This document shows positions 1 through 64,000 of a stretch of DNA of 64,000 bases, piece by piece; positions within the stretch are counted from its first letter, which is position 1, and each line of letters begins with the position of its first letter. The stretch lies in assembly GCF_022557175.1 (NCBI RefSeq), contig NZ_CP092915.1, positions 5,518,001 through 5,582,000 on the forward strand, read 5' to 3'. This DNA is from Mycolicibacterium sp. YH-1. Lineage in GTDB: Bacteria > Actinomycetota > Actinomycetes > Mycobacteriales > Mycobacteriaceae. The notes under the pieces were generated by a model. It was given only the letters and a program-made list of their open reading frames with translations, was not told the DNA's origin and did no database searches. The translations under genes were made by a program, and so were the position numbers.

Positions 1-124
1 CACCCTTGCCGTGCAACGGGCGAACCAGCGACTTCTCCGGAGTCGATCGAGTGATCTCGGCGAAATCGGAGACGCTGGCACCGCGACGACCGGGGGTCGT
101 CGGCTTGTACTTGCGAATAGCCAT
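1..124 (-). CDS. rplB: 50S ribosomal protein L2, N-terminal part (cut by window edge)
   Basis: The reverse-strand frame starts with ATG at 124 and reads [14 protein letters not shown], the standard start of bacterial L2, then runs off the window at base 1, so only about 41 residues are visible. L2 is a primary 23S rRNA binder near the peptidyl-transferase centre. It lies 38 bp downstream of rplW in the S10 operon. Confidence 0.95.
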
Positions 125-162
125 ATCTGTCTAAGTCCTCTAGTTCCTCGCCGGCCCCGAAA

Positions 163-465
163 TCAGGCCGGGGCTCCGAACAGGTCGATCGGCTTGCTGC
201 CCGCGGCCAATGTCACGATCGCGCGCTTGGTGCTCTTACGCTGGCCGAAGCCTGACTTGGTGCGCTTGCGCTTGCCCTGCCGGTTCGCCGTGTTCACCGA
301 GTCGACCTTGACGTTGAAGATCTTCTCGATCGCGATCTTGATCTGCGTCTTGTTCGAGCTCGGGTGCACGATGAACGTGTACACGTTGTCCTCGATCAGG
401 GCGTAGCTCTTCTCGGAGATAACCGGGGCAAGGATGATGTCGCGGGGGTCGGTAACGGTAGCCAT
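163..465 (-). CDS. rplW: 50S ribosomal protein L23
   Basis: This 100-residue protein begins [20 protein letters not shown], typical of actinobacterial L23, and has the basic loop [20 protein letters not shown] that contacts 23S rRNA. L23 sits at the exit of the nascent-chain tunnel and is a docking site for trigger factor and SRP. Its ATG overlaps the rplD stop by one base (465), so translation is coupled in the S10 operon. Confidence 0.97.
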
Positions 466-1124
466 CAGGCCGAAACCTCTTCCTTTGTCTGTGCGCTGCC
501 TGCCGCGATGTATGCGTTCAGCGCCTCGACGCTGAACACCAGGTCATCGGCATTCAGGACGTCGTAGGTATTGAGCTGGTCCGGCGAGATCACGTGCACG
601 CCAGGCAGGTTGCGCACGCTCTTCGCGCTGACCTCGTCGCTGCGGCCGATGACGATGAGCACCTTGCGGCGATCGGTCAGCGTCGCAAGGAAGTCCTTGG
701 CGGTCTTGGTCGACGGAGTCTGTCCGCTGATCACCTCGGTGACCGCGTGAATGCGGTCGTTGCGTGCGCGGTCAGACAGTGCACTGCGCAGCGCGGCGGC
801 GATCATCTTCTTGGGTGTCCGCTGGCTGTAGTCGCGCGGCTTGGGGCCGTGCACGATGCCACCGCCGGCGAACTGCGGTGCGCGTGTCGAACCCTGACGC
901 GCGCGGCCGGTGCCCTTCTGGCGGTACGGCTTCTTGCCGCCACCGGAGACCTCAGCGCGGGTCTTGGTCGAGTGCGTGCCCTGACGAGCCGCAGCCAACT
1001 GCGCGATGACCACCTGGTGCATCAACGCGATGTTGGGCTCGACATCGAACAGCTCGGCGGGCAGCTCAACACTGCCGTCCTTCTTGCCGTCCGGCGTGCG
1101 AACGTCGATCTTCTTGGAAGCCAT
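465..1124 (-). CDS. rplD: 50S ribosomal protein L4
   Basis: The 219-residue product has the L4 core with the conserved extended loop [19 protein letters not shown] around residues 65-85, which lines the peptide exit tunnel. L4 is an early-assembly 23S rRNA-binding protein. In E. coli it represses its own S10 operon, but whether mycobacteria use this is not shown here. Gene order rplC-rplD-rplW is standard, with single-base overlaps at both ends (1124 and 465). Confidence 0.97.
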
Positions 1125-1777
1125 TACTTCTCACCTCGCTTGACTGCGCTGCGAACGACAACGAGTCCACCGTTACGACCGGGGATTGCGCCCTTGATCA
1201 GCAGCACACCGTTCTCGGCGTCGACCTTGTGCACCACCAGGTTCTGTGTGGTGACGCGATCGGTGCCCATGCGGCCCGACATGCGCGTGCCCTTGAAGAC
1301 ACGGCCGGGGGTGGCACAGCCACCGATCGAGCCGGGACGACGGTGCACGGCCTGTGCGCCGTGGGAGGCGCCCTGGCCCTTGAAGCCGTGACGCTTCATG
1401 GTGCCTGCGAAGCCCTTGCCCTTGCTGGTGCCGGTCACGTCGACGAAGTTGCCGTCGGCGAAGATCTCGGCGGTCAGCTCCTGGCCGACCTCGTACTCAC
1501 CTGCGGCTGCCTCGTCCTCGAGACGGAACTCGGCGAGGTGCCTGCGGGGGTTGACCCCAGCGGCGGCGTACTGACCGGTGACGGGCTTGTTCACCTTGCG
1601 CGGGCTGATCTCGCCATAGGCGAGCTGCACGGCGCTGTAGCCGTCGCGCTCAGGGGTGCGGATGCGGGTCACCACGTTGGGGCCAGCCTTGACCACCGTG
1701 ACCGGGACGACCTTGTTGTTCTCGTCGAACACCTGTGTCATGCCCAGTTTGGTACCCAGAATACCTTTGCGTGCCAT
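1124..1777 (-). CDS. rplC: 50S ribosomal protein L3
   Basis: The 217-residue protein starts [19 protein letters not shown] and contains the L3 signature [16 protein letters not shown] around residues 119-134 plus the [20 protein letters not shown] segment. L3 is an assembly-initiating 23S rRNA-binding protein whose extension reaches the peptidyl-transferase centre. It follows rpsJ by 14 bp and precedes rplD with a one-base overlap. Confidence 0.97.
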
Positions 1778-1791
1778 TAGTTCTGGTTCTC

Positions 1792-2097
1792 CTACTGGAT
1801 GTTGACGTCGACGCTCGCCGGCAGATCGATGCGCATCAAGGCGTCAACGGTCTTCGGCGTCGGGTCGAGGATGTCGATCAGCCGCTTGTGGGTACGCATC
1901 TCGAAGTGCTCCCGCGAGTCCTTGTACTTATGCGGGGACCTAATGACGCAGTACACGTTCTTCTCGGTCGGCAGCGGCACCGGGCCGACCACGCTGGCGC
2001 CCGTACGGGTGACCGTCTCGACGATCTTGCGCGCCGAGGCATCAATTGCCTCGTGGTCGTAGGCCTTGAGCCTGATGCGGATCTTTTGTCCCGCCAC
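1792..2097 (-). CDS. rpsJ: 30S ribosomal protein S10 / NusE (first gene of the S10 operon)
   Basis: The 101-residue S10 reads [19 protein letters not shown] with the typical [20 protein letters not shown] segment. S10 is a 30S head protein and, as NusE, part of the antitermination complex. The start codon is GTG at 2097, preceded by a good ribosome-binding site (TAGGAGAAG, about 5 bases upstream). It opens the S10 operon after a long gene-free leader. Confidence 0.97.
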
Positions 2098-2361
2098 GCT
2101 TCTCCTACCTCACTACTAATGAACCCCATGAAAGGGCCTGGTCTTTGTGCGCGTGCCCCGGGTTTCCCCAAGACGCGCGCTGGCTGTGCCGCCGCTGTTT
2201 ACCTGTCTCTGGTTCACCGACCCCCGCGCTCGGGTGTGTCGCCCTCACGCACACTCGTCCGCGTTGAGAAAACCGTCGCGATCGAGGTTGGGACCGGATG
2301 CGCCCGCGAAGGCGCCGGTCGTATGCCCGTCCAGGCGAACCTGGCTCAGGGCAACCCGAAC

Positions 2362-2390
2362 AGTATGCCTCAGATTCGGGTGTCCTCCAA
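2362..2390 (-). promoter_or_regulatory. Possible S10 operon promoter
   Basis: On the minus strand TTGGAG (2385-2390) lies 17 bases before CATACT (2362-2367). The spacing suits a housekeeping sigma promoter and it reads towards rpsJ. The -10 match is only partial, so this is a candidate. Confidence 0.3.
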
Positions 2391-2490
2391 ATTGCGTGCG
2401 CACCGGGATACGCCATGGTCAATCGGCCTCCGGCCGCCATCCAGGACAGTCACGCGCAGTGACGCCCCGAAGCCGGCGGCACACCCCCAT

Positions 2491-2506
2491 CTTACCCAGA
2501 AGTAAG
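2491..2506. promoter_or_regulatory. Operator-like palindrome, copy 1 (CTTAC-N6-GTAAG)
   Basis: CTTAC-CCAGAA-GTAAG lies about 83 bp upstream of the membrane-protein gene at 2589. The flanks (CCCCAT before, TTAGGGG after) extend the symmetry imperfectly. The same 5-6-5 architecture recurs at 2985-3000, downstream of that gene, which makes a shared DNA-binding regulator likely. Confidence 0.5.
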
Positions 2507-2588
2507 TTAGGGGTCCGACTGCCTTGCCGCCCCTCGCGCCGTTCAGCCGCTCTAAAATCCGAGATGCCTCAGATCCGGGGGGAACAAG

Positions 2589-2999
2589 ATGCCATCTGCG
2601 TACAGACTTCTTCAAATCGCGCTCGCGGTCTTCGGCGTGATCTTCATGCTGGTCTATCCACTGGCCGTGGCTTGGCCGTCGGGGTGGGCATGGCATGCGG
2701 GCGCACCGCACGAGTCCCAGTACTTCATGATGATCGTCGGCGTCTACGCCACACTGGGCGTCTTCCTCCTCAATGCCGCACGAAACCCGCAGGTCAACCT
2801 CAGCCTCATCTGGTTCACCATCTGGTCCAGCGTCGTGCACGCCGCGATCATGGCGGTGCAGTCCTTCGGTCGCGGGCATCACATGGGCCATCTGGCGGGT
2901 GACGTTCCAGCCCTGCTCCTGGTGGCGATCGTCCTGTCGGCGCTGGTCCTGGCGTCGGGACTCAAACAGCCCAGCGGGCGCAATCTTACTCGTGAGTAA
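2589..2999 (+). CDS. Small four-helix membrane protein, function unknown
   Basis: The 136-residue protein has four predicted membrane segments (about residues 7-28, 46-65, 74-95 and 112-130) and short loops, resembling the DUF6632-type small membrane proteins. No catalytic motif is visible. The start ATG at 2589 follows the purine-rich GGGGGGAACAAG. Its stop codon lies inside a perfect 30-bp palindrome, and a second copy of the core motif lies upstream. The next gene follows at once, so the two probably form a regulated unit. The family assignment is from memory. Confidence 0.7.
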   Translation: MPSAYRLLQIALAVFGVIFMLVYPLAVAWPSGWAWHAGAPHESQYFMMIVGVYATLGVFLLNAARNPQVNLSLIWFTIWSSVVHAAIMAVQSFGRGHHMGHLAGDVPALLLVAIVLSALVLASGLKQPSGRNLTRE

Positions 3000-3007
3000 G
3001 ATTGCGC
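2978..3007. promoter_or_regulatory. Perfect 14-bp inverted repeat, operator-like, copy 2
   Basis: Arms GCGCAATCTTACTC (2978-2991) and GAGTAAGATTGCGC (2994-3007) are perfect reverse complements around a 2-base spacer. The core CTTAC-N6-GTAAG (2985-3000) matches the site at 2491. The compact symmetry and minimal loop suit a dimeric TetR/FadR-type operator better than a terminator. It spans the end of the membrane-protein gene and the start region of the thioesterase-like gene. Confidence 0.65.
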
Positions 3008-3010
3008 GCT

Positions 3011-3502
3011 GTGACCTCTCCGACTGTGCCATCCCCGACCACGACCTATCGCATGTGGCAACGACTGGATGGTCTGCCCGCGGGCAGCCGACTGTTCTCG
3101 GTCGCGGCGATGGCGCGCGTGCCGTACTTCGCGTCGGTGCTCCCCCACGTGCGACGTATGGAACCCGGCCTGGCGCAGGTCGACGTGCCGAAGTGGTTCT
3201 ACGTCCACAACCACCTGCGCACCGTGCACGCCATCGCCTCCTGCAATGCCGCCGAGATGGCGATGGGGATGCTCATGGAGGCCACGGTGCCCACCAGCCA
3301 CCGGTGGATCCCGAAGGCGATGAATGTGCAGTACCTGGCCAAGGCCACGACGTCACTGCGCGCCACCGCACGCATCGACGTGCCCGACTTCGCGGCCATC
3401 ACCGAGGGCACCGACCTCGTCGTGGGCGTGAGCGTCACCGACCGCAGCGGCACCGAGGTCGTGCACGCCGAGATCACCACGTGGGTGACGCCGGCATACT
3501 GA
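3011..3502 (+). CDS. DUF4442-type hotdog-fold (acyl-CoA thioesterase-like) protein
   Basis: The protein of about 163 residues contains VHNHLRTVHAIASCNAAEMA and a later GTDLVVGVSVTDRSGTEV strand, the pattern of DUF4442/PaaI-like hotdog proteins in which a His-containing loop precedes the central helix. A role in acyl-CoA thioester hydrolysis is inferred from the fold family only. GTG at 3011 is chosen; an in-frame TTG at 3002 lies inside the palindrome. No strong ribosome-binding site is visible for either, so leaderless or coupled translation is possible. Confidence 0.75.
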   Translation: MTSPTVPSPTTTYRMWQRLDGLPAGSRLFSVAAMARVPYFASVLPHVRRMEPGLAQVDVPKWFYVHNHLRTVHAIASCNAAEMAMGMLMEATVPTSHRWIPKAMNVQYLAKATTSLRATARIDVPDFAAITEGTDLVVGVSVTDRSGTEVVHAEITTWVTPAY

Positions 3503-3505
3503 CCT

Positions 3506-3859
3506 TCAGTCCAGGTAGGTGCCGTGGCCCTCGCGGATCAGGTCTCCGTCGAACCGGAGCACCTCGTTGACGAGTCGTCCGCGCTGATTGCGGTAGTTGA
3601 TCACCAGGACTGACTCACCGCGGTACACGGCGATCACCTCGAAGTGCAGATCCGGCAGCAGCCCCAGCGCGTGCACCCAGTAGTCCCGCAGCGCCGGCTT
3701 ACCGCGCACCACTCCCCCGGTCTCGGGCAGGAAGCGCGCCGCGACCGGTGACGTGAACTCCACGTCGTCGTGGAAGTGCGCGAGAACCGCCTCCACGTCA
3801 TGGGCGTTCCAGGCACGCACCCACTCCTCGGCGAAGGTCGCGGCATCAGGCGTTGGCAC
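3506..3859 (-). CDS. SnoaL-like / NTF2-fold protein
   Basis: The 117-residue protein begins with TFAEEWVRAWNAHDVEAVLAHFHDDVEF, the classic SnoaL/NTF2 opening (W..HD...L..F.DD..F). The family includes polyketide cyclases, dehydratases and non-catalytic binders, so the exact role is unknown. It follows the esterase gene by 6 bp and is probably co-transcribed with it. It ends 3 bp from the convergent thioesterase-like gene. Confidence 0.8.
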   Translation of the reverse strand: MPTPDAATFAEEWVRAWNAHDVEAVLAHFHDDVEFTSPVAARFLPETGGVVRGKPALRDYWVHALGLLPDLHFEVIAVYRGESVLVINYRNQRGRLVNEVLRFDGDLIREGHGTYLD

Positions 3860-3865
3860 TGCGGA

Positions 3866-5488
3866 TCACCTCTTCAGGCTCGCCCAGAACGGGCACTGGT
3901 GGATCTGGTCGAAGTCGGTGACCACACTGACGCCATCGGGGTGCAATGACAACCGATTTCCGGCGGCCGGGTCGTGCCCGAGTTCCGGCCACTCGGGCGC
4001 CCCGGCGACTGCCGGGTCGCCCGTGCGGACGAAATTGCTCCAGTAGTCGATCATCTGGTTCGACAGTTCCTGCTGGGCCGGATTCAGCGGCGGCGCTCCG
4101 CCCACGTCAAACAGGTAGCGCAGCTCAAGGGAGTGGCTGGCCCCGACAGGGAAGGGCAAGGTGCGCAACGGATCCGGAGCGGGCGCCTGCCGATCGGTGA
4201 ACTCGTACGCGTAGACGGGGCCCGTGCGGCCGATCTCCTGGGCGATGCGGTCGTCGATGCAGGCGAACATCGAATCCGTCACGGCGGCTGAATAGGCCAG
4301 CGGCGCACTGCCGTCGTAGCCGTCCAGGGGGTAGTGGCCTGCGACCGCGGTGGCGTCAGCACCGAACGCGTCGGTCAGCGCCTTCGGATACCCGGCTGCA
4401 ACGAGTTCGCGGCCACGGAGGTACTCCAACGCCATGAACAGCGTGAACTCGTCGCGGTTGCTGCCGATCGCGACGGGCACGCGTGCGGCCTGCCCGTTGG
4501 CGAACGCCGTCATCGGATCCACCGGTAGCACCGCGGTTCCCGTCACCGGCCCGCTGATCCCCTCGTCGCCGAGTCGGTAGTACCGCACGGGCTCTCGCAG
4601 CGCGGCCGCCGGCAGCCCGCGCAGGCAGTCGGCCGCGGTCGCCGGATCCGGACAACCGACGTCGCGCGCGTAGTCGAGGCTGATGCGCTCCGCGTCAGCC
4701 AGGCCGACCTGCGCCTGGCAGGGGGCACTCTGGATTATCGCCGCGCGAAACAGGCCTTGGGATTCCGGCGCCACGAGGTGGTCGCACACCGCCATGCCGC
4801 CTGCCGACTCGCCCGCGATGGTGACGCGTTCCGGGTCGCCGCCGAAAGCGGAGATGTTGTCGCGCACCCAGCGCAGCGCGGCCTGTTGGTCGGACAGCCC
4901 GTAGTTGCCCACGGCGCCGGCCGGCCCCAGCGCGGGATGTGCGAGGAAGCCCATCGTGCCCAGGCGGTAGTTGAGGGTTACCACCAGCACGTCACCGCGC
5001 GAGGCCAGCCAGCGCGAGTCGTAGATCCCGCCGCTGCCGTTGATGAACGCCCCACCGTGGATCCACACCATCACGGGCCGGGGCGATCGCTGCTCGGACA
5101 CCGGTGGTGTCCACACGTTCAACGTCAGGCAGTCCTCATCGGTGTGCCGACCCTTCTCGAGATCGTCGACGTCCTGCAGACAGCGCGGCCCAACCTCGGT
5201 CGCGTCCCGCACGCCCGGCCAGGGCTGCGCGGGCGCGGGTGGCTGCCACCGCAGCTTGCCGACGGGTGGCGCGGCGTAGGGCACTCCGGCGAACAACCGG
5301 TGATCCGGTGCGACGACGCCGCGCAGCGCGCCGGTGGTGGTCTGCACAAGTGCGGGGTCCGTCGGGGCCTGCGATGGGGCAGCGTCCTGCGCCGGGACGG
5401 AGGAATGCCCGCACCCGATGCTCAGGAAACCGGCGGCGAGCAGCGCGACAGCTCCTCGACCGATTCGCCGAATCGTTGCGGGCGCCAC
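3866..5488 (-). CDS. Secreted lipoprotein type-B carboxylesterase
   Basis: The roughly 540-residue protein belongs to the carboxylesterase/lipase family: LFAGVPYAAPPVGKLRW and DEDCLTLNVW near the N-terminus, nucleophile elbow TIAGESAGGMAV, a GSNRDEFTLF acidic residue and the SHSLELRYLF histidine complete the Ser-Glu-His triad. The start chosen (GTG at 5488) gives a short basic N-terminus, a hydrophobic stretch and lipobox LSIGC, so the enzyme should be anchored outside the membrane. An upstream ATG at 5581 is possible. It is divergent from the P450 gene. The substrate is unknown. Confidence 0.87.
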   Translation of the reverse strand: MAPATIRRIGRGAVALLAAGFLSIGCGHSSVPAQDAAPSQAPTDPALVQTTTGALRGVVAPDHRLFAGVPYAAPPVGKLRWQPPAPAQPWPGVRDATEVGPRCLQDVDDLEKGRHTDEDCLTLNVWTPPVSEQRSPRPVMVWIHGGAFINGSGGIYDSRWLASRGDVLVVTLNYRLGTMGFLAHPALGPAGAVGNYGLSDQQAALRWVRDNISAFGGDPERVTIAGESAGGMAVCDHLVAPESQGLFRAAIIQSAPCQAQVGLADAERISLDYARDVGCPDPATAADCLRGLPAAALREPVRYYRLGDEGISGPVTGTAVLPVDPMTAFANGQAARVPVAIGSNRDEFTLFMALEYLRGRELVAAGYPKALTDAFGADATAVAGHYPLDGYDGSAPLAYSAAVTDSMFACIDDRIAQEIGRTGPVYAYEFTDRQAPAPDPLRTLPFPVGASHSLELRYLFDVGGAPPLNPAQQELSNQMIDYWSNFVRTGDPAVAGAPEWPELGHDPAAGNRLSLHPDGVSVVTDFDQIHQCPFWASLKR

Positions 5489-5558
5489 GTCCGCCGAGCC
5501 TACTCGTGCCGATCCGGGCAATCCCGCCTTCGCCGCCCGCCGATGAACATAGACTTCC

Positions 5559-5572
5559 TTGACACCCGTCAA
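5559..5572. promoter_or_regulatory. Short inverted repeat between esterase and P450 genes
   Basis: TTGAC-ACCC-GTCAA forms a small dyad 30 bp upstream of the P450 start, within the divergent control region. It could be an operator or chance; arms are only 5 bp. Confidence 0.25.
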
Positions 5573-5601
5573 ATCCCCCATCCCGCGAGCGAGGAGTCGG
5601 C

Positions 5602-6855
5602 ATGAGCACCCCCACGATGGATGATGCCGCGAAGGTCTTGGCCGACCCGTCGGCGTACGCCGACGACGAGCGGTTGCACGCTGCGCTGACTCATCTGCGG
5701 GCGAACAATCCCGTTGCGTGGGTGGACAATCGGCCATATCGGCCGTTCTGGGCGATCACCAAGCACGCCGACATCATGGCGGTCGAGCGAGCCAACGAAC
5801 TCTTCATCAGCGAGCCACGCCCGCTGCTGGCCACCGCTGCCGCCGACGATTTGGCCAAGCAGCAGCTCGAGGCCGGCATGGGGCTGCGCACGCTCATCCA
5901 CATGGACGACCCGCACCACCGCAAAGTGCGCGCCATCGGCGCCGACTGGTTCCGACCCAAGGCGATGCGCGACCTCAAGGTGCGCGTCGATGAACTCGCC
6001 AAGCGCTACGTCGACAAGATGGCCGACCTCGGCGGTGAATGCGATTTCGTCACCGATATCGCGATCGACTTCCCGCTCTACGTGATCATGTCTCTGCTGG
6101 GCCTGCCGGAGTCCGACTTCGGCCGCATGCACATGCTGACGCAGGAGATGTTCGGCGGCGACGATGACGAGTACAAACGCGACGGCGGATCACTCGAGGA
6201 CCAGCTGGCGGTGCTGCTCGACTTCTTCACCTACTTCGCCAAACTGACGGCGTCGCGCCGCGAGCAGCCCACCGACGATCTCGCCTCGGCAATCGCGAAC
6301 GGGCGCATCGACGGCGAACCGCTCTCGGACGTGGACACCGCGTCGTACTACGTCATCGTCGCCAGTGCCGGCCACGACACCACGAAGGACGCGATCTCGG
6401 GCGGTCTGCTCGCGCTGATCGAGAACCCCGGCGAACTCGACCCGCTGCGCAACGATCCCAGCCTGATGGGGACCGCGGTCGAGGAGATGATTCGCTGGTC
6501 CACCCCCGTCAAGGAGTTCATGCGCACCGCCACCGCGGACACCACCATTCGCGGCGTCGACATCGCCAAGGGCGACTCGGTCTACCTGGCCTACGTGTCA
6601 GGCAACCGCGATGAGGAGGTGTTCACCGATCCGTTCCGCTTCGACGTCGGACGCGACCCCAACAAGCACGTGGCCTTCGGTTACGGCATCCACTTCTGCC
6701 TGGGTGCCGCGCTGGCCCGCATGGAGATGAGCAGTCTGTTCACCGAGTTGCTCAGCAGGCTGGACACCGTCGAGCTGGCGGGTAAGCCCGAGCTGAGCGC
6801 GACGACGTTCGTGGGCGGCCTCAAGCATCTGCCGATTCGCTACTCGTTCAAGTAG
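5602..6855 (+). CDS. Cytochrome P450
   Basis: The 417-residue P450 shows the I-helix oxygen-activation motif SAGHDTTKD (about residues 253-261), the K-helix ExxR in EEMIRW, and the heme-binding loop FGYGIHFCLGAALAR with the thiolate ligand near Cys366. It is a soluble class I P450 that needs a ferredoxin partner, none of which is adjacent. The ATG follows GAGGAG with 6-base spacing. The sequence style suggests terpene, steroid or fatty-acid oxidation, but the substrate cannot be told. Its end overlaps the convergent TetR gene by 8 bp. Confidence 0.95.
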   Translation: MSTPTMDDAAKVLADPSAYADDERLHAALTHLRANNPVAWVDNRPYRPFWAITKHADIMAVERANELFISEPRPLLATAAADDLAKQQLEAGMGLRTLIHMDDPHHRKVRAIGADWFRPKAMRDLKVRVDELAKRYVDKMADLGGECDFVTDIAIDFPLYVIMSLLGLPESDFGRMHMLTQEMFGGDDDEYKRDGGSLEDQLAVLLDFFTYFAKLTASRREQPTDDLASAIANGRIDGEPLSDVDTASYYVIVASAGHDTTKDAISGGLLALIENPGELDPLRNDPSLMGTAVEEMIRWSTPVKEFMRTATADTTIRGVDIAKGDSVYLAYVSGNRDEEVFTDPFRFDVGRDPNKHVAFGYGIHFCLGAALARMEMSSLFTELLSRLDTVELAGKPELSATTFVGGLKHLPIRYSFK

Positions 6856-7480
6856 TTTCGCCAGCCCTCGCGTGCGTCGCGAGGAAGCCGTCGACGGCGA
6901 CCACCGCGACCTCGCGGTAGTCGAAGTCGGCCATGGTGCTGAGCTTGCCCAGCACGATCGGCCCGAGCAGCAGCGCCACCGCGCGCATCCTGTCGATCTC
7001 GCCCAGCATCTCGATCGCCTCGGGGCTGTCGAAGACCGCGTCGAAGGGCGCCGCGTACTGCTCGGCCACCCGCTCGCGCAGTGTGGCGACCTCATTGCTC
7101 TCGGCCGACCGCTTGTCCCTGCTCCACCACGTGTGTTCCAGATCCCCGCCGAGTGCCAGCCATGACATGGCGGCCAGGCTGATGGGCGCCTCCGCGACCA
7201 GATCGGCGAAACCCTGCAGCGCTGCGATCAGGCGGTCGCGGACCGAGCCGCCTTCGGGCGGGATCGGCGCGGGCGGGATCAGCGCGTGAAAGGCCGCGGC
7301 CAGCAGGTCGTTCCCACTGGGGAAGTGGCGATACAGCGTGGCGCGCGCCACGTTGGAGGCACGGGTCACCGCATCGACGGTCACCGCACTGGGCCCACCG
7401 GTGCTCAGAAGCGCCGTCGCCGCATCCAGTAGCCGGGCCCTCGACCGGGCCGGCCTCGGGTCGGTACGCACCGACGTCAC
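6848..7480 (-). CDS. TetR-family repressor of the adjacent MFS exporter
   Basis: The 210-residue protein has the TetR N-terminal helix-turn-helix (SRARLLDAATALL ... VTVDAVTRASNVARATLYRHF) and an alpha-helical ligand domain. It is transcribed away from the MFS gene at 7572, and their 91-bp intergenic region contains a perfect 17-bp dyad (7505-7521). This is the classic layout of a repressor controlling itself and a divergent efflux pump. Confidence 0.9.
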   Translation of the reverse strand: MTSVRTDPRPARSRARLLDAATALLSTGGPSAVTVDAVTRASNVARATLYRHFPSGNDLLAAAFHALIPPAPIPPEGGSVRDRLIAALQGFADLVAEAPISLAAMSWLALGGDLEHTWWSRDKRSAESNEVATLRERVAEQYAAPFDAVFDSPEAIEMLGEIDRMRAVALLLGPIVLGKLSTMADFDYREVAVVAVDGFLATHARAGETT

Positions 7481-7504
7481 GTCAAGTCACCTCCACACAA
7501 GAAA

Positions 7505-7521
7505 CGAGACTGTTAGTCTCG
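7505..7521. promoter_or_regulatory. TetR operator between repressor and exporter
   Basis: CGAGACT-GTT-AGTCTCG is a perfect 7-bp dyad with a 3-base centre, 25 bp from the tetR start and 51 bp from the exporter start. Position and shape fit the TetR-family repressor encoded next to it. Confidence 0.7.
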
Positions 7522-7571
7522 GCGCAAGACGGGTAGTCCCAAAAATATCGCACTCTCCGGAAGGGTTGCGC

Positions 7572-9146
7572 ATGGTTGAGGTACTCGCCAAGCCCGATCA
7601 GCCTACCGATCGTGCCCTGGCACGTCTGTCGACGAGGTTTCGCGCGTGGACACTGCTCATCGCCTGCCTGGCGGTCCTGCTCGTCATATCGTCGATGGTC
7701 GCGCTGAACACCGCACTGCCCGATATCGCCATGGCCACCGCGGCGACCCAGACCGAACTCACGTGGATTGTCGACAGCTACACCCTGGTACTGGCCTGCC
7801 TGCTACTACCGGCCGGTGCCCTGGGAGACCGGTACGGCCGACGCGGCGCGCTGCTCGTCGGGTTGGCCGTCTTCACACTGGCCTCGGTGGCTCCGGCCAT
7901 CTGGTCTGACCCAGCGCACCTCATCGCCGCTCGCGGGGTCGCCGGCGCGGGCGCGGCCTTCGTCATGCCCGCCACGTTGTCGATCCTGACCGCGACCTTT
8001 CCAAAGGACCAGCGCAACAAGGCAGTTGGCATCTGGGCCGGCACCGCCGGATGCGGTGCTGTGGCGGGAATGCTGGGATCCGGTGGCCTGCTTCACTTCT
8101 GGGGATGGCAGTCGATATTCTGGGCATTCGCGGCAGCCGGCGCCGTGCTATTCGTCTTGACGCTCACCGTCGCGACATCCAAGGAGTCCGACCCCAAGCC
8201 CCTGGACTGGCCCGGCGCCGTCGTGATCGGCGGCGGTGTCGCCGTCCTGGTCTTCGGCATTCTCGAGGCTCCCTCCCGAGGGTGGTCGGACGCGCTGGTG
8301 ATCGGTTGTATCGTGGCAGGCATCGCATTGTGCGCAGCGTTCGGCGTGATCGAACTGCGCAGGCGATACCCGTTGCTCGACGTGCGACTGTTCGGCGAAC
8401 CCGCCTTCGCGACGGGTGCCGCCGCGATCACGGTCTTCTTCCTCGCCATGTTCGGCTTCTTCTACATAGTGATGCAGCACATGCAGCTGATCATGGGTTA
8501 CAGCCCCATCGGGACCGCCTTCGCGCTGACGCCGATCATGGGCCCCACGTTGGTTCTCTCAGCGCTGTCCTTCTGGTATCTGCCCCGCCTCGGGCTGCGC
8601 CTGGTGGTCTTCACCGGTCTGTCCCTCATCTCGGCCGGCTTCCTGCTGCTGCGCGGTGTTGACGTGGACTCCGCCTACTGGGCCGTCGCCTGGCCGCTGC
8701 TCGTCATGAGCTTCGGTATCGGATTACTCACGGCACCAACCACTTCAGCGATCATGAACACCGTGTCCGACGACAAACAAGGCGTCGCATCCGCGGTGAA
8801 CGACACCACTCGCGAGGTGGGTGCCGCCCTAGGCATCGCCCTGGCCGGATCCCTGCTGGCGGCCCAGTACACCAGCGCGCTCGAACCGCGACTGGCGACG
8901 CTTCCCGCGCCGACCCGCGATGCCGCCGTCGGATCGCTGGGCCAGGCACTCGAGGTGGCCAGACGCATGGGGCCGGCCGGCGCCGAGCTCGCCGACCAGA
9001 GCAAGGCGGCGTTCGTCGACGCGATGCACACCTCGTTGCTCGCATTGGCCATCACGGTAGGCATCGGGGCGGTGGTGATCGGGCTGTGGGCACCCGGCCG
9101 CGATGACCAGCAGTTGCGACTTATCCGCCGCATCAGGCGAGGATGA
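7572..9146 (+). CDS. MFS drug exporter, DHA2 (14-TMS) family
   Basis: The 524-residue membrane protein has about 14 hydrophobic segments, the motif-A loop GDRYGRRGALLVG after TMS2, and the motif-C-like region around GTAGCGAVAGMLGSGG. These mark DHA2 proton-driven multidrug antiporters. The ATG at 7572 is preceded by GGAAGG at 7-base spacing; longer upstream readings cross the operator. Expression is probably released when the divergent TetR binds ligand. Its last 14 bp overlap the convergent mftG end. Confidence 0.92.
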   Translation: MVEVLAKPDQPTDRALARLSTRFRAWTLLIACLAVLLVISSMVALNTALPDIAMATAATQTELTWIVDSYTLVLACLLLPAGALGDRYGRRGALLVGLAVFTLASVAPAIWSDPAHLIAARGVAGAGAAFVMPATLSILTATFPKDQRNKAVGIWAGTAGCGAVAGMLGSGGLLHFWGWQSIFWAFAAAGAVLFVLTLTVATSKESDPKPLDWPGAVVIGGGVAVLVFGILEAPSRGWSDALVIGCIVAGIALCAAFGVIELRRRYPLLDVRLFGEPAFATGAAAITVFFLAMFGFFYIVMQHMQLIMGYSPIGTAFALTPIMGPTLVLSALSFWYLPRLGLRLVVFTGLSLISAGFLLLRGVDVDSAYWAVAWPLLVMSFGIGLLTAPTTSAIMNTVSDDKQGVASAVNDTTREVGAALGIALAGSLLAAQYTSALEPRLATLPAPTRDAAVGSLGQALEVARRMGPAGAELADQSKAAFVDAMHTSLLALAITVGIGAVVIGLWAPGRDDQQLRLIRRIRRG

Positions 9147-10545
9147 ACTCCGCTGCCCGGTGACCGATCATCACGATCGTGGCGTGCGGCCCTCGGCTGG
9201 TGATGTCCGGCATGATCGAACCGTCCACCACCCAGAGACCGTCGACGCCGTGGACCTTGCATCGCGCGTCGAGTGCACCGTCGGCACCCATCGGAACAGA
9301 TCCGCACAGATGCTGCGACGTCGACCAGTGCGACTGCCGCGCTTCGTATCCCGTACCGGCGAGGTCATGCGCCAGGTCCGCGCCGGCCCGCAGCGCGGCG
9401 ACGTCGGCAGGCTCGCTGTCGTACCGATGATCGATGACGGGTGGCACCGTCGGGTCCGCCGAAACGAGGGTTATCGCGCCGCGCGCCCGTGGGCGTAGCA
9501 GAGTGACACCGAGGTGTGGCCGGTCCTCTGAGTCGTCGTCAGGCCCGCCGGTCATGGCACCGAAGCCCGCCGTGTACGGCCGGATCTCCAGGCCGTCGGA
9601 CGTCGTCAACACCGCCTCCAGAGGCGGGCGTCCCGGCGCCGCCGGCCAGTCGACGGGAAGCACCCACTCCGGGTGATCGACGCAGCGGGTCCCGACGGGC
9701 AGGTCCACGACGACCGGCACGCCTGCGTCCGCCAGTATCGCCGCGGGACCGACCCCGGACACCTGCAGGAGATGGGCGCTGCCGATTGCACCGGCCGACA
9801 ACACGATTCGATCGGCGCTCACCTCAATCGGGCCGTCCGGGCCGATGCACTCGACACCGACGGCCCTGCCCCCGACCAGGCGAATCCGCGCCACCCGCGT
9901 TTGATCGAGCACCGACAGATTGGCCCGACCCGCCGCACGCCCGAGGAAGGCGCCGCCGGGCCCAACCCGGGTACCCCGGTCGATGTTCAATGGCACGGCA
10001 CCGACACCCACCGCGCCCCCGGCGGCACCGTTGAGGTCATCGATCCAGCCGTAGCCGAGCGCACGTGCCGCATCAATGAAAGCGACTGCACCAAGCTCGA
10101 ATTCGGTGACCCGGCGGATGATCATCGGACCGTCTGAGCCGTGCAGCGGCCCATCGAAGTCAAGGTCATTCTCGATCGCCAAAAAGTGCGGCAGAACGTC
10201 GTCCCAACCCCAGCCGGGCAATCCCCAACCGTCGAAGTCCGTGCGCAGCCCCCGGCAGAAGTAGCCACCGTTCACCGCGCCCGAGCCGCCCACCACTGCC
10301 CCACGCATGATGACGGTCGTGCGCTCCGGATCCGAGGTGAGCGACGTCTCATACCGGCGGACCACCGAGCTGGCGACACCGATCGGCAGGCGTAACCCGT
10401 CGCTGATCTGGGCCATCACCCGAGGATCGGACGGGCCTGGACCGGCCTCGACCATCACAACCCGGCAGCTTGGGTCCACCGAAAGGCGTTCCCCCAGAAC
10501 GCAGCCAGCGCTGCCCGCACCGACGATCAGGACATCAGCGTGCAA
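9133..10545 (-). CDS. mftG: Mycofactocin-associated GMC oxidoreductase MftG
   Basis: The 470-residue flavoprotein begins HADVLIVGAGSAGCVLGERLS (FAD Rossmann motif) and ends with a GMC C-terminal block containing SQHLCGSVPMG and GPHATIVMIGHRAAEFI. It is the last gene of the mft operon, 12 bp after mftF, and starts with TTG. MftG is known to move electrons from reduced mycofactocin towards the respiratory chain, supporting alcohol oxidation; this role is from the literature on the family. Confidence 0.93.
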   Translation of the reverse strand: MHADVLIVGAGSAGCVLGERLSVDPSCRVVMVEAGPGPSDPRVMAQISDGLRLPIGVASSVVRRYETSLTSDPERTTVIMRGAVVGGSGAVNGGYFCRGLRTDFDGWGLPGWGWDDVLPHFLAIENDLDFDGPLHGSDGPMIIRRVTEFELGAVAFIDAARALGYGWIDDLNGAAGGAVGVGAVPLNIDRGTRVGPGGAFLGRAAGRANLSVLDQTRVARIRLVGGRAVGVECIGPDGPIEVSADRIVLSAGAIGSAHLLQVSGVGPAAILADAGVPVVVDLPVGTRCVDHPEWVLPVDWPAAPGRPPLEAVLTTSDGLEIRPYTAGFGAMTGGPDDDSEDRPHLGVTLLRPRARGAITLVSADPTVPPVIDHRYDSEPADVAALRAGADLAHDLAGTGYEARQSHWSTSQHLCGSVPMGADGALDARCKVHGVDGLWVVDGSIMPDITSRGPHATIVMIGHRAAEFILA

Positions 10546-10557
10546 GGCGGCGGCGCT

Positions 10558-11970
10558 TCAGGTCCGGATCTGGGGCTTGAGTGCGCCCGCGTGGCGTTCG
10601 CGCACGACACCCGTCCACAACCCGAGACCATACGCGATGTCGTCGAGCCGCTTGAGCAGCAGATAGGACAGCAGGCCGACACGATGGTGCTCGTCCTCGG
10701 CGTCGGCGTTGCGGGTGGCCCAGTCGACCACGCCGTCGACGATCGCCGCCACCAGCACCACCTGGCGACACCGTTTGAACAGCAGTGCCACGACGAGCGC
10801 CACGGGCCAGTAGTGCCGACAGATCGCGGAGGCCAGTTGCAGCGCGGCCGCCCACAGGCCGTGGGCCGCGACCGCCGCGACCTCCTTGGGCTCGGTGTCG
10901 ACCGAACTCAGCGACTTGGCGATGCGGCGTCCGGTGAGCACTGCGACGACCGTGGAGGCGAGGTAGCCGATGCCGGAGCCCATCGCCATCAGGACCCAGA
11001 CCAGGAGGGTCCAGCCCGATATCACCAGCGGGGCCGTCTTGCCTGGGTGCCGAACCGAGAGCGGCGCGGCTGAAGAACCATAGAATGCCTTGCGCACGAA
11101 CCACTCTCGCAACTGCGTGCGGTGATCGTGGCCGACCAGCGCGATGGGCTCGTACCGCAGGCGCGCACCGGCCTCAATGAGGCGCCAGCACAGGTCGACG
11201 TCCTCACCGGCTTCCAGCGTCTCGTCGAAGCCGTCGAGCTCCGTCAGCGCCTGGCGGCGGCAGATGATGGCCGCGCTGGGCACGTAGGACACCTGACCGA
11301 ATGGCACCACGGGCGCCTCCCGGTGCCCGAGGTCCAGCGACGAGCGCACCGCCTCGTAGCGGGCCACCATGTTGTCGGGTTCGTGCAGCGCGACGATGCG
11401 TGGGGCGACAAGCGCCACCGCGGGGTCACAGAAGTGCCCCAACAACGCCTCCAGCCAGCCCCGCCGCGGCACGACGTCGGAGTCCAGGAACGCGACCAGG
11501 CTGGTCTCGCACGCCCGCAGGCCGGTGTTCCGGGCCGCTCCCGGCCCCCTGCTCGCGTCATGCCGCAGCACCGCCACATCACAATGCGAGGCCTCCAGGT
11601 CAGCGACCTGGACCGGGACCACCGAGCCGTCATCGACCACGATCACGCGCAGGCCGCGCAACGCCATCAGCAGCCGCTTGAGCCCTATGTCGTTGTCCCG
11701 CACCGGTATCACCACGGTGACATCCCGATGGGACGGGCCACTCGCGGGACGTGGGTGGGCCACCGTGGCGTCCAGCAGCGTTCGGGCCAGCTGCGCGCTC
11801 TGCGCGTCGTGAACCTCGAGGCGTCCGCCCCTCAGCATCGTCTGCGCGGCAGGCGCCAGCCGCAGCAGGCGGGTGGGTGAGCCGCCGAGCAGCGCCGAGC
11901 CCTCCCCGAGAACCTTCACCCGCCGATCCACCTGGACGGCGAAACCGTCGGGCAGCCGAGGGCCGGTCAC
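10558..11970 (-). CDS. mftF: Mycofactocin glycosyltransferase MftF
   Basis: The 470-residue protein has a GT2 domain ([20 protein letters not shown], DxD-type LDSDVVP, acceptor motif [15 protein letters not shown]) in the middle and hydrophobic segments in the C-terminal third. MftF decorates the mycofactocin core with a short glucose chain. Its GTG start overlaps the mftE stop by 4 bp, so it is translationally coupled. Confidence 0.94.
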
Positions 11971-12698
11971 GTCAGCATCCCCCGACGGTCGGGCGCCCAG
12001 GCCTCGATCCGGCGGACGGCGGTGTCCACCATCTCGGCCAGCAGACGCGCTCCCTCATCGGCGGTCGCCGTCATCGGGTCGCCGAGAACGCCGACGGGAC
12101 TCACCGCAGCGACACCGCCGTCCCGCATCCTCGGCAGCAACTCCGAGAGCGGCGCACTGTTCCCGGGCACCCGCTCATCGAGCCACACGTCCTCCGGCGA
12201 AATATGTAGCAATACAGACGTTTCGGTGTGTCCGGCATGTGCGTCGCCGCCGCGGACGGCGCACGAACACCAGCTCACGTCACGCCCCTCATCCCGCAGC
12301 AAAGCGACCGCGCCAACCAGCGCCTGGACGTTTCCACCGTGGCCGTTGACGAAGACCACCCGCGGCGCCCAGTGACACGCCGACCGGCCGAACTCGATCA
12401 GCAGCAACTCCAGCGCGGCCGTGCCGATCGACACCGTGCCGGTGAAGCCCTCGTGCTCGCCGCTCGCGCCGTAGCTGACGGCTGGGGCCAGCGCCCAGTC
12501 GCCAGCGAGCCGCTCAGCAACTCTCTCCGCGACCGCGACAGCGATCCGGGTGTCGGTGTCCAGTGGCAGGTGCGGACCGTGCTGCTCGGTGGAGCCGATG
12601 GGAACGATAAGCGCGGGCAACAGATCCTGGACTTGCCTCGACGTCGAGGTCCCAAGTTCACTGGGGAATGCCACCCGCCGATGGTAGGCCGAATTCAC
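11967..12698 (-). CDS. mftE: Mycofactocin precursor peptidase MftE (creatininase family)
   Basis: The roughly 243-residue protein carries the creatininase metal-site segment [20 protein letters not shown] and the VFVNGHGGN motif. MftE releases the C-terminal VY-derived moiety from modified MftA. The start is set at GTG 12698 (reading [15 protein letters not shown], the usual MftE beginning); an upstream ATG at 12755 would add 19 atypical residues. A 132-bp gap separates it from mftD, unusual in this otherwise tight operon. Confidence 0.93.
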
Positions 12699-12830
12699 CT
12701 GGTGTGCGCCGATTGTTGGCGTATGAGAAGTATTGGCTTTTCCGATTCTTCCCACAACACCCGCCGGAGCATCACGTCAGCCACGTCAGCCACGCCTGTA
12801 CCACCGTCGGCCCTCCGCGGACGGTACCGG

Positions 12831-14024
12831 TCAGACGCTTCCATTGCCGGGCACGCCGAGCGCCCGGGTGAAGCCCGGGGGCACCAGGATGTCATCGGCA
12901 CCCAGGTCGTGGACCGAGGCCTTGCCCAGCCCGCGCAGGGCCGAGTCGATGCCACCGTGCAGAACATCGAGCACGTTCTCGACGCCGGCCTGCCCCTCGG
13001 CGGCCAGGCCCCACAGGTAGGCGCGGCCGATCATGACCGCGCGCGCCCCGAGCGCCAGCGCCTTGACGACGTCGCTGCCGCGGCGGATGCCGCCGTCCAG
13101 CAAAACCTCGATGTCGTTGCCGACGGCGTCGGCGATGGCCGGCAGCGCCCGGATCGCCGCGGGGGTGCTGTCCAGGTTGTTGCCACCGTGGTTGGACACC
13201 GAGATCGCCGAAACGCCTGCGTCGACAGCGCGTTTGGCGTCATCCACGCGAATCACACCCTTGAGCATGAATGGCCCGCCCCACAGTTCACGCAACCACG
13301 CGATGTCCTCCCACGTGGGCGGAGGCGTGCCCATCCACTCGCCGTAGGCCTGGAAGAACGGCGGCCCGGCCTCGCCCTTGGCCCCTTGGTTGGGGACCCG
13401 CAGGTTTGGTGGGCGCATCGTCTTGGCCCACTGATACATCCACCGTGGCCTGGTCAGGCCCTCGGGAAGCATCCGGACGGTGGTCCGCAGGTCCATGTTC
13501 TCGGGGATCTTGGGGCTGCCCCAGTCGCGGCCGTGGCTGAAGCTCCAGTCGGTCGTGACGATGAGCCCGACCGCACCGGCGGCACGCGCACGCTCGACCC
13601 GCGCCGCGATCGCCGCGCGGTCGCCCAGCCAGTACACCTGGAAGAACAGTTTGGGGTTGGCCGCGATGACGTCCTCGATCGGCTTGCTCGCGAACGAGGA
13701 CAGGCCCATCGCGGTGCCACGGGCCGCGGCGGCACGTGCCACCGCCACCTCGCCGTCGGGATGCACCGCTTGCACACCGGTCGGCGAGATCACCACCGGT
13801 AGCGAGATGTCCTGCCCCATAACGGTGGTCGACAGATCACGCTTCTCGAGTGCCCCGATCACGTGGGGCGCGAAGCCGAGTTGGCCGAACGCCTCGACAT
13901 TGTCGGCGACCGTCAGTCCCTTCTCGCTCGCCGAGATCAGGGCGCTGTACACGGACTTGGGCAGGCGCTTCTTCGCGCGTTCCTGCGCGATGGAGACGGT
14001 TTCGAACCAGATGTCGCGGGCCAT
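12831..14024 (-). CDS. mftD: Mycofactocin oxidase MftD (FMN-dependent, lactate-dehydrogenase-like)
   Basis: The 397-residue FMN alpha-hydroxyacid dehydrogenase-type barrel shows VSNHGGNNLDSTPAAIRAL and VLLDGGIRRGSDVVKALALGARAVMIGR, the FMN phosphate loop and barrel end. MftD converts the MftE-released intermediate to premycofactocin by oxidative deamination. It follows mftC by only 2 bp. Confidence 0.95.
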   Translation of the reverse strand: MARDIWFETVSIAQERAKKRLPKSVYSALISASEKGLTVADNVEAFGQLGFAPHVIGALEKRDLSTTVMGQDISLPVVISPTGVQAVHPDGEVAVARAAAARGTAMGLSSFASKPIEDVIAANPKLFFQVYWLGDRAAIAARVERARAAGAVGLIVTTDWSFSHGRDWGSPKIPENMDLRTTVRMLPEGLTRPRWMYQWAKTMRPPNLRVPNQGAKGEAGPPFFQAYGEWMGTPPPTWEDIAWLRELWGGPFMLKGVIRVDDAKRAVDAGVSAISVSNHGGNNLDSTPAAIRALPAIADAVGNDIEVLLDGGIRRGSDVVKALALGARAVMIGRAYLWGLAAEGQAGVENVLDVLHGGIDSALRGLGKASVHDLGADDILVPPGFTRALGVPGNGSV

Positions 14025-14026
14025 TG

Positions 14027-15232
14027 TCAGACGGGGCTTTCGTTGCAGAACTTCTTGGGTGGGACTGTCAGGAGCTTGAGCGGGATGGGCCCCTTTCGGC
14101 CCCCGGCACGCGAGTGGTCGCCACTCGGCTTCGGCTTGTCACGTTCAAGCGCGAGCGCAGGCTCGCCGTAGCCCTGCACGCATTCGGGATCCGGCCCGTC
14201 AAGCGGCAGGCCGGTGAAGAACTTGGCGGCCATGCATCCGCCGCGGCACGCGTCATAGTGGCCGCAGCCAGTGCATGCTCCGGCCGACTGCGGTTCGCGC
14301 AGCTCGCGGAACAGTGGTGCGTTCTTCCACACACTGTCGAAACCGCCGTCGGACAGCACGTTTCCGGCAAGGAACTTGTCGTGGATGGCGAACGGGCACG
14401 CGTAGACGTCACCGATGGGGTCGATCAGGCACACCACCCGGCCGGCTCCGCACAGGTTCAGGCCGGCCAGTGCGCCGGGCTCTCCCAGACCGGACAGGTG
14501 GAAGAACGAGTCGCCGGTGAGCACATTCTCACCACGGGCGACCAGCCAGTCGTAGAGCTGGACCTGCTGCACCGGTGTCGGATGCAGCTCGTCCCACACG
14601 TCGGCGCCGCGGCCCGACGGCCGCAGCCGCGTGATGCGCAGGGTAGCGCCGTAGTGGTCGGCCAGGGCCTTGAAGTCGTCGAGCTGATCCACGTTGTGGC
14701 GAGTCACGACAACCGAGATCTTGGCATCCTTGAAACCCGCCTCAGCGAGGTTCTCCAGCGCGCGGATCGCCATCGCGAAGGAGCCGGGACCCCGGACCTC
14801 GTCGTTGACCTCCGCGGTGGCACCGTCGAGCGAGATCTGGACGTCGACGTAGTCACTCGCCGCGAGCTTGGCCGCCACCTCGGGTGTGATCCGCACGCCG
14901 TTGGTGGAGAACTTCACTCCGACGTGATGGGCGGTGGCGTAGTCCACCAACTCCCAGAAGTCGGGTCGCACAGTGGGTTCGCCACCGCCGATGTTGACGT
15001 AGAACACCTGCATGCGCTCGAGTTCATCGATGATGTCCTTGCACTGCTGCGTCGACAGCTCGCGCGGATCGCGCTTGCCGGAGGCCGACAGGCAGTGCAC
15101 GCAGGACAGGTTGCAGGCGTAGGTGAGTTCCCAGGTCAGGCAGATGGGCGCGTCGAGACCGAGCTCGAACTGATCGACGAGCCGCCCGACGGGCTGCGCA
15201 GCCGGAGCGGGGGCCTTTTCAACCGTCGTCAT
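14027..15232 (-). CDS. mftC: Mycofactocin radical SAM maturase MftC
   Basis: The 401-residue enzyme has the radical-SAM motif C-x3-C-x2-C in YACNLSCVHCLSASG (about residues 40-54) and a SPASM-type C-terminal cysteine region (CGAGRVVC, GACTGCGHYDACRGGC), so it should bind auxiliary Fe-S clusters. MftC oxidatively decarboxylates the C-terminal Tyr of MftA and crosslinks it to Val. Its ATG overlaps the mftB stop by 4 bp. Confidence 0.97.
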   Translation of the reverse strand: MTTVEKAPAPAAQPVGRLVDQFELGLDAPICLTWELTYACNLSCVHCLSASGKRDPRELSTQQCKDIIDELERMQVFYVNIGGGEPTVRPDFWELVDYATAHHVGVKFSTNGVRITPEVAAKLAASDYVDVQISLDGATAEVNDEVRGPGSFAMAIRALENLAEAGFKDAKISVVVTRHNVDQLDDFKALADHYGATLRITRLRPSGRGADVWDELHPTPVQQVQLYDWLVARGENVLTGDSFFHLSGLGEPGALAGLNLCGAGRVVCLIDPIGDVYACPFAIHDKFLAGNVLSDGGFDSVWKNAPLFRELREPQSAGACTGCGHYDACRGGCMAAKFFTGLPLDGPDPECVQGYGEPALALERDKPKPSGDHSRAGGRKGPIPLKLLTVPPKKFCNESPV

Positions 15233-15552
15233 GGGGTCTCCTTGCAGACGAGCATCTTGGATGCGACAAGCACGCTCAGGGCGTGCAGATAGGGCGCCTG
15301 TTGATCGTCGGTGATACCTGCGGCCCGCAGTGCGGACCTGGCATCGCTGTGATCACTCAGCGAGTTGACCACCTCGACGATCTTTCGGTTCTTGAGGAAC
15401 GAAAGCTTGCGGGTGCCAAAGTGATAGAGCAGAGCACCGAATGGCTCGGGCCGCACCGCCACCTGGTGGTGCAGCCGCCAGCCGAGATCGGGGTCGAACG
15501 CCGCTGCCCCCGGGGCGGCGTCCACCGGCTCCGAGGACAGAGGCGCCGACAT
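15229..15552 (-). CDS. mftB: Mycofactocin peptide chaperone MftB
   Basis: This 107-residue RiPP recognition element reads from ATG 15552 (MSAPLSSEPVDAAPG) and contains the FGTRKLSFLKNRKIVEVVNSL strand-helix region typical of PqqD-like chaperones. MftB binds the MftA leader and presents it to MftC. The start lies 2 bp after the mftA stop. Confidence 0.95.
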   Translation of the reverse strand: MSAPLSSEPVDAAPGAAAFDPDLGWRLHHQVAVRPEPFGALLYHFGTRKLSFLKNRKIVEVVNSLSDHSDARSALRAAGITDDQQAPYLHALSVLVASKMLVCKETP

Positions 15553-15554
15553 CG

Positions 15555-15650
15555 TCAGTAGACCCCGCACATACCGTCGATCGAAACCTCTTCGACCAAA
15601 CTCTCGGTGACGAGTTCTTCGGCAACCTCTGCGTGCTGATTCGGCTCCAT
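15555..15650 (-). CDS. mftA: Mycofactocin precursor peptide MftA
   Basis: This 31-residue gene runs from ATG 15650 and ends in IDGMCGVY, the invariant MftA tail. The terminal Val-Tyr is the part that becomes mycofactocin; the N-terminal EPNQHAEVAEELVTES segment is leader. It is the first gene of the operon, divergent from mftR across a 91-bp control region. It is too short for ordinary gene finders and is often missed. Confidence 0.97.
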   Translation of the reverse strand: MEPNQHAEVAEELVTESLVEEVSIDGMCGVY

Positions 15651-15684
15651 GGGATTCCGCCTTTCGCGTCGTGGGTCTCGACAA

Positions 15685-15702
15685 TTGTGACCGAGGTCGC
15701 AA
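15685..15702. promoter_or_regulatory. Candidate MftR operator
   Basis: TTGTGACC-GA-GGTCGCAA is a dyad with 8-bp arms and one mismatched pair, between the divergent mftA and mftR starts (34 and 39 bp away). It is the best symmetrical element in the region and fits a TetR-family dimer. Assignment to MftR is inferred from position. Confidence 0.5.
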
Positions 15703-15741
15703 GAATATGGCATCGAGTGCCGAAACGGAAGGGGTGGCCCG

Positions 15742-16395
15742 ATGAAATCTGATCCCGGTCGACAGGCCGGCCGAAACGCCCCTGCCGCGGGAGACGTTGC
15801 GCCGCGCGTCGGACGCCGGCGTTCGACCACCCAGGACCACATCAGCGCCGTCGCGCTCGAACTGTTCGCCACCCGGGGGTTCGACGAGGTCAGCGTCGAT
15901 GACGTCGCCCACGCCGCGGGTATCGCCCGCCGCTCGCTGTTCCGCTACTACCCGTCGAAGAGCGCCATCCCCTGGGGCGACTTCGATGCCCACCTCGACC
16001 ACATGCGCGACCTGCTCGACGCGGTCCCGGCAGGAGTACCCGTCCGCGAGGCCCTGCGCTCGGCACTGTTGGCGTTCAACAGCTTCGATGTCGCCGAGAC
16101 CGCACGGCACCGCCAACGAATGCGGGTGATCCTCGAGACGGACGCCCTTCAGGCGCACTCGATGACGATGTACGCGGGCTGGCGCGCCGTCATCGCCGCC
16201 TTCGTCGCACACCGCCTCGGCCTGAGTACGGCCGATCTGGTGCCCCAGACCGTGGCCTGGACCATGCTCGGCGTCGCACTGTCGGCCTACGGGCACTGGC
16301 TGGCGGACGAGTCGGCGCCGCTGTCGGAGGCGCTCTGCGACGCCTTCGACACCATCAGCGAGGGCCTGGGGAACCTCGATTCGAAGAAATCTTGA
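15742..16395 (+). CDS. mftR: Mycofactocin system TetR-family regulator MftR
   Basis: The 217-residue protein has the TetR HTH ([20 protein letters not shown] ... [20 protein letters not shown]). The variant [20 protein letters not shown] is typical of MftR. ATG 15742 follows GGAAGGGG at 7-base spacing. MftR from M. smegmatis is reported to respond to long-chain acyl-CoA and to repress mft genes. Divergent placement next to mftA supports the assignment. Confidence 0.93.
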
Positions 16396-16438
16396 TTTGG
16401 GCCGTCGGAGTTGACCCTCCAACGGCGACGATGAGGGT

Positions 16439-16960
16439 GTGAGCGACGAATCGGATCCCCCGGGCGCCCCGCGGGTCCTGTTGGCGCTGTACGACGAGGC
16501 ACTGCCGTCGGTGTACGGCTACTTCGTCCGGCGCTGCGGTGACCGTGCGACGGCCGAGGACCTGACCTCCGAGACATTCCTTGCGGCCATGGACGCCGCC
16601 CGCAAGGACGAGCCACCGTCGATCACCGTGCCGTGGCTTATCGGGGTGGCACGCCACAAACTGGCGGACCACTACCGACGCAGGCACGACCGGTTCAGCA
16701 TTCCAGTCGCCGAGTTGCCCGAACCCGTGGCACCGACGGATGACTGGGACGCCGAACTCGACCGGATAGTCGCCGAGAGCGTCCTGGCCCGGTTGCCCGA
16801 ACACCACCGGACGGTGCTGGCGTTGCGCTACATGGACGACCGCCCGGTGCCCGAGTGCGCGGAGTTGATCGGACGCACGGTGCACGCCACGGAGGCGCTG
16901 TTGGTGCGCGCCCGTCGCGCATTCAGAAAGCAATACCCAGAGCCGGAGGGAGGGGCGTGA
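16439..16960 (+). CDS. ECF-family RNA polymerase sigma factor
   Basis: The 173-residue protein contains sigma region 2 (LYDEALPSVYGYFVRRCGDRATAEDLTSETFLAA, then PSITVPWLIGVARHKLADHYRR) and region 4 (LPEHHRTVLALRYMDDRPVPECAELIGRTVHATEALLVRARRAFR). The GTG start is at 16439. No classical anti-sigma gene follows; instead its stop overlaps the start of a VOC protein by one base, so the two are translationally coupled. This pairing suggests the VOC protein modulates the sigma factor or is its main target. Confidence 0.92.
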   Translation: MSDESDPPGAPRVLLALYDEALPSVYGYFVRRCGDRATAEDLTSETFLAAMDAARKDEPPSITVPWLIGVARHKLADHYRRRHDRFSIPVAELPEPVAPTDDWDAELDRIVAESVLARLPEHHRTVLALRYMDDRPVPECAELIGRTVHATEALLVRARRAFRKQYPEPEGGA

Positions 16961-18249
16961 TGAGCCAGTACAACAGCCACGATCCGCTGACTGTCCTGCG
17001 CGGCGCCGACCACCCGGTCCCGCCCGATCCCGACTTCGCCGCTCGACTGCGTGCGCGTCTGGAATCGGCTCTGTCACTTCCGAATCGAACAGGAGATGTT
17101 GCCATGAGTGGCACCGATACCGCCATCGCCGAACTGAACGACACCGTCGCCGCCACCGCCACCGTTCCGCGCTCGGCCGCCCTCCCCTACCTCGCCGTCG
17201 CGGACGCCCGCGCGGCGATCGCCTGGTACCTCGACGCGCTCGGGGCCTCGCTGATAGGCGATCCGATCGTGATGGATGACGGCCGGATCGGGCACGCCGA
17301 ACTGGCGCTGGCCGGTGGCGTGCTCTACCTCGCCGACGAGTACCCCGAGCTGGGCCTGCGGGCACCCGCCCCACAGGCGGCCTCGGTGAGCCTGATGCTC
17401 GCGGTCACCGACACCGATGCGGCGCTGGAACGCGCCCGTGACCGTGGCGCCGTCGTCCACCAGGACGCCCACGAGGCGCATGGATCGCGCAACGCCACCA
17501 TCGTCGACCCGTTCGGGCACCGGTGGATGCTGAGCGGCCCGATGACGGGCGCCGCCGTCGGTATCCAGCACGGCGACGTGGGTTACGTGTCGGTGTGGAC
17601 GCCCGACGCCGACAGGGCCGCCGAGTTCTACGGCCACGTCCTCGGGTGGAGGTATGACCCGACCAGCCACCGGGTGACCAACACCCGCGAGCACATCGGG
17701 CTGTTCTCGGTGCCCGGTGCGCCGACGATGTTCTGCTGCTACGCGGTCACCGACCTCGACGGCGCCCTGCAGTCGATCCGCGATGGCGGGGGCCGGGTCG
17801 GGCAGCGACAGGAGTTCGACTTCGGCACCGTCGTGGACGCGACCGACCCCGCCGGCGCACCGTTCGCGGTGTACCAGCCCACCCCCGGCCAACCTCGACC
17901 CAACCTCAACGGCGCTGGGCCAGGCGAACTCTCGTACATCACCTACGAGGTGCCCGACGCATCGGCGTTCAAGGCCTTCTACAGCCGGATGCTGTTCTGG
18001 TCGTTCGAGCCGGGCCGGGTCGACGACGGCTGGGGCATATCGGGCACGCATCCCATGGCCGGCGTGGCCGGCGGTAGCGACCGCAGCGTGACGGTGCCGA
18101 TGTGGACCGTCGACGATGTCGATGAGGCCGTCAGCAGGGTCCGCGAAGCCGGTGGCACCGTCATCGACGAGCCGTCACGGCAGTCCTACGGCCTCTCGGC
18201 ACTGTGCACCGACGACCAGGGCACCCGCTTCTACCTCGGCCAGTTCTAG
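16960..18249 (+). CDS. Triple-VOC (glyoxalase/bleomycin-resistance fold) protein coupled to ECF sigma factor
   Basis: The 429-residue protein opens with a separate segment, DPLTVLRGADHPVPPDPDFAARLRARLESAL (residues about 8-40), then three VOC modules beginning near PYLAVADARAAIAWYLDAL (about 72), GYVSVWTPDADRAAEFYGHVLGW (about 208) and SYITYEVPDASAFKAFYSRMLFW (about 326). The first and second keep HRW/PFG-type C-terminal strands, while the third looks degenerate in metal ligands. ATG 16960 overlaps the sigma stop (TGATG). A binding or stress-sensing role is inferred. Its TAG stop overlaps the first base of the adjacent terminator palindrome. Confidence 0.85.
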   Translation: MSQYNSHDPLTVLRGADHPVPPDPDFAARLRARLESALSLPNRTGDVAMSGTDTAIAELNDTVAATATVPRSAALPYLAVADARAAIAWYLDALGASLIGDPIVMDDGRIGHAELALAGGVLYLADEYPELGLRAPAPQAASVSLMLAVTDTDAALERARDRGAVVHQDAHEAHGSRNATIVDPFGHRWMLSGPMTGAAVGIQHGDVGYVSVWTPDADRAAEFYGHVLGWRYDPTSHRVTNTREHIGLFSVPGAPTMFCCYAVTDLDGALQSIRDGGGRVGQRQEFDFGTVVDATDPAGAPFAVYQPTPGQPRPNLNGAGPGELSYITYEVPDASAFKAFYSRMLFWSFEPGRVDDGWGISGTHPMAGVAGGSDRSVTVPMWTVDDVDEAVSRVREAGGTVIDEPSRQSYGLSALCTDDQGTRFYLGQF

Positions 18250-18267
18250 CGATTTCGGCGCGGTTAG
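18248..18267. terminator. Left arm of a bidirectional terminator palindrome split by the IS
   Basis: These 20 bases are the exact reverse complement of 19629-19648. Removing the IS and one copy of the 15-bp target duplication restores a perfect 55-bp palindrome (27-bp arms around a central C) exactly between the convergent VOC and flavoprotein genes. It is read as their shared terminator, now interrupted by about 1.35 kb. Confidence 0.7.
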
Positions 18268-18282
18268 GAGCGGTCACCGCTC
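18268..18282. repeat. Target-site duplication of the IS, left copy
   Basis: GAGCGGTCACCGCTC is repeated identically and in the same orientation at 19614-19628 on the other side of the IS. It is itself palindromic, being the apex of the interrupted terminator. A 15-bp duplication is at the upper end of the range known for IS481-type elements. Confidence 0.8.
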
Positions 18283-19613
18283 TGTTCTGTTTCGGGACAT
18301 CGCTGACACTTGTATGTCTCGGGACATCGCTGACACCTGAGTAGGGCCGCGACCAGGATGGTTCATGGCCCAGAAGGTGACGGCGATGGACATCCGTACC
18401 GCGACGGCGTTGGCCGGGCAAGTGGAGAACGTGGCGGAGTTCTGCCGCCGCCAGCAGATCAGTCGGCAGACGTTCTACAAGTGGCGGGCTCGGTTCCGCG
18501 ACGATGGCGTCCCAGGGCTGCAGGATCGCTCACGACGACCGTTGTCCTCGCCAGGTCAGACCGGTGCGGCAGTCGAGGAGATGGTGCTGCTCAAGCGCAA
18601 GCAGCTTTTCGAGCAGGGAGGTGATCACGGCCCGCAGTCGATCGTGTGGTCGCTTCGTCGCGAGGGCCGCGGCGTCGTGCCCTCGCGGGCCACGGTGTGG
18701 CGGATCCTGACCCGTCATGGCGTGATCACACCGGCGCCGCAGAAGCGCCCGCGCTCGGCGACCAAACGGTTCACCTTCGATCGGCCCAACGAGTGCTGGC
18801 AGTCCGACTGGACCCAGTGGGCGTTGGCCGACGGCTCCCCGGTGGCCATCGCGGGCAGTATCGATGACCACTCGCGCTACCTGACCGCGCTTCAGGCGGC
18901 GGCGGGTGCGGGTTCCACCGAACTGGTGTGGGCGGTGATGCTGGCCGGTATCAGCGAGTGCGCAGTACCGGCAATGTCGTTGACCGACAACGGGTTCATG
19001 TACACCGGGCGACTGCGCGGCTATGAGTCGACATTCGAGGCCAACCTGCGCGCCCTGGGCACCCGCACCATCAACTCCACCCCCTATCACCCTCAGACCT
19101 GCGGCAAGATCGAGAGGTTCTGGCAGACCCTGAAGAAGTGGCTTCGGGCCCGCCGGGCACCGGCCACCGTCGAAGCGCTCAACGACCTGCTCGACCGGTT
19201 CCGAGCCTTCTACAACCACCACCGTCCGCACCGAGCCCACCGCGGCGCCACCCCGGCCGAGGCCTTCGCCGCCACCGAAGCCGCCCGACCCGCAGCACGT
19301 CCGCTGCCGGCACCAATCTTCGTGAGCAGCCACATCGTCGGGGAACGCTCGGGCAACCTGTTCGTCCCGCCCTACAAAGTCAACGTCGGCCTGCGCTGGG
19401 CTGGACACACCTGCGACAGCATCCGCGACGGCGACCACATCGCCATCTTCAGCGGCACGACGCTGATCAGGGAACTCACCGCCGACCCCACCCGCCAGTA
19501 CCAACCCGGTGACAAAAACACGCGAACCTACCGCGCCCGCGAACCCAAACCATCACCATGACTGTCAGCGATGTCCCGAGACATATGTGTCAACGATGTC
19601 CCGAGACACCACA
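18283..19613. mobile_element. IS481-family insertion sequence (1,331 bp)
   Basis: The ends start TGT and end ACA. Terminal inverted repeats TGTTCTGTTTCGGGACATCG (left) and TGTGGTGTCTCGGGACATCG (right, reverse complement) match closely and continue through TGACA. Each end carries a second inner copy of the TCGGGACATCGCTGACA motif (about 18318-18335 left, 19563-19580 right). It encodes one complete transposase and is flanked by 15-bp direct repeats. Intact ends, gene and duplication point to a recent insertion. Confidence 0.88.
18365..19561 (+). CDS. IS481-family DDE transposase
   Basis: The 398-residue protein has an N-terminal helix-turn-helix region (NVAEFCRRQQISRQTFYKWRARF) and an rve integrase core. 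Candidate DDE residues are Asp in QSDWTQW, Asp in SLTDNGF and Glu in GKIERFWQTLKKWL, followed by YNHHRPHRAHRGATPAEAF, a characteristic IS481/IS3 ending. The frame is open throughout, so the enzyme is probably active. Confidence 0.95.
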   Translation: MAQKVTAMDIRTATALAGQVENVAEFCRRQQISRQTFYKWRARFRDDGVPGLQDRSRRPLSSPGQTGAAVEEMVLLKRKQLFEQGGDHGPQSIVWSLRREGRGVVPSRATVWRILTRHGVITPAPQKRPRSATKRFTFDRPNECWQSDWTQWALADGSPVAIAGSIDDHSRYLTALQAAAGAGSTELVWAVMLAGISECAVPAMSLTDNGFMYTGRLRGYESTFEANLRALGTRTINSTPYHPQTCGKIERFWQTLKKWLRARRAPATVEALNDLLDRFRAFYNHHRPHRAHRGATPAEAFAATEAARPAARPLPAPIFVSSHIVGERSGNLFVPPYKVNVGLRWAGHTCDSIRDGDHIAIFSGTTLIRELTADPTRQYQPGDKNTRTYRAREPKPSP

Positions 19614-19628
19614 GAGCGGTCACCGCTC
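19614..19628. repeat. Target-site duplication of the IS, right copy
   Basis: Identical to 18268-18282 in direct orientation; together they mark the exact insertion boundaries. Confidence 0.8.
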
Positions 19629-19648
19629 CTAACCGCGCCGAAATCGCT
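19629..19648. terminator. Right arm of the terminator palindrome split by the IS
   Basis: This is the reverse complement of 18248-18267, ending 6 bp before the stop codon of the convergent flavoprotein gene (19655). Each arm still carries the short apex palindrome beside it, so weak hairpins may persist on both sides. Confidence 0.65.
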
Positions 19649-19654
19649 TCAGGA

Positions 19655-20842
19655 TCAGGAGGGGGTTGGCAGGACGTCGGCGATGGGCGCACCGTTGGCG
19701 ATCTTGGCGCGCGTCTTCATCACCTTGCCCGGCATACCGCCGCCGACGACGCCCACCACGACACCATCGCGCTCGTAGAAGGCCAGGAACTTGCGGCCGT
19801 CGTCCTCGACGATGTGCACGATGTCGTCCGCCTCGGGCTCGCCCAGGCACTGGATCTTGACGTCGTACTGATCGCTCCAGAAGTAGGGCACTACGACCGC
19901 CGACGAGGTCGCTTCCGCGCCAAGCAGCGCAGGCACGATCACGCGGGCCTGCTCGGCAACGTTGCTCCAATGCTCAACGCGCACTTGATGTCCCGAGGCA
20001 TCCTGCCATGACGCCACATCACCGATCGCCCACACCTTCGGCGCTGAGGTTCGGCCCGCGGCGTCGCAGATCACGCCGTTGTCGACGGCGACGCCGCTGC
20101 CCTCGAGCCAGTCGGTGGACGGACGCGAGCCGATGCCGATCACGACGACGTCGGCGTCGAGCTCGGTGCCATCCGACAGCTGCACCTTCTCGACGTGGCC
20201 GGTGCCGCTGACACCCGAGACACCGACTCCACAGCGCACGTCAACACCCTCGGCGCGGTGCAGCCTGGCCACCAGATCGCCGATCTGGGTACCGAGCACC
20301 GAGGCCAACGGGGCAGGCTGCGGCTCCACGATCGTCACCTCGGCGCCGAGCTTGCGCAGGCTTGCCGCCACCTCGCAGCCGATGAAACCGGCGCCGATGA
20401 TCACGGCGCGCTTCACCGAGCCGGCGTGCTCACGCAGCGCGATGCTCTCGCCGAGAGTGCGCAGCACGCGGACGCCCTCGAGGTCGGGCAGCGACGGAAT
20501 GCGCTTGGGCACCAGGCCTGTCGCGATGACGAGTTCCTCGTAGGCCACCGTCTCGCCGTTGGCCAGGGTCACGGTCTGCGCAGCGGTGTCCAGCGCGCTC
20601 GCCCCAGAGCCCAGCATCAGCGTGATGTTGTTCTCCTCGTAGAACTCTGCGGGTTTGAGCAGGACGTCATCGGTCTCCGCCCGCAGCACTTCCTTCGACA
20701 GTGGCGGCCGATCGTATGGCAGATGCTCCTCATCGCTGACGATGGTGATGGGTCCGCTGTACTCGGCACGACGCAGTTGCTCGGCGGTGCGCGACGCGGC
20801 AAGTCCACCACCGACGATGACGATGCCTCCACTAGTAGTCAC
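19655..20842 (-). CDS. FAD/NAD(P)-dependent ferredoxin-reductase-type oxidoreductase
   Basis: The roughly 395-residue protein has two dinucleotide folds: FAD motif GIVIVGGGLAASRTAEQLRR at the start and NAD(P) motif AVIIGAGFIGCEVAASLRKLG around 150, plus APKVWAIGDVASW. This is the rubredoxin/ferredoxin reductase architecture with a C-terminal reductase domain. GTG 20842 is chosen because it begins just before the FAD motif; ATG 20884 is possible. From synteny it corresponds to M. tuberculosis Rv0688 beside the mycofactocin locus. The electron partner is unknown. Confidence 0.88.
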   Translation of the reverse strand: MTTSGGIVIVGGGLAASRTAEQLRRAEYSGPITIVSDEEHLPYDRPPLSKEVLRAETDDVLLKPAEFYEENNITLMLGSGASALDTAAQTVTLANGETVAYEELVIATGLVPKRIPSLPDLEGVRVLRTLGESIALREHAGSVKRAVIIGAGFIGCEVAASLRKLGAEVTIVEPQPAPLASVLGTQIGDLVARLHRAEGVDVRCGVGVSGVSGTGHVEKVQLSDGTELDADVVVIGIGSRPSTDWLEGSGVAVDNGVICDAAGRTSAPKVWAIGDVASWQDASGHQVRVEHWSNVAEQARVIVPALLGAEATSSAVVVPYFWSDQYDVKIQCLGEPEADDIVHIVEDDGRKFLAFYERDGVVVGVVGGGMPGKVMKTRAKIANGAPIADVLPTPS

Positions 20843-20902
20843 GTGGGCTTTCTTACACGATGCACCGAGAATGCGGTAAGCCACCCCAACCCGGACAGGG
20901 CT

Positions 20903-21349
20903 TCAGGGACGGGTTCGCTCGATGATGTTGGACAGCACGACGATGCTCTCGCTGCGCTCGATGTCGGCGCTGGCGCGAATACGTTCCAGCGCCTCCTCCA
21001 GGTGACGCATGTCCCGCGCCAGCACGTGCAGGATGGCGTCGGACGTGCCCGTCACGGTGGCGGCACTGACCACTTCGGGGATATCGACCCAGGCCCGCCG
21101 CAACTCGTCAGGGGCGATCGTGCCGTGACAGTAGACCTGCACATAGGCCTCGGTGGTCCATCCGATGGCGTTGCGGTCCACGAGGGTCGTGAATCCACGA
21201 ATCACACCACTGTCGAGCATGCGGTCGACACGCCTCTTGACCGCGGGTGCGGACAGGTTCACGCGATGCCCGATCTCGGCGAAGGTCGCACGGGCGTGCT
21301 CGGCCAACTCGGCAAGGATTGCCTCGTCGGTCTCGTCCAGACGGTCCAT
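20903..21349 (-). CDS. Lrp/AsnC-family regulator of the arginine/ornithine genes
   Basis: The 148-residue protein has the AsnC helix-turn-helix (LDETDEAILAELAEHARATFAEIGHRVNLSAPAVKRRVDRM) and a RAM ligand-binding domain (DILHVLARDMRHLEEALERI-like region). The start MDRLDETDEAIL is at 21349. It is divergent from ddaH-rocD-rocE, the same arrangement as Rv2324 next to Rv2323c-Rv2319c in M. tuberculosis, and probably senses arginine or ornithine. Confidence 0.9.
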   Translation of the reverse strand: MDRLDETDEAILAELAEHARATFAEIGHRVNLSAPAVKRRVDRMLDSGVIRGFTTLVDRNAIGWTTEAYVQVYCHGTIAPDELRRAWVDIPEVVSAATVTGTSDAILHVLARDMRHLEEALERIRASADIERSESIVVLSNIIERTRP

Positions 21350-21423
21350 GAGACAGCCCCTTCCCGCTCCACGCAACAAAGCTTCACAATCCTACGCCAG
21401 ACACAATAGATCGCTACCTAATA

Positions 21424-21447
21424 CGCAACGAGTGGTGATTGATTGCG
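21424..21447. promoter_or_regulatory. Possible Lrp site between lrp and ddaH
   Basis: CGCAA (21424) and TTGCG (21447) form a widely spaced dyad about 28 bp upstream of ddaH. A further GCAAC element lies near 21371. Lrp-type proteins often bind several such degenerate sites; arms are short, so this is tentative. Confidence 0.25.
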
Positions 21448-21474
21448 AGATCAGGGCTCCATATCGTCTATTTC

Positions 21475-22326
21475 ATGACGATCTCACATATCGCGGCGTC
21501 GGAGGCTGCGGCGACGCCGCGATCCCGCAGTCCGCGACTGCGCCACTACGTCATGACGGCCCCGACACACTTCGCCGTGGAGTACGCAATCAATCCCTGG
21601 ATGGACACGTCGACACCCGCAGACGCCGACCTCGCGGTTCGCCAGTGGCAGGCGCTGCACCAGACCTACGTCTCGCTGGGGCACACCGTCGAACTGGTTG
21701 ATCCGGTCGCCGGCCTCCCCGACATGGTGTACGCCGCCAACGGTGGCCTGATCGTGAACGGCGCCGCCGTCGTCGCGCGTTTCGCCTACCCGCAACGCGC
21801 CGATGAGGCAGTCGCGTACGGACAGTGGATGACTGACCACGGCTTCGAGACCGCCGTCACCGAGCACACCAACGAGGGCCAGGGCGACCTGCTGGTCATC
21901 GGCTCAATGGTGTTGGCGGGCCATGGATTTAGAACGGATCGCCGCGCGCACGACGAGGTGGCCGCCATCCTGGGAATGCCCGTCGTCAGCCTCGAGCTGA
22001 TCGATCCGCGGTTCTATCACCTCGACACCGCACTCGCGGTCCTCGACGACGACACGATCGCCTACTACCCGCCCGCGTTCAGCGACGAGGCGCGCGCCCG
22101 GCTGCAGGACTTGTTCCCCGACGCCATCGAGGTCGCCACGGCGGATGCCTATGTGCTGGGGCTCAACGCCGTGTCGGACGGGTTGCACGTCGTGCACCCG
22201 GCCGCCGCCACCGGCTTTGCCAAACAGCTCGACGATGCCGGGTTCGAGCCCATCGGTGTGGATCTGACCGAACTCCTCAAGGGCGGCGGATCTGTCAAAT
22301 GCTGCACCTTGGAGGTGTATCCGTGA
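21475..22326 (+). CDS. ddaH: Dimethylarginine dimethylaminohydrolase-like amidinohydrolase
   Basis: The 283-residue guanidino-modifying enzyme has an early TAPTHFAVEYAINPWM block, PDMVYAANGGL, and a C-terminal GGGSVKCCTLEVYP holding the nucleophilic cysteine. The family hydrolyses arginine-like substrates (methylarginine, arginine or N-succinylarginine) through a Cys thiouronium intermediate. It corresponds to Rv2323c by synteny. The rocD GTG overlaps its stop by 4 bp, so the two form an operon that would feed ornithine or citrulline metabolism. Confidence 0.85.
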   Translation: MTISHIAASEAAATPRSRSPRLRHYVMTAPTHFAVEYAINPWMDTSTPADADLAVRQWQALHQTYVSLGHTVELVDPVAGLPDMVYAANGGLIVNGAAVVARFAYPQRADEAVAYGQWMTDHGFETAVTEHTNEGQGDLLVIGSMVLAGHGFRTDRRAHDEVAAILGMPVVSLELIDPRFYHLDTALAVLDDDTIAYYPPAFSDEARARLQDLFPDAIEVATADAYVLGLNAVSDGLHVVHPAAATGFAKQLDDAGFEPIGVDLTELLKGGGSVKCCTLEVYP

Positions 22327-23606
22327 CCATTCTTGAGGACATGATGACCGCAGCGGCTCCTCGGACCGGATCGGTCACCGCGGCGGCGATTGCGGTGGAC
22401 GATCAGTACGCCGCGCACAACTACTCCCCGCTTCCGGTCGTCGCGGCCTCCGCCGAGGGTGTCTGGATCACCGACGTCGAGGGCCAGCGGTATCTGGACT
22501 GTCTGGCGGCGTACTCCGCGGTCAACTTCGGGCACCGCAATCCCGAGATCATCGCGACCGCCCACCATCAGCTCGATACCGTCACACTGGTCAGCCGGGC
22601 GTTCCACTCCGACAGACTCGGACCGTTCTGCGCAGCCCTTGCACAACTGTGCGGCAAGGACATGGTGCTGCCAATGAACAGCGGCGCCGAAGCCGTGGAG
22701 AGCGGTATCAAGGTCGCCAGGAAATGGGGCACCGACGTCAAGGGCGTGCCCACCGACCAGTCCAACATCATTGTGGCGCGCAACAACTTCCACGGTCGAA
22801 CGACGACGATCATCAGCTTCTCCGACGACGACACCGCCCGGCGTGGTTTCGGTCCGTACACGCCGGGTTTCCGCTCTGTGCCCTTCGGCCCCGACGATCC
22901 CCATGCCGATGCGCTGGCCGCCGCCATCGACGAGAACACCGTGGCCGTACTGATCGAGCCCATCCAGGGCGAGGCGGGCATCATCGTGCCTCCCGACGAC
23001 TACCTGCCGAGGGTTCGCGCGCTGTGCACCGCGCACAACGTCCTGATGATCGCCGACGAGATCCAGGCGGGTCTGGCCCGGACCGGGCGCACCTTCGCCT
23101 GCGAGCACTGGGGCGTGGTGCCCGACGTCTATCTGCTGGGCAAGGCGCTCGGCGGTGGCGTGGTCCCGTTGTCGGCCGTCGTCGCCGACCGCGATGTGCT
23201 CGGCGTCCTGCACCCCGGTGAACACGGCTCCACCTTCGGCGGCAATCCGCTGGCGGCCGCGATCGGCGCCACGGTGGTCTCGATGCTGGGTCGGGGCGAA
23301 TACCAAACCCGCTCAGCAGAACTCGGTGGCGTCCTACATGGGCGACTACGCGCGCTGATCGGTCACGGCGTGCTGGCCGTGCGGGGCCTCGGCCTGTGGG
23401 CGGGTGTCGATGTGGACCCGAGCATCGGCTCCGGCAAGGAGATCACCCTGCGCTTGGCTCAGCGCCGGGTTCTCGTCAAGGACACCCACGGCTCCACGTT
23501 GCGCTTCGCACCGCCGCTGGTGATCACGGAGGAGGAGATCTGCTGGGCCGTTGACCAGTTCGCGGCCGCGCTGGCCGATGCCCGCGAGAACACCACTCTC
23601 GACTGA
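22323..23606 (+). CDS. rocD: Ornithine aminotransferase (intact)
   Basis: The 427-residue class III PLP aminotransferase has NSGAEAVESGIKVARKWG, NNFHGRTTTIISFSDD, DEIQAGLARTGRTFACEHW and the PLP lysine in LLGKALGGGVVPLSAV. It converts ornithine plus 2-oxoglutarate to glutamate semialdehyde. In M. tuberculosis the equivalent is split into rocD1 and rocD2; here the frame is continuous. GTG 22323 overlaps ddaH. Confidence 0.93.
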   Translation: MTILEDMMTAAAPRTGSVTAAAIAVDDQYAAHNYSPLPVVAASAEGVWITDVEGQRYLDCLAAYSAVNFGHRNPEIIATAHHQLDTVTLVSRAFHSDRLGPFCAALAQLCGKDMVLPMNSGAEAVESGIKVARKWGTDVKGVPTDQSNIIVARNNFHGRTTTIISFSDDDTARRGFGPYTPGFRSVPFGPDDPHADALAAAIDENTVAVLIEPIQGEAGIIVPPDDYLPRVRALCTAHNVLMIADEIQAGLARTGRTFACEHWGVVPDVYLLGKALGGGVVPLSAVVADRDVLGVLHPGEHGSTFGGNPLAAAIGATVVSMLGRGEYQTRSAELGGVLHGRLRALIGHGVLAVRGLGLWAGVDVDPSIGSGKEITLRLAQRRVLVKDTHGSTLRFAPPLVITEEEICWAVDQFAAALADARENTTLD

Positions 23607-23625
23607 ACCCTCAACTGGAGGCACC

Positions 23626-25134
23626 ATGACATCACCGACCGTCAGCCTGACAGAACAGATGCTTCGACGCCGACCCGTGATCGGTGCCCCGGTCGCCCAT
23701 GGCGCCTCCGACCACCTCAAACGGACGATCGGGACCTTCCAGCTCACCATGTTCGGCGTTGGTGCCACCGTTGGGACGGGCATCTTCATCGTGCTGCAGC
23801 AGGCAGTGCCCAAGGCCGGTCCCGCGGTGCTGATCTCGTTCGTGATCGCAGGTATAGCCGCTGGGCTGTCAGCCATCTGTTACGCGGAAATGGCTTCCGC
23901 CGTTCCCGTTTCGGGATCAACCTATTCGTACGCCTACACCACGATGGGCGAGGTCGTGGCGATGGGTGTAGCCGCCTGCCTGCTTCTGGAGTACGGCGTC
24001 TCGATGTCTGCGACGGCAATTGGCTGGAGTGGTTATCTGAACAAGCTGCTGGACAACCTATTTGGGGTTCATCTTCCACACGCTCTGACCGCGGCGCCGT
24101 GGGGTGAGACACCGGGCATCGTCAACCTGCCTGCCATGATCCTGATCACCATGTGTGCGCTGTTGCTGATTCGCGGTGCCAGCGAGTCCGCGGCGGTCAA
24201 CACCGTCATGGTGATCATCAAGTTGGGTGTGCTCGCGCTGTTCATCGCCATCGCGCTGACCGCATTCACCACCGACCACTTCGCTGGGTTCTGGAACGCG
24301 GGTTTTGCCGGAATCACAGCGGGTGCGGCCACCATCTTCTTCACCTTCATCGGACTCGACGCCGTGTCCACCGCCGGTGACGAGGTCAAGAACCCACAGA
24401 AGACCATGCCGCGCGCCATCCTCGCCGCACTGGTCGTCGTGACCCTCATCTACATCCTGGTGGCGTTCGCCGGCTTGGGCACTCAGTCCGCTGACGAGTT
24501 CGGATCCGATGCACAGTCCGAAGCCGGCCTGTCGGTCATCCTGGAGAACATCCTCAACGGTTCGACCTGGGCCAGCACGATCCTTGCTGCCGGCGCGGTG
24601 ATCTCGATCTTCTCGGTGACCCTGGTGGTTATGTACGGCCAGACCCGCATCCTGTTCGCAATGGGTCGTGACGGGCTACTTCCCGCGATGTTCGCCAAGG
24701 TCAATCCGCGCAGCATGACACCGGTGAACAACACGATCATCGTGGCCACGATCACCTCGATCCTGGCCGGCTTCGTCCCACTCGACTACCTATGGGACCT
24801 GGTCTCGATCGGCACACTCGTCGCCTTCATCACGGTCTCGGTCGGCGTGATCATCTTGCGGGTCAGAGAACCAAACCTGCCTCGTGGCTTCAAGGTTCCG
24901 GGTTATCCGGTGACACCCATCCTGTCCATTGCCGCCTGCGTATGGGTGCTGTACGGCCTGCCCCCGAACACCTGGCTGTGGTTTGGGATTTGGGTGGCCG
25001 CGGTCTTGAGCTTCTACTTCCTCTGGAGCCGACGCCACAGCGCACTCAACGATGGCGGCGATGGCATCATCGCAACCGCCGCTCCTGGCGTCGATGATGT
25101 CGATGTCATCACGCCGCCGAAGGATCGCGCGTGA
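23626..25134 (+). CDS. rocE: APC-family cationic amino acid permease RocE-type
   Basis: The 502-residue protein has about 12 membrane helices and the CAT-type opening FQLTMFGVGATVGTGIFIVLQQAVPKAGPAVLISF. The ATG follows CTGGAGGCACC, a strong ribosome-binding site. Position after rocD and before a universal stress gene copies the Rv2320c arrangement. It most likely imports arginine or ornithine. Confidence 0.9.
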   Translation: MTSPTVSLTEQMLRRRPVIGAPVAHGASDHLKRTIGTFQLTMFGVGATVGTGIFIVLQQAVPKAGPAVLISFVIAGIAAGLSAICYAEMASAVPVSGSTYSYAYTTMGEVVAMGVAACLLLEYGVSMSATAIGWSGYLNKLLDNLFGVHLPHALTAAPWGETPGIVNLPAMILITMCALLLIRGASESAAVNTVMVIIKLGVLALFIAIALTAFTTDHFAGFWNAGFAGITAGAATIFFTFIGLDAVSTAGDEVKNPQKTMPRAILAALVVVTLIYILVAFAGLGTQSADEFGSDAQSEAGLSVILENILNGSTWASTILAAGAVISIFSVTLVVMYGQTRILFAMGRDGLLPAMFAKVNPRSMTPVNNTIIVATITSILAGFVPLDYLWDLVSIGTLVAFITVSVGVIILRVREPNLPRGFKVPGYPVTPILSIAACVWVLYGLPPNTWLWFGIWVAAVLSFYFLWSRRHSALNDGGDGIIATAAPGVDDVDVITPPKDRA

Positions 25135-25165
25135 CTGGCCGGCGAGAAGCGAAGGCGGGTCGCGC

Positions 25166-26047
25166 ATGACAATCGTCGTGGGCTACCTGACCGGGAAGGC
25201 AGGAATATCGGCACTGCACCTCGGGGTGGAGGCAGCCCGGACCCGCAAGGTGCCGCTGGCCGTGGTCACCGTCGTCCCCAAGCCGTGGACCACTCCGTCT
25301 CCGGCGCGCATCGATGCCGAATATGCCGAGTATGCCGACAGACTGGCGTCCGACTCGGCCACCCAGGCCGGCGAGTGCATCGCATCGCTGGATGCGGGGC
25401 TCGAGGTCAGCTTCCACAAGTACGCGCATCGGTCCGCCTCAGGTGGCCTGCTGGATGCCGTACGGGATCTCGACGCCGACGCGCTGGTGCTGGGGTCGGC
25501 GGCCGACGGCCAGCTCGGACAGGTGGTCATCGGCTCGACCGCGGACCGGCTGCTGCACTCGTCTCCGGTTCCGCTGGCGATCAGCCCGCGCGGTTATCGC
25601 GGCGCGAAGACACACGGTCTGACCCGAATCACCTGCGCCTATCCCGGTACACCGGAGTCTCGCCACGTCGTGGAGCGGGTCGCGGCGTTCGCGGCGACGC
25701 TGGCGGTTCCGATGCGGGTCATCACATTCGCGGTCCGTGGTCGCACGATGTACCCACCGTCGGTCGGTCTGCACGCCGAGGACACCCTTTTGGCCTCATG
25801 GGCGTCGCAGGCGCGAGAGGCGTTGGCCCAGTTGAGGTCTGACGGAATCGTGAGTGACGAGGTCGAGTTGCAGGTCGTCACCGGCAATGGTTGGGATCAG
25901 GCTCTCGACGCCGCCGAGTGGCTGGACGGTGAGCTGCTGGCGCTGGGCACATCGCCGCAGGGCGCGATCGCACGAGTGTTCCTCGGTTCGAAGGGCACCA
26001 AGATCGTGCGCCACAGTCCGGTGCCGGTGCTGGTGCTGCCGAGCTAG
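25166..26047 (+). CDS. Universal stress protein, two tandem UspA domains
   Basis: The 293-residue protein carries two UspA modules. Each ends in the nucleotide-binding pattern G-x2-G-x9-G(S/T): GSAADGQLGQVVIGSTADRLL in the first half and GTSPQGAIARVFLGSKGTKIV in the second. Tandem USPs bind ATP and respond to starvation or hypoxia in mycobacteria. It lies 31 bp after rocE and is likely the last gene of the ddaH operon (Rv2319c position). It overlaps the convergent hydrolase by 4 bp. Confidence 0.9.
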   Translation: MTIVVGYLTGKAGISALHLGVEAARTRKVPLAVVTVVPKPWTTPSPARIDAEYAEYADRLASDSATQAGECIASLDAGLEVSFHKYAHRSASGGLLDAVRDLDADALVLGSAADGQLGQVVIGSTADRLLHSSPVPLAISPRGYRGAKTHGLTRITCAYPGTPESRHVVERVAAFAATLAVPMRVITFAVRGRTMYPPSVGLHAEDTLLASWASQAREALAQLRSDGIVSDEVELQVVTGNGWDQALDAAEWLDGELLALGTSPQGAIARVFLGSKGTKIVRHSPVPVLVLPS

Positions 26048-26754
26048 GTCCCGAAGGTCTCCGCTAAATAACCGACGAGATCGTTCCACGCCCGCCGGGC
26101 CGTGGTCTCGTCGTACTGGATACCGCGTTCGGGCGCATTGGCGAACGTCGCCATGAAGGCGTGCAGCGCATGTCCGTAGGCGTGTAGCTGCCAGTCGGCG
26201 CGGCGCTCGGTCAGTTCGGCCGCGAGAGCCAGGACGTCGGATGGCGGCGCGAAAGGGTCATCCCAGCCGTGGTAGACGGCCACCTTGGTGCCGATGGGCG
26301 CCTCGGGCGCGTCCGGCAGCGGCGTGAGCAGGCCGTGAAATGCGCCAATGGCCCTCAGCCCCACCCCGTGGCGTGCCGCGTCGAGGACACACAGACCGCC
26401 GAAGCAGAACCCGATGGCCGCCAGCGCGTCACGGTCGACGTCGGGCAAGTCACGGATCGCATCGACGACGCCGATGATCCGTTCCCGCAGGGCTTTCCGG
26501 TCCTTGAGGAACCCGTCCATCGCGGCTGCACATGCGTCGGGACCGGCGGCTGTGACGTCACGTCCGAACACGTCGACGGCGACGGCCCGATAACCCAACG
26601 CCGCCAGCCGAGTACAGAACTCCAGCTGCGCGTCGCTGCGGCCCTCCATACCGTGGAACACCAGGACGGTGGGTGCGCCGCGAAGCTCTCCGCCCACCAA
26701 CACACCGTCGAACTCGATGCCGTCGAGCGCGTAACCGAAGGTCTGCGAAGTCAT
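26044..26754 (-). CDS. Dienelactone hydrolase-family protein
   Basis: The 236-residue alpha/beta-hydrolase has the cysteine nucleophile elbow GFCFGGLCVLDAA, an acid in YHGWDDPFAPP and a histidine in HAYGHALHAF. This Cys-Asp-His triad is characteristic of dienelactone hydrolases. The physiological substrate is unknown. It ends inside the usp gene end (4-bp convergent overlap). Confidence 0.88.
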   Translation of the reverse strand: MTSQTFGYALDGIEFDGVLVGGELRGAPTVLVFHGMEGRSDAQLEFCTRLAALGYRAVAVDVFGRDVTAAGPDACAAAMDGFLKDRKALRERIIGVVDAIRDLPDVDRDALAAIGFCFGGLCVLDAARHGVGLRAIGAFHGLLTPLPDAPEAPIGTKVAVYHGWDDPFAPPSDVLALAAELTERRADWQLHAYGHALHAFMATFANAPERGIQYDETTARRAWNDLVGYLAETFGT

Positions 26755-26824
26755 ATCGCGAACCTACCCACGACGAGTCGCCGAGCGGAACTTCGTTCGC
26801 TCAGCGCTTAGGCAGTCAGTACGG

Positions 26825-27709
<885 letters not shown>

Positions 27710-27722
27710 CTAGCAGCCGAAC

Positions 27723-27736
27723 TGAAACGTGTTCTA
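27723..27736 (-). promoter_or_regulatory. KstR-type operator in the SDR promoter
   Basis: The 14 bases TGAAACGTGTTCTA fit TNNAACNNGTTNNA, the consensus of KstR, repressor of cholesterol catabolism genes, with every fixed position matched. It is 44 bp upstream of the SDR start on the same strand. The kstR gene is not in this window. Confidence 0.6.
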
Positions 27737-27818
27737 GAAAGTCTAAACCACGTCGAGACCGTCGCCACGGTCGCTGAGCGCGCGGCTCAACGACAGGGAA
27801 CGCGGTTTCGGCGACGCT

Positions 27819-29066
27819 CTAGTAGTCGACCGCGTCGCGGATGATCGGGCAGGTCATGCAGTGCCCGCCGCCACGTCCGCGGCCCAGCTCTGCGCCGACG
27901 ATGGTGATGACCTCGATCCCCGCCTTGCGCAGCAGGGAATTGGTGTGGGTGTTGCGGTCATAGGCGAACACCACGCCCGGCTCGACCGCGACGAGGTTGT
28001 TACCGCTGTCCCACTGCTGGCGCTCCGAGTCATACGCGGTGCCGCCTGTCTCGACCACCCGCAGCGCACCGAGCCCAAGGGCCGCGGCAACCACCTCGAC
28101 GAAGGGTTTGGTCTCCACCACGACCTCGACACCGGGGGCCGCATCGCTGGGCAGCAGCGTGAAGGTCTGCATGTTGTCCACGATCTCGGGATAGATCGTC
28201 ACCACGTCGCGGTCGGCGAACGTGAACACCGTGTCGAGATGCATCGCGGCGCGCAGCTTGGGCATCCCGGCGACGATCACCTTCTCCACCGCTCCCTCGG
28301 CGAACAGCTTCGCGGCGACCTGCGTGATGGCCTGACGCGACGTTCGCTCGCTCATGCCGATGATGGCGACGCCGTTGCCGGGCACCAGAACGTCACCACC
28401 CTCGATCGTGGCCATCCCGAAGGAACTCTCGGGGTCACCCCACCACACCTTCGAGCCGACGTAGTCGGGATGGAACTCGTAGATGGCCTTCATCAACAGC
28501 GTCTCGTCGTGGCGGGCGGGCCAGAACAGCGGGTTCAACGTCACCCCGCCGTAGATCCAGCAGGTGGTGTCACGCGTGTAGAGGGTGTTGGGCAGCGGCG
28601 GCATCAGGTACTCGGTGACACCGGCGGCCTCGCGGGCCAGTGCCCGGTATCCCGACTGGATGTCCGCGGGCAGATCGCGGGTCGACATGCCGCCGATGAG
28701 AAACTCCGAGAGCCGACGCGTCTGCAGGGAGTCCAGGAACCCGCGAGTGTCATCGACCAGTCCGAGGCCCACTTCGTTGGGCACGATCTTGCGATCCAGC
28801 AGCCACTTCTTGGCCTCTGGAATGTCCATGGTCTCGGTCAGCAGATTGTGCAGTTCGACGACCTCGACGTCGCGATCACGCATCTTGTCGATGAAGTCGA
28901 AGTGATCCCGACGCGCGTTCTGCACCCACAGCACGTCGTCGAACAGCAGATCGTCGCAGTTGGACGGGGTGAGCCGCTCGTGAGCAAGGCCCGGCGAGCA
29001 GACCAGCACCTTGCGCAGCTTTCCGACCTCGGAGTGCACACCGTAGGAATCAGAAGTCGTGGTCAT
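27819..29066 (-). CDS. arcA: Arginine deiminase
   Basis: The 415-residue guanidino-group hydrolase starts [29 protein letters not shown] and ends [19 protein letters not shown] with the catalytic Cys; the MHLDTVFTF histidine and [11 protein letters not shown] segment are present. It converts arginine to citrulline and ammonia. ATG 29066 is chosen by the usual ADI start. It is last in nhaC-arcD-arcA; no ornithine carbamoyltransferase or carbamate kinase gene is adjacent. Confidence 0.95.
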
Positions 29067-29106
29067 TTCGGTCCTCTCGGTGACTCTCGGGTGACTTTCG
29101 GTCCGG

Positions 29107-30549
29107 CTAGATTTGGATGGCGCCGGTCGCCAACGACACCACGCCGGCGATCGCGCCCAGCACGATGATCCCGAACAGCACCGCCTCCGCGGGGGTGAAA
29201 AGCACAAGATTGCGCTCCCGGCGGGCCTTGGCGTACAGCAGGGCGCCCGGCGCGTAGAGGATGCACGACAACAGCAGGTGATCCCATCCCGCCGCGTACA
29301 CCAGGAATAGGGTGTAGAGCGTCGCCAACGCGGAGACGATCATGTCGGGAACCAGAGACCTTCTGTCGCCGTAGGTCTCCCGGGTGATGGTGAGCTTGAG
29401 GGCGTACCCGGCGGCGAGCAGGTAGGGAATCAATGCCAGCGCCGCCGTGAGATCAAGCATGAAGTCCAGGGCCTCGGAGGTGAACAGCAGCAGGATGAGC
29501 AGCAACTGCACCAGGCCGCCGGCCATGACGAGCGCGACGACCGGGGCACCCTTGGCGTTCTGCTTGGCCAAGAACTTCGGCATGTCCTCGGATTTCGCTG
29601 GGATGTAGAGGATCTCGGCGGCCATCAACGTCCAGGCGAGATACGCGCCCAGCACCGACAGGATGACGCCGACCCGGATGAGAATGGAACCCCATTCCCC
29701 GACAACCGATTCCAGCACCGAGGCCATGGACGGCTGTGCCACCCCGGCCAGTTCGGCCTGCGACATGACGCCGTAGGACGACAGAGTGACCAACATGAAC
29801 ACCGCGAGAACGGACAGGAATCCGATCACGGTTGCCCGGCCCACGTCCTCCCGCTTGCGCGCGAAACGGGAGTAGACGCTGGCTCCCTCGATACCGAGGA
29901 ACACGAACACGGTGATCAGCATCGTGCCCTTGGCCTGCTCGAAGAGTGAACTCCACGAGTAGTTGCCGTCGCCACCCCAGAAGTTGTCGGTGAAGACGTC
30001 CGCCTTGAATGCGATGACAACGATGACGATGAACATCAGAATCGGCACGATCTTGGCGAACGTGGCGATCTGGTTGATGATCGCGGCCTCCTTGACCCCG
30101 CGCAGGATCAGGAAGAAGAACAACCACACACCGACCGACGAACAGATCACCGCCAGCACGGTGTCGCCAGCGCCGAGACCTGGGAACAACGTACTGGTGG
30201 TCGCCATGATCAGCACCCAGTACGAGGTGTTTCCCGCGCACGCCGACGCCCAGAACCCGAACGCGGAGTTGAAGCCCACATAGTCGCCGAAACCCGCCTT
30301 GGCGTATGCGTAGATGCCTGCGTCCAGGTCAGGCTTGCGAGTCGCGAGCCGCTGAAAGACGAAGGCCAGCATCAACATGCCCGCACCGGCGATGGTCCAC
30401 GCGATGAGCGCCCCGGCCACGCCGGCCTCGACGCTGAACCGCCTGGGCAACAGGAAGACACCTGAGCCGATCATCGAACCGATGACCATCGCGGTCAGCG
30501 TCGGCAGGCTGACCTTCTGTTTGTCGACCGCGGCCTCGGTGCTGGTCAT
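29107..30549 (-). CDS. arcD: Arginine/ornithine antiporter-type APC transporter
   Basis: The 480-residue APC protein has about 12-13 helices with [25 protein letters not shown] near the start, the ArcD/basic amino acid antiporter pattern. Together with arcA it would exchange arginine for citrulline or ornithine. Its start overlaps the nhaC stop by 4 bp, and arcA begins 40 bp downstream. Confidence 0.88.
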
Positions 30550-32036
30550 GTGACTCCTTCACCTTCCTGGGCGGGTGAACCGGGGACGATCTTGAAGCCG
30601 GTGAACCCGTAGATCACGCTCAGCGCCGGACTGGCGATGTTGAACAGCGCGAATGGCAGATAGGACAACGTCGCAACACCCAACGCCGCGCCCATGAACG
30701 CACCGCACGAGTTCCACGGAACCAGAGGCGATGTCACCGTAGCGCTATCTGCGGCGAGTCGAGAGAGGTTCTGTGGAGCCAGTTCACGCTTCTCGAACTC
30801 TGCGCGGAACATGCGACTGGGCAACACCAATGCGATGTACTGGTCGCCCGCAACGACGTTGAGACCGAAACCGCAGCCGAACACCGTGAGGTACAGACGG
30901 CCGCGGGTCGTGGCCCTGGCGATCATCGGGTTGATCAGGCGGTCGATGAGGCCCAACTGTTCGAGCAGCGCTCCGAACGTCACCGCTCCGATGATCAGCC
31001 AGATGGTGAGCAGCATGCTGTCCATCCCGCCCCGAGACAGTAGGCGGTCGATATCGGCGATACCCGAGTTCATCGAGAATCCGTTGGCCATCACCTTCCA
31101 GATCGCCTGGATCGAACCGGTGACCGCCTCTGAGCTGCCGCCGATCGCCGCCGCGAACTGCTCCACCACATCACGCTGCAGAATCGTGGCCTGCACTCCG
31201 GCGAACAATGCCGAGGCCAGCAGGGCCAACGACGCGGGTACCTTGCGGATCGACAGGACCGCCAGCAGGACCAGCGGCAACAGGTTGACCGGGTTTATCC
31301 AGAAGATGTCACCGAGCTTCGCCAGCTCCACGTCCTCACCGACGGTGTCGTGCACCGGCGGGCCCGCAATGCCCAGGATGGCGAACCCGACCGCCGCGAT
31401 GATGAACGCCGGCACCGATGTCCACGCCTGACTCCGGATGTGGGTGTAGAGATCGACACGGACCATCTGGGCGGTCAGGATCGTCGTCTCGGACAGCGGC
31501 GAGAGCTTGTCCCCCAGATAGGCACCCGAGATGACCGCGCCCGCGGTGATCGCGGTCGAGACGCCGAGCAGACCGCCGATGCCGACGAGGCCCACACCGA
31601 TGGTCGCTGCGGTGGTCCAGGAGCTGCCGATCGACAACGCGACGACACCACAGATCACCGCCGCGGCGATGTAGAAGTAACCCGGGGACAGCGCTTGAAT
31701 GCCGTAGTACACCAGGGTCGGGATGGTGCCCGACAGATTCCAGGTCCCGATCAGCGCACCGACGGCCAGCAGGATGAACAGGGCGCTGGTGATCGACGAG
31801 AGGGCGGACTGGCCGGCCTCCTGCACCGCCGACCAGGGGTGGCCGTTCTTGAGTCCGATCAGCGCGGCGACCGCACAACACAGGATCAACGCGACCTGGA
31901 TGGGCCCATCGAGTGCATCCAACCCGAACAGTGCCAGCGCCGACGCGATCAGAAGCGCCAGCGCGACAAGCGGAACCAGCGCATCGGCGATCGATGGCTG
32001 GCGTGGTGGTCCGGGCTCATCGGGATCCGACGCCAT
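30546..32036 (-). CDS. nhaC: NhaC-family Na+/H+ antiporter
   Basis: The roughly 496-residue membrane protein has repeated NhaC features: SIGSSWTTAATIGVGLVGIGGLLG, GAVISGAYLGDKLSPLSETT and VVAGDQYIALVLP. NhaC-type proteins exchange Na+ for H+ or Na+-lactate/malate. Its place ahead of arcD and arcA suggests coupling of ion or pH balance to arginine deimination, though an amino-acid role is possible. ATG 32036 is preferred over longer in-frame starts. Confidence 0.85.
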   Translation of the reverse strand: MASDPDEPGPPRQPSIADALVPLVALALLIASALALFGLDALDGPIQVALILCCAVAALIGLKNGHPWSAVQEAGQSALSSITSALFILLAVGALIGTWNLSGTIPTLVYYGIQALSPGYFYIAAAVICGVVALSIGSSWTTAATIGVGLVGIGGLLGVSTAITAGAVISGAYLGDKLSPLSETTILTAQMVRVDLYTHIRSQAWTSVPAFIIAAVGFAILGIAGPPVHDTVGEDVELAKLGDIFWINPVNLLPLVLLAVLSIRKVPASLALLASALFAGVQATILQRDVVEQFAAAIGGSSEAVTGSIQAIWKVMANGFSMNSGIADIDRLLSRGGMDSMLLTIWLIIGAVTFGALLEQLGLIDRLINPMIARATTRGRLYLTVFGCGFGLNVVAGDQYIALVLPSRMFRAEFEKRELAPQNLSRLAADSATVTSPLVPWNSCGAFMGAALGVATLSYLPFALFNIASPALSVIYGFTGFKIVPGSPAQEGEGVT

Positions 32037-32124
32037 CCGCACCGCCCCCGACCTCACGCTGGTTGGAGACGGACGTTACCAAAACTTCGGCCGGGCAATT
32101 CGGGTTCCGGCCAACAACAACCCG

Positions 32125-32967
32125 CTACAGGTCGGCGATGATCTGCTGGCGTTTCGCGCTGTACTCCGATTCGGAGATCGCACCCGTGGCTCGTAGCGTC
32201 TCGAGTTCCTGTAGCCGCTGCGATGTCGACGGATTCGGTGCCGACATGAACGATTGGGCAGGGGCTGCCGCGGCGGGGGCCGCCATCTGAGCTGCGGGCG
32301 GCGCCTGTTGGGCGGCCGCACGTCGCACGACGTTCATGACCTGGTTGCGCACCGCGGGATTGGACCGGATGTCGATGGTCCCGTTCATGGGGACGTTGTT
32401 GGCCTTGAGGATTCCCATGATCTCCATCAGAGGCCCGGCCTGACCCGACAGGTCATAGGTGCGGTTGTCCTCGGCGAGGCTGAACTGCGCGGGCACCATG
32501 CCACCGACCAGAGCGCTTCTGTTCCAGTCGATTTGGTAGGCGTTGGTCGCCGGGTCGACGAGCACAACGAGCTTTCGCCCGGTGATGAGCGGCAGTCTCG
32601 TCACCGACGCGATCACCGAGTCCTGGGTGTCGAACGGTGTGAGGCCGGGACCCTCGATGTGGAGGCTGACCTTCACCAGCGGCTGTTCATTGATCCGGGT
32701 GCCGGTCTCGGCGATCCCCGTCACCTGGGCCAGCGCGAGCACCCCACTGGCCTCGAGCATCTGGGTCTTGGCCTGGACCCTCTGTCCGTAGCTCGCCAGC
32801 CCCAACGCGATCAGCACGTCGAGGGCGGTGACCAACAGACCGACCCAGAACATCCACTTGACCAGAGGATCCTGGCCCAGCCCGAAGAACACCGCCAGGA
32901 AGATCGGGCCCACCAGGCCACCGCACAGCAGAACCATGAGCTGTGCCTTCACATAACGCCAGACCAT
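32125..32967 (-). CDS. Membrane-anchored protein with C-terminal SHOCT domain
   Basis: The roughly 280-residue protein has two N-terminal membrane helices (about residues 9-30 and 36-57), a beta-rich middle (MLEASGVLALAQVTGIAETGTRINEQPLVKV), an Ala/Pro/Gln linker near 220-240 and a terminal SHOCT motif (RLQELETLRATGAISESEYSAKRQQIIADL). SHOCT domains are thought to mediate oligomerisation. ATG 32967 has GAGGAG 10 bases upstream; GTG 32976 is the alternative. Function unknown. Confidence 0.8.
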   Translation of the reverse strand: MVWRYVKAQLMVLLCGGLVGPIFLAVFFGLGQDPLVKWMFWVGLLVTALDVLIALGLASYGQRVQAKTQMLEASGVLALAQVTGIAETGTRINEQPLVKVSLHIEGPGLTPFDTQDSVIASVTRLPLITGRKLVVLVDPATNAYQIDWNRSALVGGMVPAQFSLAEDNRTYDLSGQAGPLMEIMGILKANNVPMNGTIDIRSNPAVRNQVMNVVRRAAAQQAPPAAQMAAPAAAAPAQSFMSAPNPSTSQRLQELETLRATGAISESEYSAKRQQIIADL

Positions 32968-33085
32968 CTCCCCCACGCTCCTCAGTTAGCCGAGCCGTTC
33001 TGGTTGCATCTGGGCGTCAGACTATCGCCGGATGCGATCTACCGATCCCAATGTCCGGCGATAACGTCCGGCTCAGGGGCCCGAC

Positions 33086-33808
33086 TCACACGTCGGCGAC
33101 ATCGACGATGACGAACGAGAAGTTGTCATCGGCACCGTTGGCTCGGACCGCCTCGGTGATCGCGGCACACCACTGCGCGATGTCATCGGACTGCACCGCA
33201 TCGGCGAACTCGGCGTCGGTCATCATGCCGCTCACCCCGTCGGAGCACATCAGATAACTCCCCTCCTTCAACGGGAGTCTCAGTACGTGGGGTCGCACCG
33301 CATCGGGCTGCCCCAATGACTGGGTGATGATGTTGGTGGGCCTGCCGTCGGCGCCGAAGATCGAGTCGTCGATCGACAGCTGCTGCAGCTGCGCGTCGGT
33401 GATCGAGTAGATGCGGCTGTCACCGACGTTGAACGCAATGAGTTCGTCTGCCAGAAAGCACAATCCGGCTATCGTCGTGCCGAGGCCCTCCAATTCGGTC
33501 TCGGCACCAACGGCACGCACCTGCGCGTTGACGTCGTGCAGTGCCGCCTCGACGTCCGCGGGGGAACGCCAGCTCTGCGAGACCTCCGCGATCACGTTCA
33601 ACGCGACCCGACTCGCGAGGTTGCCACCGGCGTGCCCGCCCATCCCGTCGGCGACCGCGCAGACGAACGGAGGCGTCGGCGCGAACTCGAAGGTCGCCAG
33701 CGATCCGTCGTGCGTCTGACACAGCCAGCCAGCGACAAGCACCGCGTCCTCATTGCGGCGGCGCCGAAGCCCGACGTCGGTGAAAGCGCGGACGGTGAAC
33801 CGGGTCAT
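33086..33808 (-). CDS. PP2C-family Ser/Thr protein phosphatase
   Basis: The 240-residue phosphatase begins TRFTVRAFTDVGLRRRRNEDAVLV and has the PP2C metal motifs VCAVADGMGGHAGG, FNVGDSRIY, YLMCSDGVSGMMTDAE and NGADDNFSFVIVDV. All acidic metal ligands appear present, so it should be active. ATG 33808 gives the family start; upstream readings are atypical. It may act on Ser/Thr kinase targets; no kinase is adjacent. Confidence 0.92.
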   Translation of the reverse strand: MTRFTVRAFTDVGLRRRRNEDAVLVAGWLCQTHDGSLATFEFAPTPPFVCAVADGMGGHAGGNLASRVALNVIAEVSQSWRSPADVEAALHDVNAQVRAVGAETELEGLGTTIAGLCFLADELIAFNVGDSRIYSITDAQLQQLSIDDSIFGADGRPTNIITQSLGQPDAVRPHVLRLPLKEGSYLMCSDGVSGMMTDAEFADAVQSDDIAQWCAAITEAVRANGADDNFSFVIVDVADV

Positions 33809-33900
33809 GCGGCAATCATGGCGCAGAACGGAATCCGATCCGCGCATATCGCGCCACCGCGGTCTCGACGCGTCGCGTGCCGATCTACCCCGCGAACGCA

Positions 33901-33934
33901 GAAGCGGCACCCACCCGAAGGTGAGTGCCGCTTC
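33901..33934 (-). terminator. Strong hairpin terminator downstream of tuf
   Basis: A 15-bp stem with one mismatch (33901-33915 with 33920-33934) closes a CGAA loop, 27 bp after the tuf stop codon. No U-tract follows on the minus strand, as is common for mycobacterial terminators. Confidence 0.75.
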
Positions 33935-33960
33935 CGTGCGTGCTTTGTCAGATCACCAAA

Positions 33961-35151
<1,191 letters not shown>

Positions 35152-35239
35152 TGTGGTGTCCTCCTGGACTTGTGTTGGTGCTTGCTAAAAGCAGTGTTGA
35201 TGTATTCAGTTGTGCGGTCCAACGAACCGACGCGCCAGC

Positions 35240-37342
35240 TTACTGACCCGTCGCCTTCGCGATGATCTCCTTCGACACGTTGGCCGGCACTTCGGCGTAC
35301 GAGTCGAACACCATGGAGTAGTTGGCCCGGCCCTGAGTCTTCGACCGAAGGTCGCCGACGTAGCCGAACATCTCTGACAGCGGCACCTGCGCCTTGACGA
35401 CGCGAGCTCCACTGCGCTCCTCCATGGCCTGGATCTGACCACGGCGGGAGTTGAGGTCGCCGATCACCTCACCCATGTAGTCCTCGGGTGTGATGACCTC
35501 GACGGCCATGACGGGCTCCAGGATGGTCGGCTGCGCCTGCGCGGCAGCCTTCTTCAGCACCTGGGAACCGGCGATCTTGAACGCCATCTCTGAGGAGTCG
35601 ACGTCGTGGTAGGCACCGTCAAGCAGGATGAGCTTGACGTTCACCAGCGGGTAGCCGGCCAGCACGCCGTACTGCATGGCGTCCTGCGCACCGGCATCCA
35701 CGGACGGGATGTACTCGCGCGGGATACGTCCACCGGAGACCTTGTTCTCGAACTCGTAGGTCGCGCCATCCTCGCCGGTGAACGGCTCGATGCTGACGAG
35801 GACCTTCGCGAACTGACCTGAACCACCGGTCTGCTTCTTGTGGGTGAACTCGACCTTCTCGACCGCGCGCTTGATGGTCTCCTTGTAGGCCACCTGCGGC
35901 TTGCCGACGTTGGCCTCGACCTTGAACTCGCGACGCATCCGGTCGACCAGGATGTCGAGGTGCAACTCGCCCATGCCGCCGATGACGGTCTGACCGGTCT
36001 CGGAGTCCTGGTGGACCTTGAAGGTCGGATCCTCTTCGGCCAGCTTCTGGATCGCCAGGGACAGCTTCTCCTGGTCGCTCTTCGTCTTCGGCTCGATGGC
36101 GACCTCGATCACCGGATCCGGGAACGTCATCGACTCAAGCACGATCTGCTTGTTCGGATCACTCAGGGTGTCACCCGTCGTGGTGTCCTTCAGACCGATC
36201 GCGGCGTAGATGTGCCCCGCCGAGGCGGACTCCACCGGGTTTTCCTTGTTCGCGTGCATCTGGAACAGCTTGCCCAGGCGCTCCTTCTTACCCTTGGTCG
36301 CGTTGACGACCTGGGCGCCGGAGTCGACCTTGCCCGAGTACACCCGGATGTAGGTGAGCTTGCCGAAGAACGGGTGCGTGGCGACCTTGAACGCCAGGGC
36401 CGCAAACGGCTCGTCGACGCTCGGCTTGCGGCTGATGATCTCGTCCTCTTTGCCGGGCACGTGGCCTTCGGCAGCGGCGACATCCAGAGGGGTGGGCAGG
36501 TAGTCGACAACCGCGTCGAGCATGGGCTGCACGCCCTTGTTCTTGAACGCGCTGCCACACAGCACCGGGTAGGCCTCGGAGTTGACGGTCAGCTTGCGGA
36601 TCGCGCCCTTGATCTCCTCGACGGTGAGTTCCTCGCCACCGAAGTACTTCTCGAGCAGCGCCTCATCGGTCTCGGCGACCGCTTCGAGCAGCTTGGTGCG
36701 GTACTCGCCTGCCTTCTCGACCAGATCCTCGGGGATGTCGATGGTCTCGTAGGTCTCACCGAGCTTGGTCTCGCCGCGCCAGACCTTGGCCTTCATCTCG
36801 ACCAAGTCGACGATGCCGATGAAGTCGTTCTCGGCACCGATCGGCAGCTGGATCGGGATCGCCCGTGCCCCCAGGCGCTCCTCCATGGTGCGCACCGAGA
36901 AGTAGAAGTCAGCGCCCAGCTTGTCCATCTTGTTGACGAAACAGATGCGCGGCACGTCGTACTTGTCAGCCTGACGCCACACCTGCTCGGACTGCGGCTC
37001 GACACCCTCTTTGCCGTCGAAGACGGCCACTGCACCGTCGAGCACACGGAGGCTGCGCTCCACCTCGACGGTGAAGTCGACGTGCCCGGGGGTGTCGATG
37101 ATGTTGATCTGGGTGCCGTTCCAGAAGGAGGTCACAGCAGCGGAGGTGATGGTGATTCCGCGCTCCTGCTCCTGTTCCATCCAGTCGGTGGTGGAGGCGC
37201 CGTCGTGGGTCTCACCGATCTTGTAATTGACCCCGGTGTAATACAGGATCCGCTCGGTCGTCGTCGTCTTACCGGCATCGATGTGCGCCATGATGCCGAT
37301 ATTGCGGACCTTGCTCAGGTCGGTGAGCACGTCTTGTGCCAC
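35240..37342 (-). CDS. fusA: Elongation factor G
   Basis: The 700-residue translocase has [20 protein letters not shown] (P-loop), [10 protein letters not shown] (G3) and [10 protein letters not shown] (G4), with all five EF-G domains up to [21 protein letters not shown]. It drives tRNA-mRNA translocation. The start is GTG at 37342, 79 bp after rpsG. Confidence 0.99.
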
Positions 37343-37421
37343 GGCTAAATTCCCACTCTTTCGCTTGCTTGGATGCTGTTGTCGTGACGCCCGGGCGCTG
37401 CATTACCGCCGGGCGAGTAAA

Positions 37422-37892
37422 TCACCAGCGGTAGTGCGCAAAGGCCCGGTTCGCCTCGGCCATCTTGTGGACATCCTCGCGACGCTTAACAGCGGCGCCC
37501 AGTCCATTGCTGGCGTCGAGGAGCTCGTTCGCCAACCGCTCGACCATGGTCTTCTCGCGGCGTTGCTTGGAGAAACTGACCAACCAGCGCAGCGCGAGGG
37601 TGGTCGAGCGCTCCGGGCGCACCTCGACGGGCACCTGGTAGGTGGCGCCACCGACGCGGCGGCTGCGAACCTCGAGGGCCGGCTTGACGTTGTCCATGGC
37701 GCGCTTGAGCGTCACCACGGGATCGGTGCCAGTCTTCTCGCGGGCCTGCTCGAGCGCACCGTAGACGATGCGTTCGGCCAGCGACTTCTTACCGTCCAGC
37801 AGGACCTTGTTCACCAGCTGGGTGACCAGCTGCGAACCGTAGACCGGGTCGTTGACCAGAGGACGCTTGGGCGCGGGTCCCTTGCGTGGCAT
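37422..37892 (-). CDS. rpsG: 30S ribosomal protein S7
   Basis: The 156-residue S7 begins [20 protein letters not shown] and ends [14 protein letters not shown], as in other mycobacteria. S7 nucleates assembly of the 30S head at the 16S 3' domain. Its start overlaps the rpsL stop by one base (TAATG). Confidence 0.98.
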
Positions 37893-38266
37893 TAGCTCTT
37901 CTCCTTCTTGGCGCCGTAACGGCTGCGGGCCTGCTTGCGGTTCTTCACGCCCTGGGTGTCGAGCGAGCCACGGATGATCTTGTAGCGCACACCGGGGAGG
38001 TCCTTCACACGACCACCACGCACCAGCACCATCGAGTGCTCCTGCAGGTTGTGACCCTCACCCGGGATGTAGGCGGTGACCTCGACCGCGCTGGTCAGCT
38101 TCACGCGCGCAACCTTGCGAAGTGCCGAGTTCGGCTTCTTCGGGGTGGTGGTGTACACGCGAGTGCACACGCCGCGACGCTGCGGACTGCCCTTGAGTGC
38201 CGCGGTCTTGACCTTGGCGATCTTGTCGCGGCGACCCTTGCGGACCAGCTGGTTGATGGTTGGCAT
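37892..38266 (-). CDS. rpsL: 30S ribosomal protein S12
   Basis: The 124-residue S12 begins [15 protein letters not shown] and carries [16 protein letters not shown] and [27 protein letters not shown], the two loops of the decoding centre. Lys43 (TTPKKPN) and Lys88 (VKDLPG), sites of streptomycin-resistance changes in mycobacteria, appear as the wild-type lysines. ATG 38266 sets the family start; longer readings are spurious. Confidence 0.98.
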
Positions 38267-38431
38267 GTACCGGCTTTCTGTGTTGCTACTGGTTGCTACG
38301 TGTAACGCTGTCATCTTCAAGTTTGTGTACTGCGGTTTCACACCCCGCCGCTACCCCGCGACCGGGCGTGTCGCACGCGCCCCCGCATCGATTTCTCCGA
38401 TGCATAGTGGACATGCGAATTGGCCCGGCGT

Positions 38432-38445
38432 GCAGGCATGCCTGC
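38432..38445. promoter_or_regulatory. Perfect 14-bp palindrome between tetR and rpsL
   Basis: GCAGGCATGCCTGC is self-complementary and extends to 20 bp (38429-38448) with one mismatched pair. It lies 166 bp upstream of rpsL and about 105 bp downstream of the TetR gene. It may be an operator or a weak terminator. Confidence 0.35.
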
Positions 38446-38550
38446 GCGTATTACAGCCGCAAGCGCCTTGGCCAGGCACGAGGGACCACGATACCCGCCC
38501 GCGGTGGCGCAGGTCAAAGCGCGCCGGAGTGCCCCCGCCCGACCGGGCCG

Positions 38551-39162
38551 TCAGCGCCTCTCCATGCCTGCTGCCAGCCGCAACACCATATCGGTGAAGA
38601 CGGCGTCGGTATCGATGTCGTCCATGACCCCGGTCATCTCCAACAATACGAAGCCGTGCAAGGCCGACCAGAACTCCAGCGCCGAGTAGAACGCGTTCTC
38701 GTCATCCAACCCGTAGGACATCAGGACCTGGATGACCGGCCCTGCCGCGGCACGTGTCGCTGCCGTGTACTCGGGGTCATCGCCGCCGAACGGCATCCGG
38801 GTGAACGCCGAATAGCGTCCCGGATGGTGGTGGGCGTAGCTGCGGTACGCGCTCGCCATGGTGACTACGGCGTCGTCGCGGGTGCGTCCATCACCGACGG
38901 TGTTGAGCATCCCGATGAGGTCGTCGACGACGCGCATCCGAACTGTCCTGCGCAGGTCATCGAGGCTGTGCACATGGTTGTAGAGCGACGGACCCTTGGT
39001 GCCGAGCTGGTTGGCAAGGGCGTTGATGGTCAAAGCATCCCAGCCGTCGCGGTCGAGGAAGGTCAGGGCGGCGTTCACGATGGCGTCGCGGCTGAGCTTC
39101 GTGGTCCGCGCCGGCGGCCTGACGCGCCCGCCCACGGTGAGGGGCTCCGGCCGACCTGCCAT
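38551..39162 (-). CDS. TetR-family transcriptional regulator
   Basis: The 203-residue protein has the HTH segment LSRDAIVNAALTFLDRDGWDALTINALANQLGTKGPSLYNHV and a C-terminal TetR_C domain containing HPGRYSAFTRMPFGGDD. The SLYNHV ending resembles the TetR/AcrR class with WHG-type ligand domains. ATG 39162 has GAAGGA 10 bases upstream. Its targets are not obvious: the neighbours are rpsL and DUF3558 lipoproteins on the same strand. Confidence 0.88.
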   Translation of the reverse strand: MAGRPEPLTVGGRVRPPARTTKLSRDAIVNAALTFLDRDGWDALTINALANQLGTKGPSLYNHVHSLDDLRRTVRMRVVDDLIGMLNTVGDGRTRDDAVVTMASAYRSYAHHHPGRYSAFTRMPFGGDDPEYTAATRAAAGPVIQVLMSYGLDDENAFYSALEFWSALHGFVLLEMTGVMDDIDTDAVFTDMVLRLAAGMERR

Positions 39163-39254
39163 GTGTGCCATTTCCTTCGGTTGATTCTGGCCCTGGTGCT
39201 CGCTTCCACGAACTTGGGTGACTAATGACTCTAACCGGAAACACGCCCCACAGG

Positions 39255-39803
39255 TCAGTTCACACGGTCCTGACTGCGCTGGGCGAGTTGCTCGGCGACC
39301 ACGCACAGATCCGGCAGCATCCCGGGGTTCATCGTCTGGATCGACCAGGTGATGACGTCCTGGCCCTTGGTCACGTAGATGCTGCAGGCGTTGTCATCGT
39401 GGGCCTTGAACCCCTTGTTGCCGTCCAGCGACATCTCGGTGAGCTCGCGTCCGGCGCTGCGCTCCAGTGTGCGCTCGGTATCCAGGTCGCTGCCGCGGTA
39501 CCACCACGTGGAGATCCCCATGCCGACGCCGAAAGTGCCGATGACGGTGTTCTCCTGCCAGAAGCAGCCCGAGTCGTTGTCCACCACCTTCGTGAACGAC
39601 GTGGCGCCGACCGCCTTCGCGATGTCGGCATCGGTCACGCCATTGCAGTCCATGGCACGAAACCCCGGACCTGCCGGGGCGGTGGGGGGCGGCGACTCCG
39701 GGGCAGGCGCCGAGCCACAGCCGGCGAGCGCCGCGACTGCCAAGACTGCGCCCACCAGCGCGCTGACGGCGCGGGTGGCGCGCGGCGGCATTACGGGCGC
39801 CAT
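39255..39803 (-). CDS. DUF3558 lipoprotein, second of a pair
   Basis: The 182-residue protein has a signal peptide with lipobox ALAGCGS and a mature DUF3558-like domain with paired cysteines (MDCNGVTDADI, GCFWQENT, NACSIYV, LPDLCVVAEQL). DUF3558 proteins are mycobacterial surface lipoproteins of unknown role. ATG 39803 overlaps the upstream gene stop by one base (TGATG), so the pair is co-translated. Confidence 0.82.
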   Translation of the reverse strand: MAPVMPPRATRAVSALVGAVLAVAALAGCGSAPAPESPPPTAPAGPGFRAMDCNGVTDADIAKAVGATSFTKVVDNDSGCFWQENTVIGTFGVGMGISTWWYRGSDLDTERTLERSAGRELTEMSLDGNKGFKAHDDNACSIYVTKGQDVITWSIQTMNPGMLPDLCVVAEQLAQRSQDRVN

Positions 39804-40336
39804 CACATGTCCGAGGACAGAGTGGCGGCCAGGAGCGTCTCGGCGTCCAGGCATGCCTCGGTCCCAACTCCGGGACGGAACTGCACCCACCAGGTCAGCA
39901 CACCGGTACCCGCAGCGGCCGTCGCCGCGCACGCCGCGGGATTGTCCTCGGTGGTGGCCGTGAAGGCGGGGTGGCGCTCGATGTCGGTATCAGCGACCCG
40001 TGCGCCGCGTTCGGTGGCCAGGTCGCGTTCGCGGTCCAGCGTGCCGGTCTCGAACCAGGAGAACACCACGTCAACCAGACCGCCCTGCCGGACCAACACG
40101 TATTGGCAAACCGCGCCGCTATACGGTCGCACGACACTCTCGGCCCGCAGCGTGTCCTGGACGGTGCTGTCGAGCAGGAACCCGCAGCGGTCATCGACAT
40201 AGCCGTAGCTTCGCTCGGGGTCGGGGACGGCGGCTGTGGACCGTCGCGCGGCCCCGTCGACGGTCTGCGTGCACGCCGCGGCGGTGACAGTCATAGTGAC
40301 CGCCACAACAGCTAACGTCCTGGACCGCCATCGCAT
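39803..40336 (-). CDS. DUF3558 lipoprotein, first of a pair
   Basis: The 177-residue protein reads MRWRSRTLAVVAVTMTVTAA followed by Cys, a compact lipoprotein signal, from ATG 40336. The mature part has the DUF3558 pattern (DDRCGFLL, GAVCQYVLVRQ, PAACAAT, GTEACLDAETLLA). It is similar in layout to the downstream gene, suggesting tandem duplication and divergence. Function unknown; a cell-envelope location is likely. Confidence 0.8.
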   Translation of the reverse strand: MRWRSRTLAVVAVTMTVTAAACTQTVDGAARRSTAAVPDPERSYGYVDDRCGFLLDSTVQDTLRAESVVRPYSGAVCQYVLVRQGGLVDVVFSWFETGTLDRERDLATERGARVADTDIERHPAFTATTEDNPAACAATAAAGTGVLTWWVQFRPGVGTEACLDAETLLAATLSSDM

Positions 40337-40480
40337 CGGCGTCCACGCTACCCAGGGCTCGCTACCGGGGCGACTCATCCAATCAGCGCGACTGGCATCA
40401 AACCGACGAAGTGTTGCCACCAGCGCATCCCGGCGACGTAGGCTGCCATGATCCGTACCGCTACGAGGGGGACCACCGTG

Positions 40481-40855
40481 ATGTTCAAGACGCTTGGCGG
40501 GTCACTGGCGACGTGCGTTATCGCACTCCCGATGGCGTTGGCCGTCGGGGCCCCGGTGGCGCAGGCCAAGAACGGTGATACCCACGTCACGGGTCAGGGC
40601 ATCACCCAGACGCTGGACTGCAACGAGTCCGCGCTGCTGGTGACGGGAACCGGGAACTACGTCACCGCCAAGGGAACCTGCTGGGGCATAGCGGTTCAGG
40701 GCTCCTCCAACATCGTCATCGCCGACAACGTCATCAACGACATCACCGTCTACGGATACGACCAGACGGTGCTGTTCCACAACGGCGATCCGCTGATGTG
40801 GGACCGCGGACGCGAACTCGGGATGACCAACCGCATCGACCGCGTTCCCGCGTAG
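40481..40855 (+). CDS. Secreted DUF3060 protein
   Basis: The 124-residue protein has a signal peptide ending VAQAKNG and a mature DUF3060 repeat-like region (LLVTGTGNYVTAKGTCWGIAVQGSSNIVIADNVI...). The spaced G-x-x-N pattern suggests a short beta-helix. ATG 40481 follows GAGGGGG at 9-base spacing; ATG 40448 is the alternative. The next gene is a paralogue. Function unknown. Confidence 0.82.
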   Translation: MFKTLGGSLATCVIALPMALAVGAPVAQAKNGDTHVTGQGITQTLDCNESALLVTGTGNYVTAKGTCWGIAVQGSSNIVIADNVINDITVYGYDQTVLFHNGDPLMWDRGRELGMTNRIDRVPA

Positions 40856-40908
40856 TCTGGCAGCGGCGCCGAATCGACGCCGCAATAGCCCGACGAAGCG
40901 AGGGAACC

Positions 40909-41319
40909 ATGCGTGCGCGTTACCGCGGTCTGGTCAGTGCAATCGGTGCGACCGCCGCCCTCGTGATTCTGACCGGCTGCGGATCAGACAGCACGGACAC
41001 CAACGCGCCATCGATCACGGCAGGCACCTCCGGCGCCCAGATCGAGATCGGAAACACCATCAACTACGGCTCGTTCGGGACGACGGCCGATATCGACTGC
41101 GCCGACGGCAAGTCCCTCAATGTCGGTGGTTCGAATAACACGCTGACCGTCAAGGGAACCTGCGCCAGCGTGAACATCGGCGGCGCGGACAACAAGATCA
41201 CGTTCGAGACGGTGAACGACAGCATCAGCGTCGTCGGCCTGAACAACACGGTCAGCTACAAGGCCGGCGATCCCAAGGTCGACGACCGAGGCAGCGGCAA
41301 CAAGATCACGAAGGGCTGA
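40909..41319 (+). CDS. DUF3060 lipoprotein
   Basis: The 136-residue protein has lipobox LTGCGSD and a DUF3060 domain (LNVGGSNNTLTVKGTC, VNIGGADNKITF, ISVVGLNNTVSYKAGDP), with the same repeated G-x-N-N-x-(V/I) strands as its neighbour. GAGGGAA precedes ATG 40909. It is the membrane-anchored partner of the secreted form upstream, 53 bp away. Confidence 0.82.
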   Translation: MRARYRGLVSAIGATAALVILTGCGSDSTDTNAPSITAGTSGAQIEIGNTINYGSFGTTADIDCADGKSLNVGGSNNTLTVKGTCASVNIGGADNKITFETVNDSISVVGLNNTVSYKAGDPKVDDRGSGNKITKG

Positions 41320-41357
41320 TCCGCACCATCGGTGACGATCCCGATCGGTGCAGGGCG

Positions 41358-42521
41358 TCAGAAGATCTGGCGGTAGAGGTCGACGATCTCCTCGCGCGTC
41401 GGTATCCGCGGGTTGTTGTCAGGGGATCCGGAGGCCAGCGCTTGAACCGCCATCGTGTCCAGCTGCGCCTCCCAATCCGCCTTGCCGATGCCATACGACC
41501 GTGGCGTTGGGACTTCCACATCGGTGCACAGCTGCTGCAGTTCGGTCACCAAAGCGCTTGCCGCCTTGGCATTGTCGACGGATTCTGCAACGACCCCCAT
41601 AGCCTTCGCGCAGTCTGAGTACCTGTCGATCGCCGCGTCGATCGAGAACTCGGTGACCGCCGGCAGGAGCATCGCGTTGGAAAGGCCGTGTGCGACATGG
41701 AAGTGCCCACCGATGGGACGGCTCATCCCGTGCACCAACGCGACGCTGGAATTCGAGAACGCCATCCCCGCCTGTGTTGACGCCAGCATCATCGCCTCGC
41801 GGGCCTCACGGTCCGCTCCGTCTGCGTACGCGCGTCGAAGGTGCAACGAGATCGACCGCATGGCGGCCAAGGCGAGCGCGTCTGTGAACGCGCTGGCGCG
41901 CCGGCTCACATAAGCCTCGATGGCGTGAGTGAGCGCATCGACCCCGGTGTCCGCGGTCAGACGAGCCGGCATCGACACCGTCAGCTCGAAGTCCACGATC
42001 ATCGCGACCGGCAGGAACGACAATCCGGGACAGAGCATCTTCTCGTCAGTTCGGCCGTCGGTTATCACGGTGAATTGAGTTGCCTCCGAGCCACTTCCGG
42101 ACGTCGTCGGCACGGCGACGATCGGAAGTGCCGGACCCATGTAGCTGCTGGGGGCCTTGAAGGACGAAATCTCCCCGCCGCTGACCGATAGCACCGCCAG
42201 CGCCTTGGCGGTGTCCATCGGGCTGCCCCCGCCGAAACCGATGATTCCGTCGGCGCCGTGTGCACGAACGAGTGCCAGTCCGTCCTCGAGTGAGGCGACT
42301 GTCGGGTCAGGCACGGTCTCGGCGAAGACTGCCGGCTCAGATCCCGCTGCCTGCAGGATCTTAACGAGGCGCTCAGTCTGCCCAGTCTCGGTGAGGTACT
42401 GATCGGTGACCAGTACCGGCCTGGCGATGCCTAGTTGAGCGACAACGGATCCGAGGTCATCGATCGCCCCGGCACCGAACTTGGCGAAACGGGGCAGGGC
42501 GATGTTGATGGCGGCAGTCAT
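41358..42521 (-). CDS. Iron-containing alcohol dehydrogenase
   Basis: The 387-residue group III dehydrogenase has the NAD-binding GFGGGSPMDTAKALA and the metal-binding helices DTGVDALTHAIEAYVS and MSRPIGGHFHVAHGLSNAMLLP. Such enzymes oxidise primary alcohols or lactaldehyde, or act as maleylacetate reductases. It is divergent from the LysR gene across 80 bp and likely controlled by it. ATG 42521 or 42527 may be used. Confidence 0.92.
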   Translation of the reverse strand: MTAAINIALPRFAKFGAGAIDDLGSVVAQLGIARPVLVTDQYLTETGQTERLVKILQAAGSEPAVFAETVPDPTVASLEDGLALVRAHGADGIIGFGGGSPMDTAKALAVLSVSGGEISSFKAPSSYMGPALPIVAVPTTSGSGSEATQFTVITDGRTDEKMLCPGLSFLPVAMIVDFELTVSMPARLTADTGVDALTHAIEAYVSRRASAFTDALALAAMRSISLHLRRAYADGADREAREAMMLASTQAGMAFSNSSVALVHGMSRPIGGHFHVAHGLSNAMLLPAVTEFSIDAAIDRYSDCAKAMGVVAESVDNAKAASALVTELQQLCTDVEVPTPRSYGIGKADWEAQLDTMAVQALASGSPDNNPRIPTREEIVDLYRQIF

Positions 42522-42577
42522 GCCCATATGATCGAATCTCGTTCATGCACCAGTCAATGGCGAATCCCGCACTGTAC

Positions 42578-42593
42578 CGTGCGATTTTGCACG
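42578..42593. promoter_or_regulatory. Candidate LysR-type site
   Basis: CGTGC-GATTTT-GCACG is a dyad 15 bp upstream of the LysR start and 57 bp from the dehydrogenase start, in the shared promoter region. A further GCAC lies just upstream. Position supports autoregulation. Confidence 0.4.
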
Positions 42594-42607
42594 TGTAGGT
42601 TGGGGGC

Positions 42608-43501
42608 ATGTTCAGTGCGGACAATCTGCGCTTCTTCCTCGAGGTCGCACGTACCGGGCGACTCAATGAGGCCGCCCGCAATCTGGCTGTGGATCACACG
42701 ACGGTCGGGCGGCGGATCACCACACTCGAGAAATCGTTGGGAGAACGGCTATTTGACCGGTCTCCGGGAGGGTGGCAGCTGACTGAGGCGGGCGCGGATC
42801 TACTTCCGCGTGCGGAGTCGGTGGAATCTGCCGTCATTGCGGCGTACGACGCTCGGATATCCGGCGCAGGACCGTTGACCGGCACGGTCCGAATAGTGAC
42901 TCCCGATGGCTTCGGCGCATTCGTCGTCGCACCGCAGCTCGTCGAACTGCGACGCAGGCATCCCCATCTCGATGTCGAACTCGTCACCGCGACCGAGCAC
43001 GGCTCACTGTCCGCGCGCCACTTCGATGTCGCGGTCACGCTCGAAGAGCCCCCGCCGCGGTCCGTCCATGTTCAGCAGCTGGCCAGTTACTACCTACGCC
43101 TGTACGCCGCCGAGGAGTACCTCGCTGCGGCGTCGCCGATATCGGAGTTGGCGGACCTGAAGAACCACACCCTGATCTGGTACATCGACGCCCTGCTCGA
43201 CGTGGCGCCGCTGCGCATCCTCGAGTCGCTGCCCCACAAGCAACGAGTCGCCATTCAAACCAACAACATCACCGGCCATTGGACCGCAGCCCGCAGCGGT
43301 CTGGGCATCGCCCCGCTACCGCAGTATGTGGGTGAGCCAGACGAGTCGTTGAGAGCTGTTCTGCCGGAATCATTCTCGGTTCGCCGCAACTACTGGCTGG
43401 TCATTCCGCGGGAACTACGCCAGGTTGGCCGAGTACGCGCCGTCGCGCAGTTCCTTCGCGCGTCGGTGACGTCCAGCCCCTACCTGGCCCAAGGGCAGTA
43501 G
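42608..43501 (+). CDS. LysR-family transcriptional regulator
   Basis: The 297-residue protein has the LysR winged HTH (LRFFLEVARTGRLNEAARNLAVDHTTVGRRITTLEKSLGERLFDR) and a C-terminal substrate-binding domain. The DHTTVGRRI variant is common in a subgroup related to regulators of aldehyde or alcohol genes. It probably activates the divergent alcohol dehydrogenase in response to its substrate; it converges on the amidase gene. Confidence 0.92.
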   Translation: MFSADNLRFFLEVARTGRLNEAARNLAVDHTTVGRRITTLEKSLGERLFDRSPGGWQLTEAGADLLPRAESVESAVIAAYDARISGAGPLTGTVRIVTPDGFGAFVVAPQLVELRRRHPHLDVELVTATEHGSLSARHFDVAVTLEEPPPRSVHVQQLASYYLRLYAAEEYLAAASPISELADLKNHTLIWYIDALLDVAPLRILESLPHKQRVAIQTNNITGHWTAARSGLGIAPLPQYVGEPDESLRAVLPESFSVRRNYWLVIPRELRQVGRVRAVAQFLRASVTSSPYLAQGQ

Positions 43502-43507
43502 CGAGGA

Positions 43508-44926
43508 TCAGACGGCGGGGTGTCGTTTGTTCCACGGCGTAACCGCCTGGAGGGCACCCACGATGTCGACGAGCCTGCGCTCCTCGAACGCACTGCCGAC
43601 CATCTGCAATCCGACGGGAAACGGATGCCCAGCCTCGGTGGTGGTGAAGCCGCCGGGGAAGGTGATCGTCGGGAGCTGCGACAGGGTGAACGGAACGGTG
43701 AACCGGTGCACCCCTGCGGTCGTCTCATCGTCCATGCGGACCATCTTCTCGACCGTCGGCGCGATGAAGGACATCGCGGGAATCAGCGCCGCGTCCACGT
43801 GGCCGAGAACCTCCTCCATCCGTGCCTTGAACACCAGCCGCCGCTGCAGGAGCACGTCGTAGGCGATACCGGACATACCGATCCCGAGTTCGATCAGTTC
43901 GCGCAGCGCCGGGCCATAGGTGTCCTTGTGCACGGGGTACAGATCCCGGTGAGCACGCGCGGTCTGCACGGCGCACACGCCGAACCAGTCGGTGATGGCC
44001 TCAGTCGGATCGGGCAGGGTGATAGGTATCAACTCAGCGCCGAGGTCGCGCAGCGTCTGCTCCGCCTCCCGGTGCGCATTCTCGACGTCCAGGCTGACAT
44101 CGCGATAGCTCCATTCGGGGTCGACACCAATCCGGACGCCCGACAGGGACGCCGGTGGCTGCGTGTCGAATCCGGGCACTGGCCGCAACGAGGCCGTCGG
44201 ATCGCGCGGATCCGCACCGGCGATCGCGCCGAGCACCAGTCCGGCGTCCCGCGCAGATCGACAGATCGGGCCGACGTGGTCCAGCGTCGCCGCGAGTTCC
44301 ACGACACCAGCCCGGCTCACCCGACCCCACGTCGGCTTCAGACCCGTCGCGCCATTTGACGCCGACGGCATACGGATCGAACCGCCCGTGTCGGAGCCGA
44401 GAGCGCCGAAGCACAGGCCTGCGACTGGAGCCACGCCACTGCCACTCGAGGAGACACCGACCCAACGGTTGGGATCCCAGGGGTTCAGGGGCGCCTTGAA
44501 CGGGGGCGTGTGCTCGGTGTACACACCCTCGGTGGTGTGCACCTTGCCCATGATGACCGCACCGGCCTGCTCGAGCCTCTCCACAACCGTCGCGGAGGTG
44601 GCCGCCACCTGCCCCGCGCGGGCCGCCATTCCGGCTTCGGTGCGCCACCCGGCCTTGTCGTAGATGTCCTTGATGGCCAGCGGTATCCCGTCCAGGGGAC
44701 CACGTGCCGCGCCGGCCCTGCGTCGCTCGTCGGACTGTGCGGCTTGGGCCATGGCCTGTTCGGCGGCGACGAAAGCGTAGGACCCCAACCGCTGATCCAC
44801 TCCCGCGATTCTGTCCAGGGTCAGCTGGGTCAGCGCTTGTGCCGTGACGTCGCCGCCAGCCAGCAGATCCGCCACCTCGCAGATCTCAAGGTAGTGCAGA
44901 TCGTCGGTGGAGTTCTCATCGGTCAT
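43508..44926 (-). CDS. Amidase-signature enzyme
   Basis: The 472-residue amidase has the catalytic Lys in GIPLAIKDIYDKAG and the Ser-cis-Ser elements in SSSGSGVAPVAG and FGALGSDTGGSIRMPSASNG. It hydrolyses a linear amide or carbamate. It lies 39 bp after an NCS1 permease gene, so import of an amide, ureide or nucleobase-like compound followed by hydrolysis is inferred. Substrate not identifiable. Confidence 0.93.
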   Translation of the reverse strand: MTDENSTDDLHYLEICEVADLLAGGDVTAQALTQLTLDRIAGVDQRLGSYAFVAAEQAMAQAAQSDERRRAGAARGPLDGIPLAIKDIYDKAGWRTEAGMAARAGQVAATSATVVERLEQAGAVIMGKVHTTEGVYTEHTPPFKAPLNPWDPNRWVGVSSSGSGVAPVAGLCFGALGSDTGGSIRMPSASNGATGLKPTWGRVSRAGVVELAATLDHVGPICRSARDAGLVLGAIAGADPRDPTASLRPVPGFDTQPPASLSGVRIGVDPEWSYRDVSLDVENAHREAEQTLRDLGAELIPITLPDPTEAITDWFGVCAVQTARAHRDLYPVHKDTYGPALRELIELGIGMSGIAYDVLLQRRLVFKARMEEVLGHVDAALIPAMSFIAPTVEKMVRMDDETTAGVHRFTVPFTLSQLPTITFPGGFTTTEAGHPFPVGLQMVGSAFEERRLVDIVGALQAVTPWNKRHPAV

Positions 44927-44965
44927 ATCGTCAATCTCCCTACCGTAGACGCTGTTTCAGCAATA

Positions 44966-46426
44966 TCAGTCGACTGCATCTGCCACAACGACACGAGCGT
45001 CACGCTCGTCATCGTCGGCAGCCGCCGCGGGAGTACCGTACTGCGAGCCTCTGGTCAGCACGGTGAGCGGGATGTACACGATGGGCCCGACCAGCATCGC
45101 CGCGAATGAGGCGAAGTGCATCGGGTAGACGCCCAGGACACCCAGTGCGCCAACTGTCACGCCGGCCGCCAGCGCCGCCATGCCACACAGGTTCCAGTCC
45201 TTGACCCGGCCCTCTCGATACTCGATCTGGCTGCCCGGGGCAAGCTTCAGCAGCTTTCGACATACGAAGTAGTCACTGAGCAAGATGAAGATCCACGTGT
45301 TGGTCATGACACCCGTGACGGCGAGGAACTTGTCGGTGTACTGCAGGACATTGATCGGGTACAGCAACACACCGAGACCGACCAGAAGCACCATCCAGCA
45401 TTGCCGGCCAATGCGTTTGGGGGAAAGCACATCCCAGGCATTGGACAGCGCGAGAGAACCCGAATACAGATTCATCACGTTGATTCGCACCTGCGTCAGG
45501 ACCGCGAACACAACGCCGAGGACTCCCATCACGATCGCGAATATCAGGCCGGGATCGGTCGCAGCGAGTTCCTGCTCGGCCCGGGTCCCGTCGAAGTGGG
45601 AGATCATCGTGAAGCCGAGGAAGACACCGAACAGCATCACCACTGCGATCATCAGCAGCTCGACGAGCATCACTCCGGCTGTTCCGACGTACGAGACCGA
45701 TCGCTTCACGAAGCGTCCGTAATCGGTGGCGATCAGAGCCTGGAACACGACCTGACCATTTGCCAGGCTCAGTGCCTGCCACATGGCAGTCGCTGACACA
45801 CCGTCCTGCACGGCCCACTCCCCCGGGCCGACCAGCACGTAGCCGTTGGCCAACATCACCATGCCGATGACGAACAGGATCAGAAATATCGGCATCCCGA
45901 AGCGTTGCAGGATGTTCATGGAGTGCATACCGCGCCACGAGTAGTAGAGCGCGATGAGGGCGACGATTCCGAACACCACACTGGCGGCAGCGGAGTTGAT
46001 TGATATACCAGCGATCTCGCTGAGGCCATGCGAGACGATACTGCCCTCGAAAATGAAGTAGAAGACGTAGTTGACGGCGTAGACGAACGAGGCAATCGCA
46101 GAGCCTCGACCGCCGAAACCAAGCCCCCGAGAGAGAAGCGGCAGGGACAAGCCCTCCTGGCTCGCAATTCTCATCACCAGCGCTCCGACCACTGTCGCGC
46201 CGATGACCATGTAGGCGATCGGAACGAGCACCGTCGGCCACCCCACCAGGAAGCCCATCTGGCCGCCCAGCGCAAACCAGAACATCGCTGTCACATTCCC
46301 CGTGAGAACCAGGAGAATGGCCGGCCGGCGCCACCGCTGACTATCCGGGACCCGCGTGGTCGCGTAGCTCTCTATCTGATCATCAAGGCTGGTGGCCGGA
46401 CCCTGAAAGTAGTTACCGAAGCTCAA
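44966..46426 (-). CDS. NCS1-family permease (cytosine/purine/hydantoin type)
   Basis: The 486-residue protein has about 12 helices, an N-terminal NYFQGPATSLDDQIESYATTRVP cap and the NCS1-type LLVLTGNVTAMFWFALGGQMG segment. NCS1 carriers move nucleobases, allantoin or hydantoins with H+ or Na+. It is first in an operon with the amidase. A 22-bp palindrome lies 86 bp upstream. Confidence 0.9.
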   Translation of the reverse strand: MSFGNYFQGPATSLDDQIESYATTRVPDSQRWRRPAILLVLTGNVTAMFWFALGGQMGFLVGWPTVLVPIAYMVIGATVVGALVMRIASQEGLSLPLLSRGLGFGGRGSAIASFVYAVNYVFYFIFEGSIVSHGLSEIAGISINSAAASVVFGIVALIALYYSWRGMHSMNILQRFGMPIFLILFVIGMVMLANGYVLVGPGEWAVQDGVSATAMWQALSLANGQVVFQALIATDYGRFVKRSVSYVGTAGVMLVELLMIAVVMLFGVFLGFTMISHFDGTRAEQELAATDPGLIFAIVMGVLGVVFAVLTQVRINVMNLYSGSLALSNAWDVLSPKRIGRQCWMVLLVGLGVLLYPINVLQYTDKFLAVTGVMTNTWIFILLSDYFVCRKLLKLAPGSQIEYREGRVKDWNLCGMAALAAGVTVGALGVLGVYPMHFASFAAMLVGPIVYIPLTVLTRGSQYGTPAAAADDDERDARVVVADAVD

Positions 46427-46511
46427 CGAATAAATCCCTTCTCACCGTCACCACGGGACCGATGACGAAATGCACGCTGCCGCAACGTCCGTCAAACAGG
46501 GACTCCGGCAC

Positions 46512-46533
46512 GAACACATCTAGTGATGTGTTC
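46512..46533. promoter_or_regulatory. Operator-like 22-bp palindrome upstream of NCS1 permease
   Basis: GAACACATC-TAGT-GATGTGTTC is a perfect 9-bp dyad. It lies in the control region of the permease-amidase operon; no regulator is adjacent to this end. Confidence 0.55.
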
Positions 46534-46585
46534 TACATCTCAGCCGCAGAGCAGCCATACGTCAACGGACAGTACTGCAGTCCGT

Positions 46586-46601
46586 CGTGCAGAAATGCAC
46601 G
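46586..46601 (-). terminator. Short GAAA-loop hairpin after the crotonase operon
   Basis: CGTGCA-GAAA-TGCACG forms a 6-bp stem with a stable tetraloop 15 bp beyond the end of the last crotonase gene. It may terminate the acyl-CoA operon. Confidence 0.35.
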
Positions 46602-46615
46602 GCCACGGGCCAGAG

Positions 46616-47386
46616 TTAGGTACTCGCGCCGTGCCTGCCCGCCCCGTCGGCGAATCGCTTTGCACCGGCCAGCGACTCGGACGACACCTTCGACAGGCTG
46701 GCGAATTCGGCGTCGATTGCCTCGGCCTCGGCCATCCCCCACTGCCCCATCATCGACAGCCGGTCGGCACGCATGCACAGCTGCGGCAACCCGGCGAGTT
46801 CAGCGGCTAGTTCCTCTGCGACGCGGCGCGACTCGCCCTTGGGGGCGATGCGATTGGCCAACCCCATGTCCAGCGCCTCCTGGGCGCCGACGGCGCGTCC
46901 GGTGAGGATGAGGTCCATCGCCCGACCGTGGCCGATCAGTCGGGGTAGCCGAACCGTGCCGCCGTCGATGAGCGGCACACCCCAGCGCCGACAGAACACG
47001 CCGAACACCGCGTCCTCCTCGGCGATCCGCAGGTCACACCACAAGGCCAACTCGAGACCGCCCGCAACGGCGTAGCCGCTGACGGCCGCGATCACCGGCT
47101 TGGACAGCACCATCCGCGTCGGGCCCATCGGGCCGGGTCCGGTGCGGTGTGCCGGGTTCATGTCTGGCGTGCCAAATGCCTTGAGGTCCGCGCCCGCACA
47201 GAAGGTTTCGTTGTCTCCCCAGAGCACCGCCACAGACGCCGAATCGTCGCGGTCGAACTCCTCGAACGCCGCGAGCAATTCCGCGGCTGCGGGACCGTTG
47301 ACGGCATTGCGGGCCGCGGGCCGGTTCATGATTACCGTGGTCACCGCGCCGTTGCGCTCGACCCGTACGCCGCCAGGTGTACTCAT
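46616..47386 (-). CDS. Enoyl-CoA hydratase/isomerase family protein (crotonase), short form
   Basis: The 256-residue crotonase has the oxyanion-hole segments ETFCAGADLKAF and VSGYAVAGGLELALWCDLRIAEEDAVFG. Glu and Asp near the typical catalytic positions are partly replaced (FCRRWGVPLIDGG). It is last in the acyl-CoA dehydrogenase operon, and its start overlaps the PaaX stop by 4 bp. Confidence 0.9.
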   Translation of the reverse strand: MSTPGGVRVERNGAVTTVIMNRPAARNAVNGPAAAELLAAFEEFDRDDSASVAVLWGDNETFCAGADLKAFGTPDMNPAHRTGPGPMGPTRMVLSKPVIAAVSGYAVAGGLELALWCDLRIAEEDAVFGVFCRRWGVPLIDGGTVRLPRLIGHGRAMDLILTGRAVGAQEALDMGLANRIAPKGESRRVAEELAAELAGLPQLCMRADRLSMMGQWGMAEAEAIDAEFASLSKVSSESLAGAKRFADGAGRHGAST

Positions 47387-48108
47387 GTCGCCTCCATCAG
47401 TGCCGCGTCGTCGCGGCGCGCCACCAGTTCGGTGGCGAAGTCGTGATAGGCCGCGCGCAGTGCGTCACCGGGCCAGTCGCCGGGAAGCAGTTCAGCGGGT
47501 AGCACCGGGTCTGTGAGCAGGTGTCGCACCGCCGCGGCGGCCGCAGTGAACCGGCCCGGGATGTCAGCGGCAGAGGCCATCTCGTCGAGGAGCCGATTCC
47601 CGTTGTCCGCCCATGTCGGCAGGTCCCACAGCCGACTGGCGAGATCGGCCGGATTGTCGTCGCGCGCGGCCAGCACCCGCACGCGCTCGCGCAGCCCACC
47701 CCGCAGATCAGCCTCAAGGTTCGCGGGCCGCATCCACACGCCCTCGCGCAGCTCACCGAATCGCTTTTCCTGCAGTGCTGTTCGCAGCGCGGCGCGACTA
47801 CGCGCGTCGATGCCCACGCTCGTCACGATCACCGTCGTCCAGAGCCCGTCCCAGCTGCGCACGCGAGGATCCAGCGCATCATCCTGGCGCCGCTGTCTGG
47901 CGAGAAGCCGCTCCGACAGCCGGTAGCCATCTGCCGATCGGACCAGGTCACCGGCGCCCACCATGCGGGTCAGCGCCACCCGAAGCGTGGACTCACGGAT
48001 GTCGAAATCTGCTGTCAACCTGATCAGTTCACCCGCCGACGCCCACGCCGGGTGCGCGCCGAGCAACACGCTCAGCACCACCGAGCGCGCCGTCATGCGC
48101 TTGTCCAC
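47383..48108 (-). CDS. PaaX-family transcriptional regulator
   Basis: The 241-residue protein has the PaaX winged HTH (MTARSVVLSVLLGAHPAWASAGELIRLTADFDIRESTLRVALTRMV) and the central WDGLWTTVIVT domain. In other bacteria PaaX represses phenylacetyl-CoA catabolism and binds an aryl-CoA. Here it is embedded between two crotonase genes within one operon (GTG start 3 bp after the upstream stop), suggesting it reports an acyl- or aryl-CoA intermediate of that pathway. Confidence 0.9.
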   Translation of the reverse strand: MDKRMTARSVVLSVLLGAHPAWASAGELIRLTADFDIRESTLRVALTRMVGAGDLVRSADGYRLSERLLARQRRQDDALDPRVRSWDGLWTTVIVTSVGIDARSRAALRTALQEKRFGELREGVWMRPANLEADLRGGLRERVRVLAARDDNPADLASRLWDLPTWADNGNRLLDEMASAADIPGRFTAAAAAVRHLLTDPVLPAELLPGDWPGDALRAAYHDFATELVARRDDAALMEAT

Positions 48109-48111
48109 CGG

Positions 48112-49050
48112 TCACACCCCGGACGTCTGGCGCCCGGCGTCGCCGAACGGTTCGTCGCGGCTGCGGACCGCATCCCGGAAGCCATGTTCACGCGCCTCCG
48201 CGACGAACGCGTGCCCCTCGGGGGTGTGTCTCGCGACGCCGTCGAACACCGTGCTGACCATCCGAGATGTCGCGATGCCCTGGTTGATCAGCGCGGTGTT
48301 GAGCGCCAACTTCGCCATGATCAACTGGTTGACGGGCATCGCCGCGATGCGTCCCACCAGACGTTCGGTGCGCTCGTCGAGGTCTGCGGGATCGGGTGCC
48401 TCCACCGCCAGCCCCCAGTCGGCGGCCTGAGCGCCCGAGATGCAATCCCCGGTGAAAAGAAGGCGTTTGGCGCGCTGATCCCCCAGCCGGTGAGCCCACA
48501 GTCCGGCGGCGGGCACGCCCCATACCCGCATCGGCGGGTAGCCGATCTTGGCGTCCGATGCGGCGATCACCTGGTCGGCGTGCAGTGCGATGTCGGTGCC
48601 GCCGGCCACGCAGTAGCCATGGATCTTGACCACCGTCGGCTTGTCGGCGTGCATCAAGCTGGAGAACCCGCGGACGAACCGGCTCATCATCTGATAGTCG
48701 ATCATCGGGTCCCATGGCCGATCCGGCAGATGGTTGATCCCCTGGGTCTGGCCGGAGAGCACGGTGTCCCGGTACGGGCTGCCACCTCCCGCCGAGGACG
48801 ATCCCTCGGCGTAGGCCGAGAGGTCGAAGCCGGCGCAGAATCCCTCACCGCGACCCGACACCAGGATGACGTGCACGGCGGGGTCGAGGTCGGCGCGCTC
48901 GACGAGCGCGGAGAGTTCCAACGGCGTGTCGGCGACGATCGCGTTGCCCTTCTCGGGGCGATTGAACGTGATCCGCGCGACGCGGTCGGTCACCTCGTAG
49001 GTCATGGTCTTCAGATCATCGAAGTCCACCGGCCTGATCGCGTGCGTCAT
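48112..49050 (-). CDS. Crotonase/enoyl-CoA hydratase family protein, long form
   Basis: The 312-residue protein has GRGEGFCAGFDLSAYAEGSSS and VVKIHGYCVAGGTDIALHADQVIAASDAKIGYPP. The insertion after the first oxyanion loop (SSSAGGGSPYRDTVLSGQTQGINHL) and the C-terminal extension are typical of a mycobacterial EchA subgroup. It overlaps the acyl-CoA dehydrogenase stop by 4 bp. Predicted to hydrate or isomerise an enoyl-CoA produced by it. Confidence 0.9.
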   Translation of the reverse strand: MTHAIRPVDFDDLKTMTYEVTDRVARITFNRPEKGNAIVADTPLELSALVERADLDPAVHVILVSGRGEGFCAGFDLSAYAEGSSSAGGGSPYRDTVLSGQTQGINHLPDRPWDPMIDYQMMSRFVRGFSSLMHADKPTVVKIHGYCVAGGTDIALHADQVIAASDAKIGYPPMRVWGVPAAGLWAHRLGDQRAKRLLFTGDCISGAQAADWGLAVEAPDPADLDERTERLVGRIAAMPVNQLIMAKLALNTALINQGIATSRMVSTVFDGVARHTPEGHAFVAEAREHGFRDAVRSRDEPFGDAGRQTSGV

Positions 49051-50684
49051 CCCTTGACCATGGCGCGCTCAAGGATAGGCGCGAGATCCAGTCCCGTGGG
49101 CAGGGTTCCGAACGCAGCACCCCACTGCCCGCCGAGCCTGCTGGCCAGGAACGCCTCGGCGACGGCGGGATGGCCGTGGCGCACCAGCAGCGAGCCCTGC
49201 AGGGCCAGCGAGATGTCCTCGGCCACCTTGCGCGCTCGGTACTCGATGGTCTCGAGGTCACCTTCGGCGCCAAGTGTCCTCCGCAGGGTGGCGACGTGAG
49301 CGTCCAGGCGGGCATCCTGACCGGCAGCGCTGCCCAACTCGTCGAAGAGCACCTCGATGCACTCCGGCCGAGTCGCCATGGCGCGCAGCGTGTCCAGCGC
49401 GCTGACGTTGCCCGAACCCTCCCAGATACCCATGAGCGGCGCCTCACGGTAGAGGCGCGGCATACCCGACTCCTCGACGTAGCCGTTGCCGCCGAGGCAT
49501 TCCATCGCCTCGGCCGCATGCGGTGTCGCGCGCTTGCACACCCAGTACTTCGCGGCGGCCAGGCCGATACGGCGCAGCATCGTCTCGCGTTCATCACCGC
49601 GGACGGCCTTGTCGGTGGCGCCGGCCATCCGCATCGCGAGCATTGTCGCGGCCTCGGCCTCCACGGCGAGGTCGGCAAGAACGTTGCGCATCAGCGGCTG
49701 ATCTATCAGGTACGCGCCGAATGCCTTTCGGTGTGCGGCGTGATGAATCGCGCGGGCCAGGCCGCTGCGCATGCTGGTGGCGCTGCCCAGCGTGCAGTCC
49801 AGGCGGGTCAGGTTGACCATCTCGATGATGGTCGGCACACCGCGGCCCTCCTCGCCGACGAGCCAGGCGATCGCCCCGTCGTACTCCACCTCGCTGGAGG
49901 CGTTGGCGTGGTTGCCGAGCTTGTCCTTGAGCCGCTGCAGAAACATCCTGTTGCGAGTGCCGTCGGGCAGGATGCGCGGCAGCAGGAAGCAGCTGAGCCC
50001 GCCCGGTGCCTGCGCGAGCACCAGGAAGATGTCGCACATCGGCGCCGAGGTGAACCACTTGTGTCCGGTGATGCTGTACGTCCCGAACCCGTTGGGCACT
50101 GCCGCGGTGGTGCCCGCCCGAACGTCGGAGCCGCCCTGCTTCTCCGTCATCGACATGCCGGCGGTGATGCCCGCCTTGCGGTTGGGGACCTTGAGTTCGG
50201 GATCGTAGACACGACTGCTCAGCAGCGGTTCGTAGACGGCCGACAGCTCCGGGTTGAAGCGCAGCGCTGGCACCACTGCATAGGTCATCGAGATCGGACA
50301 GATGTGACCGGGTTCCGGCGTCCACACCGACGTCTTCGCGGCCCGCACCACGTGCGCGCCGGGACGGTCGTCGGCCCACGGCGCGGCGTGCAGACCGTGA
50401 CCGACCGCGACGGTCATCAGTTCGTGATAGGCGGGGTCGTACTCCACCTCGTCGACGCGATGGCCGGTCCGGTCGTGGGTGTGCAGCACCGGCCGGTTGC
50501 GGTCGGCGAGTTCGCCCCAACGCTGCGCCTGCGGACTCCCGGACAGCGCGCCCAGGGCGGCGACCTCGTCCAGGCCCCACTCGCCGCCCTCGCGGATCAG
50601 CGCCTCAGTGAGGACCGGCGAGGTCGCGGGGTTGTAATCCTGCAGCGGTGGAACTTGATTGGTGACGACGTGTGTGTCTGCCAT
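49047..50684 (-). CDS. AidB-like acyl-CoA dehydrogenase family protein
   Basis: The 545-residue flavoprotein resembles AidB: N-terminal TNQVPPLQDYNPATSP, central GMSMTEKQGGSDVRAGTTAA, FLQRLKDKLGNHANASSEVEYDGA, and C-terminal ECLGGNGYVEESGMPRLYREAPLMGIWEGSGNV. Real AidB protects against alkylation, but in an operon with two crotonases and PaaX a fatty or aryl acyl-CoA oxidation role is equally likely. It is the first gene of the operon. Confidence 0.9.
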   Translation of the reverse strand: MADTHVVTNQVPPLQDYNPATSPVLTEALIREGGEWGLDEVAALGALSGSPQAQRWGELADRNRPVLHTHDRTGHRVDEVEYDPAYHELMTVAVGHGLHAAPWADDRPGAHVVRAAKTSVWTPEPGHICPISMTYAVVPALRFNPELSAVYEPLLSSRVYDPELKVPNRKAGITAGMSMTEKQGGSDVRAGTTAAVPNGFGTYSITGHKWFTSAPMCDIFLVLAQAPGGLSCFLLPRILPDGTRNRMFLQRLKDKLGNHANASSEVEYDGAIAWLVGEEGRGVPTIIEMVNLTRLDCTLGSATSMRSGLARAIHHAAHRKAFGAYLIDQPLMRNVLADLAVEAEAATMLAMRMAGATDKAVRGDERETMLRRIGLAAAKYWVCKRATPHAAEAMECLGGNGYVEESGMPRLYREAPLMGIWEGSGNVSALDTLRAMATRPECIEVLFDELGSAAGQDARLDAHVATLRRTLGAEGDLETIEYRARKVAEDISLALQGSLLVRHGHPAVAEAFLASRLGGQWGAAFGTLPTGLDLAPILERAMVKG

Positions 50685-50691
50685 ACCCCAC

Positions 50692-50729
50692 TGTTACATT
50701 TTTCCGACAGTCGCACAAGAGTCGTAACA
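50692..50729. promoter_or_regulatory. Widely spaced inverted repeat in the AidB-like promoter
   Basis: TGTTAC (50692) and GTAACA (50729) face each other across 26 bases immediately upstream of the AidB-like start. It could be a PaaX-type site, which is known to be an imperfect spaced dyad. Confidence 0.3.
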
Positions 50730-50731
50730 TC

Positions 50732-50771
50732 GATGTGGGTCCGCGCCAAGCCTGATGTCGGTCCGCGCCAG
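50732..50771. repeat. Two 18-bp direct repeats, 22-bp period
   Basis: GATGTGGGTCCGCGCCAA (50732-50749) recurs as GATGTCGGTCCGCGCCAG (50754-50771) with two mismatches. The 22-bp period is about two helical turns, suiting cooperative binding by a regulator at the cupin start. Confidence 0.55.
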
Positions 50772-50776
50772 ACATA

Positions 50777-51127
50777 ATGTTCCGCGTGAAGCTCAATACC
50801 TCTGTAAGCGCCGCGACCCTGCACCTCGACCACTCGCCCGTGCCCGCCGATCAGTCTGTGGGTGGGGCCCCCACGACGGCCACATCCGCCATCGGCGAGT
50901 TCAGTGGCCTAGAGGTCGGCGTGTGGGAGATGACCCCCGGTGTAATGAGCGACGTGGAGGCCGACGAGGTCTTCGTCGTGCTGTCGGGATCAGCGACTGT
51001 CGAGTTCGCGGACGACAGTCCGACGCTGCACGTCGGCGTCGGCGATGTCGTCCGGCTGGGCGCTGGCGCACAGACCGTCTGGACCGTCACTGAGACCATC
51101 AGGAAGGTATATCTGTCCGTCGGGTGA
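50777..51127 (+). CDS. Small cupin protein
   Basis: The 116-residue cupin has G(X)n-type motifs: GLEVGVWEMTPGVMSDVEADEVFVVLSGSATVEF and VGVGDVVRLGAGAQTVWTV. The usual metal-binding His residues are largely absent, so enzymatic activity is uncertain. It begins 93 bp from the divergent AidB-like gene. Its last 138 bp overlap the PAP2 gene tail on the opposite strand. Confidence 0.75.
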   Translation: MFRVKLNTSVSAATLHLDHSPVPADQSVGGAPTTATSAIGEFSGLEVGVWEMTPGVMSDVEADEVFVVLSGSATVEFADDSPTLHVGVGDVVRLGAGAQTVWTVTETIRKVYLSVG

Positions 51128-52225
51128 CGGTGGCGGTGGCGGTATCGATGTCGGTGGTGCCGCGGATTTCGAAGCCGATCTGGACCGCCACGCCTTGTAG
51201 CGGTTGATGGCGACCATCACGCCCGCGGCGAAGGCCCAGCCGAGCAGGATGTCCACCACGTAGTGCTCGGCGGTGTAGACCAGCGTGAACGCCATGATCA
51301 GCGGATAGGCCACCAGCAGCGGCCGCCACTTGCGGTTCACCCTGTGCCAGAGGAACGCGGCGATCGCGGCCGTCATACCCGCGTGCAGTGACGGAATCGC
51401 CGCCACCAGGTTCACGCTCGCCTGCCCCTGGTCGATCAGCGCACTGGCCGAGTGCAGGTTGAGCTTGCCCCAGCCACGCGCGACGATGCGTTCGATCCAG
51501 GGGTTGGCGCCGTCGTTGGTCGTCTGCATGGACCCGAGCAGGCCGCCGTCGGTCACGCCGCGCGCCGAGCGGAACATGCAGCGCGGGTCCGATGGGCCGC
51601 CCTCGACGTCACCGGATGTGCATCGTGCGGCCGCCCACGGCGGCGCGGCGGGTACCGCCGCGTAGACGATCAGCGCCGCGAAGTTCAGCAATACGAACAG
51701 GCGGACGAAGGCCTTCCACTCCTCGCGGTTGCGCAGCCACAGCACACCGGCCACCACGTACGGGAGGATGAAGAACGACATGTAGACGGTGCTGATGGCC
51801 ACCTCCCACCACGGCGGATGAGGCAGCTTGAGCCGCTCCTGCAGCCACACCGTGGGCATGGTGCCGAAGAACAGCCACCGGTCCAGGTCGGCCTGCCAGT
51901 GCCACAGCGTGGGGCGTCCGATCAGGGTCGCCGCTCCCCTGCTCAGGTCGTAGGCGACGAGTACCAGCGCGAACGGCAGCCAGTCGCGGATGACGTAGAG
52001 CATTCGGCGGCCCTGTCCGATGCTGGCCGCCAGGAGGCCGGTGCTGATGTAGAGCAGCAGCAGTTCGCGGTTGAAGGCGAAGCCGTCGGTGGCGGTTCGA
52101 TACACCACGACGCCCGCCCAGACGGCGATGGCCGTCCATCGAATGACTTTGAGCAGGCGCTCTCGACCGGGTTTGGGACCTTCATCTGGCGTCAAGACAA
52201 TTGACGACTGGTCAATCGCAGACAC
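50990..52225 (-). CDS. PAP2-superfamily membrane phosphatase/transferase
   Basis: The 411-residue protein has about six membrane helices and PAP2 motifs: IPSLHAGMTAAIAAFLWHR (motif 2, SxxH) and YTAEHYVVDILLGWAFAAG (motif 3, H-x3-D); a clear motif 1 is not obvious. Similar mycobacterial proteins act on inositol phospholipids. The GTG start is at 52225. The C-terminal about 45 residues are read across the cupin gene on the opposite strand, an unusual overlap. Confidence 0.82.
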   Translation of the reverse strand: MSAIDQSSIVLTPDEGPKPGRERLLKVIRWTAIAVWAGVVVYRTATDGFAFNRELLLLYISTGLLAASIGQGRRMLYVIRDWLPFALVLVAYDLSRGAATLIGRPTLWHWQADLDRWLFFGTMPTVWLQERLKLPHPPWWEVAISTVYMSFFILPYVVAGVLWLRNREEWKAFVRLFVLLNFAALIVYAAVPAAPPWAAARCTSGDVEGGPSDPRCMFRSARGVTDGGLLGSMQTTNDGANPWIERIVARGWGKLNLHSASALIDQGQASVNLVAAIPSLHAGMTAAIAAFLWHRVNRKWRPLLVAYPLIMAFTLVYTAEHYVVDILLGWAFAAGVMVAINRYKAWRSRSASKSAAPPTSIPPPPPSPDGQIYLPDGLSDGPDGLCASAQPDDIADADVQRRTVVRELDSR

Positions 52226-52346
52226 GCCAGCGAGCGTAGTTCATGGGTCGGCCAGCGCAAATTAGTCGGCCGTTCATTTACCGAACCGTGTTCAAAGGCA
52301 TCTCGCCGGATGCGCTCATCGATCACGTGAGGAGCCCGTCACCTGA

Positions 52347-53108
52347 TTAAGTACGCAGGTAGGAAGCGCCGTTGAGGTCCAAGATCGCGCCCGATGCCCA
52401 CTCGGCGTCCGCCGATGCGAGATAGACAATGCCCGATGCGATTTCGCGTGTGGTGCCTACCCGGGCGAACGGGCTTTGCCCGCGAATCGCGGCGCCCTGC
52501 GCGCCGTCGAGCTTGACCTGCTGCCTTTCGGTGGCGACGAAACCCGGTGCGATCGCGCTTACGGCAATGTTGTGTGGTGCCAGCGCAAGCGCCAATGACT
52601 GGCTCATGGCGTGCATCGCTGCCTTGCTCGCCGCATAGGCGGGGTGGTCCGGTTCGCCGACGAACGCTCCGCGTGAGCCCACGTTGATGATGCGCCCTCC
52701 CGATCCGTGCTCGATCATGTGACGCGCCGCCGCCCACGTCACGTTCGCTGTGCCCAGCAGGTTGACGTCGACCATGCCGGTCCAGGCTGCGCACCACCGC
52801 TCGAAGTCGACCTCGGCAATCCGGTGCGCGTTCTCGACGGTTGGAGCGATGCCGGCGTTGTTGATCAGCACGTCAACTCTGCCCAGCGCGGCGATTGCGT
52901 CGGCCACGATCTGGCGCGCCTGCAGGGGATCTGCGAGGTCGCCGGCGACGACCGCGTGACCGTCACCGGGAAGTTGCGCCGCGGTGCGCTCGGCGCCTGC
53001 GCGGCTGGCCGAGTAGTGGACCGCGACGCGATCGCCCAGTTCGGCGAACGCCTGCGCCACCTCGCGTCCGATTCCGCGCGACGCTCCGGTCACCAAAACA
53101 CATCTCAT
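52347..53108 (-). CDS. SDR-family oxidoreductase
   Basis: The 253-residue SDR has VLVTGASRGIGREVAQAF, NNAGIAPTVENAH, the Ser in IINVGSRGAF and Tyr-x3-Lys in HPAYAASKAAMHA. This is the classical FabG-like type that reduces a ketone or oxidises a secondary alcohol with NAD(P). It is last in the ABC transporter-ureohydrolase operon, 15 bp after the ATPase, so it probably acts on a carbon product of the imported compound. Confidence 0.9.
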   Translation of the reverse strand: MRCVLVTGASRGIGREVAQAFAELGDRVAVHYSASRAGAERTAAQLPGDGHAVVAGDLADPLQARQIVADAIAALGRVDVLINNAGIAPTVENAHRIAEVDFERWCAAWTGMVDVNLLGTANVTWAAARHMIEHGSGGRIINVGSRGAFVGEPDHPAYAASKAAMHAMSQSLALALAPHNIAVSAIAPGFVATERQQVKLDGAQGAAIRGQSPFARVGTTREIASGIVYLASADAEWASGAILDLNGASYLRT

Positions 53109-53123
53109 ACGGAACCCCGCTTG

Positions 53124-53945
53124 CTAGAGGTCGTCGGGATGCAGCACGGCGTGCAGGAACGTCGCCGTACGGGCCTGGGTGGGTTGAGAGAAGATCTGGT
53201 CGGGCGGTCCCGATTCAATGATGACGCCCTTGTCCATGACGATGATGCGGTCGGCGACACGCTGCGCGAATCGCATTTCGTGGGTGACGATGACCATCGT
53301 CATGCCCTGCTCGGCGAGATCGCGCATCACCTTGAGGACCTCTCCGACCAGTTCGGGGTCAAGAGCCGACGTCGCCTCGTCGAACAGCATCGCCTTCGGC
53401 TGCATGGCCAACGCCCTAGCGATGGCCACCCTCTGCTGTTGGCCGCCGGACAGCTGGTGGGGGTAGTTGTCCGCCCGGTCGGCAAGACCCATCTGCGCGA
53501 GCAGCGCGCGAGCTACCGACTCGGACTCTTCCGCCGTGACCTTGTTCACCGAACGCGGCGCACACATCACGTTCCCGAGCGCCGAGAGGTGGGGGAACAG
53601 ATTGAATCGCTGGAACACCATGCCCAATTCACGACGAGCGTCGCGGATTCGTCGTCGATCCAACTTCTCGAGCTCGCCACCGCTGGCACGCTGCAAGCAG
53701 ATTCCGTCAACGACGATCTCGCCTTCGTCGATGGTCTCCAGCGCGTTGAGCGTGCGAACCAGGGTCGTCTTGCCCGAGCCGCTGGGCCCGATGATCGCCA
53801 CCACCTCACCACGGGCGATCTCCAGTGTCACGCCGCGGAGCACCTCGATGTCACCGAACCGCTTGTGCAGGTTCCGTGCCGAGATGAGCGGCGCTTCCTC
53901 GGCTTTGGTCATGACGCTCCTGATTTCATCGGATTCTGATTGCAT
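53124..53945 (-). CDS. ABC transporter ATP-binding protein, polar amino acid type
   Basis: The roughly 273-residue ATPase has Walker [13 protein letters not shown], signature [15 protein letters not shown], Walker [15 protein letters not shown] and the H-loop VTHEMRFA. It is of the GlnQ/HisP class that energises amino-acid import. ATG 53945 is chosen; ATG 53912, with AGGAG 4 bases upstream, is a good alternative. It is operonic with the permease and SDR. Confidence 0.93.
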
Positions 53946-54005
53946 CTGAGGTCTGCCCTTCCTTGGCGCCTTCTGCATGGATAGTCGATGTGTCCGCCAG
54001 GACCG

Positions 54006-54719
54006 CTAGCCGGCGCTGGCGGCCAGTGCAGGGTCGCGCGGGCGCTTACGCCGAGGCGGAACGCGAGTCGTCAGGTCGAGCCGTCGCTCTAGTCGAAGTA
54101 CCGCGCGACTCGTCGGGTAACTCAATGCGAGATAGAGCAGGCCGATAACCAAGTACACCTGCATGTATTTGAACGTCTCGGATCCGATCACCTGGCCGGT
54201 GAACAACAACTCGGACACCGAGACCGTCGACGCCAGAGCACTGTCCTTGAAGAGCGCGATCGCGTAGTTGCCCGTCGGGGGGATCGCCGAGCGGAATGCC
54301 TGAGGCAGGATCGTGTGCCGCATCATTCCGGTCCACGTCATCGCGAGTGCCTCGGATGCCTCCCATTGACCCTTGTCCACTCCCAGGATCGCGCCGCGAA
54401 AGACCTCACTGAGATAGGCACTGGTGTTGAGGCCCAAGCCCAGGATTGCGGCGACCAACGGCGACAGACGAAGCCCCGCCGACGGAAGCGCGAAGTACGC
54501 GAAGAACAGCTGAAGGATCAGCGGCGTGCCGCGCAGGATCTCGACATAGATCGTCGCCGGGACGTAGAGCAGTCGTCGACGTGGCGACAGCCGCAGCACC
54601 GCCACCACCAGGCCCAGGACGACAGCCAACACGAATGCGCCGAAGGTGATCTGCACGGTGAACACCAACCCGTGCATCATGCGGGGCAACCACTCGCTGA
54701 GTTCCTCGACTGTGGGCAT
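54006..54719 (-). CDS. ABC transporter permease, polar amino acid type
   Basis: The 237-residue HisM/GlnP-type permease has about five helices and the EAA loop EASEALAMTWTGMMRHTILPQAFRSAIPPTGN that docks to the ATPase. It is the only permease, so it should form a homodimer. ATG 54719 overlaps the ureohydrolase stop by one base (TGATG), linking hydrolysis and import translationally. Confidence 0.92.
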   Translation of the reverse strand: MPTVEELSEWLPRMMHGLVFTVQITFGAFVLAVVLGLVVAVLRLSPRRRLLYVPATIYVEILRGTPLILQLFFAYFALPSAGLRLSPLVAAILGLGLNTSAYLSEVFRGAILGVDKGQWEASEALAMTWTGMMRHTILPQAFRSAIPPTGNYAIALFKDSALASTVSVSELLFTGQVIGSETFKYMQVYLVIGLLYLALSYPTSRAVLRLERRLDLTTRVPPRRKRPRDPALAASAG

Positions 54720-55732
54720 CAGCGCGACCCGTTGACCGTCTGGCTCGCCGTGGCGGCTCGCTGCGCACCGCGGCGCTCTGCCACGTGGCCCATGAACTCG
54801 ACGATCAACTGCGTCGCGAGGAACGCCGTCGACTTGTTGGGGTTGTCCAACATCGGATTGAGTTCGACGATGTCGAGTCCACAAACATCGTAATTGTCCG
54901 CAAGCCCACACATGGCGTCTCGAAGCTCGTCATAGAGCAGCCCGGAGGGTTCGGGCGTGCCCACTCCTGGAGCCAAGGTCATGTCCAGGACGTCGACGTC
55001 GACGCTGAGGTACACAGGCAGATCCGGCTGCAGGGTGGGGAAGAGACGGTCGTTACCGCCCGCCTGAAACTGCTTGGTGGTGAGGACGAAGTTGCCGTCG
55101 CGGACGGAGTCCAGGTAGTCCTCTTGCACGGAACGGTAGCTGCGGATACCGACCTGGGTCAGGCTGCGCACGTTCGCCAGCTCCTTGACCTTCCGGATTG
55201 GGTTGCCGTGCGCGTGCTGCACCGCATGCGTGTACGGCTGGTAGTCCAGGTGTGCGTCGAAGTGCACCACCTGAAAGTCGTGGTCGAAGGCACGCGCCAC
55301 GGAGAACGTCGCCGCGTGGTCGCCGCCACCGATGATCGGTAGTGCCCCCGCCGCGATGATCTGACGCACCGTCTCGGTGCCCTTGTCCCATGTCAGATCC
55401 GGCTGGGTGTAGATGATGTCCACATCACCGCAGTCGACGATGCGATTCTGTTCCATCTCGCGCTGCAGGTACCGCTTGCCCTCGTCGATATCCCAGAAGC
55501 CGGCGGCCGCCCCGGTATTACAGGAGACGAAACGCAGCGACATCTCGCGGATGCTGCGCGGGCCGAATCGAGAACCTGGATACCACCCGGTGCCCTCATC
55601 GCTGGGGAAGCCCAGAAACGCGAAGTCGGCATCGAGATTGGCGAGGTCGGTGACGATCGGTGACCGCAAGAACACCGGAATGCCCGTGAATGCGAGGTCC
55701 AGCCGTTCCGGCGATGTGCGTGGTGAGTCCAT
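54719..55732 (-). CDS. Agmatinase/arginase-family ureohydrolase
   Basis: The 337-residue protein has the Mn-binding motifs PIIGGGDHAATFS, VHFDAHLDYQPYTHA and YLSVDVDVLDMTLAPGVGTPEPSG. It should hydrolyse a guanidino compound (agmatine, guanidinobutyrate, guanidinopropionate or similar) to an amine and urea. Unusually it sits inside an ABC importer operon, between the substrate-binding protein and the permease, so the imported solute is probably its substrate. Confidence 0.9.
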   Translation of the reverse strand: MDSPRTSPERLDLAFTGIPVFLRSPIVTDLANLDADFAFLGFPSDEGTGWYPGSRFGPRSIREMSLRFVSCNTGAAAGFWDIDEGKRYLQREMEQNRIVDCGDVDIIYTQPDLTWDKGTETVRQIIAAGALPIIGGGDHAATFSVARAFDHDFQVVHFDAHLDYQPYTHAVQHAHGNPIRKVKELANVRSLTQVGIRSYRSVQEDYLDSVRDGNFVLTTKQFQAGGNDRLFPTLQPDLPVYLSVDVDVLDMTLAPGVGTPEPSGLLYDELRDAMCGLADNYDVCGLDIVELNPMLDNPNKSTAFLATQLIVEFMGHVAERRGAQRAATASQTVNGSR

Positions 55733-55796
55733 GGGGTCGCTCCTCAGCTCTTCAGATATGGATGTGTTGGTAGATCGATCAGCAGCGTGTGAGTGC

Positions 55797-56660
55797 TCAC
55801 TTCGGCAGGAACTGCTCAGCCGGCGTCAGACCCCACTGCTCGAGAATCTTGCCGACTGTGCCGTCCGCCAGCATCTCGTCATAGATCGGATTGAATGCCT
55901 CGGTAAATGTCTGATCGGACTTGTTGACCGCAAGCGCGTTCTGGCTCTGCGCCAATGACGGCGACACATATCCGGCCGCCAATTGCGCGCCGAGTGCCGG
56001 GTTTTGGTTCAGCGCATACGCCGCCATGGAGGCATCGATCAATGCGCCGTCGACACGGCCGGCCGCGACGTCCTGGATCACTTCGAAGATGGTGGAGTAG
56101 ACCTTCACCTCAATCGACTCCCCGTCCGGACAACGAGCGCTTGCGTTCTTGAGGTCCTCAGCCCACGTGGTGCCCTTGTAGGTCGCTCCCACGCGCCCGC
56201 ACAGATCCGCCACGGTCTCGAGCCCGTCAGGATTGCCCTTGCGCACAACCAGTCCCTCGGGATTCACGAAGATCGTGCGCGTGAAGTTGACCTGCTTGGC
56301 GCGCTCCTCGGTGGCGAAGATCGCGTCCCCAATCATGTCGATGCGATTGCTGGTGACCGACGGGATGAGGCTGTCGAACGGCATTGCCGTCGACTTCAAC
56401 GTCGCCTCTATCCCGGCCCGCTTGAGAAACTCGCGCAGGATGTCGGGCACGACGCCGGTTGCCTCACCTGAGTCCGACACCGTCGACCACGGCGCATCGT
56501 TGGACGTGCCGATCGTCAACTCCTTCCGCTCCTTGATCGTCCCCATGACGTCGTCGGGCGCTCCTCCTCCAGAACCCGACGAGCACGCCGTGGCGGCAAG
56601 TACGCCAATCACGGTCAGGCACACGGGCAGGAGACGACCTCTTCTAGGCAGTTCGAACAC
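55797..56660 (-). CDS. ABC transporter substrate-binding lipoprotein, polar amino acid type
   Basis: The 287-residue protein has a signal peptide with lipobox ATAC and an SBP_bac_3 domain (IGTSNDAPWSTVSDSGEATGVVPDILREFLKRAG ... ALIDASMAAYALNQNP). It captures the solute outside the membrane. It is the first gene of the minus-strand operon, with a 217-bp divergent control region to pxpA that contains the operator-like site at 56772. Confidence 0.92.
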   Translation of the reverse strand: MFELPRRGRLLPVCLTVIGVLAATACSSGSGGGAPDDVMGTIKERKELTIGTSNDAPWSTVSDSGEATGVVPDILREFLKRAGIEATLKSTAMPFDSLIPSVTSNRIDMIGDAIFATEERAKQVNFTRTIFVNPEGLVVRKGNPDGLETVADLCGRVGATYKGTTWAEDLKNASARCPDGESIEVKVYSTIFEVIQDVAAGRVDGALIDASMAAYALNQNPALGAQLAAGYVSPSLAQSQNALAVNKSDQTFTEAFNPIYDEMLADGTVGKILEQWGLTPAEQFLPK

Positions 56661-56771
56661 GGCGGGCTTCCTCTCTGTGGGACACGAACATCAGCCGGGA
56701 CGGTAATCACACGTCGAGCCGTGCGATTTCGTCCCGCCGCGATTGGCAGGACCCGTTACGGTGACTAGACA

Positions 56772-56805
56772 CCAGATCTTGCAGCATCGTACGATGTGAT
56801 GCAAG
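56772..56805. promoter_or_regulatory. Shared operator-like site A (candidate RpiR site)
   Basis: On the minus strand CTTGCATCACATC, then a central ACG/CGT dyad, then GCTGCAAGATCTGG. It aligns without gaps over 30 bases with site B at 61486-61520, at about three quarters identity, both containing CTTGCATCA at one end and TGCAAGATCT at the other. It lies between the divergent transporter operon and pxpA. Confidence 0.65.
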
Positions 56806-56877
56806 ACATGGCAGCGGACGAATGTGGTGCGACTCGCACGGAGTCGGCGGGCCAACAGTTGACGATCGGAGGAAATC

Positions 56878-57666
56878 ATGACGGCAACCAGGGTGATCTC
56901 GCTCAATACGGACATCGGCGAGGGATTCGGGCCGTGGCAGATCGCCGACGACTCAGCGCTTCTGCGGGTCGTCACCGACGCGAACCTGGCCTGCGGGTTC
57001 CACGCGTCTGACCCCGACATCATGCGCCGAACTTGCGATGTGGCCGCCGAGCGAGGGATCACCGTGGGAGCCCAGGTCGGCTATCACGATCTCCGCGGCT
57101 TCGGCCGCCGCTTCATAGAAGTCGATCCGACCAGCATCACCAATGACGTTCTGTACCAACTGGGTGCGCTGAGCGCCTTCGTGACTGCCGCAGGCAGCAG
57201 GATCGGCTATCTGAAGATCCACGGCGCGCTTTATCACGCCGCCGTGGCCCGCGCCGACTACGCGGACGCCGTGATTCGTGCGATCGCCCTCTACGACCTG
57301 GACCTGCCGATGATGTGCCAGCCGGGCACTTCATTGTTCGCGGCAGCCAAATCGGTGGGCCTGCGCACGATCGCCGAGGGCTACATCGACCGCGCCTACA
57401 CGGCAGAGGGCCTCCTGGTACCTCGCGACGTGGCGGGTTCGGTCGTGACCGATCGAGACGAATGTGTCAGGAGGGCACTGCAACTCGCGCTCGAGAATCG
57501 CATCGAGGCGATCGACGGGACGGTGATCGATGTGACTGCCGACTCGTTGTGCATCCACTCCGACTCCGCCGGGGCGCCGGAACTTGCGCGCGCCGTGCGC
57601 GATGCGCTGGAGGGAGCCGGGGTCGTCGTCGAAGCGCTCGGCCACCCATCCCGTGCCGGTGCCTAG
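56878..57666 (+). CDS. pxpA: 5-oxoprolinase subunit A-type protein (LamB/YcsF family)
   Basis: The 262-residue protein reads ISLNTDIGEGFGPW and CGFHASDPDIMRRTCDVAAERGITVGAQVGYHD, the LamB/YcsF signature. With PxpB and PxpC it forms an ATP-dependent lactamase that opens 5-oxoproline to glutamate in characterised bacteria. A relative acting on another lactam is possible. ATG 56878 follows GGAGGAAATC. It is first in pxpABC-pdxS. Confidence 0.92.
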   Translation: MTATRVISLNTDIGEGFGPWQIADDSALLRVVTDANLACGFHASDPDIMRRTCDVAAERGITVGAQVGYHDLRGFGRRFIEVDPTSITNDVLYQLGALSAFVTAAGSRIGYLKIHGALYHAAVARADYADAVIRAIALYDLDLPMMCQPGTSLFAAAKSVGLRTIAEGYIDRAYTAEGLLVPRDVAGSVVTDRDECVRRALQLALENRIEAIDGTVIDVTADSLCIHSDSAGAPELARAVRDALEGAGVVVEALGHPSRAGA

Positions 57667-58327
57667 CCCCCAGGTACACGGCGCCACAACCGCTTCAAGA
57701 GCTGAGCACCTTCGCGTGCGCGCCGTGGGCGACATCGGCATCCTTGTCGAAGCCGATTCCACCAACACCGTTCGATCCCTTGCGAAGTGGGTCAACGAGC
57801 ATCGGCTGCGGCCTGATCTACGGGACGTGATACCTGCGGTGACGACACTCTTCATCACAGGCGGATCATCCACCTTGCGCGCCATCCGAGCAGACCTCGA
57901 CTCGTTCGACGCATCCCAGTTCATTGCGCTTCCGCAGCCCAGCAGGCGCGTGGTCGTCGACGTACGTTACGACGGTCCAGACCTGGCCGGGGTCGCCAGC
58001 CGCGTTGGGCTCACGTGTCGTGAGGTCATCGAGATCCACACGGGCAGCGAATACGTCGTGGAGTTCTTCGGATTCGCTCCCGGACAGGCCTTCTTCGGGG
58101 GATTGCCCCCGCGCCTGCAGCTACCGCGCCGAAGCACGCCCCGCACACACGTGCCAGCCGGAGCCCTCGCCATCGCCAACGGCTTCACCGTCATTTACCC
58201 GCAGAACTCACCGGGAGGGTGGAATCTGATCGGCACGAGGGTGTCGGACCCGCTGTGGGACATCGGCCGCACTCCCCCGAACCGCCTGGACGTGGGAGAC
58301 ATCGTCCAGTTTCGCCAATGCCGGTGA
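57659..58327 (+). CDS. pxpB: 5-oxoprolinase subunit B-type protein (AHS1 domain)
   Basis: The roughly 222-residue AHS1/KipI-type protein ends in the characteristic FFGFAPGQAFFGGLPPRLQLPRRSTPRTHVPAGALAIA and GGWNLIGTR. It would carry the ATP-dependent activation step with PxpC. GTG 57659, overlapping the pxpA stop by 8 bp, is chosen (GTG 57653 possible). Its end overlaps pxpC by 10 bp. Confidence 0.87.
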   Translation: MPSPQVHGATTASRAEHLRVRAVGDIGILVEADSTNTVRSLAKWVNEHRLRPDLRDVIPAVTTLFITGGSSTLRAIRADLDSFDASQFIALPQPSRRVVVDVRYDGPDLAGVASRVGLTCREVIEIHTGSEYVVEFFGFAPGQAFFGGLPPRLQLPRRSTPRTHVPAGALAIANGFTVIYPQNSPGGWNLIGTRVSDPLWDIGRTPPNRLDVGDIVQFRQCR

Positions 58328-59199
58328 TCGAGGTTGTCCGCGCGGGGATGCAGGCGACGATCCAAGATCTTGGGCGCACCGGATTCGGTCACCTCGGCGT
58401 ACCGGAGGCGGGCGCCATGGATCCCACGAGCCTGCGCCTGGCTAATCGGCTCGTCGGCAATGACGAACACGCCGCCGCGATCGAGTTCCTCCTGGGCGGC
58501 TTCGCAATTCGGTTTCACTGCCAACGGGCATTCGCGGTCTGCGGCGCCCCGCTTGAACTACACCTCAACGACATCCCGGTGGCGTCGGGACAGTGGCAAC
58601 TCGCCAGGGCGGGCGATCTACTCGTCGCGGGACGCGCCGCGTACGGCTTGAGAAGCTATCTCGCGGTCGCTGGCGGCATTGGCGTACCCGCTGTCCTCGG
58701 CAGTCGGTCGACGGACACGCTGTCCGGCTTGGGTCCCGACCCCCTCAAACCCGGCGACCTCGTTCCCGTCGACACACCGAGCCGGTGCGCTCCGCTGGTG
58801 AACGCGGTGGACTTCACGGTGTCTAGTCCGGTCGCCGAAGTGCCGATCCGTTTCCGATGGGGACCTCGTGAGGACCGATTCACCGAAGGTGCCAGGCGGA
58901 CACTGGTCGACAGCGTCTTCACGATCAGCAGCGAGGTGGACCGAATTGCCGCTCGTCTCATCGGTCCAACACTCGAGTTCGCCATCACCGAGGACCTGGC
59001 AACGGAGGGATTGGCGCTGGGCTCCATTCAGGTTCCCCCGTCCGGCCAGCCCATCATCCACCTGGCCAATCACCCACCCACAGGCGGCTATCCAGTCGTC
59101 GGCGTAGTCGCCACCGAGGACGTCGTGCGACTCGCACAGTTGCCGCCCGGCACCCGGATACGCCTGTCACCCCTACCGTCAACGATGTCCGCCAACTAG
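58318..59199 (+). CDS. pxpC: 5-oxoprolinase subunit C-type protein (AHS2 domain)
   Basis: The 293-residue AHS2/KipA-type protein has [30 protein letters not shown] at the start and [32 protein letters not shown] near the end. It completes the PxpABC lactamase set. ATG 58318 lies inside pxpB. Confidence 0.9.
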
Positions 59200-59210
59200 G
59201 AGCCAATGCA

Positions 59211-60140
59211 ATGACACGTCCATCGCACCACCTCGCCACTCAACCGCGAGTCGACGGCACACAGACCGGCACCGCCCGCGTGAAGCGCGGTATGGCCGAG
59301 ATGCTCAAGGGTGGGGTCATCATGGACGTCGTCACCCCGGAGCAGGCTCGTATCGCCGAGGGCGCAGGTGCGGTCGCGGTCATGGCGCTCGAGCGTGTGC
59401 CCGCCGATATTCGAGCCCAGGGTGGCGTATCGCGGATGAGCGATCCGGACATGATCTCCGGCATCATCGCCGCGGTCACCATCCCTGTGATGGCCAAGGC
59501 CCGCATCGGTCACTTCGTGGAGGCGCAGATCCTGGCCAGCCTCGGCGTGGACTACGTCGACGAGTCCGAGGTGCTCACCCCGGCCGACTACGCCAACCAC
59601 ATCGACAAGTGGAAGTTCACGGTTCCCTTCGTGTGTGGCGCGACCAACCTGGGCGAGGCGCTGCGCCGCATCACCGAGGGGGCGGCGATGATCCGCTCCA
59701 AGGGTGAGGCCGGCACCGGCGACGTCTCCAACGCGACCACCCACATGCGCACGATCCTCGGCGAGATCCGCAGGCTCAGCTCCCTGTCGACCGACGAGTT
59801 GTTCGTCGCCGCAAAGGAACTGCAGGCACCGTATGACCTGGTGGTCGAGGTGGCTCGCGCCGGCAAGCTGCCCGTCACGATGTTCACCGCCGGCGGCATC
59901 GCCACCCCGGCCGATGCCGCGATGATGATGCAGCTCGGCGCCGAGGGTGTCTTCGTCGGCTCGGGCATCTTCAAGTCCGGTGACCCCGCCGCCCGCGCCG
60001 CGGCAATCGTGAAGGCCACCACCTTCTACGACGACGCCGACGTCCTGTCCAAGGTGTCGCGCGGGCTGGGTGAGGCCATGGTCGGCATCAACGTCGAGGA
60101 CATCGCCCAACCACACCGGCTCGCCGCACGCGGCTGGTGA
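59211..60140 (+). CDS. pdxS: Pyridoxal 5'-phosphate synthase PdxS, without an adjacent pdxT
   Basis: The 309-residue barrel has the PdxS signatures [47 protein letters not shown] and [20 protein letters not shown]. It assembles PLP from ribose 5-phosphate, glyceraldehyde 3-phosphate and ammonia supplied by PdxT. It is 11 bp after pxpC with an AGGAG site, so in that operon. No pdxT is present; it may be a second copy beside the usual pdxS-pdxT pair. The N-terminal extension [18 protein letters not shown] stretch is longer than usual. Confidence 0.95.
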
Positions 60141-60173
60141 GTGTGCGTACGGCGGTGGCGATCAACAGAAGTC

Positions 60174-60572
60174 TCAGCTCGGCTGGGCGTGGCCGCACAC
60201 GGCACTGATCTCGATGTCGAACCCCGGCAGATCGGACTGCACGATAGCGCGAGCCGGAAACGGTTCGACGACGAATTCCCGCCAAACGGCGTCGAATTCA
60301 AATCGCCGCTCAGGATCCCGCAGATACACAGTGACGCTCAACGCATGTGCCAGCGAGGTCCCTGCCGCAGTGGCCACCGCTTCCACATTGCGCAGCGCCT
60401 GCCGGGCCTGCTCCTCGAACGACTGGCCGCTCACGTGGACACCATCGGCGGTGCGGGGCGTCTGGCCCGCGAGCCACACCACCCCGTTGTGCCGAATCGC
60501 CTGGCTGTACGACCCCGCCGGCGGCGGTGCGTCACTGGTCCGGATCGGTTCACGCTCGGTCACGGTCGGCAC
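60174..60572 (-). CDS. RidA/YjgF/YER057c/UK114-family protein
   Basis: The 132-residue protein has PPAGSYSQAIRHNGVVWLAGQTPRT and EEQARQALRNVEAVATAAGTSLAHALSVTVYL, the RidA fold. The usual catalytic arginine region appears changed (FPARAIVQSDLPG). RidA proteins hydrolyse reactive enamines or imines released by PLP enzymes, which suits the nearby aminotransferase. Its start overlaps the RpiR end by 23 bp; GTG 60563 is an alternative. Confidence 0.88.
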   Translation of the reverse strand: MPTVTEREPIRTSDAPPPAGSYSQAIRHNGVVWLAGQTPRTADGVHVSGQSFEEQARQALRNVEAVATAAGTSLAHALSVTVYLRDPERRFEFDAVWREFVVEPFPARAIVQSDLPGFDIEISAVCGHAQPS

Positions 60573-61407
60573 TCCGCTTCTGCTGGAACTGCTCGGTCAA
60601 ACGCTCCTCGAATCCCGGTTCCGCGTCGGTACGCAGCTCGACCAGCCTCACCACGAGCGCGTTGAGCAGCGCCGTCGCCGCAACCGTGGAATTGAAGAAC
60701 GTGACGCTGTCATGACGAACCGTCAGCGTGTGGAGGTGACGGGCGATGGGCAGCGGGGCCAGGGCACTGTCGGTGACGACGACCGTCTGCGCGCCAACCT
60801 CGACCGCTCGTTCGATGGTGGCGATGGTGCGGTGGTCGTAGACCGGAAATGTGAAGGCCAGCAGTGCATCTCCGGGTGCGATCAACGCGACGTCGTCCAC
60901 GTGCGTACCACCAACACCGTCGATGAGACGGACAGAGCGGTGGATCTGGCGGATGTGAAACTCGGCGAGGAAGGCAAGCGCGAACGACGTGCGGAAGCCG
61001 CACACATGAATGCGCTGCGCCTTGATGAGCGCGTCGGCCGCGCTGGCGAGCCGCCCCAGATCGAGCGAGGCCACGGTCTGCTGCAGTGCAGACATGTCGC
61101 CGCGAAGCGAATCGGCTGCCTTACCGTCGATTTGACCATGCACGTCGGGATGCGCATCGTCCTCGCGGGACTCCCACGCTCGCCGGATGGCAGCCTGCAT
61201 ATCCGGGAAACCGCGGTAACCCATCTTGACAGCGAACCTCACCACCGTCGACTCGCTGACCTCCAGCTCCTCGGCGATCCGCAGGGCCGACAGGGTACCG
61301 GCGTTCTGCGAGCTGGTCAGGCAGTAACGCGCCACCTTCTGCTGACTCACGCTGAGCTGGTTCTTCTTTCGCCGAATTCGCTCGGGAAGCGACTCGTTGT
61401 CTGCCAT
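60550..61407 (-). CDS. MurR/RpiR-family regulator
   Basis: The 285-residue protein has an N-terminal HTH_6 domain (LSVSQQKVARYCLTSSQNAGTLSALRIAEELEVSESTVVRFAVKMGYRGFPDM) and a SIS domain (RLASAADALIKAQRIHVCGFRTSFALAFLAEF). SIS domains usually bind phosphosugars, though some relatives respond to amino-sugar or amino-acid signals. ATG 61407 follows GAAGGA. It is divergent from the racemase, and site B lies between them, so autoregulation is likely. Confidence 0.92.
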   Translation of the reverse strand: MADNESLPERIRRKKNQLSVSQQKVARYCLTSSQNAGTLSALRIAEELEVSESTVVRFAVKMGYRGFPDMQAAIRRAWESREDDAHPDVHGQIDGKAADSLRGDMSALQQTVASLDLGRLASAADALIKAQRIHVCGFRTSFALAFLAEFHIRQIHRSVRLIDGVGGTHVDDVALIAPGDALLAFTFPVYDHRTIATIERAVEVGAQTVVVTDSALAPLPIARHLHTLTVRHDSVTFFNSTVAATALLNALVVRLVELRTDAEPGFEERLTEQFQQKRSADRDRA

Positions 61408-61485
61408 CCACATCATCCTTCGTCCAGCGGTCCGACGCCGTCGCGACCGGCGCCGACCACTTCCAATAATTCAGAGCATCGCCTA

Positions 61486-61520
61486 CTTGCATCATATCAC
61501 CAGAAGATGCAAGATCTTGG
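61486..61520. promoter_or_regulatory. Shared operator-like site B (candidate RpiR site)
   Basis: CTTGCATC ... GATGCAAG is an 8-bp dyad with a 12-base centre (61486-61513), followed by ATCTTGG. It matches site A (56772-56805, reverse orientation) over 30 aligned bases. It lies 3 bp from the racemase start and 79 bp from the RpiR start. Confidence 0.7.
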
Positions 61521-61523
61521 ATC

Positions 61524-62354
61524 ATGAATGACGTTCGACGCGCTCACGCTCGCGTCCCGATCGTAGGAGTGTTCGACGCGGGGATGGGCGGTTTACCCCT
61601 CGCGGCGGCCATCAGACGTAAACGAGCAGACGTCGGGATCGTGTACCTCGCTGACTCGGCACGCCGCCCGTACGGACCGCAACCACAGCACGCGATCAAG
61701 AACTACATGGCCGAGGTTGCCGCCTTCTTCGAGGACACCGACTGCGACGCGTGGGTTGTCGCGTGCAACACCGCCAGCGTCGCTGTGCGCGACCTTCCCG
61801 CGGGCCGCACCGCTCGCATCGACATGGTTCAGGCTGTCCAACGCGCCGCCGCGGACGTTGGTGACGCACGAATCGGCCTGCTCGCCACGGCGAGCACCGT
61901 CGCGAGTGGGGTCATGGTCGAGGCTCTGCCCAACCACGACGTCGTGCAGATAGCCACCGAGCAGCTGCTGCGCCTTGCTGAGGTCGGCTCATCCGATCAC
62001 GACGTGATCCGTCGCCTCACCGTTGACGCGATCGCGCAGTTGCACGAATCCGATTGCCAAACCGCGATTCTCGCCTGCACTGACTTCACGGCGGTCCTTC
62101 CGGTCATGAGAGAGGTCGCGGGAACGGTGACGCTCATCGATCCCCTCGAGGCGGCCGTGGAGCTGACCTTGAAGACCATCCCCGAACCAACATCGATGCC
62201 GCTCAACGGCGACCGCGGAGCTGCCGACCGGCTCCTGTTGACCGGACCACACCCCGTCGACGTCCGCCAGCACGCGCTCACCGCGCTCGGACTCGAGCTG
62301 CCCCACCCACAGATCGTCACCCTGCCCACGCCAACAACAGGAGGAACTACGTGA
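61524..62354 (+). CDS. Asp/Glu racemase-superfamily protein, MurI-like
   Basis: The 276-residue protein resembles glutamate racemase: GVFDAGMGGLPLA replaces DSGxGG, then YLADSARRPYGPQ, ACNTASVAV with the first cysteine and ILACTDFTAVLP with the second. In MurI the second cysteine is followed by Thr-His; here it is Thr-Asp. A changed substrate or mechanism is likely. Context argues for catabolism, not peptidoglycan synthesis. It overlaps the aminotransferase by 4 bp. Confidence 0.82.
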   Translation: MNDVRRAHARVPIVGVFDAGMGGLPLAAAIRRKRADVGIVYLADSARRPYGPQPQHAIKNYMAEVAAFFEDTDCDAWVVACNTASVAVRDLPAGRTARIDMVQAVQRAAADVGDARIGLLATASTVASGVMVEALPNHDVVQIATEQLLRLAEVGSSDHDVIRRLTVDAIAQLHESDCQTAILACTDFTAVLPVMREVAGTVTLIDPLEAAVELTLKTIPEPTSMPLNGDRGAADRLLLTGPHPVDVRQHALTALGLELPHPQIVTLPTPTTGGTT

Positions 62355-63571
62355 CCACACCGCATTTCGAACCCGCGAGCCGGATTCAACGGCTTCAACT
62401 CCCCGAACGCGCACAGACACACGGTCGGGCCCTTCGCGAGTTGGAGCGCGAACTGGAGGCGACACCGGCCGGTGAGCCGTTCCTCGACATCACCTATGCG
62501 GACACCCATCGGTTCCCCCCGCCGGACTGGGCGCTGCAGGCGTTTTCGGCGGCCGCGTCGGGCGAGGGTATGACCTACACGCCGTATCGCGGCGATCCGG
62601 GTGTCCTTGCCCAGGTCGCCGAGAATGTCACCCAGCTGCTGGGGACACCCGTCGACCCGAGCCGCGAGCTCATGGTCACTCCCGGCACACAGGCAGGCCT
62701 CTACACCGCGATGGCGGCCTTGATCGAGCCCGGCGACCGCGTTGTCGTGCCGGACCCCGACTACCTGACCAGCGCACGCTCGGTTCGCTACTTCGGTGGT
62801 GAGGTGGATTCGGTGCCGCTGCTCTGGGAGGGTGACGAACCTCATCTCGATCTCGAAGCGCTGAGGAACGCGCTGGCCAAGAACCCGAAACTGGTGATGT
62901 TCTCCCACCCGAACAACCCGACAGGTGCGGTGTTCAGCAAGGCTCACATCGCCGAGATCGCAGCGCTGCTGCGCGACTCCAGCGCCTTTGCCATCGTCGA
63001 TGAGCTCTATTGCCGCCTGGTGTACGACGGCCGCGAGTTCGCACACCTCGCCGCCGAACCCGGGATGCGGGATCGCGTCATAACCACACTGGGTCCGAGC
63101 AAGACCGAGAGCCTCAGCGGGTACCGCATCGGCGCCACCGTCGGCCCCGCCGACATCCTCACCAGCATGGAAGATGTCATGGGAATTGCCGCGTTGCGAT
63201 GCCCGGCGTATGCCCAGCATCTGTTGCCGCGCTGGATCCGCGACGACGGGCCCTACGTCGCGCAGCGGATCACCGAGTACCAATCACTACGAGACACCAC
63301 CACCTCGACGCTTAACGCACTACCCGGCGTCTCAGTGGAGCCATGTGGGGGCTCTGCGTACCTGTTCGTCAATACGTCCGGCATCGCCGCATCCGACCAG
63401 GACATCGCCCTGGCGCTCAAGTCTCGTGCCGGCCTGGTGGTCAACCCCGGATACCAATTCGGCGCGTTGGGCGCGCACCACTTCCGAATCTGTGTGGCGC
63501 AGGACGAGACCGCATGGAAGGACGCGCTCGAGAGGATGGCGTCAGTCCTCTCGGAGTTCCCCCTCCGCTGA
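62351..63571 (+). CDS. PLP-dependent aminotransferase, class I/II
   Basis: The 406-residue protein has TPGTQAGLYTAMAALIEPGDRV, SHPNNPTGAVFS, IVDELYCRLVYDG and the PLP lysine in TLGPSKTESLSGYRIG. Fold type I transaminases of this kind act on aromatic, aspartate-like or branched amino acids. The coupling to the racemase (ATGA-type overlap) suggests it uses the product of that enzyme. PdxS nearby could supply its cofactor. Confidence 0.9.
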   Translation: MTTPHFEPASRIQRLQLPERAQTHGRALRELERELEATPAGEPFLDITYADTHRFPPPDWALQAFSAAASGEGMTYTPYRGDPGVLAQVAENVTQLLGTPVDPSRELMVTPGTQAGLYTAMAALIEPGDRVVVPDPDYLTSARSVRYFGGEVDSVPLLWEGDEPHLDLEALRNALAKNPKLVMFSHPNNPTGAVFSKAHIAEIAALLRDSSAFAIVDELYCRLVYDGREFAHLAAEPGMRDRVITTLGPSKTESLSGYRIGATVGPADILTSMEDVMGIAALRCPAYAQHLLPRWIRDDGPYVAQRITEYQSLRDTTTSTLNALPGVSVEPCGGSAYLFVNTSGIAASDQDIALALKSRAGLVVNPGYQFGALGAHHFRICVAQDETAWKDALERMASVLSEFPLR

Positions 63572-63580
63572 CCCCGTCCA

Positions 63581-63629
63581 CGGTGTGAGTGGGCATGCCT
63601 GTCTGAGGCAGGCATGCCCACTCACACCG
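63581..63629. terminator. Perfect 21-bp hairpin after the aminotransferase gene
   Basis: Arms 63581-63601 and 63609-63629 are perfect reverse complements around a 7-base loop, starting 10 bp after the aminotransferase stop. No U-tract follows. It lies only 22 bp before the next same-strand gene, so it would terminate or attenuate between them. Confidence 0.7.
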
Positions 63630-63651
63630 CACCCAGCAGTAAGGCAACGTC

Positions 63652-64000
63652 ATGCCGCATTCGGATCACGATTCGATCCCCCGCTTCCACCTGGCCGTGG
63701 CAGTCGACGATCTGACAGCCGCGCGTGGCTTCTACGGCGACACTCTCGGCTTGCACGAAGGCCGCAGTTCGCAGCACTGGATCGACTGGAACATGTACGG
63801 CCATCAGGTCGTCACACATCTCTCACCGCGAAACACCGAACCCGCCGAGAGCTCCGTCGACGGACACAACGTGCCCATCCCGCACTTCGGAGTCATCCTG
63901 TCGATCAGCGACTTCCACGCCCTCACCGGGCGCCTTCGTGCACACGGCGTTCAGTTCGTTCGTGAACCCCATGTGCGATTCCCGGGCGAAGCGGGAGAAC
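63652..64000 (+). CDS. VOC-family (glyoxalase-like) protein, partial
   Basis: The open frame runs from ATG 63652 to the window end. It reads FHLAVAVDDLTAARGFYGDTLGLHEGRSSQ, then WIDWNMYGHQVVTHL and HNVPIPHFGVILSISDFHALTGRLRAHGVQFV, a typical VOC dioxygenase or glyoxalase half with His ligands (FHLAV; PHFGV). The 3' end lies outside the window. It follows the hairpin, so it may or may not belong to the racemase operon. Confidence 0.82.
   Translation, partial: MPHSDHDSIPRFHLAVAVDDLTAARGFYGDTLGLHEGRSSQHWIDWNMYGHQVVTHLSPRNTEPAESSVDGHNVPIPHFGVILSISDFHALTGRLRAHGVQFVREPHVRFPGEAGE

Follow-up and report, generated by a model that had tools for sequence, protein, structure and literature searches.

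The window, a 64,000-nucleotide stretch of Mycolicibacterium sp. YH-1 DNA, carries two related dyad elements that are very probably the operators of the RpiR-family regulator encoded between them (60550..61416). Judging from the sequence, a dimer or tetramer of this protein would block the divergent promoters at both elements and would control four transcription units. The sites, their conservation and their link with this RpiR clade were observed directly in the genomes compared. This is a new regulon within a known regulator family. A literature search, with most subscription journals outside its scope, returned no such regulon in the titles and abstract openings of the matches listed. Our cross-genome comparison links a hitherto uncharacterised regulator with its probable operator, supplies a precise sequence to target in gel shifts and delimits a rare amino-acid/lactam breakdown cluster.

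The two dyads and their neighbourhood

The candidate operators and the genes of the cluster are as follows:

56778..56805, + strand, candidate operator 1, CTTGCAGC-N12-GATGCAAG, with the GATGCAAG arm toward pxpA; SBP/ureohydrolase/ABC operon (-) on one side, pxpABC-pdxS (+) on the other
61486..61513, - strand, candidate operator 2, dyad CTTGCATC-N12-GATGCAAG; rpiR-ridA (-) on one side, racemase-aminotransferase (+) on the other
52347..53108, - strand, short-chain dehydrogenase (SDR), PF00106
53124..53978, - strand, ABC ATP-binding protein, amino-acid type, PF00005
54006..54911, - strand, ABC permease ORF, PF00528; judged by eye, translation probably begins near 54719
54719..55732, - strand, ureohydrolase of the arginase/agmatinase family, PF00491; closest solved structures 1wog and 1gq6
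55797..56660, - strand, solute-binding protein (SBP), family 3, PF00497
56878..57666, + strand, pxpA, 5-oxoprolinase subunit A, NF003814 (311.7 bits, cut-off 226)
57584..58327, + strand, pxpB-like ORF, PF02682 (TIGR00370 at 123.1 bits, under its cut-off of 145.55); true start probably internal
58219..59199, + strand, pxpC-like ORF, PF02626; judged by eye, translation probably begins near 58315
59211..60140, + strand, pdxS, PLP synthase subunit, NF003215 (515.2 bits, cut-off 395)
60174..60572, - strand, RidA-family protein, PF01042; overlaps the rpiR 3' end
60550..61416, - strand, RpiR-family regulator (HTH_6 + SIS), PF01418 (3.6e-16) and PF01380 (2.1e-13); proposed binder and autoregulator
61524..62354, + strand, Asp/Glu/hydantoin racemase family, PF01177; ATG 10 nt from operator 2
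62351..63571, + strand, class I/II aminotransferase, PF00155; best solved relative 3nra

The first-pass annotation had aligned the two copies without gaps over 30 bases. In our repeat search they paired as an inverted repeat, 56774-56805 with 61486-61517, with no extension past 32 nt. The alignment is indeed ungapped, but the copies are 78% complementary (25/32): CTTGCATCA and TGCAAGATCT, at opposite ends of the shared element, are identical in both and the middle differs. We also observed that each copy is itself a dyad of 28 bp with 8-bp arms and a 12-bp spacer, with one arm mismatch in operator 1; this symmetry is an addition to the earlier description. On the minus strand of operator 2, the TATGATGCAAG arm points toward rpiR and contains a -10-like TATGAT hexamer.

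To compare the two intergenic regions (217 bp for operator 1, 107 bp for operator 2), the best 32-nt ungapped match between them was scored. It reached 25, while the maximum in 2000 dinucleotide shuffles was 23 (0/2000 reached 25). Dyad symmetry alone is weak evidence. A perfect 8+8 dyad arose in 5/300 shuffles of the 107-bp region, and the best dyad score of the 217-bp region (7/8) was equalled or exceeded in 208/300.

Next to this stands the genome-wide count. The pattern TTGCATC-N12-GATGCAA occurs in the 7.27-Mb genome at 120 places with up to 3 mismatches, compared with 71 for the reversed-pattern control. The sole place with no mismatch and the sole place with one are the two operators, and 11 places have 2 mismatches. 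The shorter CTTGC-N18-GCAAG has 5 places, two of them the operators, against 32 for the reversed control. We inspected one of the 11 two-mismatch places, 3667660 (TTGCATCAATGATCTGATTATTGCAA), and rejected it as a third regulon member; it is flanked by GntP-permease/SKI-kinase genes and a GntR/FCD gene.

These counts bear on whether the shared sequence simply marks like promoters read by the same sigma factor, with incidental symmetry, or a repeat element or terminator. TTGCAT-17-CAAGAT can be read by eye in both copies, and the shared sequence is after all a repeat with dyad symmetry. However, a sigma-factor promoter or a repeat would recur genome-wide, and at 0-1 mismatch the dyad is confined to the two operators, which argues against such an origin. 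Across genomes, moreover, the two arms are kept as complements and the spacer is free. We therefore regard this explanation as most unlikely. Terminator-like sites were absent at both places, and the search at 0-1 mismatch gave no further copies.

Conservation of the sites with the regulator

The first-pass annotation had made its proposal depend on conservation of the two sites in related genomes, and this was borne out. In M. sediminis the cluster recurs with dyads at both orthologous promoters, and its RpiR is 85-86% identical. Cluster and dyads also recur in two Phytohabitans-family genomes, G990 and G999 (RpiR 56%), with one dyad at the rpiR/racemase promoter and two at the pxpA/SBP promoter; two of these three carry one half-site mismatch. 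A minimal cluster in G1386, aminotransferase-racemase / pxpABC-rpiR, has two dyads in its single divergent promoter. In the window and in M. sediminis the importer operon closes with the SDR gene, which is located elsewhere in G990 and G999.

Phytohabitans suffuscus encodes a 47%-identical RpiR among different gene neighbours, which resemble the window cluster at superfamily level only (ABC ATPase, SDR and aminotransferase, 29-37%). CTTGC-N19-GCAAG occurs three times in its 10.1 Mb, each time within 4 kb of the RpiR gene; the count is not above the reversed control (4), and the location alone is striking. These sites have an extra GAYGCA upstream. The other RpiR paralogue of this genome has a one-mismatch dyad only.

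Counting dyads with at most one mismatch, we found 12 (9 exact) in 1,661 intergenic bases of RpiR loci and 15 (0 exact) in 302,285 other bases, the pattern and the region bounds having been chosen after the sites were known. Across 29 loci whose RpiR homologues do not exceed 32% identity, 108,900 bases contained only 2 dyads, each with one mismatch. At positions unused in choosing the sites, the alignment of 17 sites has TG before the GATGCAAG-type arm in 17/17 rows and C at left position 8 in 15/17; its orientation was chosen by hand, the Phytohabitans row L055 5638 is a one-mismatch place added by eye, and the rows are not independent because the G999 sites are near-copies of those in G990. 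Dyad spacing differs by 1 bp from genome to genome and also among sites of one genome.

Two further loci were set aside. G751 (RpiR 32%) is without other cluster genes within 18 kb, and its sole dyad has one mismatch and lies about 5 kb from rpiR. In G725 a 45% ureohydrolase lies next to a lyase gene, and the two dyads, each with one mismatch, have no TGAYGCAAG arm.

By these sequence comparisons, the dyad tracks RpiR and not the enzymes. Similar sites are found with this regulator in other actinobacteria, and for that reason the dyads are very probable docking sites of the neighbouring RpiR. They could instead serve another regulator encoded elsewhere, e.g. of GntR/FCD or IclR type, with RpiR as target or bystander. 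The similar TTGCATCAATGATCTGATTATTGCAA of this genome adjoins a GntR/FCD gene, and in the actinobacterium Corynebacterium glutamicum the GntR-type PxpR controls pxpTABC from a divergent promoter, one divergent gene being leaderless; PxpR as described there senses 5-oxoproline, and its operon is presented without racemase, aminotransferase or ureohydrolase (PMC13274462). However, PxpR binds a different, 17-bp palindrome, agattgttcaacaatct (PMC13274462). The exact Phytohabitans dyads, which cluster around the RpiR paralogue although its neighbours are only distantly alike, and the near-absence of dyads from the 29 loci also argue against a different regulator, which we consider unlikely.

The RpiR protein and its probable effector

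The protein has the two domains of the MurR/RpiR family, an N-terminal RpiR-type HTH_6 (PF01418, 59.4 bits, cut-off 28.3) and a C-terminal SIS domain (PF01380, 50.6 bits, cut-off 25). Its model (pLDDT 77.8, pTM 0.58, from a 4-row alignment) has the overall RpiR fold, and the best 24 Foldseek matches were all chains of NanR, RccR, MurR or 3sho. The HTH segment VSESTVVRFA is identical in 6/6 RpiR proteins compared and is also present in G1386.

RpiR proteins typically act in sugar catabolism (PMC5902321). NanR of V. vulnificus and S. pneumoniae and MurR share the HTH + SIS architecture and are among the top solved-structure relatives, but are described as binding amino-sugar phosphates with a conserved phosphate loop (PMC12713135). 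Sequence comparison with 4ivn (V. vulnificus NanR) did not reveal this loop of the phosphosugar-sensing subset in our SIS domain, where FPxYDxR stands in place of SSSGST. The change is not unique: among 24 of 29 homologues, with framing judged by eye and L021, L023, L033, L036 and L047 left out, 23/24 have an xRY variant at this position and one has the SHSG form. A SIS domain without the usual phosphate loop makes a non-sugar effector plausible, and the effector is probably an amino acid, lactam or guanidino compound rather than a sugar phosphate.

The nearest structures of the ureohydrolase are agmatinase, proclavaminate amidinohydrolase and guanidinobutyrase, and those of the racemase are glutamate racemases. 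The relatives of these two enzymes and of the aminotransferase did not converge on any single substrate. A broader reading, whose prospects we consider evenly balanced, is that of an actinobacterial RpiR clade whose sugar-phosphate pocket has turned into a lactam/amino-acid/guanidino sensor and which, by way of a conserved CTTGCA-N16/17-TGCAAG operator, controls a catabolic pathway not yet described (RidA, importer, ureohydrolase, racemase, aminotransferase and 5-oxoprolinase-like enzyme). If true, an RpiR clade governing lactam and guanidino-type genes would broaden the known ligands of the family.

Proposed mode of control

In the proposed mechanism, the HTH domains of an RpiR dimer (or tetramer) would occupy both CTTGCA half-sites in the 28-bp dyad, and bound RpiR would block the divergent promoters on either side of each operator. 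As this would happen at two operators, one protein would govern four units: importer/ureohydrolase/SDR, pxpABC(-pdxS), racemase-aminotransferase, and rpiR with ridA (autoregulation). We infer the binding, repression and autoregulation, and likewise that a pathway metabolite in the SIS domain would modulate RpiR. Control of all four units by one RpiR, as first suggested, is supported by the recurrence of the sites and by the Phytohabitans locus. The part concerning pdxS is narrower. This gene begins 11 nt past pxpC and is one of four pdxS copies in the genome. Its product, included among the 17 query proteins taken from the window, found no counterpart at the cluster loci of the other genomes, so it belongs to the pxpABC unit by position only, and in the window genome only.

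Among known systems, RccR of Pseudomonas is an RpiR-family protein with a site at its own gene, and the spans found here equal those of its 28-bp pseudo-palindrome (6-bp arms, TGTAGT/ACTACA) and of the 29-bp variant (PMC5489143). RccR structures 8ju9 and 8k3b rank second and third among the Foldseek matches. Our 28/29-bp pseudo-palindromes have 6-bp arms of the CTTGCA type in place of TGTAGT; RccR is further described as using 15-bp sites too and as responding to KDPG in central carbon metabolism, unlike the lactam/amino-acid genes here (PMC5489143). HexR, of the same family and genus, differs in its shorter operator, TTGT-N7/8-ACAA, and its sugar-phosphate effector KDPG (PMC5489143, PMC5902321).

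The promoter scan of the locus gave one sigma-70-like match at operator 1 (56766-56795, toward pxpA, overlapping the operator) and none at operator 2. In 4/4 genomes examined the distance between operator and racemase ATG is exactly 10 nt, and operator 2 would span about -38 to -11 if the racemase mRNA is leaderless. This fixed distance suggests repression by promoter occlusion at the racemase, with the transcription start deduced from the sequence. The sign of control is uncertain, and GlaR is reportedly an activator. RpiR might bind the dyads as an activator or dual regulator instead of a simple repressor, which we judge quite improbable. PMC12713135 describes every RpiR regulator known before S. 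pneumoniae NanR as a repressor; NanR itself, with its 18-bp near-palindrome, activates. A review has family members acting both ways (PMC5902321), the responses of RccR differ between its 28-bp and 15-bp sites (PMC5489143), and the extra GAYGCA at the Phytohabitans sites may seat a second dimer. Against activation, the position of operator 2 over the inferred racemase promoter core and the TATGAT hexamer inside the arm toward rpiR both suit occlusion.

The two predicted operators and their gene context

A shared operator-like element had been placed in two divergent promoter regions by the first-pass annotation, and re-reading the sequence at both places bore out its positions. The minus strand of 56774-56805 and the plus strand of 61486-61517 are identical at 25 of 32 positions over the overlap. 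This match was reached by none of 2000 dinucleotide shuffles of both intergenic regions (shuffle maximum 23).

56778-56805: predicted operator 1, 28-bp dyad CTTGCAGC-N12-GATGCAAG
61486-61513: predicted operator 2, 28-bp dyad CTTGCATC-N12-GATGCAAG
60550-61416, minus strand: RpiR-family regulator (HTH_6 and SIS), proposed to bind both dyads
59211-60140, plus strand: pdxS, inside the pxpABC operon
63581-63629: 24-bp inverted repeat (96% complementary, arms 1 nt apart) directly past the end of the aminotransferase gene; a probable transcription terminator

Dyad symmetry alone is weak evidence because shuffles reach it: among 300 shuffles of the 107-bp region, 5 had a perfect 8+8 dyad, and the 7/8 dyad score observed in the 217-bp region was matched or exceeded in 208 of 300. 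Across all 7,267,399 bases of the genome, 120 places match TTGCATC-N12-GATGCAA with at most three mismatches (reversed control, 71). The only 0-mismatch place and the only 1-mismatch place are the two sites, and 11 places have two mismatches. CTTGC-N18-GCAAG occurs five times, two of them the window sites. Since these patterns were derived from the sites themselves, the counts show rarity and not independent prediction.

Operator 1 separates the minus-strand genes SBP-ureohydrolase-ABC permease-ABC ATPase-SDR from pxpA-pxpB-pxpC-pdxS on the plus strand; operator 2 separates rpiR-ridA, on the minus strand, from racemase-aminotransferase, on the plus strand. As annotated earlier, this layout has two divergent promoter regions and probably four transcription units. 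The genome carries four pdxS genes, and no pdxS match was found in the cluster loci of M. sediminis, G990, G999 (two genomes of the Phytohabitans family) or G1386 (a genome with a minimal cluster). The pdxS gene may be a later insertion, supplying cofactor to the PLP-dependent aminotransferase.

Recurrence in other genomes

Near relatives of the regulator were uncommon in the samples searched. Matches at E <=0.001 were present in 41 of 148 related genomes, the best outside its own genome having 86 bits and 30% identity. At E <=1e-25 it was found in 3/396 genomes of the genus sample (its own, G775 at 86% and G751 at 32%) and in 1/396 of the phylum sample, its own. Three loci came from a scan of genome contigs, which reaches close relatives only: one in M. 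sediminis, coinciding with the G775 locus, and two in Phytohabitans suffuscus. In the Phytohabitans family, 300 genomes gave three with a match at E <=1e-45 (P. suffuscus, G990 and G999), and the order sample of 358 gave four (its own genome, two at the contig places of G990 and G999, and G1386).

As the shared-regulon proposal anticipated, dyads recur in M. sediminis, G990, G999 and G1386. M. sediminis has the same cluster without a pdxS match and also both dyads, one fitting the window pattern exactly and the other with one mismatch. G990 and G999 have the cluster at 41-71% identity; pdxS is missing and the SDR gene is located elsewhere. Of the three dyads in each, one lies at rpiR/racemase and the other two at pxpA/SBP; a single dyad is exact (29 bp), and the remaining two each have one half-site mismatch. 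In G1386, aminotransferase-racemase is divergent from pxpABC-rpiR with two dyads between (one exact, one 1-mismatch), and the importer, ureohydrolase and ridA had no match in the 20 kb taken.

Association of the dyads with RpiR loci

The two P. suffuscus paralogues are 46-47% identical to the window RpiR and have different gene neighbours: a FAD enzyme, a mandelate-racemase-like enzyme, a TPP enzyme and an SDR for the first (locus L055), and an NMT1 importer, SDR, PrpF and hydantoinase A and B genes for the second (locus L054). Only superfamily-level matches to the window cluster were seen (ABC ATPase, SDR, aminotransferase; 29-37%). CTTGC-N19-GCAAG occurs three times in this 10.1-Mb genome, never more than 4 kb from the first paralogue; the reversed control (four places) is not lower, so location and not number stands out. 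By our reading all three are intergenic, upstream of the FAD gene, rpiR itself and the TPP-enzyme operon. A dyad with one mismatch precedes the importer gene beside the second paralogue.

L055 5638-5665: one-mismatch dyad CTTGCACC...GATGATGCCAG, close to a minus-strand ABC-transporter gene, possibly a fourth operator of this locus
L054 4971-9962: second rpiR paralogue preceded by PrpF and hydantoinase B and A, again a lactam/hydantoin-type set

In five genomes, CTTGC-N18/19-GCAAG was found at 20 places, 9 of them inside RpiR loci (reversed control, 37-44 per genome). Across 37 loci, a set outside which G999 and L054 fall and whose region bounds were hand-set once the sites were known, dyads with at most one mismatch numbered 12 in 1,661 RpiR-locus intergenic bases versus 15 in 302,285 others, two of these 15 being probable Phytohabitans sites (L055 5638 and 18988). 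Exact dyads numbered 9 versus 0. In a control set of 29 loci of RpiR homologues of <=32% identity, 108,900 bases contained two one-mismatch dyads. All six aligned members share the HTH segment VSESTVVRFA, as does G1386; distant homologues have VSPPTVLRFA, VSQPSVTRFA and similar. We consider the comparative support for the predicted RpiR regulon good.

A separate element, TTGCATCAATGATCTGATTATTGCAA, lies at G000:C1:3667660-3667685 of the same genome (L006; L052 7661), with a GntP-permease/SKI-kinase pair on one side and a GntR/FCD gene on the other, and is probably the operator of the adjoining GntR protein.

The regulator and its predicted mode of action

In domains and modelled fold, the regulator is a typical member of the RpiR family. 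Its structure model, of moderate quality (pLDDT 77.8, pTM 0.58), best matches NanR, RccR and MurR structures. The regulator's clade has FPxYDxR where V. vulnificus NanR has SSSGST. Since an xRY variant is present there in 23 of the 24 homologues whose reading frame we judged correct, the change is not unique and marks a wider RpiR group, which may not sense sugar phosphates.

Pseudomonas RccR, of the same family, is described as binding a 28-bp pseudo-palindrome with 6-bp arms, a 29-bp variant (linker one base longer) and 15-bp sites, with KDPG increasing binding to the 28-bp form and decreasing it to the 15-bp form (PMC5489143). The same 28/29-bp variation is seen among the candidate sites, both from one genome to another and inside a single intergenic region. 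One paper calls RpiR regulators repressors except S. pneumoniae NanR (PMC12713135), a review includes repressors and activators (PMC5902321), and GlaR of Lactococcus is named an activator in a title (PMC6528599). Among the matches listed, literature titles and abstract openings held no operator or regulon of this kind. The nearest described control of pxpABC is by PxpR, a GntR-type regulator of C. glutamicum whose palindrome differs from the window dyads (PMC13274462). The predicted regulon would be new, but of a known regulator family.

Because of the operator positions, we favour repression, in which RpiR would occlude the promoters. A sigma-70-like match toward pxpA (56766-56795) overlaps operator 1, and the scan at operator 2 gave none. 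In all four genomes examined, exactly 10 nt separate the racemase ATG from the operator. Leaderless mRNAs are common in mycobacteria; if the racemase mRNA is leaderless, operator 2 would span about -38 to -11, a position suited to a repressor. A TATGAT hexamer lies within the right arm in 3 of 4 mycobacterial sites.

The consensus of 17 candidate sites, brought into a single orientation by our choice, is roughly GAT-CYTGCRNCA-N-TGAYGCAAG. At positions unused in site selection, the inner edge of the right arm has T and G in 17/17 and left position 8 is C in 15/17. Four Phytohabitans sites (L055 6978-7047, 9856-9952 and 10859-10941; L054 520-571) have an extra GAYGCA four bases upstream of the left arm, and the two mycobacterial rpiR sites have GATCCA at this place. 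This element may be a third half-site, which in Phytohabitans suggests two dimers or a tetramer per site.
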